A stretch of 64,000 bases of DNA, from positions 37,760 to 101,759 of the forward strand of contig NW_003125307.1 in the NCBI RefSeq assembly GCF_000003605.2, read 5' to 3'. Each line of letters begins with the position of its first letter. Position 1 is the stretch's first letter. The notes beneath the pieces are model-generated. The model was not told where the DNA came from. It made no database searches and was given only the letters and a program-made list of their open reading frames with translations. Below are positions 1 to 64,000 of the stretch, one piece after another. This DNA is from Saccoglossus kowalevskii (lineage: Eukaryota; Hemichordata; Enteropneusta; Harrimaniidae). A program made the position numbers and the translations under genes.

Positions 1-4
1 AGTC

Positions 5-20
5 AAAAAAATTTAATAAA
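5..20. repeat. Length-variable A/T tract at unit junction (reference monomer 1)
   Basis: After GTC each unit has an A run that changes to a T run before AATAAAAG. The point of change and total length differ between copies: A7T3 here, about A6T5 in monomer 11, A3T8 in monomer 46, nearly all A in monomers 4 and 45, and interrupted by C in monomer 68. Slippage and unequal pairing are the likely cause. It accounts for many of the one-base differences in unit length. Confidence 0.8.
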
Positions 21-124
21 AGCCAGTTGAAAGCAGCACATAGATGTTCATGTGAGCTGAGTGTAAAATGTTAGAAAACAGCGTGCAAAGTTGGAAAAAA
101 CGAAGGAAATGTTGGCACAGTTGC

Positions 125-187
125 TTGTATATTTAACCTAAGTCATTAACATGGCAACCCCGCAGTTAAATTTCAAAATACTAAGTA
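125..187 (+). repeat. Internal degenerate direct repeat, copy A
   Basis: This stretch aligns with 899-961. Both begin TTGTATAT, then share ACCTAAGT, a CAT about 6 bases later, GCAGTT, and a TCAAAA-type A-rich end. Identity by eye is roughly three quarters with very few gaps. The upstream CAAAG-rich sequence also resembles that before copy B. The two copies lie about 774 bp apart within the unit, so the 945-bp monomer seems to contain an older, shorter duplicated element. Confidence 0.7.
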
Positions 188-191
188 AATG

Positions 192-200
192 TTCCGAGAA
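192..200 (+). promoter_or_regulatory. TTCnnnGAA motif (STAT-type consensus), reference monomer
   Basis: TTCCGAGAA matches the TTCnnnGAA consensus of animal STAT factors. It is present in nearly all units; monomers 27, 44 and 68 carry a substitution in or beside it. A motif this short is expected by chance in an AT-rich unit, so function is unproven. Confidence 0.25.
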
Positions 201-203
201 TGT

Positions 204-215
204 CTTATATATAAG
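204..215. repeat. Perfect 12-bp TATA palindrome
   Basis: CTTATATATAAG reads the same on both strands and contains a TATA-box-like core in both directions. It is intact in most units. Single substitutions break it in monomers 53 (near 49320), 56 (near 52155) and 61 (near 56882). It could act as a bidirectional TATA element or simply as an easily melted site. Confidence 0.6.
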
Positions 216-250
216 CAGATTATCACAACAGTCAACCGAAAAATTGACAA

Positions 251-287
251 CAAACTGCTTACAAAGTTGTGAAAAGCGATTGCAAAG
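251..287 (+). repeat. Helically phased CAAAG-type cluster I
   Basis: CAAAC at 251, CAAAG at 262, AAAAG at 272 and CAAAG at 283 are spaced 11, 10 and 11 bp, which averages one DNA helical turn. The same period occurs in cluster II at 839-885. Phased short A runs are known to favour curvature and rotational nucleosome positioning. Confidence 0.65.
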
Positions 288-368
288 TTAGTAGTTTCAA
301 TAGGAATTGTTACCTGTGATATCATATTAACAAGTCCCATAATTAAAAGTTCGGAAATGTGAATAAAT

Positions 369-385
369 ATTACGCCAATTGATGT
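369..385 (+). promoter_or_regulatory. Invariant 17-bp block containing CCAAT (reference monomer)
   Basis: ATTACGCCAATTGATGT appears unchanged in all 68 units I read, while the bases on both sides vary (for example TTAAA or AAAAT directly after it, and GAAGAAAT before it in monomers 57 and 60). It includes a CCAAT box and the palindrome CAATTG. Invariance may reflect constraint or recent homogenisation. Confidence 0.4.
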
Positions 386-417
386 AAAATTACCGTAGTG
401 TTACTCCATGTATTCAG

Positions 418-430
418 AGGTCATAGGTCA
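418..430 (+). promoter_or_regulatory. Perfect DR1 nuclear-receptor-type site (AGGTCA n AGGTCA)
   Basis: Two exact AGGTCA half-sites are separated by one base. This is the DR1 arrangement recognised by RXR/USP, HNF4 and COUP-TF/SVP class nuclear receptors. I checked all 68 units, including the partial last one, and both half-sites are intact in every one. The spacer is T in 65 units and G in three (monomers 18, 19, 28). The motif match is certain; binding is inference. The neighbouring block at 369-385 is also invariant, so invariance alone does not prove selection. Confidence 0.55.
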
Positions 431-431
431 A

Positions 432-439
432 TTCTAGAA
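432..439. promoter_or_regulatory. TTCTAGAA palindrome, heat-shock-element-like core
   Basis: TTC-TA-GAA is the two-unit core of a heat shock element (TTCnnGAA). It is followed by GG and TAC, one mismatch from a third TTC unit, and begins 2 bp after the DR1 site. It is less conserved than the DR1: monomers 7, 8, 24, 31, 37 and 43 carry substitutions in it. Two perfect units are usually too few for strong HSF binding, so this is a tentative call. Confidence 0.35.
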
Positions 440-487
440 GGTACTGGAGCAGGCCATATCGATTGAAAACACCCACAAACATAAAAT

Positions 488-503
488 AGCCGCTAATTCG
501 GCT
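488..503. repeat. Small inverted repeat just upstream of the 5S relic
   Basis: AGCCG and CGGCT flank a 6-base loop CTAATT. Variants elsewhere (AGACG with CGGCT in monomers 10, 13, 44, 45; AGCCG with CGTCT in monomers 6, 39, 62) break the pairing without compensation, so there is no sign that the stem is selected. The array edge at 63769 falls on the first base of the corresponding stem. Confidence 0.55.
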
Positions 504-511
504 TAATTTCA

Positions 512-627
512 AATATAAACCATGTAGCTGTGTTGTTAGGTGACCGATAAATGTTTAATGTAAAGCTCAATCGGGCGTGGTTAGTCGTTGCATGGGAGAC
601 TCCCTGCGTAAACAAGGTGTTGCATTC
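512..627 (+). pseudogene. 5S rRNA-derived relic with intact-looking Pol III internal promoter core (reference copy)
   Basis: 5S rRNA is the small RNA of the large ribosomal subunit, transcribed by RNA polymerase III from an internal control region bound by TFIIIA. From 571 to 627 the sequence aligns without gaps to the 3' half of animal 5S, about three in four bases identical by my count against the remembered consensus. Conserved parts are TCGGGCGTGGTTAGT at 571-585 (intermediate element) and GCATGGGAGACTCCC at 590-604 (C box). GGTGTTG near 616-622 corresponds to the 5S 3' end. The A box is weak (TAAAGC near 561-566). In the 5' half only ACCAT (519-523) and CCGAT (544-548) align, and spacing has changed. 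The 3' end no longer pairs with the 5' end, so it is not a working rRNA. A copy lies at about +511 to +626 in each of monomers 1-67; the partial monomer 68 ends before it. Alternatively it is the head of a 5S-derived SINE. Confidence 0.8.
590..607 (+). other. Hairpin at the 5S helix IV position
   Basis: GCA pairs with TGC and GGGA with TCCC around a GAC loop, leaving one bulged T at 593. This is where 5S rRNA has its helix IV hairpin. The stem differs from the 5S consensus yet remains paired. It is disrupted in monomer 13 (loop base changed), monomer 21 (GCATGCGAG) and monomer 43 (7 bases lost). Confidence 0.45.
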
Positions 628-628
628 A

Positions 629-638
629 TTTTTTTTTT
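629..638 (+). terminator. T-run at the 3' end of the 5S relic (Pol III-type terminator)
   Basis: Ten T residues begin two bases after the 5S-like 3' end, where a genuine 5S gene has its Pol III terminator (four or more T). Most units have 9 or 10 T, and monomers 8, 14 and 65 have 11. The run is short or interrupted by G in monomers 34, 35, 40, 52, 57 and 67, but at least four T always remain. Confidence 0.7.
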
Positions 639-679
639 CATCACAAACATTAAGAAAATATATAAGACAACGTTCCAAC

Positions 680-705
680 ATTTTTTGGTACTGTGATGTA
701 AATCA
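680..705 (+). other. Sm-site-like motif followed by a small GTAA-loop hairpin
   Basis: ATTTTTTGG at 680-688 resembles the Sm-protein binding site of spliceosomal and spliced-leader RNAs. At 694-705, TGAT and ATCA pair around GTAA, a GNRA-type loop. The short-unit class changes the motif to ATTTTTTTG, and no recognisable snRNA or splice-leader body precedes it. Probably coincidence. Confidence 0.15.
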
Positions 706-751
706 TTTATAGTGAAAAATCGTGTCATTTTTGTAACTTTCTAAACTAATG

Positions 752-761
752 GAAAATTTTC
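752..761. repeat. A4T4 palindrome
   Basis: GAAAATTTTC is a perfect 10-bp palindrome with an AAAATTTT core, a sequence known to bend DNA. Monomers 2, 21 and 63 carry GAACATTTTC and monomer 49 GACAATTTTC. Confidence 0.5.
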
Positions 762-776
762 AAATTCCTTCTAATC

Positions 777-784
777 TTCAAGAA
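777..784. promoter_or_regulatory. Second TTCnnGAA motif
   Basis: TTCAAGAA has the same TTCnnGAA arrangement as 432-439, and the preceding TAA is one base from a third unit. Variants are TTCAAAAA in monomers 20 and 22 and TACAAGAA in monomer 49. Function not shown. Confidence 0.25.
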
Positions 785-838
785 CGAGTTGCTGATGCTG
801 TTGGCACGTAGTCGGTTTTAAGCTATTAGCACACCGTG

Positions 839-885
839 CAAAGGTGTTCAAAGTGAATGCAAAGTTGTGCAAAGTCGTTCCAAAG
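839..885 (+). repeat. CAAAG cluster II with exact 10.5-bp mean spacing
   Basis: CAAAG starts at 839, 849, 860, 870 and 881, so spacing is 10, 11, 10, 11. The spacing is kept in most units, with single motif losses such as TAAAG in monomer 23 and CGAAG in monomer 42. Five units have lost one 10-bp element by deletion between neighbouring copies. All five motifs face the same side of the helix. Confidence 0.75.
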
Positions 886-898
886 CTGCTAGATGTAT

Positions 899-961
899 TT
901 GTATATATGACCTAAGTTGTTGGCATATAGAAACGCGCAGTTGTAAAGTCAAAAAATTTTA
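899..961 (+). repeat. Internal degenerate direct repeat, copy B
   Basis: Partner of 125-187. It crosses the arbitrary unit boundary at 946/947. It shares TTGTATAT, ACCTAAGT and GCAGTT with copy A, in the same order and close spacing. Confidence 0.7.
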
Positions 962-1891
962 ATAAAAGCCAGTTGAAAGCAGCACATAGATGTTCATGTG
1001 AGCTGAGTGTAAAATGTTAGAAAACAGCGTGCAAAGTTGGAAAAAACGAAGGAAATGTTGGCACAGTTGCTTGTATATTTAACCTAAGTCATTAACATGG
1101 CAACCCCGCAGTTAAATTTCAAAATACTAAGTAAATATTCCGAGAATGTCTTATATATAAGCAGATTATCACAACAGTCAACCGAAAAATTGACAACAAA
1201 CTGCTTACAAAGTTGTGAAAAGCGATTGCAAAGTTAGTAGTTTCAATCGGAATTGTTACCTGTGATATCATATTAACAAGTCCCACGATTAAAAGTTCGG
1301 AAATGTGAATAAATATTACGCCAATTGATGTTAAATTACCGTAGTGTTACTCCATGTATTCAGAGGTCATAGGTCAATTCTAGAAGGTACTGGAGCAGGC
1401 CATATCGATTGAAAACACCCAAAAACATAAAATAGCCGCTAATTCGGCTTAATTTCAAATATAAACCATGGAGCTGTGTTGTTAGGTGACCGATAAATGT
1501 TTAATGTAAAGCTCAATCGGGCGTGGTTAGTCGTTGCATGGGAGACTCCCTGCGTAAACAAGGTGTTGCATTCATTTTTTTTTCATCACAACCATTAAGA
1601 AAATATATAAGACAACGTTCCAACATTTTTTGGTACTGTGATGTAAATCATTTATAGTGAAAAATCGTGTCATTTTTGTAACTTTCTAAACTAATGGAAC
1701 ATTTTCAAATTCCTTCTAATCTTCAAGAACGAGTTGCTGATGCTGTTGGCACGTAGTCGGTTTTAAGCTATTAGCACACCGTGCAAAGGTGTTCAAAGTG
1801 ATTGCAAAGTTGTGCAAAGTCGTTCCAAAGCTGCTAGATGTATTTGTATATATGACCTAAGTTGTTGGCATATAGAATCGCGCAGTTGTAA
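947..1891 (+). repeat. Satellite monomer 2 (945 bp)
   Basis: Has GGAACATTTTC near 1697 and GAATCGCGCAG near 1876, both shared with monomers 21 and 63. Confidence 0.95.
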
Positions 1892-2839
1892 AGTCAAAAA
1901 AATTTAATAAAAGCCAGTTGAAAGCAGCACATAGATGTTCATGTGAGCTGAGTGTAAAATGTTAGAAAACAGCGTGCAAAGTTGGAAAAAACGAAGGAAA
2001 TGTTGGCACAGTTGCTTGTATATTTAACCTAAGTCATTAACATGGCAACCCCGCAGTTAAATTTCAAAATACTAAGTAAATGTTCCGAGAATGTCTTATA
2101 TATAAGCAGATTATCACAACAGTCAACCGAAAAATTGACAACAAACTGCTTACAAAGTTGTGAAAAGCGATTGCAAAGTTAGTAGTTTCAATCGGAATTG
2201 TTACCTGTGATATCATATTAACAAGTCCCATGATTAAAAGTTTGGAAATGTGAATAAATATTACGCCAATTGATGTTAAATTACCGTAGTGTTACTCCAT
2301 GTATTCAGAGGTCATAGGTCAATTCTAGAAGGTACTGGAGCAGGCCATATCGATTGAAAACACCCAAAAACATAAAATTGACGCTAATTCGGCTTTATTT
2401 CAAATATAAACCATGTAGCTGTGTTGTTAGGTGACCGATAAATGTTTAATGTAAAGCTCAATCGGGCGTGGTTTAGTCGTTGCATGGGAGACTCCCCTGC
2501 GTAAACAAAGTGTTGCATTCATTTTTTTTTTCATCACAAACATTAAGAAAATATATAAGACAACGTTCCAACATTTTTTGGTACTGTGATGTAAATCATT
2601 TATAGTGAAAAATCGTGTCATTTTTGTAACTTTCTAAACTAATGGAAAATTTTCAAATTCCTTCTAATCTTCAAGAACGAGTTGCTGATGCTGTTGGCAC
2701 GTAGTCGGTTTTAAGCTATTAGCACACCGTGCAAAGGTGTTCAAAGTGATTGCAAAGTTGTGCAAAGTCGTTCCAAAGCTGCTAGATGTATTTGTATATA
2801 TGACCTAAGTTGTTGGCATATAGAAACGCGCAGTTGTAA
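1892..2839 (+). repeat. Satellite monomer 3 (948 bp, longest)
   Basis: Two one-base insertions lie inside the 5S relic: an extra T in GGTTTAG near 2472 and an extra C in CTCCCCTG near 2495. Confidence 0.95.
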
Positions 2840-3784
2840 AGTCAAAAAAAAATAATAAAAGCCATTTGAAAGCAGCACATAGATGTTCATGTGAGCTGAG
2901 TGTAAAATGTTAGAAAACAGCGTGAAAAGTTGGAAAAAACGAAGGAAATGTTGGCACAGTTGCTTGTATATTTAACCTAAGTCATTAACATGGCAACCCC
3001 GCAGTTAAATTTCAAAATACTAAGTAAATGTTCCGAGAATGTCTTATATATAAGCAGATTATCACAACAGTCAACCAAAAAATTGACAACAAACTGCTTA
3101 CAAAGTTGTGAAAAGCGATTGCAAAGTTAGTAGTTTCAATCGGAATTGTTACCTGTGATATCATATTAACAAGTCCCATGATTAAAAGTTTGGAAATGTG
3201 AATAAATATTACGCCAATTGATGTAAAATTACCGTAGTGTTACTCCATGTATTCAGAGGTCATAGGTCAATTCTAGAAGGTACTCGAGCAGGCCATATCG
3301 ATTGAAAACACCCAAAAACATAAAATAGCCGCTAATTCGGCTTAATTTCAAATATAAACCATGTAGCTGTGTTGTTAGGTGACCGATAAATGTTTAATGT
3401 AAAGCTCAATCGGGCGTGGTTAGTCGTTGCATGGGAGACTCCCTGCGTAAACAAGGTGTTGCATTCATTTTTTTTTCATCACAACCATTAAGAAAATATA
3501 TAAGACGACGTTCCAACATTTTTTGGTACTGTGATGTAAATCATTTATAGTGAAAAATCGTGTCATTTTTGTAACTTTCTAAACTAATGGAAAATTTTCA
3601 AATTCCTTCTAATCTTCAAGAACGAGTTGCTGGTGCTGTTGGCACGTAGTCGGTTTTAAGCTATTAGCACACCGTGCAAAGGTGTTCAAAGTGATTGCAA
3701 AGTTGTGCAAAGTCGTTCCAAAGCTGCTAGATGTATTTGTATATATGACCTAAGTTGTTGGCATATAGAAACGCGCAGTTGTAA
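2840..3784 (+). repeat. Satellite monomer 4 (945 bp)
   Basis: Starts with an A-only tract, then GCCATTTGAAAG and CGTGAAAAGTTGG near 2923. The same combination recurs only in monomer 45. Confidence 0.95.
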
Positions 3785-4730
3785 AGTCAAAAAAATTTAA
3801 TAAAAGCCAGTTGAAAGCAGCACATAGATGTTCATGTGAGCTGAGTGTTAAATGTTAGAAAACAGCGTGCAAAGTTGGAAAAAACGAAGGAAATGTTGGC
3901 ACAGTTGCTTGTATATTTAACCTAAGTCATTAACATGGCAACCCCGCAGTTAAATTTCAAAATACTAAGTAAATGTTCCGAGAATGTCTTATATATAAGC
4001 AGATTATCACAACAGTCAACCGAAAAATTGACAACAAACTGCTTACAAAGTTGTGAAAAGCGATTGCAAAGTTAGTAGTTTCAATCGGAATTGTTACCTG
4101 TGATATCACATTAACAAGTCCCACGATTAAAAGTTCGGAAATGTGAATAAATATTACGCCAATTGATGTAAAATTACCGTAGTGTTACTCCATGTATTCA
4201 GAGGTCATAGGTCAATTCTAGAAGGTACTCGAGCAGGCCATATCGATTGAAAACACCCAAAAACATAAAATAGCCGCTAATTCGGATTAATTTCAAATAT
4301 AAACCATGTAGCTGTGTTGTTAGGTGACCGATAAAAGTTTAATGTAAAGCTCAATCGGGCGTGGTTAGTCGTTGCATGGGAGACTTCCTGCGTAAACAAG
4401 GTTTTGCATTCATTTTTTTTTTCATCACAACCATTAAGAAAATATATAAGACAACGTTCCAACATTTTTTGGTACTGTGATGTAAATCATTTATAGTGAA
4501 AAATCGTGTCATTTTTGTAACTTTCTAAACTAATGGAAAATTTTCAAATTCCTTCTAATCTTCAAGAACGAGTTGCTGATGCTGTTGGCACGTAGTCGGT
4601 TTTAAGCTATTAGCACACCGTGCAAAGGTGTTCAAAGTGAATGCAAAATTGTGCAAAGTCGTTCCAAAGCTGCTAGATGTATTTGTATATATGACCTAAG
4701 TTGTTGGCATATAGAAACGCGCAGTCGTAA
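3785..4730 (+). repeat. Satellite monomer 5 (946 bp)
   Basis: Has GATATCACATT, and in the 5S relic GACTTCCTGCG and GGTTTTGC. These variants are shared with monomers 25, 26 and 36. Confidence 0.95.
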
Positions 4731-5675
4731 AGTCAAAAATATTTAATAAAAGCCAGTTGACAGCAGCACATAGATGTTCATGTGAGCTGAGTGTAAAATG
4801 TTAGAAAACAGCGTGCAAAGTTGGAAAAAATGAAAGGAAATGTTGGCACAGTTGCTTGTATATTTAACTAAGTCATTAACATGGCAACCCCGCAGTTAAA
4901 TTTCAAAATACTAAGTAAATGTTCCGAGAATGTCTTATATATAAGCAGATTATCACAACAGTCAACTGAAAAATTGACAACAAACTGCTTACAAAGTTGT
5001 GAAAAGCGATTGCAAAGTTAGTAGTTTCAATCGGAATTGTTACCTGTGATATCATATTAACAAGTCCCACGATTAAAAGTTCGGAAATGTGAATAAATAT
5101 TACGCCAATTGATGTTAAATTACCGTAGTGTTACTCCATGTATTCAGAGGTCATAGGTCAATTCTAGAAGGTACTCGAGCAGGCCATATCGATTGAAATC
5201 ACCCAAAAACATAAAATAGCCGCTAATTCGTCTTTATTTCAAATATAAACCATGTAGCTGTGTTGTTAGGTGACCGATAAATGTTTAATGTAAAGCTCAA
5301 TCGGGCGTGGTTAGTCGTTGCATGGGAGACTCCCTGCGTAAACAAGGTGTTGCATTCATTTTTTTTTCATCACAAACATTAAGAAAATATATAAGACAAC
5401 GTTCCAACATTTTTTGGTACTGCGATGTAAATCATTTATAGTGAAAAATCGTGTCATTTTTGTAACTTTCTAAACTAATGGAAAATTTTCAAATTCCTTC
5501 TAATCTTCAAGAACGAGTTGCTGATGCTGTTGGCACGTAGTCGGTTTTAAGCTATTAGCACACCGTGCAAAGGTGTTCAAAGTGAATGCAAAGTTGTGCA
5601 AAGTCGTTCCAAAGCTGCTAGATGTATTTGTATATATGACCTAAGTTGTTGGCATATAGAAACGCGCAGTTGTAA
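4731..5675 (+). repeat. Satellite monomer 6 (945 bp)
   Basis: Has TGACAGCAGC, an extra A in TGAAAGGAAATG near 4831, one C lost in TTTAACTAAG, and CGTCTTTATTTC upstream of the 5S relic. Confidence 0.95.
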
Positions 5676-6621
5676 AGTCAAAAAAATTTAATAAAAGCCA
5701 GTTGAAAGCAGCACATAGATGTTCATGTGAGCTGAGTGTTAAATGTTAGAAAACAGCGTGCAAAGTTGGAAAAAACGAAGGAAATGTTGGCACAGTTGCT
5801 TGTATATTTAACCTAAGTCATTAACATGGCAACCCCGCAGTTAAATTTCAAAATACTAAGTAAATGTTCCGAGAATGTCTTATATATAAGCAGATTATCA
5901 CAACAGTCAACCGAAAAATTGACAACAAACTGCTTACAAAGTTGTGAAAAGCGATTGCAAAGTTAGTAGTTTCAATAGGAATTGTTACCTGTGATATCAT
6001 ATTAACAAGTCCCATGATTAAAAGTTCGGAAATGTGAATAAATATTACGCCAATTGATGTTAAATTACCGTAGTGTTACTCCATGTATTCAGAGGTCATA
6101 GGTCAATTTTAGAAGGTACTCGAGCAGGCCATATCGATTGAAAACACCCACAAACACAAAATAGCCGCTAATTCGGCTTAATTTCAAATATAAACCATGT
6201 AGCTGTGTTGTTAGGTGACCGATAAATGTTTAATGTAAAGCTCAATCGGGCGTGGTTAGTCGTTGCATGGGAGACTCCCTGCGTAAACAAGGTGTTGCAT
6301 TCATTTTTTTTTTCATCACAAACATTAAGAAAATATATAAGACAACGTTCCAACATTTTTTGGTACTGTGATGTAAATCATTTATAGTGAAAAATCGTGT
6401 CATTTTTGTAACTTTCTAAACTAATGGAAAATTTTCAAATTCCTTCTAATCTTCAAGAACGAGTTGCTGATGCTGTTGGCACGTAGTCGGTTTTAAGCTA
6501 TTAGCACACCGTGCAAAGGTGTTCAAAGTGAATGCAAAGTTGTGCAAAGTCGTTCCAAAGCTGCTAGATGTATTTGTATATATGACCTAAGTTGTTGGCA
6601 TATAGAAACGCGCAGTTGTAA
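5676..6621 (+). repeat. Satellite monomer 7 (946 bp)
   Basis: Has CAATTTTAGAAGG (HSE-like core broken) and ACAAACACAAAATAG near 6150. First unit of the 7-8-9 block that recurs as 23-24-25 and 30-31-32. Confidence 0.95.
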
Positions 6622-7567
6622 AGTCAAAAATATTTAATAAAAGCCAGTTGAAAGCAGCACATAGATGTTCATGTGAGCTGAGTGTAAAATGTTAGAAAAC
6701 AGCGTGCAAAGTTGGAAAAAATGAAGGAAATGTTGGCACAGTTGCTTGTATATTTAACCTAAGTCATTAACATGGCAACCCCGCAGTTAAAATTCAAAAT
6801 ACTAAGTAAATGTTCCGAGAATGTCTTATATATAAGCAGATTATCACAACAGTCAACTGAAAAATTGACAACAAACTGCTTACAAAGTTGTGAAAAGCGA
6901 TTGCAAAGTTAGTAGTTTCAATCGGAATTGTTACCTGTGATATCATATTAACAAGTCCCATGATTAAAAGTTTGGAAATGTAAATAAATATTACGCCAAT
7001 TGATGTAAAATTACCGTAGTGTTACTCCATGTATTCAGAGGTCATAGGTCAATTGTAGAAGGTACTGGAGCAGGCCATATCGATTGAAAACACCCAAAAA
7101 CATAAAATAGCCGCTAATTCGGCTTAATTTCAAATATAAACCATGTAGCTGTGTTGTTAGGTGACCGATAAATGTTTAATGTAAAGCTCAATCGGGCGTG
7201 GTTAGTCGTTGCATGGGAGACTCCCTGCGTAAACAAGGTGTTGCATTCATTTTTTTTTTTATCACAAACATTACGAAAATATATAAGACAACGTTCCAAC
7301 ATTTGTTGGTACTGTGATGTAAATCATTTATAGTGAAAAATCGTGTCATTTTTGTAACTTTCTAAACTAATGGAAAATTTTCAAATTCCTTCTAATCTTC
7401 AAGAACGAGTTGCTGATGCTGTTGGCACGTAGTCGGTTTTAAGCTATTAGCACACCGTGCAAAGGTGTTCAAAGTGATTGCAAAGTTGTGCAAAGTCGTT
7501 CCAAAGCTGCTAGATGTATTTGTATATATGACCTAAGTTGTTGGCATATAGAAACGCGCAGTTGTAA
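6622..7567 (+). repeat. Satellite monomer 8 (946 bp)
   Basis: Has ATGAAGGAAATG, CAACTGAAAA, GTAAATAAAT and CAATTGTAGAAGG, all shared with monomer 31. T-run is extended to 11 by a C-to-T change. Confidence 0.95.
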
Positions 7568-8513
7568 AGTCAAAAAAATTTAATAAAAGCCAGTTGAAAG
7601 CAGCACATAGATGTTCATGTGAGCTGAGTGTTAAATGTTAGAAAACAGCGTGCAAAGTTGGAAAAAACGAAGGAAATGTTGGCACAGTTGCTTGTATATT
7701 TAACCTAAGTCATTAACATGGAAACCCCGCAGTTAAATTTCAAAATACTAAGTAAATGTTCCGAGAATGTCTTATATATAAGCAGATTATCACAACAGTC
7801 AACCGAAAAATTGACAACAAACTGCTTACAAAGTTGTGAAAAGCGATTGCAAAGTTAGTAGTTTCAATCGGAATTGTTACCTGTGATATCACATTAACAA
7901 GTCCCACGATTAAAAGTTCGGAAATGTGAATAAATATTACGCCAATTGATGTAAAATTACCGTAGTGTTACTCCATGTATTCAGAGGTCATAGGTCAATT
8001 CTAGAAGGTACTCGAGCAGGCCATATCGATTGAAAACACCCAAAAACATAAAATAGCCGCTAATTCGGCTTAATTTCAAATATAAACCATGTAGCTGTGT
8101 TGTTAGGTGACCGATAAATGTTTAATGTAAAGCTCAATCGGGCGTGGTTAGTCGTTGCATGGGAGACTCCCTGCGTAAACAAGGTGTTGCATTCATTTTT
8201 TTTTTCATCACAAACATTACGAAAATATATAAGACAACGTTCCAACATTTTTTGGTACTGTGATGTAAATCATTTATAGTGAAAAATCGTGTCATTTTTG
8301 TAACTTTCTAAACTAATGGAAAATTTTCAAATTCCTTCTAATCTTCAAGAACGAGTTGCTGATGCTGTTGGCACGTAGTCGGTTTTAAGCTATTAGCACA
8401 CCGTGCAAAGGTGTTCAAAGTGATTGCAAAGTTGTGCAAAGTCGTTCCAAAGCTGCTAGATGTATTTGTATATATGACCTAAGTTGTTGGCATATAGAAA
8501 CGCGCAGTTGTAA
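7568..8513 (+). repeat. Satellite monomer 9 (946 bp)
   Basis: Has GATATCACATT and CATGGAAACCCC near 7718, the latter shared with monomer 36. T-run of 10. Confidence 0.95.
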
Positions 8514-9459
8514 AGTCAAAAATTTTTTAATAAAAGCCAGTTGAAAGCAGCACATAGATGTTCATGTGAGCTGAGTGTTAAATGTTAGAAAACAGCGTGC
8601 AAAGTTGGAAAAAACGAAGGAAATGTTGGCACAGTTGCTTGTATATTTAACCTAAGTCATTAACATGGCAACCCCGCAGTTAAATTTCAAAATACTAAGT
8701 AAATGTTCCGAGAATGTCTTATATATAAGCAGATTATCACAACAGTCAACCGAAAAATTGACAACAAACTGCTTACAAAGTTGTGAAAAGCGATTGCAAA
8801 GTTAGTAGTTTCAATCGGAATTGTTACCTGTGATATCATATTAACAAGTCCCACGATTAAAAGTTCGGAAATGTGAATAAATATTACGCCAATTGATGTT
8901 AAATTACCGTAGTGTTACTCCATGTATTCAGAGGTCATAGGTCAATTCTAGAAGGTACTGGAGCAGGCCATATCGATTGAAAACACCCAAAAACATAAAA
9001 TAGACGCTAATTCGGCTTTATTTCAAATATAAACCATGTAGCTGTGTTGTTAGGTGACCGATAAATGTTTAATGTAAAGCTCAATCGGGCGTGGTTAGTC
9101 GTTGCATGGGAGACTCCCTGCGTAAACAAGGTGTTGCATTCATTTTTTTTTCATCACAAACATTAAGAAAATATATAAGACAACGTTCCAGCATTTTTTG
9201 GTACTGTGATGTAAATCATTTATAGTGAAAAATCGTGTCATTTTTGTAACTTTCTAAACTAATGGAAAATTTTCAAATTCCTTCTAATCTTCAAGAACGA
9301 GTTGCTGATGCTGTTGGCACGTAGTCGGTTTTAAGCTATTAGCACACCGTGCAAAGGTGTTCAAAGTGATTGCAAAGTTGTGCAAAGTCGTTCCAAAGCT
9401 GCTAGATGTATTTGTATATATGACCTAAGTTGTTGGCATATAGAAACGCGCAGTTGTAA
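8514..9459 (+). repeat. Satellite monomer 10 (946 bp)
   Basis: Starts with an AATTTTTTAATAAAAG tract. Has TAGACGCTAATTCGGCTTT upstream of the 5S relic, as in monomers 13, 44, 45, 47, 48 and 49. Confidence 0.95.
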
Positions 9460-10405
9460 AGTCAAAAAATTTTTAATAAAAGCCAGTTGAAAGCAGCACA
9501 TAGATGTTCATGTGAGCTGAGTGTTAAATGTTAGAAAACAGCGTGCAAAGTTGGAAAAAACGAAGGAAATGTTGGCACAGTTGCTTTTATATTTAACCTA
9601 AGTCATTAACATGGCAACCCCGCAGTTAAATGTCAAAATACTAAGTAAATGTTCCGAGAATGTCTTATATATAAGCAGATTATCACAACAGTCAACCGAA
9701 AAATTGACAACAAACTGCTTACAAAGTTGTGAAAAGCGATTGCAAAGTTAGTAGTTTCAATCGGAATTGTTACCTGTGATATCATATTAACAAGTCCCAC
9801 GATTAAAAGTTCGGAAATGTGAATAAATATTACGCCAATTGATGTTAAATTACCGTAGTGTTACTCCATGTATTCAGAGGTCATAGGTCAATTCTAGAAG
9901 GTACTGGAGCAGGCCATATTGATTGAAAACACCCAAAAACATAAAATAGCCGCTAATTCGGCTTAATTTTAAATATAAACCATGTAGCTGTGTTGTTAGG
10001 TGACCGATAAATGTTTAATGTAAAGCTCAATCGGGCGTGGTTAGTCGTTGCATGGGAGACTCCCTGCGTAAAGAAGGTGTTGCATTCATTTTTTTTTCAT
10101 CACAAACATTAAGAAAATATATAAGACAACGTTCCAACATTTTTTGGTACTGTGATGTAAAACATTTATAGTGAAAAATCGTGTCATTTTTGTAACTTTC
10201 TAAACTAATGGAAAATTTTCAAATTCCTTCTAATCTTCAAGAACGAGTTGCTGATGCTGTTGGCACGTAGTCGGTTTTAAGCTATTAGCACACCGTGCAA
10301 AGGTGTTCAAAGTGATTGCAAAGTTGTGCAAAGTCGTTCCAAAGCTGCTAGATGTATTTGTATATATGACCTAAGTTGTTGGCATATAGAAACGCGCAGT
10401 TGTAA
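9460..10405 (+). repeat. Satellite monomer 11 (946 bp)
   Basis: Has GCTTTTATATTTAAC, AAATGTCAAAATAC, ATATTGATTG, GTAAAGAAGG in the 5S relic and GTAAAACATTTA. The last is shared with monomer 46. Confidence 0.95.
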
Positions 10406-11348
10406 AGTCAAAAAATTTTTAATAAAAGCCAGTTGAAAGCAGCACATAGATGTTCATGTGAGCTGAGTGTTAAATGTTAGAAAACAGCGTGCAAAGTTGG
10501 AAAAAACGAAGGAAATGTTGGCACAGTTGCTTTTATATTTAACCTAAGTCATTAACATGGCAACCCCGCAGTTAAATGTCAAAATACTAAGTAAATGTTC
10601 CGAGAATGTCTTATATATAAGCAGATTATCACAACAGTCAACCGAAAAATTGACAACAAACTGCTTACAAAGTTGTGAAAAGCGATTGCAAAGTTAGTAG
10701 TTTCAATCGGAATTGTTACCTGTGATATCATATTAACAAGTCCCACGATTAAAAGTTCGGAAATGTGAATAAATATTACGCCAATTGATGTTAAATTACC
10801 GTAGTGTTACTCCATGTATTCAGAGGTCATAGGTCAATTCTAGAAGTACTGGAGCAGGCCATATCGATTGAAAACACCCAAAAACATAAAATATACGCTA
10901 ATTCGGCTTTATTTTAAATATAAACCATGTAGCTGTGTTGTTAGTGACCGATAAATGTTTATGTGAAGCTCAATCGGGCGTGGTTAGTCGTTGCATGGGA
11001 GACTCCCTGTGTAAACAAGGTGTTGCATTCATTTTTTTTTCATCACAAACATTAAGAAAATATATAAGACAACGTTCCAGCATTTTTTGGTACTGTGATG
11101 TAAATCATTTATAGTGAAAAATCGTGTCATTTTTGTAACTTTCTAAACTAATGGAAAATTTTCAAATTCCTTCTATTCTTCAAGAACGAGTTGCTGATGC
11201 TGTCGGCACGTAGTCGGTTTTAAGCTATTAGCACACCGTGCAAAGGTGTTCAAAGTGAATGCAAAGTTGTGCAAAGTCGTTCCAAAGCTGCTAGATGTAT
11301 TTGTATATATGACCTAAGTTGTTGGCATATAGAAACGCGCAGTTGTAA
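10406..11348 (+). repeat. Satellite monomer 12 (943 bp)
   Basis: Left part matches monomers 11 and 47. Three one-base losses fall within about 120 bp: AGAAGTACTGG near 10846, GTTAGTGACC near 10942, GTTTATGTG near 10960. It also has GTGAAGCTC and CTGTGTAAAC, shared with monomer 50. Confidence 0.95.
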
Positions 11349-12293
11349 AGTCAAAAAAATTTAATAAAAGCCAGTTGAAAGCAGCACATAGATGTTCATG
11401 TGAGCTGAGTGTTAAATGTTAGAAAACAGCGTGCAAAGTTGGAAAAAACGAAGGAAATGTTGGCACAGTTGCTTGTATATTTAACCTAAGTCATTAACAT
11501 GGCAACCCCGCAGTTAAATTTCAAAATACTAAGTAAATGTTCCGAGAATGTCTTATATATAAGCAGATTATCACAACAGTCAACCGAAAAATTGACAACA
11601 AACTGCTCACAAAGTTGTGAAAAGCGATTGCAAAGTTAGTAGTTTCAATCGGAATTGTTACCTGTGATATCATATTAACAAGTCCCACGATTAAAAGTTC
11701 GGAAATGTGAATAAATATTACGCCAATTGATGTTAAATTACCGTAGTGTTACTCCATGTATTCAGAGGTCATAGGTCAATTCTAGAAGGTACTGGAGCAG
11801 GCCATATCGATTGAAAACACCCAAAAACATAAAATAGACGCTAATTCGGCTTTATTTCAAATATAAACCATGTAGCTGTGTTGTTAGGTGACCGATAAAT
11901 GTTTAATGTAAAGCTCAATCGGACGTGGTTAGTCGTTGCATGGGAGTCTCCCTGCGTAAACAAGGTGTTGCATTCATTTTTTTTTCATCACAAACATTAA
12001 GAAAATATATAAGACAACGTTCCAGCATTTTTTGGTACTGTGATGTAAATCATTTATAGTGAAAAATCGTGTCATTTTTGTAACTTTCTAAACTAATGGA
12101 AAATTTTCAAATTCCTTCTATTCTTCAAGAACGAGTTGCTGATGCTGTCGGCACATAGTCGGTTTTAAGCTATTAGCACACCGTGCAAAGGTGTTCAAAG
12201 TGAATGCAAAGTTGTGCAAAGTCGTTCCAAAGCTGCTAGATGTATTTGTATATATGACCTAAGTTGTTGGCATATAGAAACGCGCAGTTGTAA
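11349..12293 (+). repeat. Satellite monomer 13 (945 bp)
   Basis: 5S relic has TCGGACGTGG and GGGAGTCTCCC. CTATTCTTC near 12118 is shared with monomers 12 and 50. Confidence 0.95.
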
Positions 12294-13240
12294 AGTCAAA
12301 AAAATTTAATAAAAGCCAGTTGAAAGCAGCACATAGATGTTCATGTGAGCTGAGTGTAAAATGTTAGAAAACAGCGTGCAAAGTTGGAAAAAACGAAGGA
12401 AATGTTGGCACAGTTGCTTGTATATTTAACCTAAGTCATTAACATGGCAACCCCGCAGTTAAATTTCAAAATACTAAGTAAATGTTCCGAGAATGTCTTA
12501 TATATAAGCAGATTATCACAACAGTCACCCGAAAAATTGACAACAAACTGCTTACAAAGTTGTGAAAAGCGATTGCAAAGTTAGTAGTTTCAATCGGAAT
12601 TGTTACCTGTGATATCATATTAACAAGTCCCATGATTAAAAGTTTGGAAATGTGAATAAATATTACGCCAATTGATGTAAAATTACCGTAGTGTTACTCC
12701 ATGTATTCAGAGGTCATAGGTCAATTCTAGAAGGTACTCGAGCAGGCCATATCGATTGAAAACACCCAAAAACATAAAATAGCCGCTAATTCGGCTTAAT
12801 TTCAAATATAAACCATGTAGCTGTGTTGTTAGGTGACCGATAAATGTTTAATGTAAAGCTCAATCGGGCGTGGTTAGTCGTTGCCTGGGAGACTCCCTGC
12901 GTAAACAAGGTGTTGCATTCATTTTTTTTTTTCATCACAAACATTAAGAAAATATATAAGACAACGTTCCAGCATTTTTTGGTACTGTGATGTAAATCAT
13001 TTATAGTGAAAAATCGTGTCATTTTTGTAACTTTCTAAACTAATGGAAAATTTTCAAATTCCTTCTAATCTTCAAGAACGAGTTGCTGATGCTGTCGGCA
13101 CGTAGTCGGTTTGAAGCTATTAGCACACCGTGCAAAGGTGTTCAAAGTGAATGCAAAGTTGTGCAAAGTCGTTCCAAAGCTGCTAGATGTATTTGTATAT
13201 ATGACCTTAGTTGTTGGCATATAGAAACGCGCAGTTGTAA
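12294..13240 (+). repeat. Satellite monomer 14 (947 bp)
   Basis: Has CAGTCACCCG, TTGCCTGGGAG, a T-run of 11 and GACCTTAGTTG. The same set recurs in monomer 65, 51 units away. Confidence 0.95.
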
Positions 13241-14187
13241 AGTCAAAAAAAATTAATAAAAGCCAGTTGAAAGCAGCACATAGATGTTCATGTGAGCTGA
13301 GTGTTAAATGTTAGAAAACAGCGTGCAAAGTTGGAAAAAACGAAGGAAATGTTGGCACAGTTGCTTGTATATTTAACCTAAGTCATTAACATGGCAACCC
13401 CGCAGTTAAATTTCAAAATACTAAGTAAATGTTCCGAGAATGTCTTATATATAAGCAGATTATCACAACAGTCAACCGAAAAATTGACAACAAACTGCTT
13501 ACAAAGTTGTGAAAAGCGATTGCAAAGTTAGTAGTTTCAATCGGAATTGTTACCTGTGATATCATATTAACAAGTCCCATGATTAAAAGTTTGGAAATGT
13601 GAATAAATATTACGCCAATTGATGTAAAATTACCGTAGTGTTACTCCATGTATTCAGAGGTCATAGGTCAATTCTAGAAGGTACTCGAGCAGGCCATATC
13701 GATTGAAAACACCCAAAAACATAAAATAGCCGCTAATTCGGCTTAATTTCAAATATAAACCATGTATCTGTGTTGTTAGGTGACCGATAAATGTTTAATG
13801 TAAAGCTCAATCGGGCGTGGTTAGTCGTTGCCTGGGAGACTCCCTGCGTAAACAAGGTGTTGCATTCATTTTTTTTTTCATCACAAACATTAAGAAAATA
13901 TATAAGACAACGTTCCAGCATTTTTTGGTACTGTGATGTAAATCATTTATAGTGAAAAATCGTGTCATTTTTGTAACTTTCTAAACTAATGGAAAATTTT
14001 CAAATTTCCTTCTAATCTTCAAGAACGAGTTGCTGATGCTGTCGGCACGTAGTCGGTTTGAAGCTATTAGCACACCGTGCAAAGGTGTTCAAAGTGATTG
14101 CAAAGTTGTGCAAAGTCGTTCCAAAGCTGCTAGATGTATTTGTATATATGACCTTAGTTGTTGGCATATAGAAACGCGCAGTTGTAA
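13241..14187 (+). repeat. Satellite monomer 15 (947 bp)
   Basis: Has TTGCCTGGGAG, CATGTATCTGTG and an extra T in CAAATTTCC near 14006. Confidence 0.95.
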
Positions 14188-15131
14188 AGTCAAAAAAATT
14201 ATAAAAGCCAGTTGAAAGCAGCACATAGATGCTCATGTGAGCTGAGTGTAAAATGTTAGAAAACAGCGTGCAAAGTTGGAAAAAACGAAGGAAATGTTGG
14301 CACAGTTGCTTGTATATTTAACCTAAGTCATTAACATGGCAACCCCGCATTTAAATTTCAAAATACTAAGTAAATGTTCCGAGAATGTCTTATATATAAG
14401 CAGATTATCACAACAGTCAACCGAAAAATTTACAACAAACTGCTTACAAAGTTGTGAAAAGCGATTGCAAAGTTAGTAGTTTCAATCGGAATTGTTACCT
14501 GTGATATCATATTAACAAGTCCCACGATTAAAAGTTCGGAAATGTGAATAAATATTACGCCAATTGATGTTAAATTACCGTAGTGTTACTCCATGTATTC
14601 AGAGGTCATAGGTCAATTCTAGAAGGTACTGGAGCAGGCCATATCGATTGAAAACACCCAAAAACATAAAATAGTCGCTAATTCGGAGTAATTTCAAATA
14701 TAAACCATGTAGCTGTGTTGTTAGGTGACCGATAAATGTTTAATGTAAAGCTCAATCGGGCGTGGTTAGTCGTTGCATGGGAGACTCCCTGCGTAAACAA
14801 GGTGTTGCATTCATTTTTTTTTTCATCAAAAACATTAAGAAAATATATAAGACAACGTTCCAGCATTTTTTGGTACTGTGATGTAAATCTCTTATAGTGA
14901 AAAATCGTGTCATTTTTGTAACTTTCTAAACTAATGGAAAATTTTCAAATTCCTTCTAATCTTCAAGAACGAGTTGCTGATGCTGTCGGCACGTAGTCGG
15001 TTTTAAGCTATTAGCACACCGTGCAAAGGTGTTCAAAGTGAATGCAAAGTTGTGCAAAGTCGTTCCAAAGCTGCTAGATGTATTTGTATATATGACCTAA
15101 GTTGTTGGCATATAGAAACGCGCAGTTGTAA
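14188..15131 (+). repeat. Satellite monomer 16 (944 bp)
   Basis: Has AGATGCTCATG, CCCGCATTTAAA, TAGTCGCTAATTCGGAGTAA and TAAATCTCTTA. It is nearly identical to the next unit, which suggests a recent local duplication. Confidence 0.95.
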
Positions 15132-16076
15132 AGTAAAAAAAAAATAATAAAAGCCAGTTGAAAGCAGCACATAGATGCTCATGTGAGCTGAGTGTAAAAT
15201 GTTAGAAAACAGCGTGCAAAGTTGGAAAAAACGAAGGAAATGTTGGCACAGTTGCTTGTATATTTAACCTAAGTCATTAACATGGCAACCCCGCATTTAA
15301 ATTTCAAAATACTAAGTAAATGTTCCGAGAATGTCTTATATATAAGCAGATTATCACAACAGTCAACCGAAAAATTGACAACAAACTGCTTACAAAGTTG
15401 TGAAAAGCGATTGCAAAGTTAGTAGTTTCAATCGGAATTGTTACCTGTGATATCATATTAACAAGTCCCACGATTAAAAGTTCGGAAATGTGAATAAATA
15501 TTACGCCAATTGATGTTAAATTACCGTAGTGTTACTCCATGTATTCAGAGGTCATAGGTCAATTCTAGAAGGTACTGGAGCAGGCCATATCGATTGAAAA
15601 CACCCAAAAACATAAAATAGTCGCTAATTCGGAGTAATTTCAAATATAAACCATGTAGCTGTGTTGTTAGGTGACCGATAAATGTTTAATGTAAAGCTCA
15701 ATCGGGCGTGGTTAGTCGTTGCATGGGAGACTCCCTGCGTAAACAAGGTGTTGCATTCATTTTTTTTTCATCACAAACATTAAGAAAATATATAAGACAA
15801 CGTTCCAGCATTTTTTGGTACTGTGATGTAAATCTCTTATAGTGAAAAATCGTGTCATTTTTGTAACTTTCTAAACTAATGGAAAATTTTCAAATTCCTT
15901 CTAATCTTCAAGAACGAGTTGCTGATGCTGTCGGCACGTAGTCGGTTTTAAGCTATTAGCACACCGTGCAAAGGTGTTCAAAGTGAATGCAAAGTTGTGC
16001 AAAGTCGTTCCAAAGCTGCTAGATGTATTTGTATATATGACCTAAGTTGTTGGCATATAGAAACGCGCAGTTGTAA
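15132..16076 (+). repeat. Satellite monomer 17 (945 bp)
   Basis: Sister of monomer 16. The unit-start AGTC is changed to AGTA, followed by nine or more A. Confidence 0.95.
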
Positions 16077-17022
16077 AGTCAAAAAAAATTAATAAAAGCC
16101 AGTTGAAAGCAGCACATAGATGTTCATGTGAGCTGAGTGTAAAATGTTAGAAAACAGCGTGCAAAGTTGGAAAAAACGAAGGAAATGTTGGCACAGTTGC
16201 TTGTATATTTAACCTAAGTCATTAACATGGCAACCCCGCAGTTAAATTTCAAAATACTAAGTAAATGTTCCGAGAATGTCTTATATATAAGCAGATTATC
16301 ACAACAGTCAACCGAAAAATTGACAACACACTGCTTACAAAGTTGTGAAAAGCGATTGCAAAGATAGTAGTTTCAATAGGAATTGTTACCTGTGATATCA
16401 TATTAACAAGTCCCATAATTAAAAGTTCGGAAATGTGAATAAATATTACGCCAATTGATGTAAAATTACCGTAGTGTTACTCCATGTATTCAGAGGTCAG
16501 AGGTCAATTCTAGAAGGTACTCGAGCAGGCCATATCGATTGAAAACACCCAAAAACATAAAATAGCCGCTAATTCGGCTTAATTTCAAATATAAACCATG
16601 TAGCTGTGTTGTTAGGTGACCGATAAATGTTTAATGTAAAGCTCAATCGGGCGTGGTTAGTCGTTGCATGGGAGACTCCCTGCGTAAACAAGGTGTTGCA
16701 TTCATTTTTTTTTTCATCACAAACATTAAGAAAATATATAAGACAACGTTCCAGCATTTTTTGGTACTGTGATGTAAATCATTTATAGTGAAAAATCGTG
16801 TCATTTTTGTAACTTTCTAAACTAATGGAAAATTTTCAAATTCCTTCTAATCTTCAAGAACGAGTTGCTGATGCTGTCGGCACGTAGTCGGTGTGAAGCT
16901 ATTAGCACACCGTGCAAAGGTGTTCAAAGTGAATGCAAAGTTGTGCAAAGTCGTTCCAAAGCTGCTAGATGTATTTGTATATATGACCTAAGTTGTTGGC
17001 ATATAGAAACGCGCAGTTGTAA
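16077..17022 (+). repeat. Satellite monomer 18 (946 bp)
   Basis: DR1 spacer is G (GAGGTCAGAGGTCA near 16494). Also ACAACACACTG and GTCGGTGTGAAG. This set recurs in monomer 28, ten units away. Confidence 0.95.
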
Positions 17023-17968
17023 AGTCAAAAAAATTTAATAAAAGCCAGTTGAAAGCAGCACATAGATGTTCATGTGAGCTGAGTGTTAAATGTTAGAAAA
17101 CAGCGTGCAAAGTTGGAAAAAACGAAGGAAATGTTGGCACAGTTGCTTGTATATTTAACCTAAGTCATTAACATGGCAACCCCGCAGTTAAATTTCAAAA
17201 TACTAAGTAAATGTTCCGAGAATGTCTTATATATAAGCAGATTATCACAACAGTCAACCGAAAAATTGACAACAAACTGCTTACAAAGTTGTGAAAAGCG
17301 ATTGCAAAGTTAGTATTTTCAATCGGAATTGTTACCTGTGATATCATATTAACAAGTCCCATGATTAAAAGTTTGGAAATGTGAATAAATATTACGCCAA
17401 TTGATGTAAAATTACCGTAGTGTTACTCCATGTATTCAGAGGTCAGAGGTCAATTCTAGACGGTACTCGAGCAGGCCATATCGATTGAAAACACCCAAAA
17501 ACATAAAATAGCCGCTAATTCGGCTTAATTTCAAATATAAACCATGTAGCTGTGTTGTTAGGTGACCGATAAATGTTTAATGTAAAGCTCAATCGGGCGT
17601 GGTTAGTCATTGCATGGGAGACTCCCTGTGTAAACAAGGTGTTGCATTCATTTTTTTTTCATCACAAACATTAAGAAAATATATAAGACAACGTTCCAGC
17701 ATTTTTTGGTACTGTGATGTAAATCATTTATAGTGAAAAATGCGTGTCATTTTTGTAACTTTCTAAACTAATGGAAAATTTTCAAATTCGTTCTAATCTT
17801 CAAGAACGAGTTGCTGATGCTGTCGGCACGTAGTCGGTTTTAAGCTATTAGCACACCGTGCAAAGGTGTTCAAAGTGAATGCAAAGTTGTGCAAAGTCGT
17901 TCCAAAGTTGCTAGATGTATTTGTATATATGACCTAAGTTGTTGGCATATAGAAACGCGCAGTTGTAA
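17023..17968 (+). repeat. Satellite monomer 19 (946 bp)
   Basis: DR1 spacer G. Also TCTAGACGGTAC, GTTAGTCATTG and CCTGTGTAAAC in the 5S relic, and an inserted G in AATGCGTGTC near 17741. Confidence 0.95.
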
Positions 17969-18913
17969 AGTCAAAAAAATTTAATAAAAGCCAGTTGAAA
18001 GCAGCACATAGATGTTCATGTGAGCTGAGTGTAAAATGTTAGAAAACAGCGTGCAAAGTTGGAAAAAACGAAGGAAATGTTGGCACAGTTGCTTGTATAT
18101 TTAACCTAAGTCATTAACATGGCAACCCCGCAGTTAAATTTCAAAATACTAAGTAAATGTTCCGAGAATGTCTTATATATAAGCAGATTATCACAACAGT
18201 CAACCGAAAAATTGACAACAAACTGCTTACAAAGTTGTGAAAAGCGATTGCAAAGTTAGTAGTTTCAATCGGAATTGTTACCTTGAAATCATATTAACAA
18301 GTCCCATGATTAAAAGTTCGGAAATGTGAATAAATATTACGCCAATTGATGTTAAATTACCGTAGTGTTACTCCATGTATTCAGAGGTCATAGGTCAATT
18401 CTAGAAGGTACTGGAGCAGGCCATATCGATTGAAAACACCCAAAAACATAAAATAGCCGCTAATTCGGAGTAATTTCAAATATAAACCATGTAGCTGTGT
18501 TGTTAGGTGACCGATAAATGTTTAATGTAAAGCTCAATCGGGCGTGGTTAGTCGTTGCATGGGAGACTCCCTGCGTAAACAAGGTGTTGCATTCATTTTT
18601 TTTTTCATCACAAACATTTAAAAGATATATAAGACAACGTTCCAGCATTTTTTGGTACTGTGATGTAAATCATTTATGGTGAAAAATCGTGTCATTTTTG
18701 TAACTTTCTAAACTAATGGAAAATTTTCAAATTCCTTCTAATCTTCAAAAACGAGTTGCTGATGCTGTCGGCACGTAGTCGGTTTTAAGCTATTAGCACA
18801 CCGTGCAAAGGTGTTCAAAGTGATTGCAAAGTTGTGCAAAGTCGTTCCAAAGCTGCTAGATGTATTTGTATATATGACCTAAGTTGTTGGCATATAGAAT
18901 CGCGCAGTTGTAA
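17969..18913 (+). repeat. Satellite monomer 20 (945 bp)
   Basis: Has TTACCTTGAAATC (local rearrangement near 18281), CATTTAAAAGATATATAAG, TTTATGGTG and TTCAAAAACG. The last two are shared with monomer 22. Confidence 0.95.
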
Positions 18914-19859
18914 AGTCAAAAAAATTTAATAAAAGCCAGTTGAAAGCAGCACATAGATGTTCATGTGAGCTGAGTGTAAAATGTTAGAAAACAGCGTGCA
19001 AAGTTGGAAAAAACGAAGGAAATGTTGGCACAGTTGCTTGTATATTTAACCTAAGTCATTAACATGGCAACCCCGCAGTTAAATTTCAAAATACTAAGTA
19101 AATGTTCCGAGAATGTCTTATATATAAGCAGATTATCACAACAGTCAACCGAAAAATTGACAACAAACTGCTTACAAAGTTGTGAAAAGCGATTGCAAAG
19201 TTAGTAGTTTCAATCGGAATTGTTACCTGTGATATCATATTAACAAGTCCCACGATTAAAAGTTCGGAAATGTGAATAAATATTACGCCAATTGATGTTA
19301 AATTACCGTAGTGTTACTCCATGTATTCAGAGGTCATAGGTCAATTCTAGAAGGTACTGGAGCAGGCCATATCGATTGAAAACACCCAAAAACATAAAAT
19401 AGCCGCTAATTCGGCTTAATTTCATATATAAACCATGTAGCTGTGTTGTTAGGTGACCGATAAATGTTTAATGTAAAGCTCAATCGGGCGTGGTTAGTCG
19501 TTGCATGCGAGACTCCCTGCGTAAACAAGGTGTTGCATTCATTTTTTTTTTCATCACAACCATTAAGAAAATATATAAGACAACGTTCCAACATTTTTTG
19601 GTACTGTGATGTAAATCATTTATAGTGAAAAATCGTGTCATTTTTGTAACTTTCTAAACTAATGGAACATTTTCAAATTCCTTCTAATCTTCAAGAACGA
19701 GTTGCTGATGCTGTTGGCACGTAGTCGGTTTTAAGCTATTAGCACACCGTGCAAAGGTGTTCAAAGTGATTGCAAAGTTGTGCAAAGTCGTTCCAAAGCT
19801 GCTAGATGTATTTGTATATATGACCTAAGTTGTTGGCATATAGAATCGCGCAGTTGTAA
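18914..19859 (+). repeat. Satellite monomer 21 (946 bp)
   Basis: 5S relic has TTGCATGCGAG, which disrupts the hairpin. Has TTTCATATATAAACC, and GGAACATTTTC as in monomer 2. Confidence 0.95.
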
Positions 19860-20805
19860 AGTCAAAAAAATTTAATAAAAGCCAGTTGAAAGCAGCACAT
19901 AGATGTTCATGTGAGCTGAGTGTAAAATGTTAGAAAACAGCGTGCAAAGTTGGAAAAAACGAAGGAAATGTTGGCACAGTTGCTTGTATATTTAACCTAA
20001 GTCATTAACATGGCAACCCCGCAGTTAAATTTCAAAATACTAAGTAAATGTTCCGAGAATGTCTTATATATAAGCAGATTATCACAACAGTCAACCGAAA
20101 AATTGACAACAAACTGCTTACAAAGTTGTGAAAAGCGATTGCAAAGTTAGTAGTTTCAATCGGAATTGTTACCTGTGATATCATATTAACAAGTCCCACG
20201 ATTAAAAGTTCGGAAATGTGAATAAATATTACGCCAATTGATGTTAAATTACCGTAGTGTTACTCCATGTATTCAGAGGTCATAGGTCAATTCTAGAAGG
20301 TACTCGAGCAGGCCATATCGATTGAAAACACCCAAAAACATAAAATAGCCGCTAATTCGGCTTAATTTTAAATATAAACCATGTAGCTGTGTTGTTAGGT
20401 GACCGATAAATGTTTAATGTAAAGCTCAATCGGGCGTGGTTAGTCGTTGCATGGGAGACTCCCTGCGTAAACAAGGTGTTGCATTCATTTTTTTTTTCAT
20501 CACAAACATTAAGAAAATATATAAGACAACGTTCCAGCATTTTTTGGTACTGTGATGTAAATCATTTATGGTGAAAAATCGTGTCATTTTTGTAACTTTC
20601 TAAACTAATGGAAAATTTTCAAATTCCTTCTAATCTTCAAAAACGAGTTGCTGATGCTGTCGGCACGTAGTCGGTTTTAAGCTATTAGCACACCGTGCAA
20701 AGGTGTTCAAAGTGATTGCAAAGTTGTGCAAAGTCGTTCCAAAGCTGCTAGATGTATTTGTATATATGACCTAAGTTGTTGGCATATAGAATCGCGCAGT
20801 TGTAA
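19860..20805 (+). repeat. Satellite monomer 22 (946 bp)
   Basis: 3' part matches monomer 20 (TTTATGGTG, TTCAAAAACG, GAATCGCG). T-run of 10. Confidence 0.95.
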
Positions 20806-21750
20806 AGTCAAAAAAATTTAATAAAAGCCAGTTGAAAGCAGCACATAGATGTTCATGTGAGCTGAGTGTAAAATGTTAGAAAACAGCGTGCAAAGTTGGA
20901 AAAAACGAAGGAAATGTTGGCACAGTTGCTTGTATATTTAACCTAAGTCATTAACATGGCAACCCCGCAGTTAAATTTCAAAATACTAAGTAAATGTTCC
21001 GAGAATGTCTTATATATAAGCAGATTATCACAACAGTCAACTGAAAAATTGACAACAAACTGCTTACAAAGTTGTGAAAAGCGATTGCAAAGTTAGTAGT
21101 TTCAATCGGAATTGTTACCTGTGATATCATATTAACAAGTCCCACGATTAAAAGTTCGGAAATGTGAATAAATATTACGCCAATTGATGTTAAATTACCG
21201 TAGTGTTACTCCATGTATTCAGAGGTCATAGGTCAATTCTAGAAGGTACTCGAGCAGGCCATATCGATTGAAAACACCCACAAACACAAAATAGCCGCTA
21301 ATTCGGCTTAATTTCAAATATAAACCATGTAGCTGTGTTGTTAGGTGACCGATAAATGTTTAATGTAAAGCTCAATCGGGCGTGGTTAGTCGTTGCATGG
21401 GAGACTCCCTGCATAAACAAGGTGTTGCATTCATTTTTTTTTCATCACAAACATTAAGAAAATATATAAGACAACGTTCCAACATTTTTTGGTACTGTGA
21501 TGTAAATCATTTATAGTGAAAAATCGTGTCATTTTTGTAACTTTCTAAACTAATGGAAAATTTTCAAATTCCTTCTAATCTTCAAGAACGAGTTGCTGAT
21601 GCTGTTGGCACGTAGTCTGTTTTAAGCTATTAGCACACCGTGTAAAGGTGTTCAAAGTGAATGCAAAGTTGTGCAAAGTCGTTCCAAAGCTGCTAGATGT
21701 ATTTGTATATATGACCTAAGTTGTTGGCATATAGAAACGCGCAGTTGTAA
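20806..21750 (+). repeat. Satellite monomer 23 (945 bp)
   Basis: Has ACAAACACAAAATAG as in monomers 7 and 30, CTGCATAAAC in the 5S relic, GTAGTCTGTTTT, and TAAAG replacing the first CAAAG of cluster II. Confidence 0.95.
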
Positions 21751-22696
21751 AGTCAAAAATATTTAATAAAAGCCAGTTGAAAGCAGCACATAGATGTTCA
21801 TGTGAGCTGAGTGTAAAATGTTAGAAAACAGCGTGCAAAGTTGGAAAAAATGAAGGAAATGTTGGCACAGTTGCTTGTATATTTAACCTAAGTCATTAAC
21901 ATGGCAGCCCCGCAGTTAAATTTCAAAATACTAAGTAAATGTTCCGAGAATGTCTTATATATAAGCAGATTATCACAACAGTCAACTGAAAAGTTGACAA
22001 CAAACTGCTTACAAAGTTGTGAAAAGCGATTGCAAAGTTAGTAGTTTCAATCGGAATTGTTACCTGTGATATCATATTAACACGTCCCATGATTAAAAGT
22101 TTGGAAATGTGAATAAATATTACGCCAATTGATGTAAAATTACCGTAGTGTTACTCCATGTATTCAGAGGTCATAGGTCAATTGTAAAAGGTACTCGAGC
22201 AGGCCATATCGATTGAAAACACCCAAAAACATAAAATAGCCGCTAATTCGGCTTAATTTCAAATATAAACCATGTAGCTGTGTTGTTAGGTGACCGATAA
22301 ATGTTTAATGTAAAGCTCAATCGGGCGTGGTTAGTCGTTGCATGGGAGACTCCCTGCGTAAACAAGGTGTTGCATTCATTTTTTTTTTCATCACAGACAT
22401 TACGAAAATATATAAGACAACGTTCCAACATTTTTTGGTACTGTGATGTAAATCATTTATAGTGAAAAATCGTGTCATTTTTGTAACTTTCTAAACTAAT
22501 GGAAAATTTTCAAATTCCTTCTAATCTTCAAGAACGAGTTGCTGATGCTGTTGGCACGTAGTCGGTTTTAAGCTATTAGCACACCGTGCAAAGGTGTTCA
22601 AAGTGATTGCAAAGTTGTGCAAAGTCGTTCCAAAGCTGCTAGATGTATTTGTATATATGACCTAAGTTGTTGGCATATAGAAACGCGCAGTTGCAA
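21751..22696 (+). repeat. Satellite monomer 24 (946 bp)
   Basis: Has ATGAAGGAAATG, ATGGCAGCCCC, AACACGTCCC and CAATTGTAAAAGG. Middle unit of the block matching monomers 8 and 31. Confidence 0.95.
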
Positions 22697-23641
22697 AGTC
22701 AAAAATATTTAATAAAAGCCAGTTGAAAGCAGCACATAGATGTTCATGTGAGCTGAGTGTAAAATGTTAGAAAACAGCGTGCAAAGTTGGAAAAAATGAA
22801 GGAAATGTTGGCACAGTTGCTTGTATATTTAACCTAAGTCATTAACATGGCAACCCCGCAGTTAAATTTCAAAGTACTAAGTAAATGTTCCGAGAATGTC
22901 TTATATATAAGCAGATTATCACAACAGTCAACCGAAAAATTGACAACAAACTGCTTACAAAGTTGTGAAAAGCGATTGCAAAGTTAGTAGTTTCAATCGG
23001 AATTGTTACCTGTGATATCACATTAACAAGTCCCACGATTAAAAGTTCGGAAATGTGAATAAATATTACGCCAATTGATGTAAAATTACCGTAGTGTTAC
23101 TCCATGTATTCAGAGGTCATAGGTCAATTCTAGAAGGTACTCGAGCAGGCCATATCGATTGAAAACACCCCAAAACATAAAATAGCCGCTAATTCGGCTT
23201 AATTTCAAATATAAACCATGTAGCTGTGTTGTTAGGTGACCGATAAATGTTTAATGTAAAGCTCAATCGGGCGTGGTTAGTCGTTGCATGGGAGACTTCC
23301 TGCGTAAACAAGGTTTTGCATGCATTTTTTTTTCATCACAACCATTAAGAAAATATATAAGACAACGTTCCAACATTTTTTGGTACTGTGATGTAAATCA
23401 TTTATAGTGAAAAATCGTGTCATTTTTGTAACTTTCTAAACTAATGGAAAATTTTCAAATTCCTTCTAATCTTCAAGAACGAGTTGCTGATGCTGTTGGC
23501 ACGTAGTCGGTTTTAAGCTATTAGCACACCGTGCAAAGGTGTTCAAAGTGATTGCAAAGTTGTGCAAAGTCGTTCCAAAGCTGCTAGATGTATTTGTATA
23601 TATGACCTAAGTTGTTGGCATATAGAAACGCGCAGTTGTAA
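22697..23641 (+). repeat. Satellite monomer 25 (945 bp)
   Basis: Has GATATCACATT, CACCCCAAAACAT (shared with monomer 32), GACTTCCTGCG and GTTTTGCATGC. Confidence 0.95.
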
Positions 23642-24586
23642 AGTCAAAAAAATTTAATAAAAGCCAGTTGAAAGCAGCACATAGATGTTCATGTGAGCTG
23701 AGTGTTAAATGTTAGAAAACAGCGTGCAAAGTTGGAAAAAACGAAGGAAATGTTGGCACAGTAGCTTGTATATTTAACCTAAGTCATTAACATGGCAACC
23801 CCGCAGTTAAATTTCAAAATACTAAGTAAATGTTCCGAGAATGTCTTATATATAAGCAGATTATCACAACAGTCAACCGAAAAATTGACAACAAACTGCT
23901 TACAAAGTTGTGAAAAGCGATTGCAAAGTTAGTAGTTTCAATCGGAATTGTTACCTGTGATATCACATTAACAAGTCCCACGATTAAAAGTTCGGAAATG
24001 TGAATAAATATTACGCCAATTGATGTAAAATTACCGTAGTGTTACTCCATGTATTCAGAGGTCATAGGTCAATTCTAGAAGGTACTCGAGCAGGCCATAT
24101 CGATTGAAAACACCCAAAAACATAAAATAGCCGCTAATTCGGCTTAATTTCAAATATAAACCATGTAGCTGTGTTGTTAGGTGACCGATAAATGTTTAAT
24201 GTAAAGCTCAATCGGGCGTGGTTAGTCGTTGCATGGGAGACTTCCTGCGTAAACAAGGTTTTGCATGCATTTTTTTTTCATCACAACCATTAAGAAAATA
24301 TATAAGACAACGTTCCAACATTTTTTGGTACTGTGATGTAAATCATTTATAGTGAAAAATCGTGTCATTTTTGTAACTTTCTAAACTAATGGAAAATTTT
24401 CAAATTCCTTCTAATCTTCAAGAACGAGTTGCTGATGCTGTCGGCACGTAGTCGGTTTGAAGCTATTAGCACACCGTGCAAAGGTGTTCAAAGTGAATGC
24501 AAAGTTGTGCAAAGTCGTTCCAAAGCTGCTAGATGTATTTGTATATATGACCTTAGTTGTTGGCATATAGAAACGCGCAGTTGTAA
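23642..24586 (+). repeat. Satellite monomer 26 (945 bp)
   Basis: Near-copy of monomer 25 in its middle (GATATCACATT, GACTTCC, GTTTTGCATGC), but its 3' end has GTCGGTTTGAAG and GACCTTAG, the monomer 14/15 type. Confidence 0.95.
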
Positions 24587-25527
24587 AGTCAAAAAAAATT
24601 AATAAAAGCCAGTTGAAAGCAGCACATAGATGTTCATGTGAGCTGAGTGTTAAATGTTAGAAAACAGCGTGCAAAGTTGGAAAAAACGAAGGAAATGTTG
24701 GCACAGTTGCTTGTATATTTAACCTAAGTCATTAACATGGCAACCCCGCAGTTAAATTTCAAAATACTAAGTAAATGTTCCTAGAATGTCTTATATATAA
24801 GCAGATTATCACAACAGTCAACCGAAAAATTGACAACAAACTGCTTACAAAGTTGTGAAAAGCGATTGCAAAGTTAGTAGTTTCAATCGGAATTGTTACC
24901 TGTGATATCATATTAACAAGTCCCATGATTAAAAGTTTGGAAATGTGAATAAATATTACGCCAATTGATGTTAAATTACCGTAGTGTTACTCCATGTATT
25001 CAGAGGTCATAGGTCAATTCTAGAATGTACTTGAGCAGCCATATCGATTGAAACACCCAAAAACATAAATAGCCGCTAATTCGGCTTAATTTCAAATATA
25101 AACCATGTAGCTGTGTTGTTAGGTGACCGATAGATGTTAATGTAAAGCTCAATCGGGCGTGCTTAGTCGTTGCATGGGAGACTCCCTGCGTAAACAAGGT
25201 GTTGCATTCATTTTTTTTTCATCACAAACATTAAGAAAATATATAAGACAACGTTCCAGCATTTTTTGGTACTGTGATGTAAATCATTTATAGTGAAAAA
25301 TCGTGTCATTTTTGTAACTTTCTAAACTAATGGAAAATTTTCAAATTCCTTCTAATCTTCAAGAACGAGTTGCTGATGCTGTCGGCACGTAGTCGGTTTT
25401 AAGCTATTAGCACACCGTGCAAAGATGTTCAAAGTGAATGCAAAGTTGTGCAAAGTCGTTCCAAAGCTGCTAGATGTATTTGTATATATGACCTAAGTTG
25501 TTGGCATATAGAAACGCGCAGTTGTAA
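24587..25527 (+). repeat. Satellite monomer 27 (941 bp)
   Basis: Four one-base losses in short homopolymers fall within 25037-25137 (GCAGCC, GAAACACCC, ATAAATAG, TGTTAATG). Also GATAGATG and GTGCTTAG, which recur in monomer 55. Confidence 0.95.
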
Positions 25528-26473
25528 AGTCAAAAAAATTTAATAAAAGCCAGTTGAAAGCAGCACATAGATGTTCATGTGAGCTGAGTGTTAAATGTTA
25601 GAAAACAGCGTGCAAAGTTGGAAAAAACGAAGGGAATGTTGGCACAGTTGCTTGTATATTTAACCTAAGTCATTAACATGGCAACCCCGCAGTTAAATTT
25701 CAAAATACTAAGTAAATGTTCCGAGAATGTCTTATATATAAGCAGATTATCACAACAGTCAACCGAAAAATTGACAACACACTGCTTACAAAGTTGTGAA
25801 AAGCGATTGCAAAGTTAGTAGTTTCAATAGGAATTGTTACCTGTGATATCATATTAACAAGTCCCATAATTAAAAGTTCGGAAATGTGAATAAATATTAC
25901 GCCAATTGATGTAAAATTATCGTAGTGTTACTCCATGTATTCAGAGGTCAGAGGTCAATTCTAGAAGGTACTCGAGCAGGCCATATCGATTGAAAACACC
26001 CAAAAACATAAAATAGCCGCTAATTCGGCTTAATTTCAAATATAAACCATGTAGCTGTGTTGTTAGGTGACCGATAAATGTTTAATGTAAAGCTCAATCG
26101 GGCGTGGTTAGTCGTTGCATGGGAGACTCCCTGCGTAAACAAGGTGTTGCATTCATTTTTTTTTTCATCACAAACATTAAGAAAATATATAAGACAACGT
26201 TCCAGCATTTTTTGGTACTGTGATGTAAATCATTTATAGTGAAAAATCGTGTCATTTTTGTAACTTTCTAAACTAATGGAAAATTTTCAAATTCCTTCTA
26301 ATCTTCAAGAACGAGTTGCTGATGCTGTCGGCACGTAGTCGGTGTGAAGCTATTAGCACACCGTGCAAAGGTGTTCAAAGTGAATGCAAAGTTGTGCAAA
26401 GTCGTTCCAAAGCTGCTAGATGTATTTGTATATATGACCTAAGTTGTTGGCATATAGAAACGCGCAGTTGTAA
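25528..26473 (+). repeat. Satellite monomer 28 (946 bp)
   Basis: Counterpart of monomer 18: DR1 spacer G, ACACACTG, AATAGGAATT, GTCGGTGTGAAG. Unique AAATTATCGTAG. Confidence 0.95.
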
Positions 26474-27418
26474 AGTCAAAAAAATTTAATAAAAGCCAGT
26501 TGAAAGCAGCACATAGATGTTCATGTGAGCTGAGTGTTAAATGTTAGAAAACAGCGTGCAAAGTTGGAAAAAACGAAGGAAATGTTGGCACAGTTGCTTG
26601 TATATTTAACCTAAGTCATTAACATGGCAACCCCGCAGTTAAATTTCAAAATACTAAGTAAATGTTCCGAGAATGTCTTATATATAAGCAGATTATCACA
26701 ACAGTCAACCGAAAAATTGACAACAAACTACTTACAAAGTTGTGAAAAGCGATTGCAAAGTTAGTAGTTTCAATCGGAATTGTTACCTGTGATATCATAT
26801 TAACAAGTCCCATGATTAAAAGTTTGGAAATGTGAATAAATATTACGCCAATTGATGTTAAATTACCGTAGTGTTACTCCATGTATTCAGAGGTCATAGG
26901 TCAATTCTAGAAGGTACTCGAGCAGGCCATATCGATTGAAAACACCCAAAAACATAAAATAGCCGCTAATTCAACTTAATTTCAAATATAAACCATGTAT
27001 ATGTGTTGTTAGGTGACCGATAAATGTTTAATGTAAAGCTCAATCGGGCGTGGTTAGTCGTTGCATGGGAGACTCCCTGCGTAAACAAGGTGTTGTATTC
27101 ATTTTTTTTTCATCACAAACATTAAGAAAATATATAAGACAACGTTCCAACATTTTTTGGTACTGTGATGTAAATCATTTATAGTGAAAAATCGTGTCAT
27201 TTTTGTAACTTTCTAAACTAATGGAAAATTTTCAAATTCCTTCTAATCTTCAAGAACGAGTTGCTGATGCTGTCGGCACGTAGTCGGTTTTAAGCTATTA
27301 ACACACCGTGCAAAGGTGTTCAAAGTGAATGCAAAGTTGTGCAAAGTCGTTCCAAAGCTGCTAGATGTATTTGTATATATGACCTAAGTTGTTGGCATAT
27401 AGAAACGCGCAGTTGTAA
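26474..27418 (+). repeat. Satellite monomer 29 (945 bp)
   Basis: Has AACTACTTAC, ATTCAACTTAATT, GTATATGTGTTG, GTTGTATTC and TATTAACACACC. Parts are shared with monomers 54, 55 and 60. Confidence 0.95.
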
Positions 27419-28363
27419 AGTCAAAAAAATTTAATAAAAGCCAGTTGAAAGCAGCACATAGATGTTCATGTGAGCTGAGTGTTAAATGTTAGAAAACAGC
27501 GTGCAAAGTTGGAAAAAACGAAGGAAATGTTGGCACAGTTGCTTGTATATTTAAGCTAAGTCATTAACATGGCAACCCCGCAGTTAAATTTCAAAATACT
27601 AAGTAAATGTTCCGAGAATGTCTTATATATAAGCAGATTATCACAACAGTCAACCGAAAAATTGACAACAAACTACTTACAAAGTTGTGAAAAGCGATTG
27701 CAAAGTTAGTAGTTTCAATCGGAATTGTTACCTGTGATATCATATTAACAAGTCCCATGATGAAAAGTTTGGAAATGTGAATAAATATTACGCCAATTGA
27801 TGTTAAATTACCGTAGTGTTACTCCATGTATTCAGAGGTCATAGGTCAATTCTAGAAGGTACTCGAGCAGGCCATATCGATTGAAAACACCCACAAACAC
27901 AAAATAGCCGCTAATTCGGCTTAATTTCAAATATAAACCATGTAGCTGTGTTGTTAGGTGACCGATAAATGTTTAATGTAAAGCTCAATCGGGCGTGGTT
28001 AGTCGTTGCATGGGAGACTCCCTGCGTAAACAAGGTGTTGCATTCATTTTTTTTTCATCACAAACATTAAGAAAATATATAAGACAACGTTCCAACATTT
28101 TTTGGTACTGTGATGTAAATCATTTATAGTGAAAAATCGTGTCATTTTTGTAACTTTCTAAACTAATGGAAAATTTTCAAATTCCTTCTAATCTTCAAGA
28201 ACGAGTTGCTGATGCTGTTGGCACGTAGTCGGTTTTAAGCTATTAGCACACCGTGCAAAGGTGTTCAAAGTGAATGCAAAGTTGTGCAAAGTCGTTCCAA
28301 AGCTGCTAGATGTATTTGTATATATGACCTAAGTTGTTGGCATATAGAAACGCGCAGTTGTAA
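27419..28363 (+). repeat. Satellite monomer 30 (945 bp)
   Basis: Left part has TTTAAGCTAAG, AACTACTTAC and CATGATGAAAAG, as in monomer 55. Right part has ACAAACACAAAATAG, as in monomers 7 and 23. A mosaic unit. Confidence 0.95.
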
Positions 28364-29309
28364 AGTCAAAAATATTTAATAAAAGCCAGTTGAAAGCAGC
28401 ACATAGATGTTCATGTGAGCTGAGTGTAAAATGTTAGAAAACAGCGTGCAAAGTTGGAAAAAATGAAGGAAATGTTGGCACAGTTGCTTGTATATTTAAC
28501 CTAAGTCATTAACATGGCAACCCCGCAGTTAAATTTCAAAATACTAAGTAAATGTTCCGAGAATGTCTTATATATAAGCAGATTATCACAACAGTCAACT
28601 GAAAAATTGACAACAAACTGCTTACAAAGTTGTGAAAAGCGATTGCAAAGTTAGTAGTTTCAATCGGAATTGTTACCTGTGATATCATATTAACAAGTCC
28701 CATGATTAAAAGTTTGGAAATGTAAATAAATATTACGCCAATTGATGTAAAATTACCGTAGTGTTACTCCATGTATTCAGAGGTCATAGGTCAATTGTAG
28801 AAGGTACTGGAGCAGGCCATATCGATTGAAAACACCCAAAAACATAAAATAGCCGCTAATTCGGCTTAATTTCAAATATAAACCATGTAGCTGTGTTGTT
28901 AGGTGACCGATAAATGTTTAATGTAAAGCTCAATCGGGCGTGGTTAGTCGTTGCATGGGAGACTCCCTGCGTAAACAAGGTGTTGCATTCATTTTTTTTT
29001 TCATCACAAACATTACGAAAATATATAAGACAACGTTCCAACATTTTTTGGTACTGTGATGTAAATCATTTATAGTGAAAAATCGTGTCATTTTTGTAAC
29101 TTTCTAAACTAATGGAAAATTTTCAAATTCCTTCTAATCTTCAAGAACGAGTTGCTGATGCTGTTGGCACGTAGTCGGTTTTAAGCTATTAGCACACCGT
29201 GCAAAGGTGTTCAAAGTGATTGCAAAGTTGTGCAAAGTCGTTCCAAAGCTGCTAGATGTATTTGTATATATGACCTAAGTTGTTGGCATATAGAAACGCG
29301 CAGTTGTAA
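28364..29309 (+). repeat. Satellite monomer 31 (946 bp)
   Basis: Counterpart of monomer 8 over nearly its whole length (ATGAAGGAAATG, GTAAATAAAT, CAATTGTAGAAGGTACTGG). Confidence 0.95.
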
Positions 29310-30247
29310 AGTCAAAAAATTTTAATAAAAGCCAGTTGAAAGCAGCACATAGATGTTCATGTGAGCTGAGTGTTAAATGTTAGAAAACAGCGTGCAAAGT
29401 TGGAAAAAACGAAGGAAATGTTGGCACAGTTGCTTGTATATTTAACCTAAGTCATTAACATGGCAACCCCGCAGTTAAATTTCAAAATACTAAGTAAATG
29501 TTCCGAGAATGTCTTATATATAAGCAGATTATCACAACAGTCAACCGAAAAATTGACAACAAACTGCTTACAAAGTTGTGAAAAGCGATTGCAAAGTTAG
29601 TAGTTTCAATCGGAATTGTTACCTGTGATATCACATTAACAAGTCCCACGATTAAAAGTTCGGAAATGTGAATAAATATTACGCCAATTGATGTAAAATT
29701 ACCGTAGTGTTACTCCATGTATTCAGAGGTCATAGGTCAATTCTAGAAGGTACTCGAGCAGGCCATATCGATTGAAAACACCCCAAAACATAAAATAGCC
29801 GCTAATTCGGCTTAATTTCAAATATAAACCATGTAGCTGTGTTGTTAGGTGACCGATAAATGTTTAATGTAAAGCTCAATCGGGCGTGGTTAGTCGTTGC
29901 ATGGGAGACTCCCTGCGTAAACAAGGTGTTGCATTCATTTTTTTTTTCATCACAAACATTAACAAAATATTATATAAGACAACGTTCCTGCATTTTTTTG
30001 TACTGTGATGTCAATCATTTATAGTGAAAAATCGTGTCATTTTTGTAACTTTCTAAACTAATGGAAAATTTTCAAATTCCTTCTAATCTTCAAGAACGAG
30101 TTGCTGATGCTGTCGGCACGTAGTCGGTTTTAAGCTATTGGCACACCGTGCAAGGTGTTCAAAGTGATTGCAAAGTCGTTCCAAAGCTGCTGGATGTATG
30201 TGTATATATGACCTAAGTTGTTGGCATATATAAACGCGCAGTTGTAA
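29310..30247 (+). repeat. Satellite monomer 32 (938 bp, short class)
   Basis: First of the short class. One CAAAG element is missing at 30151-30186. Linked variants: AATATTATATAAG, GTTCCTGCATTTTTTTG, GATGTCAATC, TATTGGCAC. Confidence 0.95.
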
Positions 30248-31191
30248 AGTCGAAAAATTTAATAAAAGCCAGTTGAAAGCAGCACATAGATGTTCAGGTG
30301 AGCTGAGTGTAAAATGTTAGAAAACAGCGTGCAAAGTTGGAAAAAACGAAGGAAATGTTGGCGCAGTTGCTTGTATATTTAACCTAAGTCATTAACATGG
30401 CAACCCCGCAGTTAAATTTCAAAATACTAAGTAAATGTTCCGAGAATGTCTTATATATAAGCAGATTATCACAACAGTCAACCGAAAAATTGACAACAAA
30501 CTGCTTACAAAGTTGTGAAAAGCGATTGCAAAGTTAGTAGTTTCAATCGGAATTGTTATCTGTGATATCATATTAACAAGTCCCATAATTAAAAGTTCGG
30601 AATGTGAATAAATATTACGCCAATTGATGTTAAATTACCGTAGTGTTACTCCATGTATTCAGAGGTCATAGGTCAATTCTAGAAGGTACTCGAGCAGGCG
30701 ATATCGATTGAAAACACCCAAAAACATAAAATAGCCGCTAATTCGGCTTAATTTCAAATATAAACCATGTAGCTGTGTTGTTAGGTGACCGATAAATGTT
30801 TAATGTAAAGCTCAATCGGGCGTGGTTAGTCGTTGCATGGGAGACTCCCTGCGTAAACAAGGTGTTGCATTCATTTTTTTTTTCATCACAAACATTAAGA
30901 AAATATATAAGACAATGTTCCAGCATTTTTTGGTACTGTGATGTAAATCATTTATAGTGAAAAATCGTGTCATTTTTGTAACTTTCTAAACTAATGGAAA
31001 ATTTTCAAATTCCTTCTAATATTCAAGAACGAGTTACTGATGCTGTCGGCACGTAGTCGGCTTTAAGCTATTAGCACACCGTGCAAAGGTGATCAAAGTG
31101 AATGCAAAGTTGTGCAAAGTCGTTCCAAAGCTGCTAGATGTATTTGTATATATGACCTAAGTTGTTGGCATATAGAAACGCGCAGTTGTAA
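30248..31191 (+). repeat. Satellite monomer 33 (944 bp, type E)
   Basis: Has TTCAGGTGAGC, TTGGCGCAG, GTTATCTG, TCGGAATGTG, CAGGCGATATC, CAATGTTCC, TAATATTC and GAGTTACTG. The same set defines monomers 41 and 53. Confidence 0.95.
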
Positions 31192-32126
31192 AGTCAAAAA
31201 AAAATAATAAAAGCCAGTTGAAAGCAGCACATAGATGCTCATGTGAGCTGAGTGTAAAATGTTAGAAAACAGCGTGCAAAGTTGGAAAAAACGAAGGAAA
31301 TGTTGGCACAGTTGCTTGTATATTTAACCTAAGTCATTAACATGGCAACCCCGCATTTAAATTTCAAAATACTAAGTAAATGTTCCGAGAATGTCTTATA
31401 TATAAGTAGATTATCACAACAGTCAACCGAAAAATTGACAACAAACTGCTTACAAAGTTGTGAAAAGCAATTGCAAAGTTAGTAGTTTCAATCGGAATTG
31501 TTACCTGTGATATCATATTAACAAGTCCCATGATTAAAAGTTTGGAAATGTGAATAAATATTACGCCAATTGATGTTAAATTACCGTAGTGTTACTCCAT
31601 GTATTCAGAGGTCATAGGTCAATTCTAGAAGGTACTCGAGCAGGCCATATCGATTGAAAACACCCAAAAACATAAAATAGCCGCTAATTCGGCTTAATTT
31701 CAAATATAAACCATGTAGCTGTGTTGTTAGGTGACCGATAAATGTTTAATGTAAAGCTCAATCTGGCGTGGTTAGTCGTTGCATGGGAGACTCCCTGCGT
31801 AAACAAGGTGTTGCATTCATTTTTTTTATCACAAACATTAAGAAAATATTATATAAGACAACGTTCCTGCATTTTTTTGTACTGTGATGTCAATCATTTA
31901 TAGTGAAAAATCGTGTCATTTTTGGAACTTTCTAAACTAATGGAAAATTTTCAAATTCCTTCTAATCTTCAAGAACGAGTTGCTGATGCTGTCGGCACGT
32001 AGTCGGTTTTAAGCTATTGGCACACCGTGCAAGGTGTTCAAAGTGATTGCAAAGTCGTTCCAAAGCTGCTGGATGTATGTGTATATATGACCTAAGTTGT
32101 TGGCATATATAAACGCGCAGTTGTAA
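31192..32126 (+). repeat. Satellite monomer 34 (935 bp, mosaic, short class)
   Basis: Left end has the monomer 16/17 markers (AGATGCTCATG, CCCGCATTTAAA). Right end has the short-class markers and the missing CAAAG element at 32030-32065. Confidence 0.95.
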
Positions 32127-33073
32127 AGTCGAAAAATTTAATAAAAGCCAGTTGAAAGCAGCACATAGATGTTCATGTGAGCTGAGTGTAAAATGTTAGA
32201 AAACAGCGTGCAAAGTTGGAAAAAACGAAGGAAATGTTGGCACAGTTGCTTGTATATTTAACCTAAGTCATTAACCTGGCAACACCGCAGTTAAATTTCA
32301 AAATACTAAGTAAATGTTCCGAGAATGTCTTATATATAAGCAGATTATCACAACAGTCAACCGAAAAATTGACAACAAACTGCTTACAAAGTTGTGAAAA
32401 GCGATTGCAAAGTTAGTATTTTCAATCGGAATTGTTACCTGTGATATCATATTAACAGGTCCCATAATTAAAAGTTCGGAAATGTGAATAAATATTACGC
32501 CAATTGATGTTAAATTACCGTAGTGTTACTCCATGTATTCAGAGGTCATAGGTCAATTCTAGAAGGTACTCGAGCAGGCCTTATCGATTGAAAACACCCA
32601 AAAACATAAAATAGCCGCTAATTCGGCTTAATTTCAAATATAAACCATGTAGCTGTGTTGTTAGGTGACCGATAAATGTTTAATGTAAAGCTCAATCTGG
32701 CGTTGTTAGTTGTTGCATGGGAGACTCCCTGCGTAAACAAGGTGTTGCATTCATTTTGTTTTCATCACAAACATTAAGAAAATATTATATAAGACAACGT
32801 TCCAACATTTTTTGGTACTGTGATGTAAATCATTTATAGTGAAAAATCGTGTCATTTTTGTAACTTTCTAAACTAATGGAAAATTTTCAAATTCCTTCTA
32901 ATCTTCAAGAACGAGTTGCTGATGCTGTCGGCACGTAGTCGGTTTTAAGCTATTAGCACACCGTGCAAAGGTGTTCAAAGTGAATGCAAAGTTGTGCAAA
33001 GTCGTTCCAAAGCTGCTAGATGTATTTGTATATATGACCTAAGTTGTTGGCATATAGAAACGCGCAGTTGTAA
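32127..33073 (+). repeat. Satellite monomer 35 (947 bp, type F)
   Basis: Has AACCTGGCAACACC, TTAGTATTTTC, AACAGGTCCC, GGCCTTATCG. 5S relic has TCTGGCGTTGTTAGTTG and a T-run interrupted by G. Confidence 0.95.
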
Positions 33074-34018
33074 AGTCAAAAAAATTTAATAAAAGCCAGT
33101 TGAAAGCAGCACATAGATGTTCATGTGAGCTGAGTGTTAAATGTTAGAAAACAGCGTGCAAAGTTGGAAAAAACGAAGGAAATGTTGGCACAGTTGCTTG
33201 TATATTTAACCTAAGTCATTAACATGGAAACCCCGCAGTTAAATTTCAAAATACTAAGTAAATGTTCCGAGAATGTCTTATATATAAGCAGATTATCACA
33301 ACAGTCAACCGAAAAATTGACAACAAACTGCTTACAAAGTTGTGAAAAGCGATTGCAAAGTTAGTAGTTTCAATCGGAATTGTTACCTGTGATATCACAT
33401 TAACAAGTCCCACGATTAAAAGTTCGGAAATGTGAATAAATATTACGCCAATTGATGTAAAATTACCGTAGTGTTACTCCATGTATTCAGAGGTCATAGG
33501 TCAATTCTAGAAGGTACTCGAGCAGGCCATATCGATTGAAAACACCCAAAAACATAAAATAGCCGCTAATTCGGCTTAATTTCAAATATAAACCATGTAG
33601 CTGTGTTGTTAGGTGACCGATAAATGTTTAATGTAAAGCTCAATCGGGCGTGGTTAGTCGTTGCATGGGAGACTTCCTGCGTAAACAAGGTTTTGCATTC
33701 ATTTTTTTTTCATCACAACCATTAAGAAAATACATAAGACAACGTTCCAACATTTTTTGGTACTGTGATGTAAATCATTTATAGTGAAAAATCGTGTCAT
33801 TTTTGTAACTTTCTAAACTAATGGAAAATTTTCAAATTCCTTCTAATCTTCAAGAACGAGTTGCTGATGCTGTTGGCACGTAGTCGGTTTTAAGCTATTA
33901 GCACACCGTGCAAAGGTGTTCAAAGTGAATGCAAAGTTGTGCAAAGTCGTTCCAAAGCTGCTAGATGTATTTGTATATATGACCTAAGTTGTTGGCATAT
34001 AGAAACGCGCAGTTGTAA
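33074..34018 (+). repeat. Satellite monomer 36 (945 bp)
   Basis: Has CATGGAAACCCC as in monomer 9, and GATATCACATT, GACTTCCTGCG, GGTTTTGC as in monomer 5. Confidence 0.95.
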
Positions 34019-34963
34019 AGTCAAAAAATTTAATAAAAGCCAGTTGAAAGCAGCACATAGATGTTCATGTGAGCTGAGTGTTAAATGTTAGAAAACAGCG
34101 TGCAAAGTTGGAAAAAACGAAGGAAATGTTGGCACAGTTGCTTGTATATTTAACCTAAGTCATTAACATGGCAACCCCGCAGTTAAATTTCAAAATACTA
34201 AGTAAATGTTCCGAGAATGTCTTATATATAAGCAGATTATCACAACAGTCAACCGAAAAATTGACAACAAACTGCTTACAAAGTTGTGAAAAGCGATTGC
34301 AAAGTTAGTAGTTTCAATAGGAATTGTTACCTGTGATATCATATTAACAAGTCCCATAATTAAAAGTTCGGAAATGTGAATAAATATTACGCCAATTGAT
34401 GTTAAATTACCGTAGTGTTACTCCATGTATTCAGAGGTCATAGGTCAATCCTAGAAGGTACTCGAGCAGGCCATATCGATTGAAAACACCCAAAAACATA
34501 AAATAGCCGCTAATTCGGCTTAATTTCAAATATAAACCATGTAGCTGTGTTGTTAGGTGACCGATAAATGTTTAATGTAAAGCTCAATCGGGCGTGGTTA
34601 GTCGTTGCATGGGAGACTCCCTGCGTAAACAAGGTGTTGCATTCATTTTTTTTTTCATCACAAACATTAAGAAAATATATAAGACAACGTTCCAACATTT
34701 TTTGGTACTGTGATGTAAATCATTTATAGTGAAAAATCGTGTCATTTTTGTAACTTTCTAAACTAATGGAAAATTTTCAAATTCCTTCTAATCTTCAAGA
34801 ACGAGTTGCTGATGCTGTTGGCACGTAGTCGGTTTTAAGCTATTAGCACACCGTGCAAAGGTGTTCAAAGTGAATGCAAAGTTGTGCAAAGTCGTTCCAA
34901 AGCTGCTAGATGTATTTGTATATATGACCTAAGTTGTTGGCATATAGAAACGCGCAGTTGTAA
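34019..34963 (+). repeat. Satellite monomer 37 (945 bp)
   Basis: Has CAATCCTAGAAGG (HSE-like core broken), AATAGGAATT, CCCATAATT. T-run of 10. Confidence 0.95.
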
Positions 34964-35908
34964 AGTCAAAAAAATGTAATAAAAGCCAGTTGAAAGCAGC
35001 ACATAGATGTTCATGTGAGCTGAGTGTTAAATGTTAGAAAACAGCGTGCAAAGTTGGAAAAAACGAAGGAAATGTTGGCACAGTTGCTTGTATATTTAAC
35101 CTAAGTCATTAACATGGCAACCCCGCAGTTAAATTTCAAAATACTAAGTAAATGTTCCGAGAATGTCTTATATATAAGCAGATTATCACAACAGTCAACC
35201 GAAAAATTGACAACAAACTGCTTACAAAGTTGTGAAAAGCGATTGCAAAGTTAGTAGTTTCAATCGGAATTGTTACCTGTGATATCATATTTACAAGTCC
35301 CACGATTAAAAGTTCGGAAATGTGAATAAATATTACGCCAATTGATGTTAAATTACCGTAGTGTTACTCCATGTATTCAGAGGTCATAGGTCAATTCTAG
35401 AAGGTACTGGAGCAGGCCATATCGATTGAAAACACCCAAAAACATAAATAGCCGCTAATTCGTCTTTATTTTAAATATAAACCATGTAGCTGTGTTGTTA
35501 GGTGACCGATAAATGTTTAATGTAAAGCTCAATCGGGCGTGGTTAGTCGTTGCATGGGAGACTCCCTGCGTAAACAAGGTGTTGCATTCATTTTTTTTTT
35601 CATCACAAACATTAAGAAAATATATAAGACAACGTTCCAACATTTTTTGGTACTGTGATGTAAATCATTTATAGTGAAAAATCGTGTCATTTTTGTAACT
35701 TTCTAAACTAATGGAAAATTTTCAAATTCCTTCTAATCTTCAAGAACGAGTTGCTGATGCTGTTGGCACGTAGTCGGTTTTAAGCTATTAGCACACCGTG
35801 CAAAGGTGTTCAAAGTGATTGCAAAGTTGTGCAAAGTCGTTCCAAAGCTGCTAGATGTATTTGTATATATGACCTAAGTTGTTGGCATATAGAAACGCGC
35901 AGTTGTAA
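34964..35908 (+). repeat. Satellite monomer 38 (945 bp)
   Basis: Has CATATTTACAAG (shared with monomers 46 and 48) and CGTCTTTATTTTAAAT. Confidence 0.95.
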
Positions 35909-36853
35909 AGTCAAAAAATTTTAATAAAAGCCAGTTGAAAGCAGCACATAGATGTTCATGTGAGCTGAGTGTAAAATTTTAGAAAACAGCGTGCAAAGTT
36001 GGAAAAAACGAAGGAAATGTTGGCACAGTTGCTTGTATATTTAACCTAAGTCATTAACATGGCAACCCCGCAGTTAAATTTCAAAATACTAAGTAAATGT
36101 TCCGAGAATGTCTTATATATAAGCAGATTATCACAACAATCAACCGAAAAATTGACAACAAACTGCTTACAAAGTTGCGAAAAGCGATTGCAAAGTTAGT
36201 AGTTTCAATCGGAATTGTTACCTGTGATATCATATTAACAAGTCCCACGATTAAAAGTTCGGAAATGTGAATAAATATTACGCCAATTGATGTTAAATTA
36301 CCGTAGTGTTACTCCATGTATTCAGAGGTCATAGGTCAATTCTAGAAGGTACTGGAGCAGGCCATATCGATTGAAAACACCCAAAAACATAAAATAGCCG
36401 CTAATTCGTCTTTATTTCAAATATAAACCATGTAGCTGTGTTGTTAGGTGACCGATAAATGTTTAATGTAAAGCTCAATCGGGCGTGGTTAGTCGTTGCA
36501 TGGGAGACTCCCTGCGTAAACAAGGTGTTGCATTCATTTTTTTTTCATCACAAACATTAAGAAAATATATAAGACAACGTTCCAACATTTTTTGGTACTG
36601 TGATGTAAATCATTTATAGTGAAAAATCGTGTCATTTTTGTAACTTTCTAAACTAATGGAAAATTTTCAAATTCCTTCTAATCTTCAAGAACGAGTTGCT
36701 GATGCTGTCGGCACGTAGTCGGTTTTAAGCTATTAGCACACCGTGCAAAGGTGTTCAAAGTGAATGCAAAGTTGTGCAAAGTCGTTCCAAAGCTGCTAGA
36801 TGTATTTGTATATATGACCTAAGTTGTTGGCATATAGAAACGCGCAGTTGTAA
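35909..36853 (+). repeat. Satellite monomer 39 (945 bp)
   Basis: Has TAAAATTTTAGAAAAC, CAACAATCAACC, AGTTGCGAAAAG and CGTCTTTATTTC. Confidence 0.95.
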
Positions 36854-37788
36854 AGTCAAAAAAATTTAATAAAAGCCAGTTGAAAGCAGCACATAGATGT
36901 TCATGTGTGCTGAGTGTTAAATGTTAGAAAACAGCGTGCAAAGTTGGAAAAAACGAAGGAAATGTTGGCACAGTTGCTTGTATATTTAACCTAAGTCATT
37001 AACATGGCAACCCCGCAGTTAAATTTCAAAATACTAAGTAAATGTTCCGAGAATGTCTTATATATAAGCAGATTATCACAACAGTCAACCGAAAAATTGA
37101 CAACAAACTGCTTACAAAGTTGTGAAAAGCGATTGCAAAGTTAGTAGTTTCAATCGGAATTGTTACCTGTGATATCATATTAACAAGTCCCACGATTAAA
37201 AGTTCGGAAATGTGAATAAATATTACGCCAATTGATGTTAAATTACCGTATTTTTACTCCATGTATTCAGAGGTCATAGGTCAATTCTAGAAGGTACTCG
37301 AGCAGGCCATATCGATTGAAAACACCCAAAAACATAAAATAGCCGCTAATTCGGCTTAATTTCAAATATAAACCATGTAGCTGTGTTGTTAGGTGACCGA
37401 TAAATGTTTAATGTAAAGCTCAATCTGGCGTGGTTAGTTGTTGCACGGGAGACTCCCTGCGTAAACAAGGTGTTGCATTCATTTTTTTTATCACAAACAT
37501 TAAGAAAATATTATATAAGACAACGTTCCTGCATTTTTTTGTACTGTGATGTCAATCATTTATAGTGAAAAATCGTGTCATTTTTGTAACTTTCTAAACT
37601 AATGGAAAATTTTCAAATTCCTTCTAATCTTCAAGAACGAGTTGCTGATGCTGTCGGCACGTAGTCGGTTTTAAGCTATTGGCACACCGTGCAAGGTGTT
37701 CAAAGTGATTGCAAAGTCGTTCCAAAGCTGCTGGATGTATGTGTATATATGACCTAAGTTGTTGGCATATATAAACGCGCAGTTGTAA
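36854..37788 (+). repeat. Satellite monomer 40 (935 bp, short class)
   Basis: Has CATGTGTGCTGAG, CGTATTTTTACTCC and TTGCACGGGAG in the 5S relic. CAAAG element missing at 37692-37727 with the linked short-class variants. Confidence 0.95.
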
Positions 37789-38732
37789 AGTCGAAAAATT
37801 TAATAAAAGCCAGTTGAAAGCAGCACATAGATGTTCAGGTGAGCTGAGTGTAAAATGTTAGAAAACAGCGTGCAAAGTTGGAAAAAACGAAGGAAATGTT
37901 GGCGCAGTTGCTTGTATATTTAACCTAAGTCATTAACATGGCAACCCCGCAGTTAAATTTCAAAATACTAAGTAAATGTTCCGAGAATGTCTTATATATA
38001 AGCAGATTATCACAACAGTCAACCGAAAAATTGACAACAAACTGCTTACAAAGTTGTGAAAAGCGATTGCAAAGTTAGTAGTTTCAATCGGAATTGTTAT
38101 CTGTGATATCATATTAACAAGTCCCATAATTAAAAGTTCGGAATGTGAATAAATATTACGCCAATTGATGTTAAATTACCGTAGTGTTACTCCATGTATT
38201 CAGAGGTCATAGGTCAATTCTAGAAGGTACTCGAGCAGGCGATATCGATTGAAAACACCCAAAAACATAAAATAGCCGCTAATTCGGCTTAATTTCAAAT
38301 ATAAACCATGTAGCTGTGTTGTTAGGTGACCGATAAATGTTTAATGTAAAGCTCAATCGGGCGTGGTTAGTCGTTGCATGGGAGACTCCCTGCGTAAACA
38401 AGGTGTTGCATTCATTTTTTTTTTCATCACAAACATTAAGAAAATATATAAGACAATGTTCCAGCATTTTTTGGTACTGTGATGTAAATCATTTATAGTG
38501 AAAAATCGTGTCATTTTTGTAACTTTCTAAACTAATGGAAAATTTTCAAATTCCTTCTAATATTCAAGAACGAGTTACTGATGCTGTCGGCACGTAGTCG
38601 GCTTTAAGCTATTAGCACACCGTGCAAAGGTGTTCAAAGTGATTGCAAAGTTGTGCAAAGTCATTCCAAAGTTGCTAGATGTATTTGCATATATGACCTA
38701 AGTTGTTGGCATATATAAACGCGCAGTTGTAA
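37789..38732 (+). repeat. Satellite monomer 41 (944 bp, type E)
   Basis: Same marker set as monomer 33, including TTCAGGTGAGC. Its 3' end has TCATTCCAAAGTTGC and TTTGCATATATG, shared with monomers 51, 53 and 66. Confidence 0.95.
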
Positions 38733-39676
38733 AGTCGAAAAATGTAATAAAAGCCAGTTGAAAGCAGCACATAGATGTTCATGTGAGCTGAGTGTAAAAT
38801 GTTAGAAAACAGCGTGCAAAGTTGGAAAAAACGAAGGAAATGTTGGCACAGTTGCTTGTATATTTAACCTAAGTCATTAACCTGGCAACACCGCAGTTAA
38901 ATTTCAAAATACTAAGTAAATGTTCCGAGAATGTCTTATATATAAGCAGATTATCACAACAGTCAACCGAAAAATTGACAACAAACTGCTTACAAAGTTG
39001 TGAAAAGCGATTGCAAAGTTAGTATTTTCAATCGGAATTGTTACCTGTGATATCATATTAACAGGTCCCATAATTAAAAGTTCGGAAATGTGAATAAATA
39101 TTACGCCAATTGATGTTAAATTACCGTAGTGTTACTCCATGTATTCAGAGGTCATAGGTCAATTCTAGAAGGTACTCGAGCAGGCCATATCGATTGAAAA
39201 CACCCAAAAACATAAAATAGCCGCTAATTCGGCTTAATTTCAAATATAAACCATGTAGCTGTGTTGTTAGGTGACCGATAAATGTTTAATGTAAAGCTCA
39301 ATCGGGCGTGGTTAGTCGTTGCATGGGAGACTCCCTGTGTAAACAAGGTGTTACATTCATTTTTTTTTCATCACAAACATTAAGAAAATATATAAGACAA
39401 CGTTCCAACATTTTTTGGTACTGTGATGTAAATCATTTATAGTGAAAAATCGTGTCATTTTTGTAACTTTCTAAACTAATGGAAAATTTTCAAATTCCTT
39501 CTAATCTTCAAGAACGAGTTGCTGATGCTGTTGGCACGTAGTCGGTTTTAAGCTATTAGCACACCGTGCAAAGGTGTTCGAAGTGATTGCAAAGTTGTGC
39601 AAAGTCGTTCCAAAGCTGCTAGATGTATTTGTATATATGACATAAGTTGTTGGCATATAGAAACGCGCAGTTGCAA
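38733..39676 (+). repeat. Satellite monomer 42 (944 bp, type F)
   Basis: Has AACCTGGCAACACC, TTAGTATTTTC and AACAGGTCCC. CTGTGTAAAC and GTTACATTC in the 5S relic. CGAAG replaces the second CAAAG of cluster II. Confidence 0.95.
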
Positions 39677-40615
39677 AGTCAAAAAATATTTAATAAAAGC
39701 CAGTTGAAAGCAGCACATAGATGTTCATGTGAGCTGAGTGTAAAATGTTAGAAAACAGCGTGCAAAGTTGGAAAAAACGAAGGAAATGTTGGCACAGTTG
39801 CTTGTATATTTAACCTAAGTCATTAACATGGCAACCCCGCAGTTAAATTTCAAAATACTAAGTAAATGTTCCGAGAATGTCTTATATATAAGCAGATTAT
39901 CACAACAGTCAACCGAAAAATTGACAACAAACTGCTTACAAAGTTGTGAAAAGCGATTGCAAAGTTAGTAGTTTCAATCGGAAGTGTTACCTGTGATATC
40001 ATATTAACAAGTCCCATGATTAAAAGTTTGGAAATGTGAATAAATATTACGCCAATTGATGTAAAATTACCGTAGTGTTACTCCATGTATTCAGAGGTCA
40101 TAGGTCAATTGTAGAAGGTACTCGAGCAGGCCATATCGATTGAAAACAGCCAAAAACATAAAATAGCCGCTAATTCGGCTTAATTTCAAATATATACCAT
40201 GTAGCTGTGTTGTTAGGTGACCGATAAATGTTTAATGTAAAGCTCAATCGGGCGTGGTTAGTCGTTGCATGGGAGACGTAAACAAGGTGTTGCATTCATT
40301 TTTTTTTCATCACAAACATTAAGAAAATATATAAGACAACGTTCCAACATTTTTTGGTACTGTGATGTAAATCATTTATAGTGAAAAATCGTGTCATTTT
40401 TGTAACTTTCTAAACTAATGGAAAATTTTCAAATTCCTTCTAATCTTCAAGAACGAGTTGCTGATGCTGTTGGCACGTAGTCGGTTTTAAGCTATTAGCA
40501 CACCGTGCAAAGGTGTTCAAAGTGATTGCAAAGTTGTGCAAAGTCGTTCCAAAGCTGCTAGATGTATTTGTATATATGACCTAAGTTGTTGGCATATAGA
40601 ATCGCGCAGTTGTAA
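39677..40615 (+). repeat. Satellite monomer 43 (939 bp)
   Basis: Lost TCCCTGC at 40277/40278, removing the 3' arm of the 5S hairpin and the end of the C box. Also GGAAGTGTTACC, AACAGCCAAAAAC and CAATTGTAGAAGG. Confidence 0.95.
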
Positions 40616-41561
40616 AGTCAAAAAAATTTAATAAAAGCCAGTTGAAAGCAGCACATAGATGTTCATGTGAGCTGAGTGTAAAATGTTAGAAAACAGCGTG
40701 CAAAGTTGGAAAAAACGAAGGAAATGTTGGCACAGTTGCTTGTATATTTAACCTAAGTCATTAACATGGCAACCCCGCAGTTAAATTTCAAAATACTAAG
40801 TAAATGTTCCCAGAATGTCTTATATATAAGCAGATTATCACAACAGTCAACCGAAAATATGACAACAAACTGCTTACAAAGTTGTGAAAAGCGATTGCAA
40901 AGTTAGTAGTTTCAATCGGAATTGTTACCTGTGATATCATATTAACAAGTCCCATGATTAAAAGTTTGGAAATGTGAATAAATATTACGCCAATTGATGT
41001 TAAATTACCGTAGTGTTACTCCATGTATTCAGAGGTCATAGGTCAATTCTAGAAGGTACTGGAGCAGGCCATATCGATTGAAAACACCCAAAAACATAAA
41101 ATAGACGCTAATTCGGCTTTTTTTCAAATATAAACCATGTAGCTGTGTTGTTAGGTGACCGATAAATGTTTAATGTAAAGCTCAATCGGGCGTGGTTAGT
41201 CGTTGCATGGGAGACTCCCTGCGTAAACAAGGTGTTGCATTCATTTTTTTTTTCATCACAAACATTAAGAAAATATATAAGACAACGTTCCAACATTTTT
41301 TGGTACTGTGATGTAAATCATTTATAGTGAAAAATCGTGTCATTTTTGTAACTTTCTAAACTAATGGAAAATTTTCAAATTCCTTCTAATCTTCAAGAAC
41401 GAGTTGCTGATGCTGTTGGCACGTAGTCGGTTTTAAGCTATTAGCACACCGTGCAAAGGTGTTCAAAGTGATTGCAAAGTTGTGCAAAGTCGTTCCAAAG
41501 CTGCTAGATGTATTTGTATATATGACCTAAGTTGTTGGCATATAGAAACGCGCAGTTGTAA
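40616..41561 (+). repeat. Satellite monomer 44 (946 bp)
   Basis: Has TTCCCAGAATG, CGAAAATATGAC and TAGACGCTAATTCGGCTTTT. The latter two are shared with monomer 45. Confidence 0.95.
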
Positions 41562-42505
41562 AGTCAAAAAAAAATAATAAAAGCCATTTGAAAGCAGCAC
41601 ATAGATGTTCATGTGAGCTGAGTGTAAAATGTTAGAAAACAGCGTGAAAAGTTGGAAAAAACGAAGGAAATGTTGGCACAGTTGCTTGTATATTTAACCT
41701 AAGTCATTAACATGGCAACCCCGCAGTTAAATTTCAAAATACTAAGTAAATGTTCCGAGAATGTCTTATATATAAGCAGATTATCACAACAGTCAACCGA
41801 AAATATGACAACAAACTGCTTACAAAGTTGTGAAAAGCGATTGCAAAGTTAGTAGTTTCAATCGGAATTGTTACCTGTGATATCATATTAACAAGTCCCA
41901 TGATTAAAAGTTTGGAAATGTGAATAAATATTACGCCAATTGATGTTAAATTACCGTAGTGTTACTCCATGTATTCAGAGGTCATAGGTCAATTCTAGAA
42001 GGTACTGGAGCAGGCCATATCGATTGAAAACACCCAAAACATAAAATAGACGCTAATTCGGCTTTTTTTCAAATATAAACCATGTAGCTGTGTTGTTAGG
42101 TGACCGATAAATGTTTAATGTAAAGCTCAATCGGGCGTGGTTAGTCGTTGCATGGGAGACTCCCTGCGTAAACAAGGTGTTGCATTCATTTTTTTTTCAT
42201 CACAAACATTAAGAAAATATATAAGACAACGTTCCAGCATTTTTTGGTACTGTGATGTAAATCATTTATAGTGAAAAATCGTGTCATTTTTGTAACTTTC
42301 TAAACTAATGGAAAATTTTCAAATTCCTTCTAATCTTCAAGAACGAGTTGCTGATGCTGTTGGCACGTAGTCGGTTTTAAGCTATTAGCACACCGTGCAA
42401 AGGTGTTCAAAGTGATTGCAAAGTTGTGCAAAGTCGTTCCAAAGCTGCTAGATGTATTTGTATATATGACCTAAGTTGTTGGCATATAGAAACGCGCAGT
42501 TGTAA
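41562..42505 (+). repeat. Satellite monomer 45 (944 bp)
   Basis: Left end matches monomer 4 (GCCATTTGAAAG, CGTGAAAAGTTGG). Middle matches monomer 44. A mosaic unit. Confidence 0.95.
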
Positions 42506-43451
42506 AGTCAAAATTTTTTTAATAAAAGCCAGTTGAAAGCAGCACATAGATGTTCATGTGAGCTGAGTGTTAAATGTTAGAAAACAGCGTGCAAAGTTGG
42601 AAAAAACGAAGGAAATGTTGGCACAGTTGCTTGTATATTTAACCTAAGTCATTAACATGGCAACCCCGCAGTTAAATTTCAAAATACTAAGTAAATGTTC
42701 CGAGAATGTCTTATATATAAGCAGATTATCACAACAGTCAACCGAAAAATTGACAACAAACTGCTTACAAAGTTGTGAAAAGCGATTGCAAAGTTAGTAG
42801 TTTCAATCGGAATTGTTACCTGTGATATCATATTTACAAGTCCCACGATTAAAAGTTCGGAAATGTGAATAAATATTACGCCAATTGATGTTAAATTACC
42901 GTAGTGTTACTCCATGTATTCAGAGGTCATAGGTCAATTCTAGAAGGTACTGGAGCAGGCCATATCGATTGAAAACACCCAAAAACATAAAATAGCCGCT
43001 AATTCGGCTTAATTTTAAATATAAACCATGTAGCTGTGTTGTTAGGTAACCGATAAATGTTTAATGTAAAGCTCAATCGGGCGTGGTTAGTCGTTGCATG
43101 GGAGACTCCCTGCGTAAACAAGGTGTTGCATTCATTTTTTTTTCATCACAAACATTAAGAAAATATATAAGACAACGTTCCAACATTTTTTGGTACTGTG
43201 ATGTAAAACATTTATAGTGAAAAATCGTGTCATTTTTGTAACTTTCTAAACTAATGGAAAATTTTCAAATTCCTTCTAATCTTCAAGAACGAGTTGCTGA
43301 TGCTGTTGGCACGTAGTCGGTTTTAAGCTATTAGCACACCGTGCAAAGGTGTTCAAAGTGATTGCAAAGTTGTGCAAAGTCGTTCCAAAGCTGCTAGATG
43401 TATTTGTATATATGACCTAAGTTGTTGGCATATAGAAACGCGCAGTTGTAA
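42506..43451 (+). repeat. Satellite monomer 46 (946 bp)
   Basis: Has CAAAATTTTTTTAAT, CATATTTACAAG, GTTAGGTAACC and GTAAAACATTTA, the last as in monomer 11. Confidence 0.95.
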
Positions 43452-44397
43452 AGTCAAAAAATTTTAAATAAAAGCCAGTTGAAAGCAGCACATAGATGTT
43501 CATGTGAGCTGAGTGTTAAATGTTAGAAAACAGCGTGCAAAGTTGGAAAAAACGAAGGAAATGTTGGCACAGTTGCTTTTATATTTAACCTAAGTCATTA
43601 ACATGGCAACCCCGCAGTTAAATGTCAAAATACTAAGTAAATGTTCCGAGAATGTCTTATATATAAGCAGATTATCACAACAGTCAACCGAAAAATTGAC
43701 AACAAACTGCTTACAAAGTTGTGAAAAGCGATTGCAAAGTTAGTAGTTTCAATCGGAATTGTTACCTGTGATATCATATTAACAAGTCCCACGATTAAAA
43801 GTTCGGAAATGTGAATAAATATTACGCCAATTGATGTTAAATTACCGTAGTGTTACTCCATGTATTCAGAGGTCATAGGTCAATTCTAGAAGGTACTGGA
43901 GCAGGCCATATCGATTGAAAACACCCAAAAACATAAAATAGACGCTAATTCGGCTTTATTTCAAATATAAACCATGTAGCTGTGTTGTTAGGTGACCGAT
44001 AAATGTTTAATGTAAAGCTCAATCGGGCGTGGTTAGTCGTTGCATGGGAGACTCCCTGCGTAAACAAGGTGTTGCATTCATTTTTTTTTCATCACAAACA
44101 TTAAGAAAATATATAAGACAACGTTCCAGCATTTTTTGGTACTGTGATGTAAATCATTTATAGTGACAAATCGTGTCATTTTTGTAACTTTCTAAACTAA
44201 TGGAAAATTTTCAAATTCCTTCTAATCTTCAAGAACGAGTTGCTGATGCTGTTGGCACGTAGTCGGTTTTAAGCTATTAGCACACCGTGCAAAGGTGTTC
44301 AAAGTGATTGCAAAGTTGTGCAAAGTCGTTCCAAAGCTGCTAGATGTATTTGTATATATGACCTAAGTTGTTGGCATATAGAAACGCGCAGTTGTAA
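43452..44397 (+). repeat. Satellite monomer 47 (946 bp)
   Basis: Left part has GCTTTTATATTTAAC and AAATGTCAAAATAC, as in monomers 11 and 12. Unique TAGTGACAAATCG. Confidence 0.95.
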
Positions 44398-45343
44398 AGT
44401 CAAAAAATTTTTAATAAAAGCCAGTTGAAAGCAGCACATAGATGTTCATGTGAGCTGAGTGTTAAATGTTAGAAAACAGCGTGCAAAGTTGGAAAAAACG
44501 AAGGAAATGTTGGCACAGTTGCTTGTATATTTAACCTAAGTCATTAACATGGCAACCCCGCAGTTAAATTTCAAAATACTAAGTAAATGTTCCGAGAATG
44601 TCTTATATATAAGCAGATTATCACAACAGTCAACCGAAAAATTGACAACAAACTGCTTACAAAGTTGTGAAAAGCGATTGCAAAGTTAGTAGTTTCAATC
44701 GGAATTGTTACCTGTGATATCATATTTACAAGTCCCACGATTAAAAGTTCGGAAATGTGAATAAATATTACGCCAATTGATGTTAAATTACCGTAGTGTT
44801 ACTCCATGTATTCAGAGGTCATAGGTCAATTCTAGAAGGTACTGGAGCAGGCCATATCGATTGAAAACACCCAAAAACATAAAATAGACGCTAATTCGGC
44901 TTTATTTCAAATATAAACCATGTAGCTGTGTTGTTAGGTGACCGATAAATGTTTAATGTAAAGCTCAATCGGGCGTGGTTAGTCGTTGCATGGGAGACTC
45001 CCTGCGTAAACAAGGTGTTGCATTCATTTTTTTTTCATCACAAACATTAAGAAAATATATAAGACAACGTTCCAGCATTTTTTGGTACTGTGATGTAAAT
45101 CATTTATAGTGAAAAATCGTGTCATTTTTGTAACTTTCTAAACTAATGGAAAATTTTCAAATTCCTTCTAATCTTCAAGAACGAGTTGCTGATGCTGTTG
45201 GCACGTAGTCGATTTTAAGCTATTAGCACACCGTGCAAAGGTGTTCAAAGTGATTGCAAAGTTGTGCAAAGTCGTTTCAAAGCTGCTAGATGTATTTGTA
45301 TATATGACCTAAGTTGTTGGCATATAGAAACGCGCAGTTGTAA
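44398..45343 (+). repeat. Satellite monomer 48 (946 bp)
   Basis: Has CATATTTACAAG, GTCGATTTTAAG, and TCGTTTCAAAG in cluster II. Confidence 0.95.
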
Positions 45344-46290
45344 AGTCAAAAAATTGTTAATAAAAGCCAGTTGAAAGCAGCACATAGATGTTCATGTGAG
45401 CTGAGTGTTAAATGTTAGAAAACAGCGTGCAAAGTTGGAAAAAACGAAGGAAATGTTGGCACAGTTGCTTGTATATTTAACCTAAGTCATTAACATGGCA
45501 ACCCCGCAGTTAAATTTCAAAATACTAAGTAAATGTTCCGAGAATGTCTTATATATAAGCAGATTATCACAACAGTCAACCGAAAAATTGACAACAAACT
45601 GCTTACAAAGTTGTGAAAAGCGATTGCAAAGTTAGTAGTTTCAATCGGAATTGTTACCTGTGATATCATATTAACAAGTCCCATGATTAAAAGTTTGGAA
45701 ATGTGAATAAATATTACGCCAATTGATGTTAAATTACCGTAGTGTTACTCCATGTATTCAGAGGTCATAGGTCAATTCTAGAAGGTACTGGAGCAGGCCA
45801 TATCGATTGAAAACACCCAAAAACATAAAATAGACGCTAATTCGGCTTTATTTCAAATATAAACCATGTAGCTGTGTTGTTAGGTGACCGATAAATGTTT
45901 AATGTAAAGCTCAATCGGGCGTGGTTAGTCGTTGCATGGGAGACTCCCTGCGTAAACAAGGTGTTGCATTCATTTTTTTTTTCATCACAAACATTAAGAA
46001 CATATATAAGACAACGTTCCAACATTTTTTGGTACTGTGATGTAAATCATTTATAGTGAAAAATCGTGTCATTTTTGTAACTTTCTAAACTAATGGACAA
46101 TTTTCAAATTCCTTCTAATCTACAAGAACGAGTTGCTGATGCTGTTGGCACGTAGTCGGTTTTAAGCTATTAGCACACCGTGCAAAGGTGTTCAAAGTGA
46201 TTGCAAAGTTGTGCAAAGTCGTTCCAAAGCTGCTAGATGTATTTGTATATATGACCTAAGTTGTTGGCATATAGAAACGCGCAGTTGTAA
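45344..46290 (+). repeat. Satellite monomer 49 (947 bp)
   Basis: Has AATTGTTAATAAAAG, AGAACATATATAAG, GGACAATTTTC and TCTACAAGAACG. T-run of 10. Confidence 0.95.
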
Positions 46291-47236
46291 AGTCAAAAAA
46301 ATTTTAATAAAAGCCAGTTGAAAGCAGCACATAGATGTTCATGTGAGCTGAGTGTTAAATGTTAGAAAACAGCGTGCAAAGTTGGAAAAAACGAAGGAAA
46401 TGTTGGCACAGTTGCTTGTATATTTAACTTAAGTCATTAACATGGCAACCCCGCAGTTAAATTTCAAAATACTAAGTAAATGTTCCGAGAATGTCTTATA
46501 TATAAGCAGATTATCACAACAGTCAACCGAAAAATTGACAACAAACTGCTTACAAAGTTGTGAAAAGCGATTGCAAAGTTAGTAGTTTCAATCGGAATTG
46601 TTACCTGTGATATCATATTAACAAGTCCCACGATTAAAAGTTCGGAAATGTGAATAAATATTACGCCAATTGATGTTAAATTACCGTAGTGTTACTCCAT
46701 GTACTCAGAGGTCATAGGTCAATTCTAGAAGGTACTCGAGCAGGCCATATCGATTGAAAACACCCAAAAACATAAAATAGCCGCTAATTCGGCTTAATTT
46801 TAAATATAAACCATGTAGCTGTGTTGTTAGGTGACCGATAAATGTTTAATGTGAAGCTCAATCGGGCGTGGTTAGTCGTTGCATGGGAGACTCCCTGTGT
46901 AAACAAGGTGTTGCATTCATTTTTTTTTCATCACAAACATTAAGAAAATATATAAGACAACGTTCCAGCATTTTTTGGTACTGTGATGTAAATCATTTAT
47001 AGTGAAAAATCGTGTCATTTTTGTAACTTTCTAAACTAATGGAAAATTTTCAAATTCCTTCTATTCTTCAAGAACGAGTTGCTGATGCTGTCGGCACGTA
47101 GTCGGTTTTAAGCTATTAGCACACCGTGCAAAGGTGTTCAAAGTGAATGCAAAGTTGTGCAAAGTCGTTCCAAAGCTGCTAGATGTATTTGTATATATGA
47201 CCTAAGTTGTTGGCATATAGAAACGCGCAGTTGTAA
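46291..47236 (+). repeat. Satellite monomer 50 (946 bp)
   Basis: Has TTTAACTTAAG and ATGTACTCAGAGG. Right part has GTGAAGCTC, CTGTGTAAAC and CTATTCTTC, as in monomer 12. Confidence 0.95.
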
Positions 47237-48181
47237 AGTCAAAAAAATTTAATAAAAGCCAGTTGAAAGCAGCACATAGATGTTCATGTGAGCTGAGTGT
47301 TAAATGTTAGAAAACAGCGTGCAAAGTTGGAAAAAACGAAGGAAATGTTGGCACAGTTGCTTGTATATTTAACTTAAGTCATTAACATGGCAACCCCGCA
47401 GTTAAATTTCAAAATACTAAGTAAATGTTCCGAGAATGTCTTATATATAAGCAGATTATCACAACAGTCAACCGAAAAATTGACAACAAACTGCTTACAA
47501 AGTTGTGAAAAGCGATTGCAAAGTTAGTAGTTTCAATCGGAATTGTTACCTGTGATATCATATTAACAAGTCCCACGATTAAAAGTTCGGAAATGTGAAT
47601 AAATATTACGCCAATTGATGTTAAATTACCGTAGTGTTACTCCATGTACTCAGAGGTCATAGGTCAATTCTAGAAGGTACTCGAGCAGGCCATATCGATT
47701 GAAAACACCCAAAAACATAAAATAGCCGCTAATTCGGCTTAATTTTAAATATAAACCATGTAGCTGTGTTGTTAGGTGACCGATAAATGTTTAATGTAAA
47801 GCTCAATCGGGCGTGGTTAGTCGTTGCATGGGAGACTCCCTGCGTAAACAAGGTGTTGCATTCATTTTTTTTTCATCACAAACATTAAGAAAATATATAA
47901 GACAATGTTCCAGCATTTTTTGGTACTGTGATGTAAATCATTTATAGTGAAAAATCGTGTCATTTTTGTAACTTTCTAAACTAATGGAAAATTTTCAAAT
48001 TCCTTCTAATATTCAAGAACGAGTTACTGATGCTGTCGGCACGTAGTCGGCTTTAAGCTATTAGCACACCGTGCAAAGGTGTTCAAAGTGATTGCAAAGT
48101 TGTGCAAAGTCATTCCAAAGTTGCTAGATGTATTTGCATATATGACCTAAGTTGTTGGCATATATAAACGCGCAGTTGTAA
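47237..48181 (+). repeat. Satellite monomer 51 (945 bp, mosaic)
   Basis: Left half copies monomer 50 (TTTAACTTAAG, ATGTACTCAGAGG). Right half is type E (CAATGTTCC, TAATATTC, GAGTTACTG). Confidence 0.95.
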
Positions 48182-49115
48182 AGTCGAAAAATGTAATAAA
48201 AGCCAGTTGAAAGCAGCACATAGATGTTCATGTGAGCTGAGTGTAAAATGTTAGAAAACAGCGTGCAAAGTTGGAAAAAACGAAGGAAATGTTGGCACAG
48301 TTGCTTGTATATTTAACCTAGGTCATTAACCTGGCAACACCGCAGTTAAATTTCAAAATACTAAGTAAATGTTCCGAGAATGTCTTATATATAAGCAGAT
48401 TATCACAACAGTCAACCGAAAAATTGACAACAAACTGCTTACAAAGTTGTGAAAAGCGATTGCAAAGTTAGTATTTTCAATCGGAATTGTTACCTGTGAT
48501 ATCATATTAACAGGTCCCATAATTAAAAGTTCGGAAATGTGAATAAATATTACGCCAATTGATGTTAAATTACCGTAGTGTTACTCCATGTATTCAGAGG
48601 TCATAGGTCAATTCTAGAAGGTACTCGAGCAGGCCTTATCGATTGAAAACACCCAAAAACATAAAATAGCCGCTAATTCGGCTTAATTTCAAATATAAAC
48701 CATGTAGCTGTGTTGTTAGGTGACCGATAAATGTTTAATGTAAAGCTCAATCTGGCGTTGTTAGTTGTTGCATGGGAGACTCCCTGCGTAAACAAGGTGT
48801 TGCATTCATTTTTTTTATCACAAACATTAAGAAAATATTATATAAGACAACGTTCCTGCATTTTTTTGTACTGTGATGTCAATCATTTATAGTGAAAAAT
48901 CGTGTCATTTTTGTAACTTTCTAAACTAATGGAAAATTTTCAAATTCCTTCTAATCTTCAAGAACGAGTTGCTGATGCTGTCGGCACGTAGTCGGTTTTA
49001 AGCTATTGGCACACCGTGCAAGGTGTTCAAAGTGATTGCAAAGTCGTTCCAAAGCTGCTGGATGTATGTGTATATATGACCTAAGTTGTTGGCATATATA
49101 AACGCGCAGTTGTAA
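48182..49115 (+). repeat. Satellite monomer 52 (934 bp, type F, short class)
   Basis: Has AACCTGGCAACACC, CCTAGGTCATT, GGCCTTATCG. CAAAG element missing at 49019-49054 with the linked short-class variants. Confidence 0.95.
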
Positions 49116-50059
49116 AGTCGAAAAATTTAATAAAAGCCAGTTGAAAGCAGCACATAGATGTTCATGTGAGCTGAGTGTAAAATGTTAGAAAACAGCGTGC
49201 AAAGTTGGAAAAAACGAAGGAAATGTTGGCGCAGTTGCTTGTATATTTAACCTAAGTCATTAACATGGCAACCCCGCAGTTAAATTTCAAAATACTAAGT
49301 AAATGTTCCGAGAATGTCTTGTATATAAGCAGATTATCACAACAGTCAACCGAAAAATTGACAACAAACTGCTTACAAAGTTGTGAAAAGCGATTGCAAA
49401 GTTAGTAGTTTCAATCGGAATTGTTATCTGTGATATCATATTAACAAGTCCCATAATTAAAAGTTCGGAATGTGAATAAATATTACGCCAATTGATGTTA
49501 AATTACCGTAGTGTTACTCCATGTATTCAGAGGTCATAGGTCAATTCTAGAAGGTACTCGAGCAGGCGATATCGATTGAAAACACCCAAAAACATAAAAT
49601 AGCCGCTAATTCGGCTTAATTTCAAATATAAACCATGTAGCTGTGTTGTTAGGTGACCGATAAATGTTTAATGTAAAGCTCAATCGGGCGTGGTTAGTCG
49701 TTGCATGGGAGACTCCCTGCGTAAACAAGGTGTTGCATTCATTTTTTTTTTCATCACAAACATTAAGAAAATATATAAGACAATGTTCCAGCATTTTTTG
49801 GTACTGTGATGTAAATCATTTATAGTGAAAAATCGTGTCATTTTTGTAACTTTCTAAACTAATGGAAAATTTTCAAATTCCTTCTAATATTCAAGAACGA
49901 GTTACTGATGCTGTCGGCACGTAGTCGGCTTTAAGCTATTAGCACACCGTGCAAAGGTGTTCAAAGTGATTGCAAAGTTGTGCAAAGTCATTCCAAAGTT
50001 GCTAGATGTATTTGCATATATGACCTAAGTTGTTGGCATATATAAACGCGCAGTTGTAA
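49116..50059 (+). repeat. Satellite monomer 53 (944 bp, type E)
   Basis: Type E markers throughout (TTGGCGCAG, TCGGAATGTG, CAGGCGATATC). CTTGTATATAAG breaks the TATA palindrome. Confidence 0.95.
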
Positions 50060-51004
50060 AGTCGAAAAATGTAATAAAAGCCAGTTGAAAGCAGCACATA
50101 GATGTTCATGTGAGCTGAGTGTAAAATGTTAGAAAACAGCGTGCAAAGTTGGAAAAAACGAAGGAAATGTTGGCACAGTTGCTTGTATATTTAACCTAAG
50201 TCATTAACCTGGCAACACCGCAGTTAAATTTCAAAATACTAAGTAAATGTTCCGAGAATGTCTTATATATAAGCAGATTATCACAACAGTCAACCGAAAA
50301 ATTGACAACAAACTGCTTACAAAGTTGTGAAAAGCGATTGCAAAGTTAGTATTTTCAATCGGAATTGTTACCTGTGATATCATATTAACAGGTCCCATAA
50401 TTAAAAGTTCGGAAATGTGAATAAATATTACGCCAATTGATGTTAAATTAGCGTAGTGTTACTCCATGTATTCAGAGGTCATAGGTCAATTCTAGAAGGT
50501 ACTCGAGCAGGCCATATCGATTGAAAACACCCAAAAACATAAAATAGCCGCTAATGCGGCTTAATTTCAAATATAAACCATGTAGCTGTGTTGTTAGGTG
50601 ACCGATAAATGTTTAATGTAAAGCTCAATCGGGCGTGGTTAGTCGTTGCATGGGAGACTCCCTGCGTAAACAAGGTGTTGCATTCATTTTTTTTTTCATC
50701 ACAAACATTAAGAAAATATATAAGACAACGTTCCAGCATTTTTTGGTACTGTGATGTAAATCATTTATAGTGAAAAATCGTGTCATTTTTGTAACTTTCT
50801 AAACTAATGGAAAATTTTCAAATTCCTTCTAATCTTCAAGAACGAGTTGCTGATGCTGTCGGCACGTAGTCGGTTTTAAGCTATTAACACACCGTGCAAA
50901 GGTGTTCAAAGTGAATGCAAAGTTGTGCAAAGTCGTTCCAAAGCTGCTAGATGTATTTGTATATATGACCTAAGTTGTTGGCATATAGAAACGCGCAGTT
51001 GTAA
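50060..51004 (+). repeat. Satellite monomer 54 (945 bp, mosaic)
   Basis: Left is type F (AACCTGGCAACACC, AACAGGTCCC). Right has TATTAACACACC as in monomer 29. Unique TTAGCGTAG and CTAATGCGGC. Confidence 0.95.
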
Positions 51005-51948
51005 AGTCAAAAAAATTTAATAAAAGCCAGTTGAAAGCAGCACATAGATGTTCATGTGAGCTGAGTGTTAAATGTTAGAAAACAGCGTGCAAAGTTGGAA
51101 AAAACGAAGGAAATGTTGGCACAGTTGCTTGTATATTTAAGCTAAGTCATTAACATGGCAACCCCGCAGTTAAATTTCAAAATACTAAGTAAATGTTCCG
51201 AGAATGTCTTATATATAAGCAGATTATCACAACAGTCAACCGAAAAATTGACAACAAACTACTTACAAAGTTGTGAAAAGCGATTGCAAAGTTAGTAGTT
51301 TCAATCGGAATTGTTACCTGTGATATCATATTAACAAGTCCCATGATGAAAAGTTTGGAAATGTGAATAAATATTACGCCAATTGATGTTAAATTACCGT
51401 AGTGTTACTCCATGTATTCAGAGGTCATAGGTCAATTCTAGAAGGTACTCGAGCAGGCCATATCGATTGAAAACACCCAAAAACATAAAATAGCCGGTAA
51501 TTCGGCTTAATTTCAAATATAAACCATGTAGCTGTGTTGTTAGGTGACCGATAGATGTTTAATGTAAAGCTCAATCGGGCGTGCTTAGTCGTTGCATGGG
51601 AGACTCCCTGCGTAAACAAGTGTTGTATTCATTTTTTTTTTCATCACAAACATTAAGAAAATATATAAGACACGTTCCAGCATTTTTTGGTACTGTGATG
51701 TAAATCATTTATAGTGAAAAATCGTGTCATTTTTGTAACTTTCTAAACTAATGGAAAATTTTCAAATTCCTTCTAATCTTCAAGAACGAGTTGCTGATGC
51801 TGTCGGCACGTAGTCGGTTTTAAGCTATTAGCACACCGTGCAAAGGTGTTCAAAGTGAATGCAAAGTTGTGCAAAGTCGTTCCAAAGCTGCTAGATGTAT
51901 TTGTATATATGACCTAAGTTGTTGGCATATAGAAACGCGCAGTTGTAA
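51005..51948 (+). repeat. Satellite monomer 55 (944 bp)
   Basis: Left matches monomer 30 (TTTAAGCTAAG, CATGATGAAAAG). 5S relic region has GATAGATG and GTGCTTAG as in monomer 27. One-base losses in CAAGTGTTG and GACACGTTCC. Confidence 0.95.
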
Positions 51949-52893
51949 AGTCAAAAAAATTTAATAAAAGCCAGTTGAAAGCAGCACATAGATGTTCATG
52001 TGAGCTGAGTGTTAAATGTTAGAAAACAGCGTGCAAAGTTGGAAAAAACGAAGGAAATGTTGGCACAGTTGCTTGTATATTTAACCTAAGTCATTAACAT
52101 GGCAACCCCGCAGTTAAATTTCAAAACACTAAGTAAATGTTCCGAGAATGTCTTAAATATAAGCAGATTATCACAACAGTCAACCGAAAAATTGACAACA
52201 AACTGCTTACAAAGTTGTGAAAAGCGATTGCAAAGTTAGTAGTTTCAATCGGAATTGTTACCTGTGATATCATATTAACAAGTCCCATGATTAAAAGTTT
52301 GGAAATGTGAATAAATATTACGCCAATTGATGTAAAATTACCGTAGTGTTACTCCATGTATTCAGAGGTCATAGGTCAATTCTAGAAGGTACTCGAGCAG
52401 GCCATATCGATTGAAAACACCCAAAAACATAAAATAGCCGCTAATTCGGCTTAATTTTAAATATAAACCATGTAGCTGTGTTGTTAGGTGACCGATAAAT
52501 GTTTAATGTAAAGCTCAATCGGGCGTGGTTAGTCGTTGCATGGGAGACTCCCTGCGTAAACAAGGTGTTGCATTCATTTTTTTTTCATCACAAACATTAA
52601 GAAAATATATAAGACAACGTTCCAGCATTTTTTGGTACTGTGATGTAAATCATTTATAGTGAAAAATCGTGTCATTTTTGTAACTTTCTAAACTAATGGA
52701 AAATTTTCAAATTCCTTCTAATCTTCAAGAACGAGTTGCTGATGCTGTCGGCACGTAGTCGGTTTTAAGCTATTAGCACACCGTGCAAAGGTGTTCAAAG
52801 TGAATGCAAAGTTGTGCAAAGTCGTTCCAAAGCTGCTAGATGTATTTGTATATATGACCTAAGTTGTTGGCATATAGAAACGCGCAGTTGTAA
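51949..52893 (+). repeat. Satellite monomer 56 (945 bp)
   Basis: Has AAAACACTAAG and CTTAAATATAAG. T-run of 9. Confidence 0.95.
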
Positions 52894-53837
52894 AGTCAAA
52901 AAAAATTAATAAAAGCCAGTTGAAAGCAGCACATAGATGTTCATGTGAGCTGAGTGTAAAATGTTAGAAAACAGCGTGCAAAGTTGGAAAAAACGAAGGA
53001 AATGTTGGCACAGTTGCTTGTATATTTAACCTAAGTCATTAACATGGCAACCCCGCAGTTAAATTTCAAAATACTAAGTAAATGTTCCGAGAATGTCTTA
53101 TATATAAGCAGATTATCACAACAGTCAACCGAAAAATTGACAACAAACTGCTTACAAAGTTGTGAAAAGCGATTGCAAAGTTAGTAGTTTCAATCGGAAT
53201 TGTTACCTGTGATATCATATTAACAAGTCCCATGATTAAAAGTTTGGAAATGTGAAGAAATATTACGCCAATTGATGTTAAATTACCGTAGTGTTACTCC
53301 ATGTATTCAGAGGTCATAGGTCAATTCTAGAAGGTACTCGAGCAGGCCATATCGATTGAAAACACCCAAAAACATAAAATAGCCGCTAATTCGGCTTAAT
53401 TTCAAATATAAACCATGTAGCTGTGTTGTTAGGTTACCGATAAATGTTTAATGTAAAGCTCAATCGGGCGTGGTTAGTCGTTGCATGGGAGACTCACTGC
53501 GTAAACAAGGTGTTGCATTCATTTTTGTTCATCACAAACATTAAGAAAATATATAAGACAACGTTCCAGCATTTTTTGGTACTGTGATGTAAATCATTTA
53601 TAGTGAAAAATCGTGTCATTTTTGTAACTTTCTAAACTAATGGAAAATTTTCAAATTCCTTCTAATCTTCAAGAACGAGTTGCTGATGCTGTCGGCACGT
53701 AGTCGGTTTTAAGCTATTAGCACACCGTGCAAAGGTGTTCAAAGTGAATGCAAAGTTGTGCAAAGTCGTTCCAAAGCTGCTAGATGTATTTGTATATATG
53801 ACCTAAGTTGTTGGCATATAGAAACGCGCAGTTGTAA
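52894..53837 (+). repeat. Satellite monomer 57 (944 bp)
   Basis: Has GTGAAGAAATATT, GGTTACCG, GACTCACTGCG, and a T-run interrupted by G (ATTTTTGTTC). Confidence 0.95.
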
Positions 53838-54783
53838 AGTCAAAAAAAATTAATAAAAGCCAGTTGAAAGCAGCACATAGATGTTCATGTGAGCTGAGTG
53901 TAAAATGTTAGAAAACAGCGTGCAAAGTTGGAAAAAACGAAGGAAATGTTGGCACAGTTGCTTGTATATTTAACCTAAGTCATTAACATGGCAACCCCGC
54001 AGTTAAATTTCAAAATACTAAGTAAATGTTCCGAGAATGTCTTATATATAAGCAGATTATCACAACAGTCAACCGAAAAATTGACAACAAACTGCTTACA
54101 AAGTTGTGAAAAGCGATTGCAAAGTTAGTAGTTTCAATCGGAATTGTTACCTGTGATATCATATTAACAAGTCCCATGATTAAAAGTTTGGAAATGTGAA
54201 TAAATATTACGCCAATTGATGTAAAATTACCGTAGTGTTACTCCATGTATTCAGAGGTCATAGGTCAATTCTAGAAGGTACTCGAGCAGGCCATATCGAT
54301 TGAAAACACCCAAAAACATAAAATAGCCGCTAATTCGGCTTAATTTCAAATATAAACCATGTAGCTGTGTTGTTAGGTGACCGATAAATGTTTAATGTAA
54401 AGCTCAATCGGGCGTGGTTAGTCGTTGCCTGGGAGACTCCCTGCGTAAACAAGGTGTTGCATTCATTTTTTTTTTCATCACAAACATTAAGAAAATATAT
54501 AAGACAACGTTCCAGCATTTTTTGGTACTGTGATGTAAATCATTTATAGTGAAAAATCGTGTCATTTTTGTAACTTTCTAAACTAATGGAAAATTTTCAA
54601 ATTCCTTCTAATCTTCAAGAACGAGTTGCTGATGCTGTCGGCACGTAGTCGGTTTGAAGCTATTAGCACACCGTGCAAAGGTGTTCAAAGTGAATGCAAA
54701 GTTGTGCAAAGTCGTTCCAAAGCTGCTAGATGTATTTGTATATATGACCTTAGTTGTTGGCATATAGAAACGCGCAGTTGTAA
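53838..54783 (+). repeat. Satellite monomer 58 (946 bp)
   Basis: Has TTGCCTGGGAG, GTCGGTTTGAAG and GACCTTAG, the monomer 14/15 type. T-run of 10. Confidence 0.95.
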
Positions 54784-55728
54784 AGTCAAAAAAAATTAAT
54801 AAAAGCCAGTTGAATGCAGCACATAGATGTTCATGTGAGCTGAGTGTTAAATGTTAGAAAACAGCGTGCAAAGTTGGAAAAAACGAAGGAAATGTTGGCA
54901 CAGTTGCTTGTATATTTAACCTAAGTCATTAACATGGCAACCCCGCAGTTAAATTTCAAAATACTAAGTAAATGTTCCGAGAATGTCTTATATATAAGCA
55001 GATTATCACAACAGTCAACCGAAAAATTGACAACAAACTGCTTACAAAGTTGTGAAAAGCGATTGCAAAGTTAGTAGTTTCAATCGGAATTGTTACCTGT
55101 GATATCATATTAACAAGTCCCATGATTACAAGTTTGGAAATGTGAATAAATATTACGCCAATTGATGTAAAATTACCGTAGTGTTACTCCATGTATTCAG
55201 AGGTCATAGGTCAATTCTAGAAGGTACTCGAGCAGGCCATATCGATTGAAAACACCCAAAAACATAAAATAGCCGCTAATTCGGCTTAATTTCAAATATA
55301 AACCATGTAGCTGTGTTGTTAGGTTACCGATAAATATTTAATGTAAAGCTCAATCGGGCGTGGTTAGTCGTTGCATGGGAGACTCCCAGCGTAAACAAGG
55401 TGTTACATTCATTTTTTTTTCATCACAAACATTAAGAAAATATATAAGACAACGTTCCAGCATTTTTTGGTACTGTGATGTAAATCATTTATAGTGAAAA
55501 ATCGTGTCATTTTTGTAACTTTCTAAACTAATGGAAAATTTTCAAATTCCTTCTAATCTTCAAGAACGAGTTGCTGATGCTGTCGGCACGTAGTCGGTTT
55601 TAAGCTATTAGCACACCGTGCAAAGGTGTTCAAAGTGAATGCAAAGTTGTGCAAAGTCGTTCCAAAGCTGCTAGATGTATTTGTATATATGACCTAAGTT
55701 GTTGGCATATAGAAACGCGCAGTTGTAA
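54784..55728 (+). repeat. Satellite monomer 59 (945 bp)
   Basis: Has TTGAATGCAGC, GATTACAAGTTT, GGTTACCG. 5S relic has CTCCCAGCG and GTTACATTC. Confidence 0.95.
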
Positions 55729-56673
55729 AGTCAAAAAAAATTAATAAAAGCCAGTTGAAAGCAGCACATAGATGTTCATGTGAGCTGAGTGTAAAATGTT
55801 AGAAAACAGCGTGCAAAGTTGGAAAAAACGAAGGAAATGTTGGCACAGTTGCTTGTACATTTAACCTAAGTCATTAACATGGCAACCCCGCAGTTAAATT
55901 TCAAAATACTAAGTAAATGTTCCGAGAATGTCTTATATATAAGCAGATTATCACAACAGTCAACCGAAAAATTGACAACAAACTGCTTACAAAGTTGTGA
56001 AAAGCGATTGCAAAGTTAGTAGTTTCAATCGGAATTGTTACCTGTGATATCATATTAACAAGTCCCATGATTAAAAGTTTGGAAATGTGAAGAAATATTA
56101 CGCCAATTGATGTTAAATTACCGTAGTGTTACTCCATGTATTCAGAGGTCATAGGTCAATTCTAGAAGGTACGTGAGCAGGCTATATCGATTGAAAACAC
56201 CCAAAAACATAAAATAGCCGCTAATTCAACTTAATGTCAAATATAAACCATGTATCTGTGTTGTTAGGTGACCGATAAATGTTTAATGTAAAGCTCAATC
56301 GGGCGTGGTTAGTCGTTGCATGGGAGACTCCCTGCGTAAACATGGTGTTGTATTCATTTTTTTTTCATCACAAACATTAAGAAAATATATAAGACAACGT
56401 TCCAACATTTTTTGGTACTGTGATGTAAATCATTTATAGTGAAAAATCGTGTCATTTTTGTAACTTTCTAAACTAATGGAAAATTTTCAAATTCCTTCTA
56501 ATCTTCAAGAACGAGTTGCTGATGCTGTCGGCACGTAGTCGGTTTGAAGCTATTAGCACACCGTGCAAAGGTGTTCAAAGTGAATGCAAAGTTGTGCAAA
56601 GTCGTTCCAAAGCTGCTAGATGTATTTGTATATATGACCTTAGTTGTTGGCATATAGAAACGCGCAGTTGTAA
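55729..56673 (+). repeat. Satellite monomer 60 (945 bp)
   Basis: Has GTACATTTAACC, GTGAAGAAATATT, GTACGTGAGCAGGCTAT, ATTCAACTTAATG and GTTGTATTC. The last two resemble monomer 29. Confidence 0.95.
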
Positions 56674-57619
56674 AGTCAAAAAAAATTAATAAAAGCCAGT
56701 TGAAAGCAGCACATAGATGTTCATGTGAGCTGAGTGTTAAATGTTAGAAAACAGCGTGCAAAGTTGGAAAAAACGAAGGAAATGTTGGCACAGTTGCTTG
56801 TATATTTAACCTAAGTCATTAACATGGCAACCCCGCAGTTAAATTTCAAAATACTAAGTAAATGTTCCGAGAATGTCTTATCTATAAGCAGATTATCACA
56901 ACAGTCAACCGAAAAATTGACAACAAACTGCTTACAAAGTTGTGAAAAGCGATTGCAAAGTTAGTAGTTTCAATCGGAATTGTTACCTGTGATATCATAT
57001 TAACAAGTCCCATGATTAAAAGTTTGGAAATGTGAATAAATATTACGCCAATTGATGTAAAATTACCGTAGTGTTACTCCATGTATTCAGAGGTCATAGG
57101 TCAATTCTAGAAGGTACTCGAGCAGGCCATATCGATTGAAAACACCCAAAAACATAAAATAGCCGCTAATTCGGCTTAATTTCAAATATAAACCATGTAG
57201 CTGTGTTGTTAGGTGACCGATAAATGTTTAATGTAAAGCTCAATCGGGCGTGGTTAGTCGTTGCCTGGGAGACTCCCTGCGTAAACAAGGTGTTGCATTC
57301 ATTTTTTTTTTCATCACAAACATTAAGAAAATATATAAGACAACGTTCCAGCATTTTTTGGTACTGTGATGTAAATCATTTATAGTGAAAAATCGTGTCA
57401 TTTTTGTAACTTTCTAAACTAATGGAAAATTTTCAAATTCCTTCTAATCTTCAAGAACGAGTTGCTGATGCTGTCGGCACGTAGTCGGTTTGAAGCTATT
57501 AGCACACCGTGCAAAGGTGTTCAAAGTGAATGCAAAGTTGTGCAAAGTCGTTCCAAAGCTGCTAGATGTATTTGTATATATGACCTTAGTTGTTGGCATA
57601 TAGAAACGCGCAGTTGTAA
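56674..57619 (+). repeat. Satellite monomer 61 (946 bp)
   Basis: Has CTTATCTATAAG and TTGCCTGGGAG. Otherwise very close to monomer 58. Confidence 0.95.
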
Positions 57620-58565
57620 AGTCAAAAAAAATTAATAAAAGCCAGTTGAAAGCAGCACATAGATGTTCATGTGAGCTGAGTGTTAAATGTTAGAAAACAG
57701 CGTGCAAAGTTGGAAAAAACGAAGGAAATGTTGGCACAGTTGCTTGTATATTTAACCTAAGTCATTAACATGGCAACCCCGCAGTTAAATTTCAAAATAC
57801 TAAGTAAATGTTCCGAGAATGTCTTATATATAAGCAGATTATCACAACAGTCAACCGAAAAATTGACAACAAACTGCTTACAAAGTTGTGAAAAGCGATT
57901 GCAAAGTTAGTAGTTTCAATCGGAATTGTTACCTGTGATATCATATTAACAATTCCCATGATTAAAAGTTTGGAAATGTGAATAAATATTACGCCAATTG
58001 ATGTAAAATTACCGTAGTGTTACTCCATGTATTCAGAGGTCATAGGTCAATTCTAGAAGGTACTCGAGCAGGCCATATCGATTGAAAACACCCAAAAACA
58101 TAAAATAGCCGCTAATTCGTCTTTATTTCAAATATAAACCATGTAGCTGTGTTGTTAGGTGACCGATAAATGTTTAATGTAAAGCTCAATCGGGCGTGGT
58201 TAGTCGTTGCATGGGAGACTCCCTGCGTAAACAAGGTGTTGCATTCATTTTTTTTTCATCACAAACATTAAGAAAATATATAAGACAACGTTCCAACATT
58301 TTTTGGTACTGTGATGTAAATCATTTATAGTGAAAAATCGTGTCATTTTTGGAACTTTCTAAACTAATGGAAAATTTTCAAATTCCTTCTAATCTTCAAG
58401 AACGAGTTGCTGATGCTGTCGGCACGTAGTCGGTTTAAAAGCTATTAGCACACCGTGCAAAGGTGTTCAAAGTGATTGCAAAGTTGTGCAAAGTCGTTCC
58501 AAAACTCCTAGATGTATTTGTATATATGACCTAAGTTGTTGGCATATAGAAACGCGCAGTTGTAA
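57620..58565 (+). repeat. Satellite monomer 62 (946 bp)
   Basis: Has AACAATTCCC, CGTCTTTATTTC, TTTTGGAACTTTC, GGTTTAAAAGC and CAAAACTCCTAG. Confidence 0.95.
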
Positions 58566-59510
58566 AGTCAAAAAATTTAATAAAAGCCAGTTGAAAGCAG
58601 CACATAGATGTTCATGTGAGCTGAGTGTAAAATGTTAGAAAACAGCGTGCAAAGTTGGAAAAAACGAAGGAAATGTTGGCACAGTTGCTTGTATATTTAA
58701 CCTAAGTCATTAACATGGCAACCCCGCAGTTAAATTTCAAAATACTAAGTAAATGTTCCGAGAATGTCTTATATATAAGCAGATTATCACAACAGTCAAC
58801 CGAAAAATTGACAACAAACTGCTTACAAAGTTGTGAAAAGCGATTGCAAAGTTAGTAGTTTCAATCGGAATTGTTACCTGTGATATCATATTAACAAGTC
58901 CCACGATTAAAAGTTCGGAAATGTGAATAAATATTACGCCAATTGATGTTAAATTACCGTAGTGTTACTCCATGTATTCAGAGGTCATAGGTCAATTCTA
59001 GAAGGTACTCGAGCAGGCCATATCGATTGAAAACACCCAAAAACATAAAATAGCCGCTAATTCGGCTTAATTTTAAATATAAACTATGTAGCTGTGTTGT
59101 TAGGTGACCGATAAATGCTTAATGTAAAGCTCAATCGGGCGTGGTTAGTCGTTGCATGGGAGACTCCCTGCGTAAACAAGGTGTTGCATTCATTTTTTTT
59201 TTCATCACAACCATTAAGAAAATATATAAGACAACGTTCCAACATTTTTTGGTACTGTGATGTAAATCATTTATAGTGAAAAATCGTGTCATTTTTGTAA
59301 CTTTCTAAACTAATGGAACATTTTCAAATTCCTTCTAATCTTCAAGAACGAGTTGCTGATGCTGTTGGCACGTAGTCGGTTTTAAGCTATTAGCACACCG
59401 TGCAAAGGTGTTCAAAGTGATTGCAAAGTTGTGCAAAGTCGTTCCAAAGCTGCTAGATGTATTTGTATATATGACCTAAGTTGTTGGCATATAGAATCGC
59501 GCAGTTGTAA
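58566..59510 (+). repeat. Satellite monomer 63 (945 bp)
   Basis: Has AAACTATGTAG and AAATGCTTAATG, then GGAACATTTTC and GAATCGCG as in monomers 2 and 21. Confidence 0.95.
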
Positions 59511-60455
59511 AGTCAAAAAAATTTAATAAAAGCCAGTTGAAAGCAGCACATAGATGTTCATGTGAGCTGAGTGTAAAATGTTAGAAAACAGCGTGCAAAG
59601 TTGGAAAAAACGAAGGAAATGTTGGCACAGTTGCTTGTATATTTAACCTAAGTCATTAACATGGCAACCCCGCAGTTAAATTTCAAAATACTAAGTAAAT
59701 GTTCCGAGAATGTCTTATATATAAGCAGATTATCACAACAGTCAACCGAAAAATTGACAACAAACTGCTTACAAAGTTGTGAAAAGCGATTGCAAAGTTA
59801 GTAGTTTCAATCGGAATTGTTACCTGTGATATCATATTAACAAGTCCCATGATTAAAAGTTTGGAAATGTGAATAAATATTACGCCAATTGATGTAAAAT
59901 TACCGTAGTGTTACTCCATGTATTCAGAGGTCATAGGTCAATTCTAGAAGGTACTCGAGCAGGCCATATCGATTGAAAACACCCAAAAACATAAAATAGC
60001 CGCTAATTCGGCTTAATTTCAAATATAAACCATGTAGCTGTGTTGTTAGGTTACCGATAAATGTTTAATGTAAAGCTCAATCGGGCGTGGTTAGTCGTTG
60101 CATGGGAGACTCCCTGCGTAAACAAGGTGTTGCATTCATTTTTTTTTCATCACAAACATTAAGAAAATATATAAGACAACGTTCCAGCATTTTTTGGTAC
60201 TGTGATGTAAATCATTTATAGTGAAAAATCGTGTCATTTTTGTAACTTTCTAAACTAATGGAAAATTTTCAAATTCCTTCTAATCTTCAAGAACGAGTTG
60301 CTGATGCTGTCGGCACGTAGTCGGTTTTAAGCTATTAGCACACCGTGCAAAGGTGTTCAAAGTGAATGCAAAGTTGTGCAAAGTCGTTCCAAAGCTGCTA
60401 GATGTATTTGTATATATGACCTAAGTTGTTGGCATATAGAAACGCGCAGTTGTAA
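59511..60455 (+). repeat. Satellite monomer 64 (945 bp)
   Basis: Close to the common type. GGTTACCG is shared with monomers 57 and 59. Confidence 0.95.
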
Positions 60456-61402
60456 AGTCAAAAAAAATTAATAAAAGCCAGTTGAAAGCAGCACATAGAT
60501 GTTCATGTGAGCTGAGTGTAAAATGTTAGAAAACAGCGTGCAAAGTTGGAAAAAACGAAGGAAATGTTGGCACAGTTGCTTGTATATTTAACCTAAGTCA
60601 TTAACATGGCAACCCCGCAGTTAAATTTCAAAATACTAAGTAAATGTTCCGAGAATGTCTTATATATAAGCTGATTATCACAACAGTCACCCGAAAAATT
60701 GACAACAAACTGCTTACAAAGTTGTGAAAAGCGATTGCAAAGTTAGTAGTTTCAATCGGAATTTTTACCTGTGATATCATATTAACAAGTCCCATGATTA
60801 AAAGTTTGGAAATGTGAATAAATATTACGCCAATTGATGTAAAATTACCGTAGTGTTACTCCATGTATTCAGAGGTCATAGGTCAATTCTAGAAGGTACT
60901 CGAGCAGGCCATATCGATTGAAAACACCCAAAAACATAAAATAGCCGCTAATTCGGCTTAATTTCAAATATAAACCATGTAGCTGTGTTGTTAGGTGACC
61001 GATAAATGTTTAATGTAAAGCTCAATCGGGCGTGGTTAGTCGTTGCCTGGGAGACTCCCTGCGTAAACAAGGTGTTGCATTCATTTTTTTTTTTCATCAC
61101 AAACATTAAGAAAATATATAAGACAACGTTCCAGCATTTTTTGGTACTGTGATGTAAATCATTTATAGTGAAAAATCGTGTCATTTTTGTAACTTTCTAA
61201 TCTAATGGAAAATTTTCAAATTCCTTCTAATCTTCAAGAACGAGTTGCTGATGCTGTCGGCACGTAGTCGGTTTGAAGCTATTAGCACACCGTGCAAAGG
61301 TGTTCAAAGTGAATGCAAAGTTGTGCAAAGTCGTTCCAAAGCTGCTAGATGTATTTGTATATATGACCTTAGTTGTTGGCATATAGAAACGCGCAGTTGT
61401 AA
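60456..61402 (+). repeat. Satellite monomer 65 (947 bp)
   Basis: Counterpart of monomer 14 (CAGTCACCCG, TTGCCTGGGAG, T-run of 11). Also GCTGATTATC and TCTAATCTAATGG. Confidence 0.95.
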
Positions 61403-62347
61403 AGTCAAAAAAAATTAATAAAAGCCAGTTGAAAGCAGCACATAGATGTTCATGTGAGCTGAGTGTTAAATGTTAGAAAACAGCGTGCAAAGTTGGAAAA
61501 AACGAAGGAAATGTTGGCACAGTTGCTTGTATATTTAACCTAAGTCATTAACATGGCAACCCCGCAGTTAAATTTCAAAATACTAAGTAAATGTTCCGAG
61601 AATGTCTTATATATAAGCAGATTATCACAACAGCCAACCGAAAAATTGACAACAAACTGCTTACAAAGTTGTGAAAAGCGATTGCAAAGTTAGTAGTTTC
61701 AATCGGAATTGTTATCTGTGATATCATATTAACAAGTCCCATAATTAAAAGTTCGGAATGTGAATAAATATTACGCCAATTGATGTTAAATTACCGTAGT
61801 GTTACTCCATGTATTCAGAGGTCATAGGTCAATTCTAGAAGGTACTCGAGCAGGCGATATCGATTGAAAACACCCAAAAACATAAAATAGCCGCTAATTC
61901 GGCTTAATTTCAAATATAAACCATGTAGCTGTGTTGTTAGGTGACCGATAAATGTTTAATGTAAAGCTCAATCGGGCGTGGTTAGTCGTTGCATGGGAGA
62001 CTCCCTGCGTAAACATGGTGTTGCATTCATTTTTTTTTTCATCACAAACATTAAGAAAATATATAAGACAATGTTCCAGCATTTTTTGGTACTGTGATGT
62101 AAATCATTTATAGTGAAAAATCGTGTCATTTTTGTAACTTTCTAAACTAATGGAAAATTTTCAAATTCCTTCTAATATTCAAGAACGAGTTACTGATGCT
62201 GTCGGCACGTAGTCGGCTTTAAGCTATTAGCACACCGTGCAAAGGTGTTCAAAGTGATTGCAAAGTTGTGCAAAGTCATTCCAAAGTTGCTAGATGTATT
62301 TGCATATATGACCTAAGTTGTTGGCATATATAAACGCGCAGTTGTAA
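61403..62347 (+). repeat. Satellite monomer 66 (945 bp, mosaic)
   Basis: Left end is the common type with CAGCCAACCG. From about 61713 rightwards it is type E (GTTATCTG, TCGGAATGTG, CAGGCGATATC, TAATATTC). Confidence 0.95.
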
Positions 62348-63280
62348 AGTCGAAAAATGTAATAAAAGCCAGTTGAAAGCAGCACATAGATGTTCATGTG
62401 AGCTGAGTGTAAAATGTTAGAAAACAGCGTGCAAAGTTGGAAAAAACGAAGGAAATGTTGGCACAGTTGCTTGTATATTTAACCTAAGTCATTAACCTGG
62501 CAACACCGCAGTTAAATTTCAAAATACTAAGTAAATGTTCCGAGAATGTCTTATATATAAGCAGATTATCACAACAGTCAACCGAAAAATTGACAACAAA
62601 CTGCTTACAAAGTTGTGAAAAGCGATTGCAAAGTTAATATTTTCAATCGGAATTGTTACCTGTGATATCATATTAACAGGTCCCATAATTAAAGGTTCGG
62701 AAATGTGAATAAATATTACGCCAATTGATGTTAAATTACCGTAGTGTTACTCCATGTATTCAGAGGTCATAGGTCAATTCTAGAAGGTACTCGAGCAGGC
62801 CATATCGATTGAAAACACCCAAAAACATAAAATAGCCGCTAATACGGCTTAATTTCAAATATAAACCATGTAGCTGTGTTGTTAGGTGACCGATAAATGT
62901 TTAATGTAAAGCTCAATCTGGCGTGGTTAGTCGTTGCATGGGAGACTCCCTGCGTAAACAAGGTGTTGCATTCATTTTTTTATCACAAACATTAAGAAAA
63001 TATTATATAAGACAACGTTCCTGCATTTTTTTGTACTGTGATGTCAATCATTTATAGTGAAAAATCGTGTCATTTTTGGAACTTTCTAAAGTAATGGAAA
63101 ATTTTCAAATTCCTTCTAATCTTCAAGAACGAGTTGCTGATGCTGTCGGCACGTAGTCGGTTTTAAGCTATTGGCACACCGTGCAAGGTGTTCAAAGTGA
63201 TTGCAAAGTCGTTCCAAAGCTGCTGGATGTATTTGTATATATGACCTAAGTTGTTGGCATATATAAACGCGCAGTTGTAA
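62348..63280 (+). repeat. Satellite monomer 67 (933 bp, shortest, type F, short class)
   Basis: Has AACCTGGCAACACC, TTAATATTTTC, AACAGGTCCC, AAAGGTTCGG, CTAATACGGC and TCTGGCG. CAAAG element missing at 63184-63219. Last complete unit of the array. Confidence 0.95.
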
Positions 63281-63769
63281 AGTCAAAACAAATTTAATAA
63301 AAGCCAGTTGAAAGCAGCACATAGATGTTCATGTGAGCTGAGTGTTAAATGTTAGAAAACAGCGTGCAAAGTTGGAAAAAACGAAGGAAATGTTGGCACA
63401 GTTGCTTGTATATTTAACCTAAGTCATTAACATGGCAACCCCGCAGTTAAATTTCAAAATACTAAGTAAATGATCCGAGAATGTCTTATATATAAGCAGA
63501 TTATCACAACAGTCAACCGAAAAATTGACAACAAACTGCTTACAAAGTTGTGAAAAGCGATTGCAAAGTTAGTAGTTTCAATCGGAATTGTTATCTGTGA
63601 TATCATATTAACAAGTCCCATAATTAAAAGTTCGAAAATGTGAATAAATATTACGCCAATTGATGTTAAATTACCGTAGTGTTACTCCATGTATTCAGAG
63701 GTCATAGGTCAATTCTAGAAGGTACTCGAGCAGGCGATATCGATTGAAAACACCCAAAAACATAAAATA
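63281..63769 (+). repeat. Terminal partial satellite monomer 68 (489 bp)
   Basis: Covers the left half of a unit and stops one base into the small inverted repeat that precedes the 5S relic, so it has the DR1 site but no 5S element. Type E markers (GTTATCTG, CAGGCGATATC). Private changes AAAACAAATTT, AAATGATCCGAG and GTTCGAAAATG. Confidence 0.95.
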
Positions 63770-64000
63770 AATTTATATTTTCGTAACATACATCTTCAAT
63801 ATTTCAACACAACTACACAATGTCGAGTGAACCAGTACTATGTAGTTTAATTGATAATAATAAGCAGACCATATATAAATTACTATGTATTGCTTCCCTT
63901 TTTAACAAAGGCTTACTATGTGAATCAGGAGCTGCACCAAATAAATAATACATTTCACTCAAAGACAAATGAAAACACTTTTGATAGACGATAGAAACTA
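63770..64000. other. Non-satellite flank beyond the array edge
   Basis: Similarity to the monomer ends after CATAAAATA. The remaining 231 bp is AT-rich and I find no match to any part of the satellite unit. It contains no recognisable transposon terminus, tRNA or telomere repeat. The only open stretch of note is the 42-codon frame at 63820-63948. Confidence 0.85.
63820..63948 (+). CDS. Possible short open frame (42 codons) in the flank, unrecognised
   Basis: ATG at 63820 has A at -3 (ACACAATG), a favourable eukaryotic start context, and the frame runs to TAA at 63946-63948. The product would begin MSSEPVLCSL and end in GAAPNK. It is polar with a short leucine-rich stretch in the middle and has no motif I recognise. 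A frame of this length is not rare by chance in 231 bp of AT-rich DNA, so it may be nothing, or it may be a first exon of a flanking gene or element. Confidence 0.15.
   Translation: MSSEPVLCSLIDNNKQTIYKLLCIASLFNKGLLCESGAAPNK

Follow-up and report, generated by a model that had tools for sequence, protein, structure and literature searches.

A 945-bp satellite of Saccoglossus kowalevskii carries the promoter half of a 5S rRNA gene, probably as a fossil

A ~945-bp tandem satellite in the hemichordate Saccoglossus kowalevskii contains, in every complete unit of the stretch studied here, a segment that resembles a 5S rRNA gene in its 3' half. Is this segment a leftover of a 5S gene that was caught up in a satellite, or a promoter core that is still maintained? 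We analyzed a 64,000-base stretch of contig C1787 (NW_003125307.1; C1787:37760-101759), referred to here as the window, and searched the assembly (572 Mb; 4,830 contigs) for related sequences. The window consists of a single array of 67 complete units in the plus orientation (positions 1 to 63280), each 933 to 948 bp long and with a mean pairwise identity of 97.5%, followed by a partial unit of 720 bases in the same orientation that ends at position 64000. All 101,759 bases of the contig (102 kb) are satellite, and the near-identical units in tandem are those of a 5S-derived satellite DNA.

The unit has some internal structure of its own. A sub-repeat at positions 819 to 966 (plus strand), which runs into unit 2, resembles unit positions ~69 to 189 and 212 to 350; these three segments have diverged from each other, and the 5S-like segment lies outside them. 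A hairpin with a 5-bp stem is present just 5' of that segment (positions 488 to 503, plus strand). Four variant units scattered in the array (starting at positions 31192, 36854, 48182, and 62348) are 933 to 935 bp long, with 17 to 19 indel columns and altered core bases. A tRNA scan of positions 1 to 3000 found none, and the RNA fold of positions 512 to 640 was not more stable than shuffled sequences (z, 0.28; 121 of 200 shuffles as good).

A profile hidden Markov model built from five animal 5S sequences matched all 67 complete units at 5S nucleotides (nt) ~49/50 to 115, on the plus strand only (E, 5e-8 to 7e-4), in agreement with the preliminary description, which had reported one 5S relic in each of monomers 1 to 67. 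There was no other match to this profile in the window and none in the reversed window. When the unit was aligned locally to 5S from human, Xenopus, and Drosophila, the scores (44, 50, and 30, respectively) were above those of all 500 dinucleotide shuffles in each case, while the scores to C. elegans, yeast, and Arabidopsis 5S were not clearly distinct from the shuffles (20, 310, and 9 of 500 as good); the best yeast and Arabidopsis alignments fell elsewhere in the unit.

In unit 1, the relic occupies positions 558 to 624 (plus strand; 5S nt 49 to 115) by the profile and by alignment to the species' own 5S gene, and its extent is similar in the 67 units. Its parts are unequally preserved. Compared with the functional gene, the window consensus is identical at 28/30 sites over nt 62 to 91 (positions 571 to 600; referred to here as the core), which cover the intermediate element and most of the C box, at 7/12 sites on the decayed A-box side (nt 50 to 61; positions 559 to 570), and at 13/24 sites in the decayed 3' flank (nt 92 to 115; positions 601 to 624). 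The boundaries used for these promoter elements are those generally given for 5S genes. The core should correspond approximately to the DNA contacted by the first TFIIIA fingers. Beyond these parts, identity is 12/49 over nt 1 to 49 and 1/4 over nt 116 to 119, followed by 4/4 at the TTTT that comes next. A T-run stands at this terminator position (positions 629 to 638, plus strand, in unit 1), with 8 to 11 T in 64 of the 67 units; the three remaining units have 4, 5, and 7 T. The run of about 10 T described earlier is in register with the TTTT of the functional gene. The core likewise lies where the 3'-half match had been placed, but the homology extends more widely and includes the A-box side; of the promoter elements described as kept, the intermediate element is, and the C box is mostly covered.

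The covariance model gave a weaker signal. With the Rfam 5S model, unit 1 reached 16.6 bits, short of the cut-off of 38 (E, 0.55 in 271 bases and 2.2 in 1100 bases), in an alignment with many broken pairs and a 5' half that was not recognizable. A scan of the window at the Rfam gathering threshold returned no match, and by this measure the unit lacks an intact 5S gene. The significant 5S match that had been anticipated was thus obtained with the profile and BLAST but not with the covariance model. Fragments of the 5' half had also been proposed to survive; seven gapped tests for nt 1 to 49 beside the relic did not support this (p, 0.11 to 0.67), the lowest value coming from the functional gene of this species (p = 0.107, a score reached at 5.9% of the offsets in the unit). 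Tests with nt 1 to 52 of animal 5S sequences did not reveal the 5' half elsewhere in the unit either (one of five gave p = 0.047, uncorrected). At the level of sequence, a 5S ancestry of the relic is supported.

The same genome contains functional 5S arrays, with units of ~1139 bp (C3485) or ~1579 bp (C2212 and C3801) and genes that reached 101 to 113 Rfam bits in those scored (47 of 18,217 first-look candidates). The genes of these two array types are nearly identical, and their spacers are almost unrelated. Exact copies of a motif from the 5' half of the functional gene number 52 in the assembly, all within these three arrays; with up to two mismatches, the motif has 1,340 sites. The satellite aligns to these genes, a comparison that had been suggested: in a BLAST search over a small set of loci, the species' own 5S units were matched with E values of 1e-7 to 5e-7. 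Because the GCGTGG and TTGCATGGGAGAC of the functional gene are also present in the relic, the relic most likely descended from the 5S of its own lineage. Matches between the 945-bp consensus and the two functional units were confined to gene sequence, the spacers being different; the 80-bp match to the 1579-bp type extends a few bases beyond the gene into the T-run. The rest of the 945-bp unit matched neither the spacers of the two functional array types nor the spacer of a 216-bp satellite unit described below. With an Rfam score below the cut-off and a spacer not common to the functional arrays, the unit does not belong to the functional 5S rDNA repeat.

Genome-wide, the core motif was found at 7,438 sites with up to two mismatches (reversed-pattern control, 0), and a spacer motif of the 945-bp family was found at 3,562 sites (control, 35), a count from which the family would amount to ~3.4 Mb. 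Arrays of the family, with units of 921 to 946 bp, were identified in C1787, C124, C322, C324, C389, C482, and C496 (consensuses 77 to 92% alike; 91 to 98% within arrays), and C113 also belongs to it. Decayed tandem remnants of the family are present in larger contigs (C203:450600-456000, in 531 kb; C58:24400-27000, in 100 kb). All 10 arrays or loci that we read contained the core, including C58, C113, and C203, which were drawn from the listing of spacer-motif matches and were not among the core matches listed. A majority consensus of seven arrays agreed with the functional gene at 29/30 sites over nt 62 to 91, 12/24 over nt 92 to 115, and 7/12 over nt 50 to 61, with the TTTT in register. At other offsets along the unit, 12/24 was reached in only 3 of 895 forward and 2 of 944 reverse cases, and 7/12 in 13 of 919; since the flank matches exceed those at nearly all other offsets, the flanks look homologous but decayed. 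The arrays differ at nt 77 and 78 (CG in the window, mostly TC in C124, and TG in C322), and these subfamily bases recur through the arrays read. A spacer-variant pattern intended for sampling more arrays had no match, and neither exact-pattern searches of viral contigs and prokaryote genome contigs nor blastn of plasmids gave any match.

A second family, with a 216-bp unit (C111, C242, and C404), is a full-length 5S variant that is 91.7% identical to the functional gene. Two 10-kb stretches of it (20 kb) contained 93 Rfam 5S matches at the gathering threshold (41 to 100 bits). Some 5S variants in this satellite are spaced ~118 to 120 bp apart, without a spacer. The two satellites match at 88% over 43 nt. 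The base before TCGGGCG (nt 61) is A in two consensuses of the 216-bp family and in ten sequences of the 945-bp family, in contrast to G in the functional gene; among exact cores, 73 had a base other than A at this site; the three functional arrays account for 52 of these, and the other 21 lie outside them. Since the A is common to both satellites and differs from the functional gene, the two may derive from a single non-functional 5S lineage.

On balance, we consider it likely that a 5S rRNA pseudogene gave rise to part of the 945-bp satellite unit and that the 5S core is now a fossil. A variant 5S copy, comprising at least the 3' half and the terminator, would have been incorporated into a longer repeat, the remainder of which was unrelated to it, and the chimera would then have been amplified in tandem and have diverged into array-specific subfamilies. 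The source was possibly one non-functional 5S lineage from which the full-length 216-bp satellite also came. The 5S homology, the register of the T-run, the family structure, and a within-array variation of the core that is no lower than elsewhere are observations; this order of events and a present behavior as an ordinary, concertedly evolving satellite are what we infer.

Two points weigh against this reading: the rest of the unit matches none of the 5S spacers compared, and there is a contrast between the core and its surroundings. In the seven-array consensus, the core agrees with the gene at 29/30 sites and the flanks at 19/36 (Fisher p = 5e-5); in the window, the values are 28/30 for the core and 13/24 for the 3' flank (p = 0.001). 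With the core so much better kept than its flanks, uniform decay is an insufficient explanation unless only nt ~49 to 91 were captured or the core was retained for a while. An alternative, which we regard as unlikely, is that the core is a selected box for TFIIIA (and TFIIIC or Pol III) kept in thousands of copies, either marking or organizing the arrays in the manner of the CENP-B box of alpha satellite or giving short transcripts that end at the T-run. No likelier is the fuller version of this idea, in which the intermediate element and C box would serve as a CENP-B-box-like TFIIIA-binding box throughout a multi-megabase system of two satellite families (945 bp and 216 bp). The contrast itself speaks for selection, as does a comparison of five arrays from the spacer listing (C113, C124, C324, C389, and C482, the last four of which are also in the core listing), where the core agreed with the family consensus at 147/150 sites and the remainder of the unit at 92.5% (p = 0.003); in C113 alone, the values were 28/30 and 92.2%. 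In five decayed copies in larger contigs, the difference was not significant (137/150 against 90.8%; p = 0.48). A run of four or more T follows 139 of the 140 cores examined (background, 0.17 to 0.30), cores that share ancestry and hence are not independent; in this count, a substitution-only search missed one insertion-bearing unit of the window, and one core lay too near the end of its stretch.

The variation within arrays argues against selection. Across seven arrays, it was no lower in the core (38/1830) than elsewhere (1053/55451; p = 0.54); in the window, 44% of 48-bp segments vary no more than nt 50 to 97, and invariant sites make up 0.39 of the C box against 0.74 of the whole unit. Between arrays, the pairwise identity of the core (0.96) ranked first in the seven-array comparison. 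Six of those seven arrays had come from the core-pattern listing, a source biased toward intact cores, and the pattern left nt 77 and 78 free, so that variation at these two sites proves nothing. In the spacer-found set, 117 of 915 segments were at least as conserved as the core (45 of 915 with all ten sequences), and we no longer take a top rank of the core in conservation as main evidence; its earlier first rank was largely an effect of ascertainment, because the arrays had been found through the core. The three arrays to which only the window itself or the search for the core had led (the window contig, C322, and C496) gave 85/90 against 91.1% (p = 0.19). The reference consensus in these core-versus-rest comparisons included seven of the eight arrays tested and had its core set to the letters of the functional gene. 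Unit positions 134 to 163, 261 to 290, 345 to 374, and 837 to 866 equal or exceed the 5S core in cross-array conservation in one or both comparisons; the second and fourth contain CAAAG repeats, and these segments are possible further protein-binding boxes. Overall, the indications of present-day selection on the core are weak to negative, with one small result in favor, and selection is not supported at the sequence level. With within-array variation no lower in the core and its first rank mostly due to ascertainment, we read the core as a fossil. Binding of TFIIIA to it is plausible and may be weak and without consequence.

Origins other than a captured pseudogene seem less probable again. 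A 5S-headed SINE (SINE3-like) or another retroelement with a 5S promoter, turned tandem later, would account for a promoter that is kept as other parts change, as in the plant Cassandra elements, which keep a ~70-bp 5S core (PMC10853983). The relic still has its T-run terminator in place, though, and two non-array loci that we read end at different unit positions (~375 to 404 and ~284 to 447), a pattern more in keeping with remnants of tandem copies than with insertions of a retroposon; this origin, raised in the preliminary description as a SINE3 relation, is improbable and found no support in the two loci, which lacked fixed ends. That the core is continually refreshed from functional 5S genes or the 216-bp satellite, through gene conversion or recombination, is a shade more improbable. 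The A at nt 61 and the 88% match common to both satellites are in its favor, and recombination between 5S rDNA and the satellite PcP190 has been reported in frogs (PMC11675491). Conversion tracts would be expected to reach past nt 62 to 91, yet the flanks are decayed in all ten sequences compared, and the subfamily-specific bases at nt 77 and 78 recur through the arrays read. Chance resemblance to 5S, to which only the Rfam score under the cut-off lends anything, can practically be discounted given the match in 67/67 units (E as low as 5e-8), the lack of any match in the reversed window, the failure of any of 500 shuffles to equal the human, Xenopus, or Drosophila scores, and the BLAST matches to the species' own 5S units.

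Satellites derived from 5S genes are as such already known elsewhere. What is new here is a long unit in which only the promoter half is left, and its coexistence in one genome with a satellite of full-length 5S variants. Together with the functional 5S arrays, the two satellites offer a natural series in which to ask how a gene array turns into a satellite and whether the promoter cores left behind, in their thousands, compete for TFIIIA with the few real genes. If the core were a TFIIIA box after all, a Pol III factor would be brought to thousands of sites, where it might organize or transcribe heterochromatin. There is also a warning for annotation: the 20 kb of the 216-bp satellite that were scanned gave 93 matches above the Rfam 5S cut-off, as against 52 exact copies of the functional 5' half in the assembly.

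We did not find the ~945-bp satellite in the open-licence literature searched. As in 5S-derived satellites in general, part of its unit is homologous to the species' own 5S gene (28/30 over nt 62 to 91). SINE3 elements and other 5S-headed SINEs are dispersed retroposons with a 5S-derived Pol III promoter, in contrast to the tandem arrays with a terminator described here. Derivation from 5S rDNA is shared with a centromeric tandem repeat reported for the fish Hoplias malabaricus and a satellite reported for the B chromosome of the plant Plantago lagopus.

Cassandra elements, which are plant LTR retrotransposons, resemble the 945-bp satellite in having kept the internal-promoter core of 5S, the bases between the boxes being variable (PMC10853983). 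In Tribolium, there are 5S copies with 30-bp deletions, which affect the end of the gene in T. castaneum and its beginning in T. freemani; the arrays that contain them are in part associated with satellites (PMC11202950). These truncated copies sit among full genes, whereas no copy in the window reaches the Rfam cut-off. 5S rDNA has also been described in centromeric chromatin of Tribolium castaneum and, as cited there, of switchgrass (PMC7598501). In hyloid frogs, PcP190 is a tandem satellite with a 5S-like region ~70% identical to 5S and a region without a known match to 5S spacers, and its transcription has been reported (PMC11675491). A 5S-like region beside an unrelated region, in tandem, is also the arrangement of the 945-bp satellite. 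The PcP190 unit is ~190 bp with a 120-bp 5S-like region, as opposed to only ~67 recognizable nt in the 945-bp unit, with nt 1 to 49 undetected; the 945-bp satellite is thus not of the PcP190 type in the strict sense, and the 216-bp satellite is nearer to it in layout. Among the systems described, PcP190 is nevertheless the nearest kind to the 945-bp satellite.
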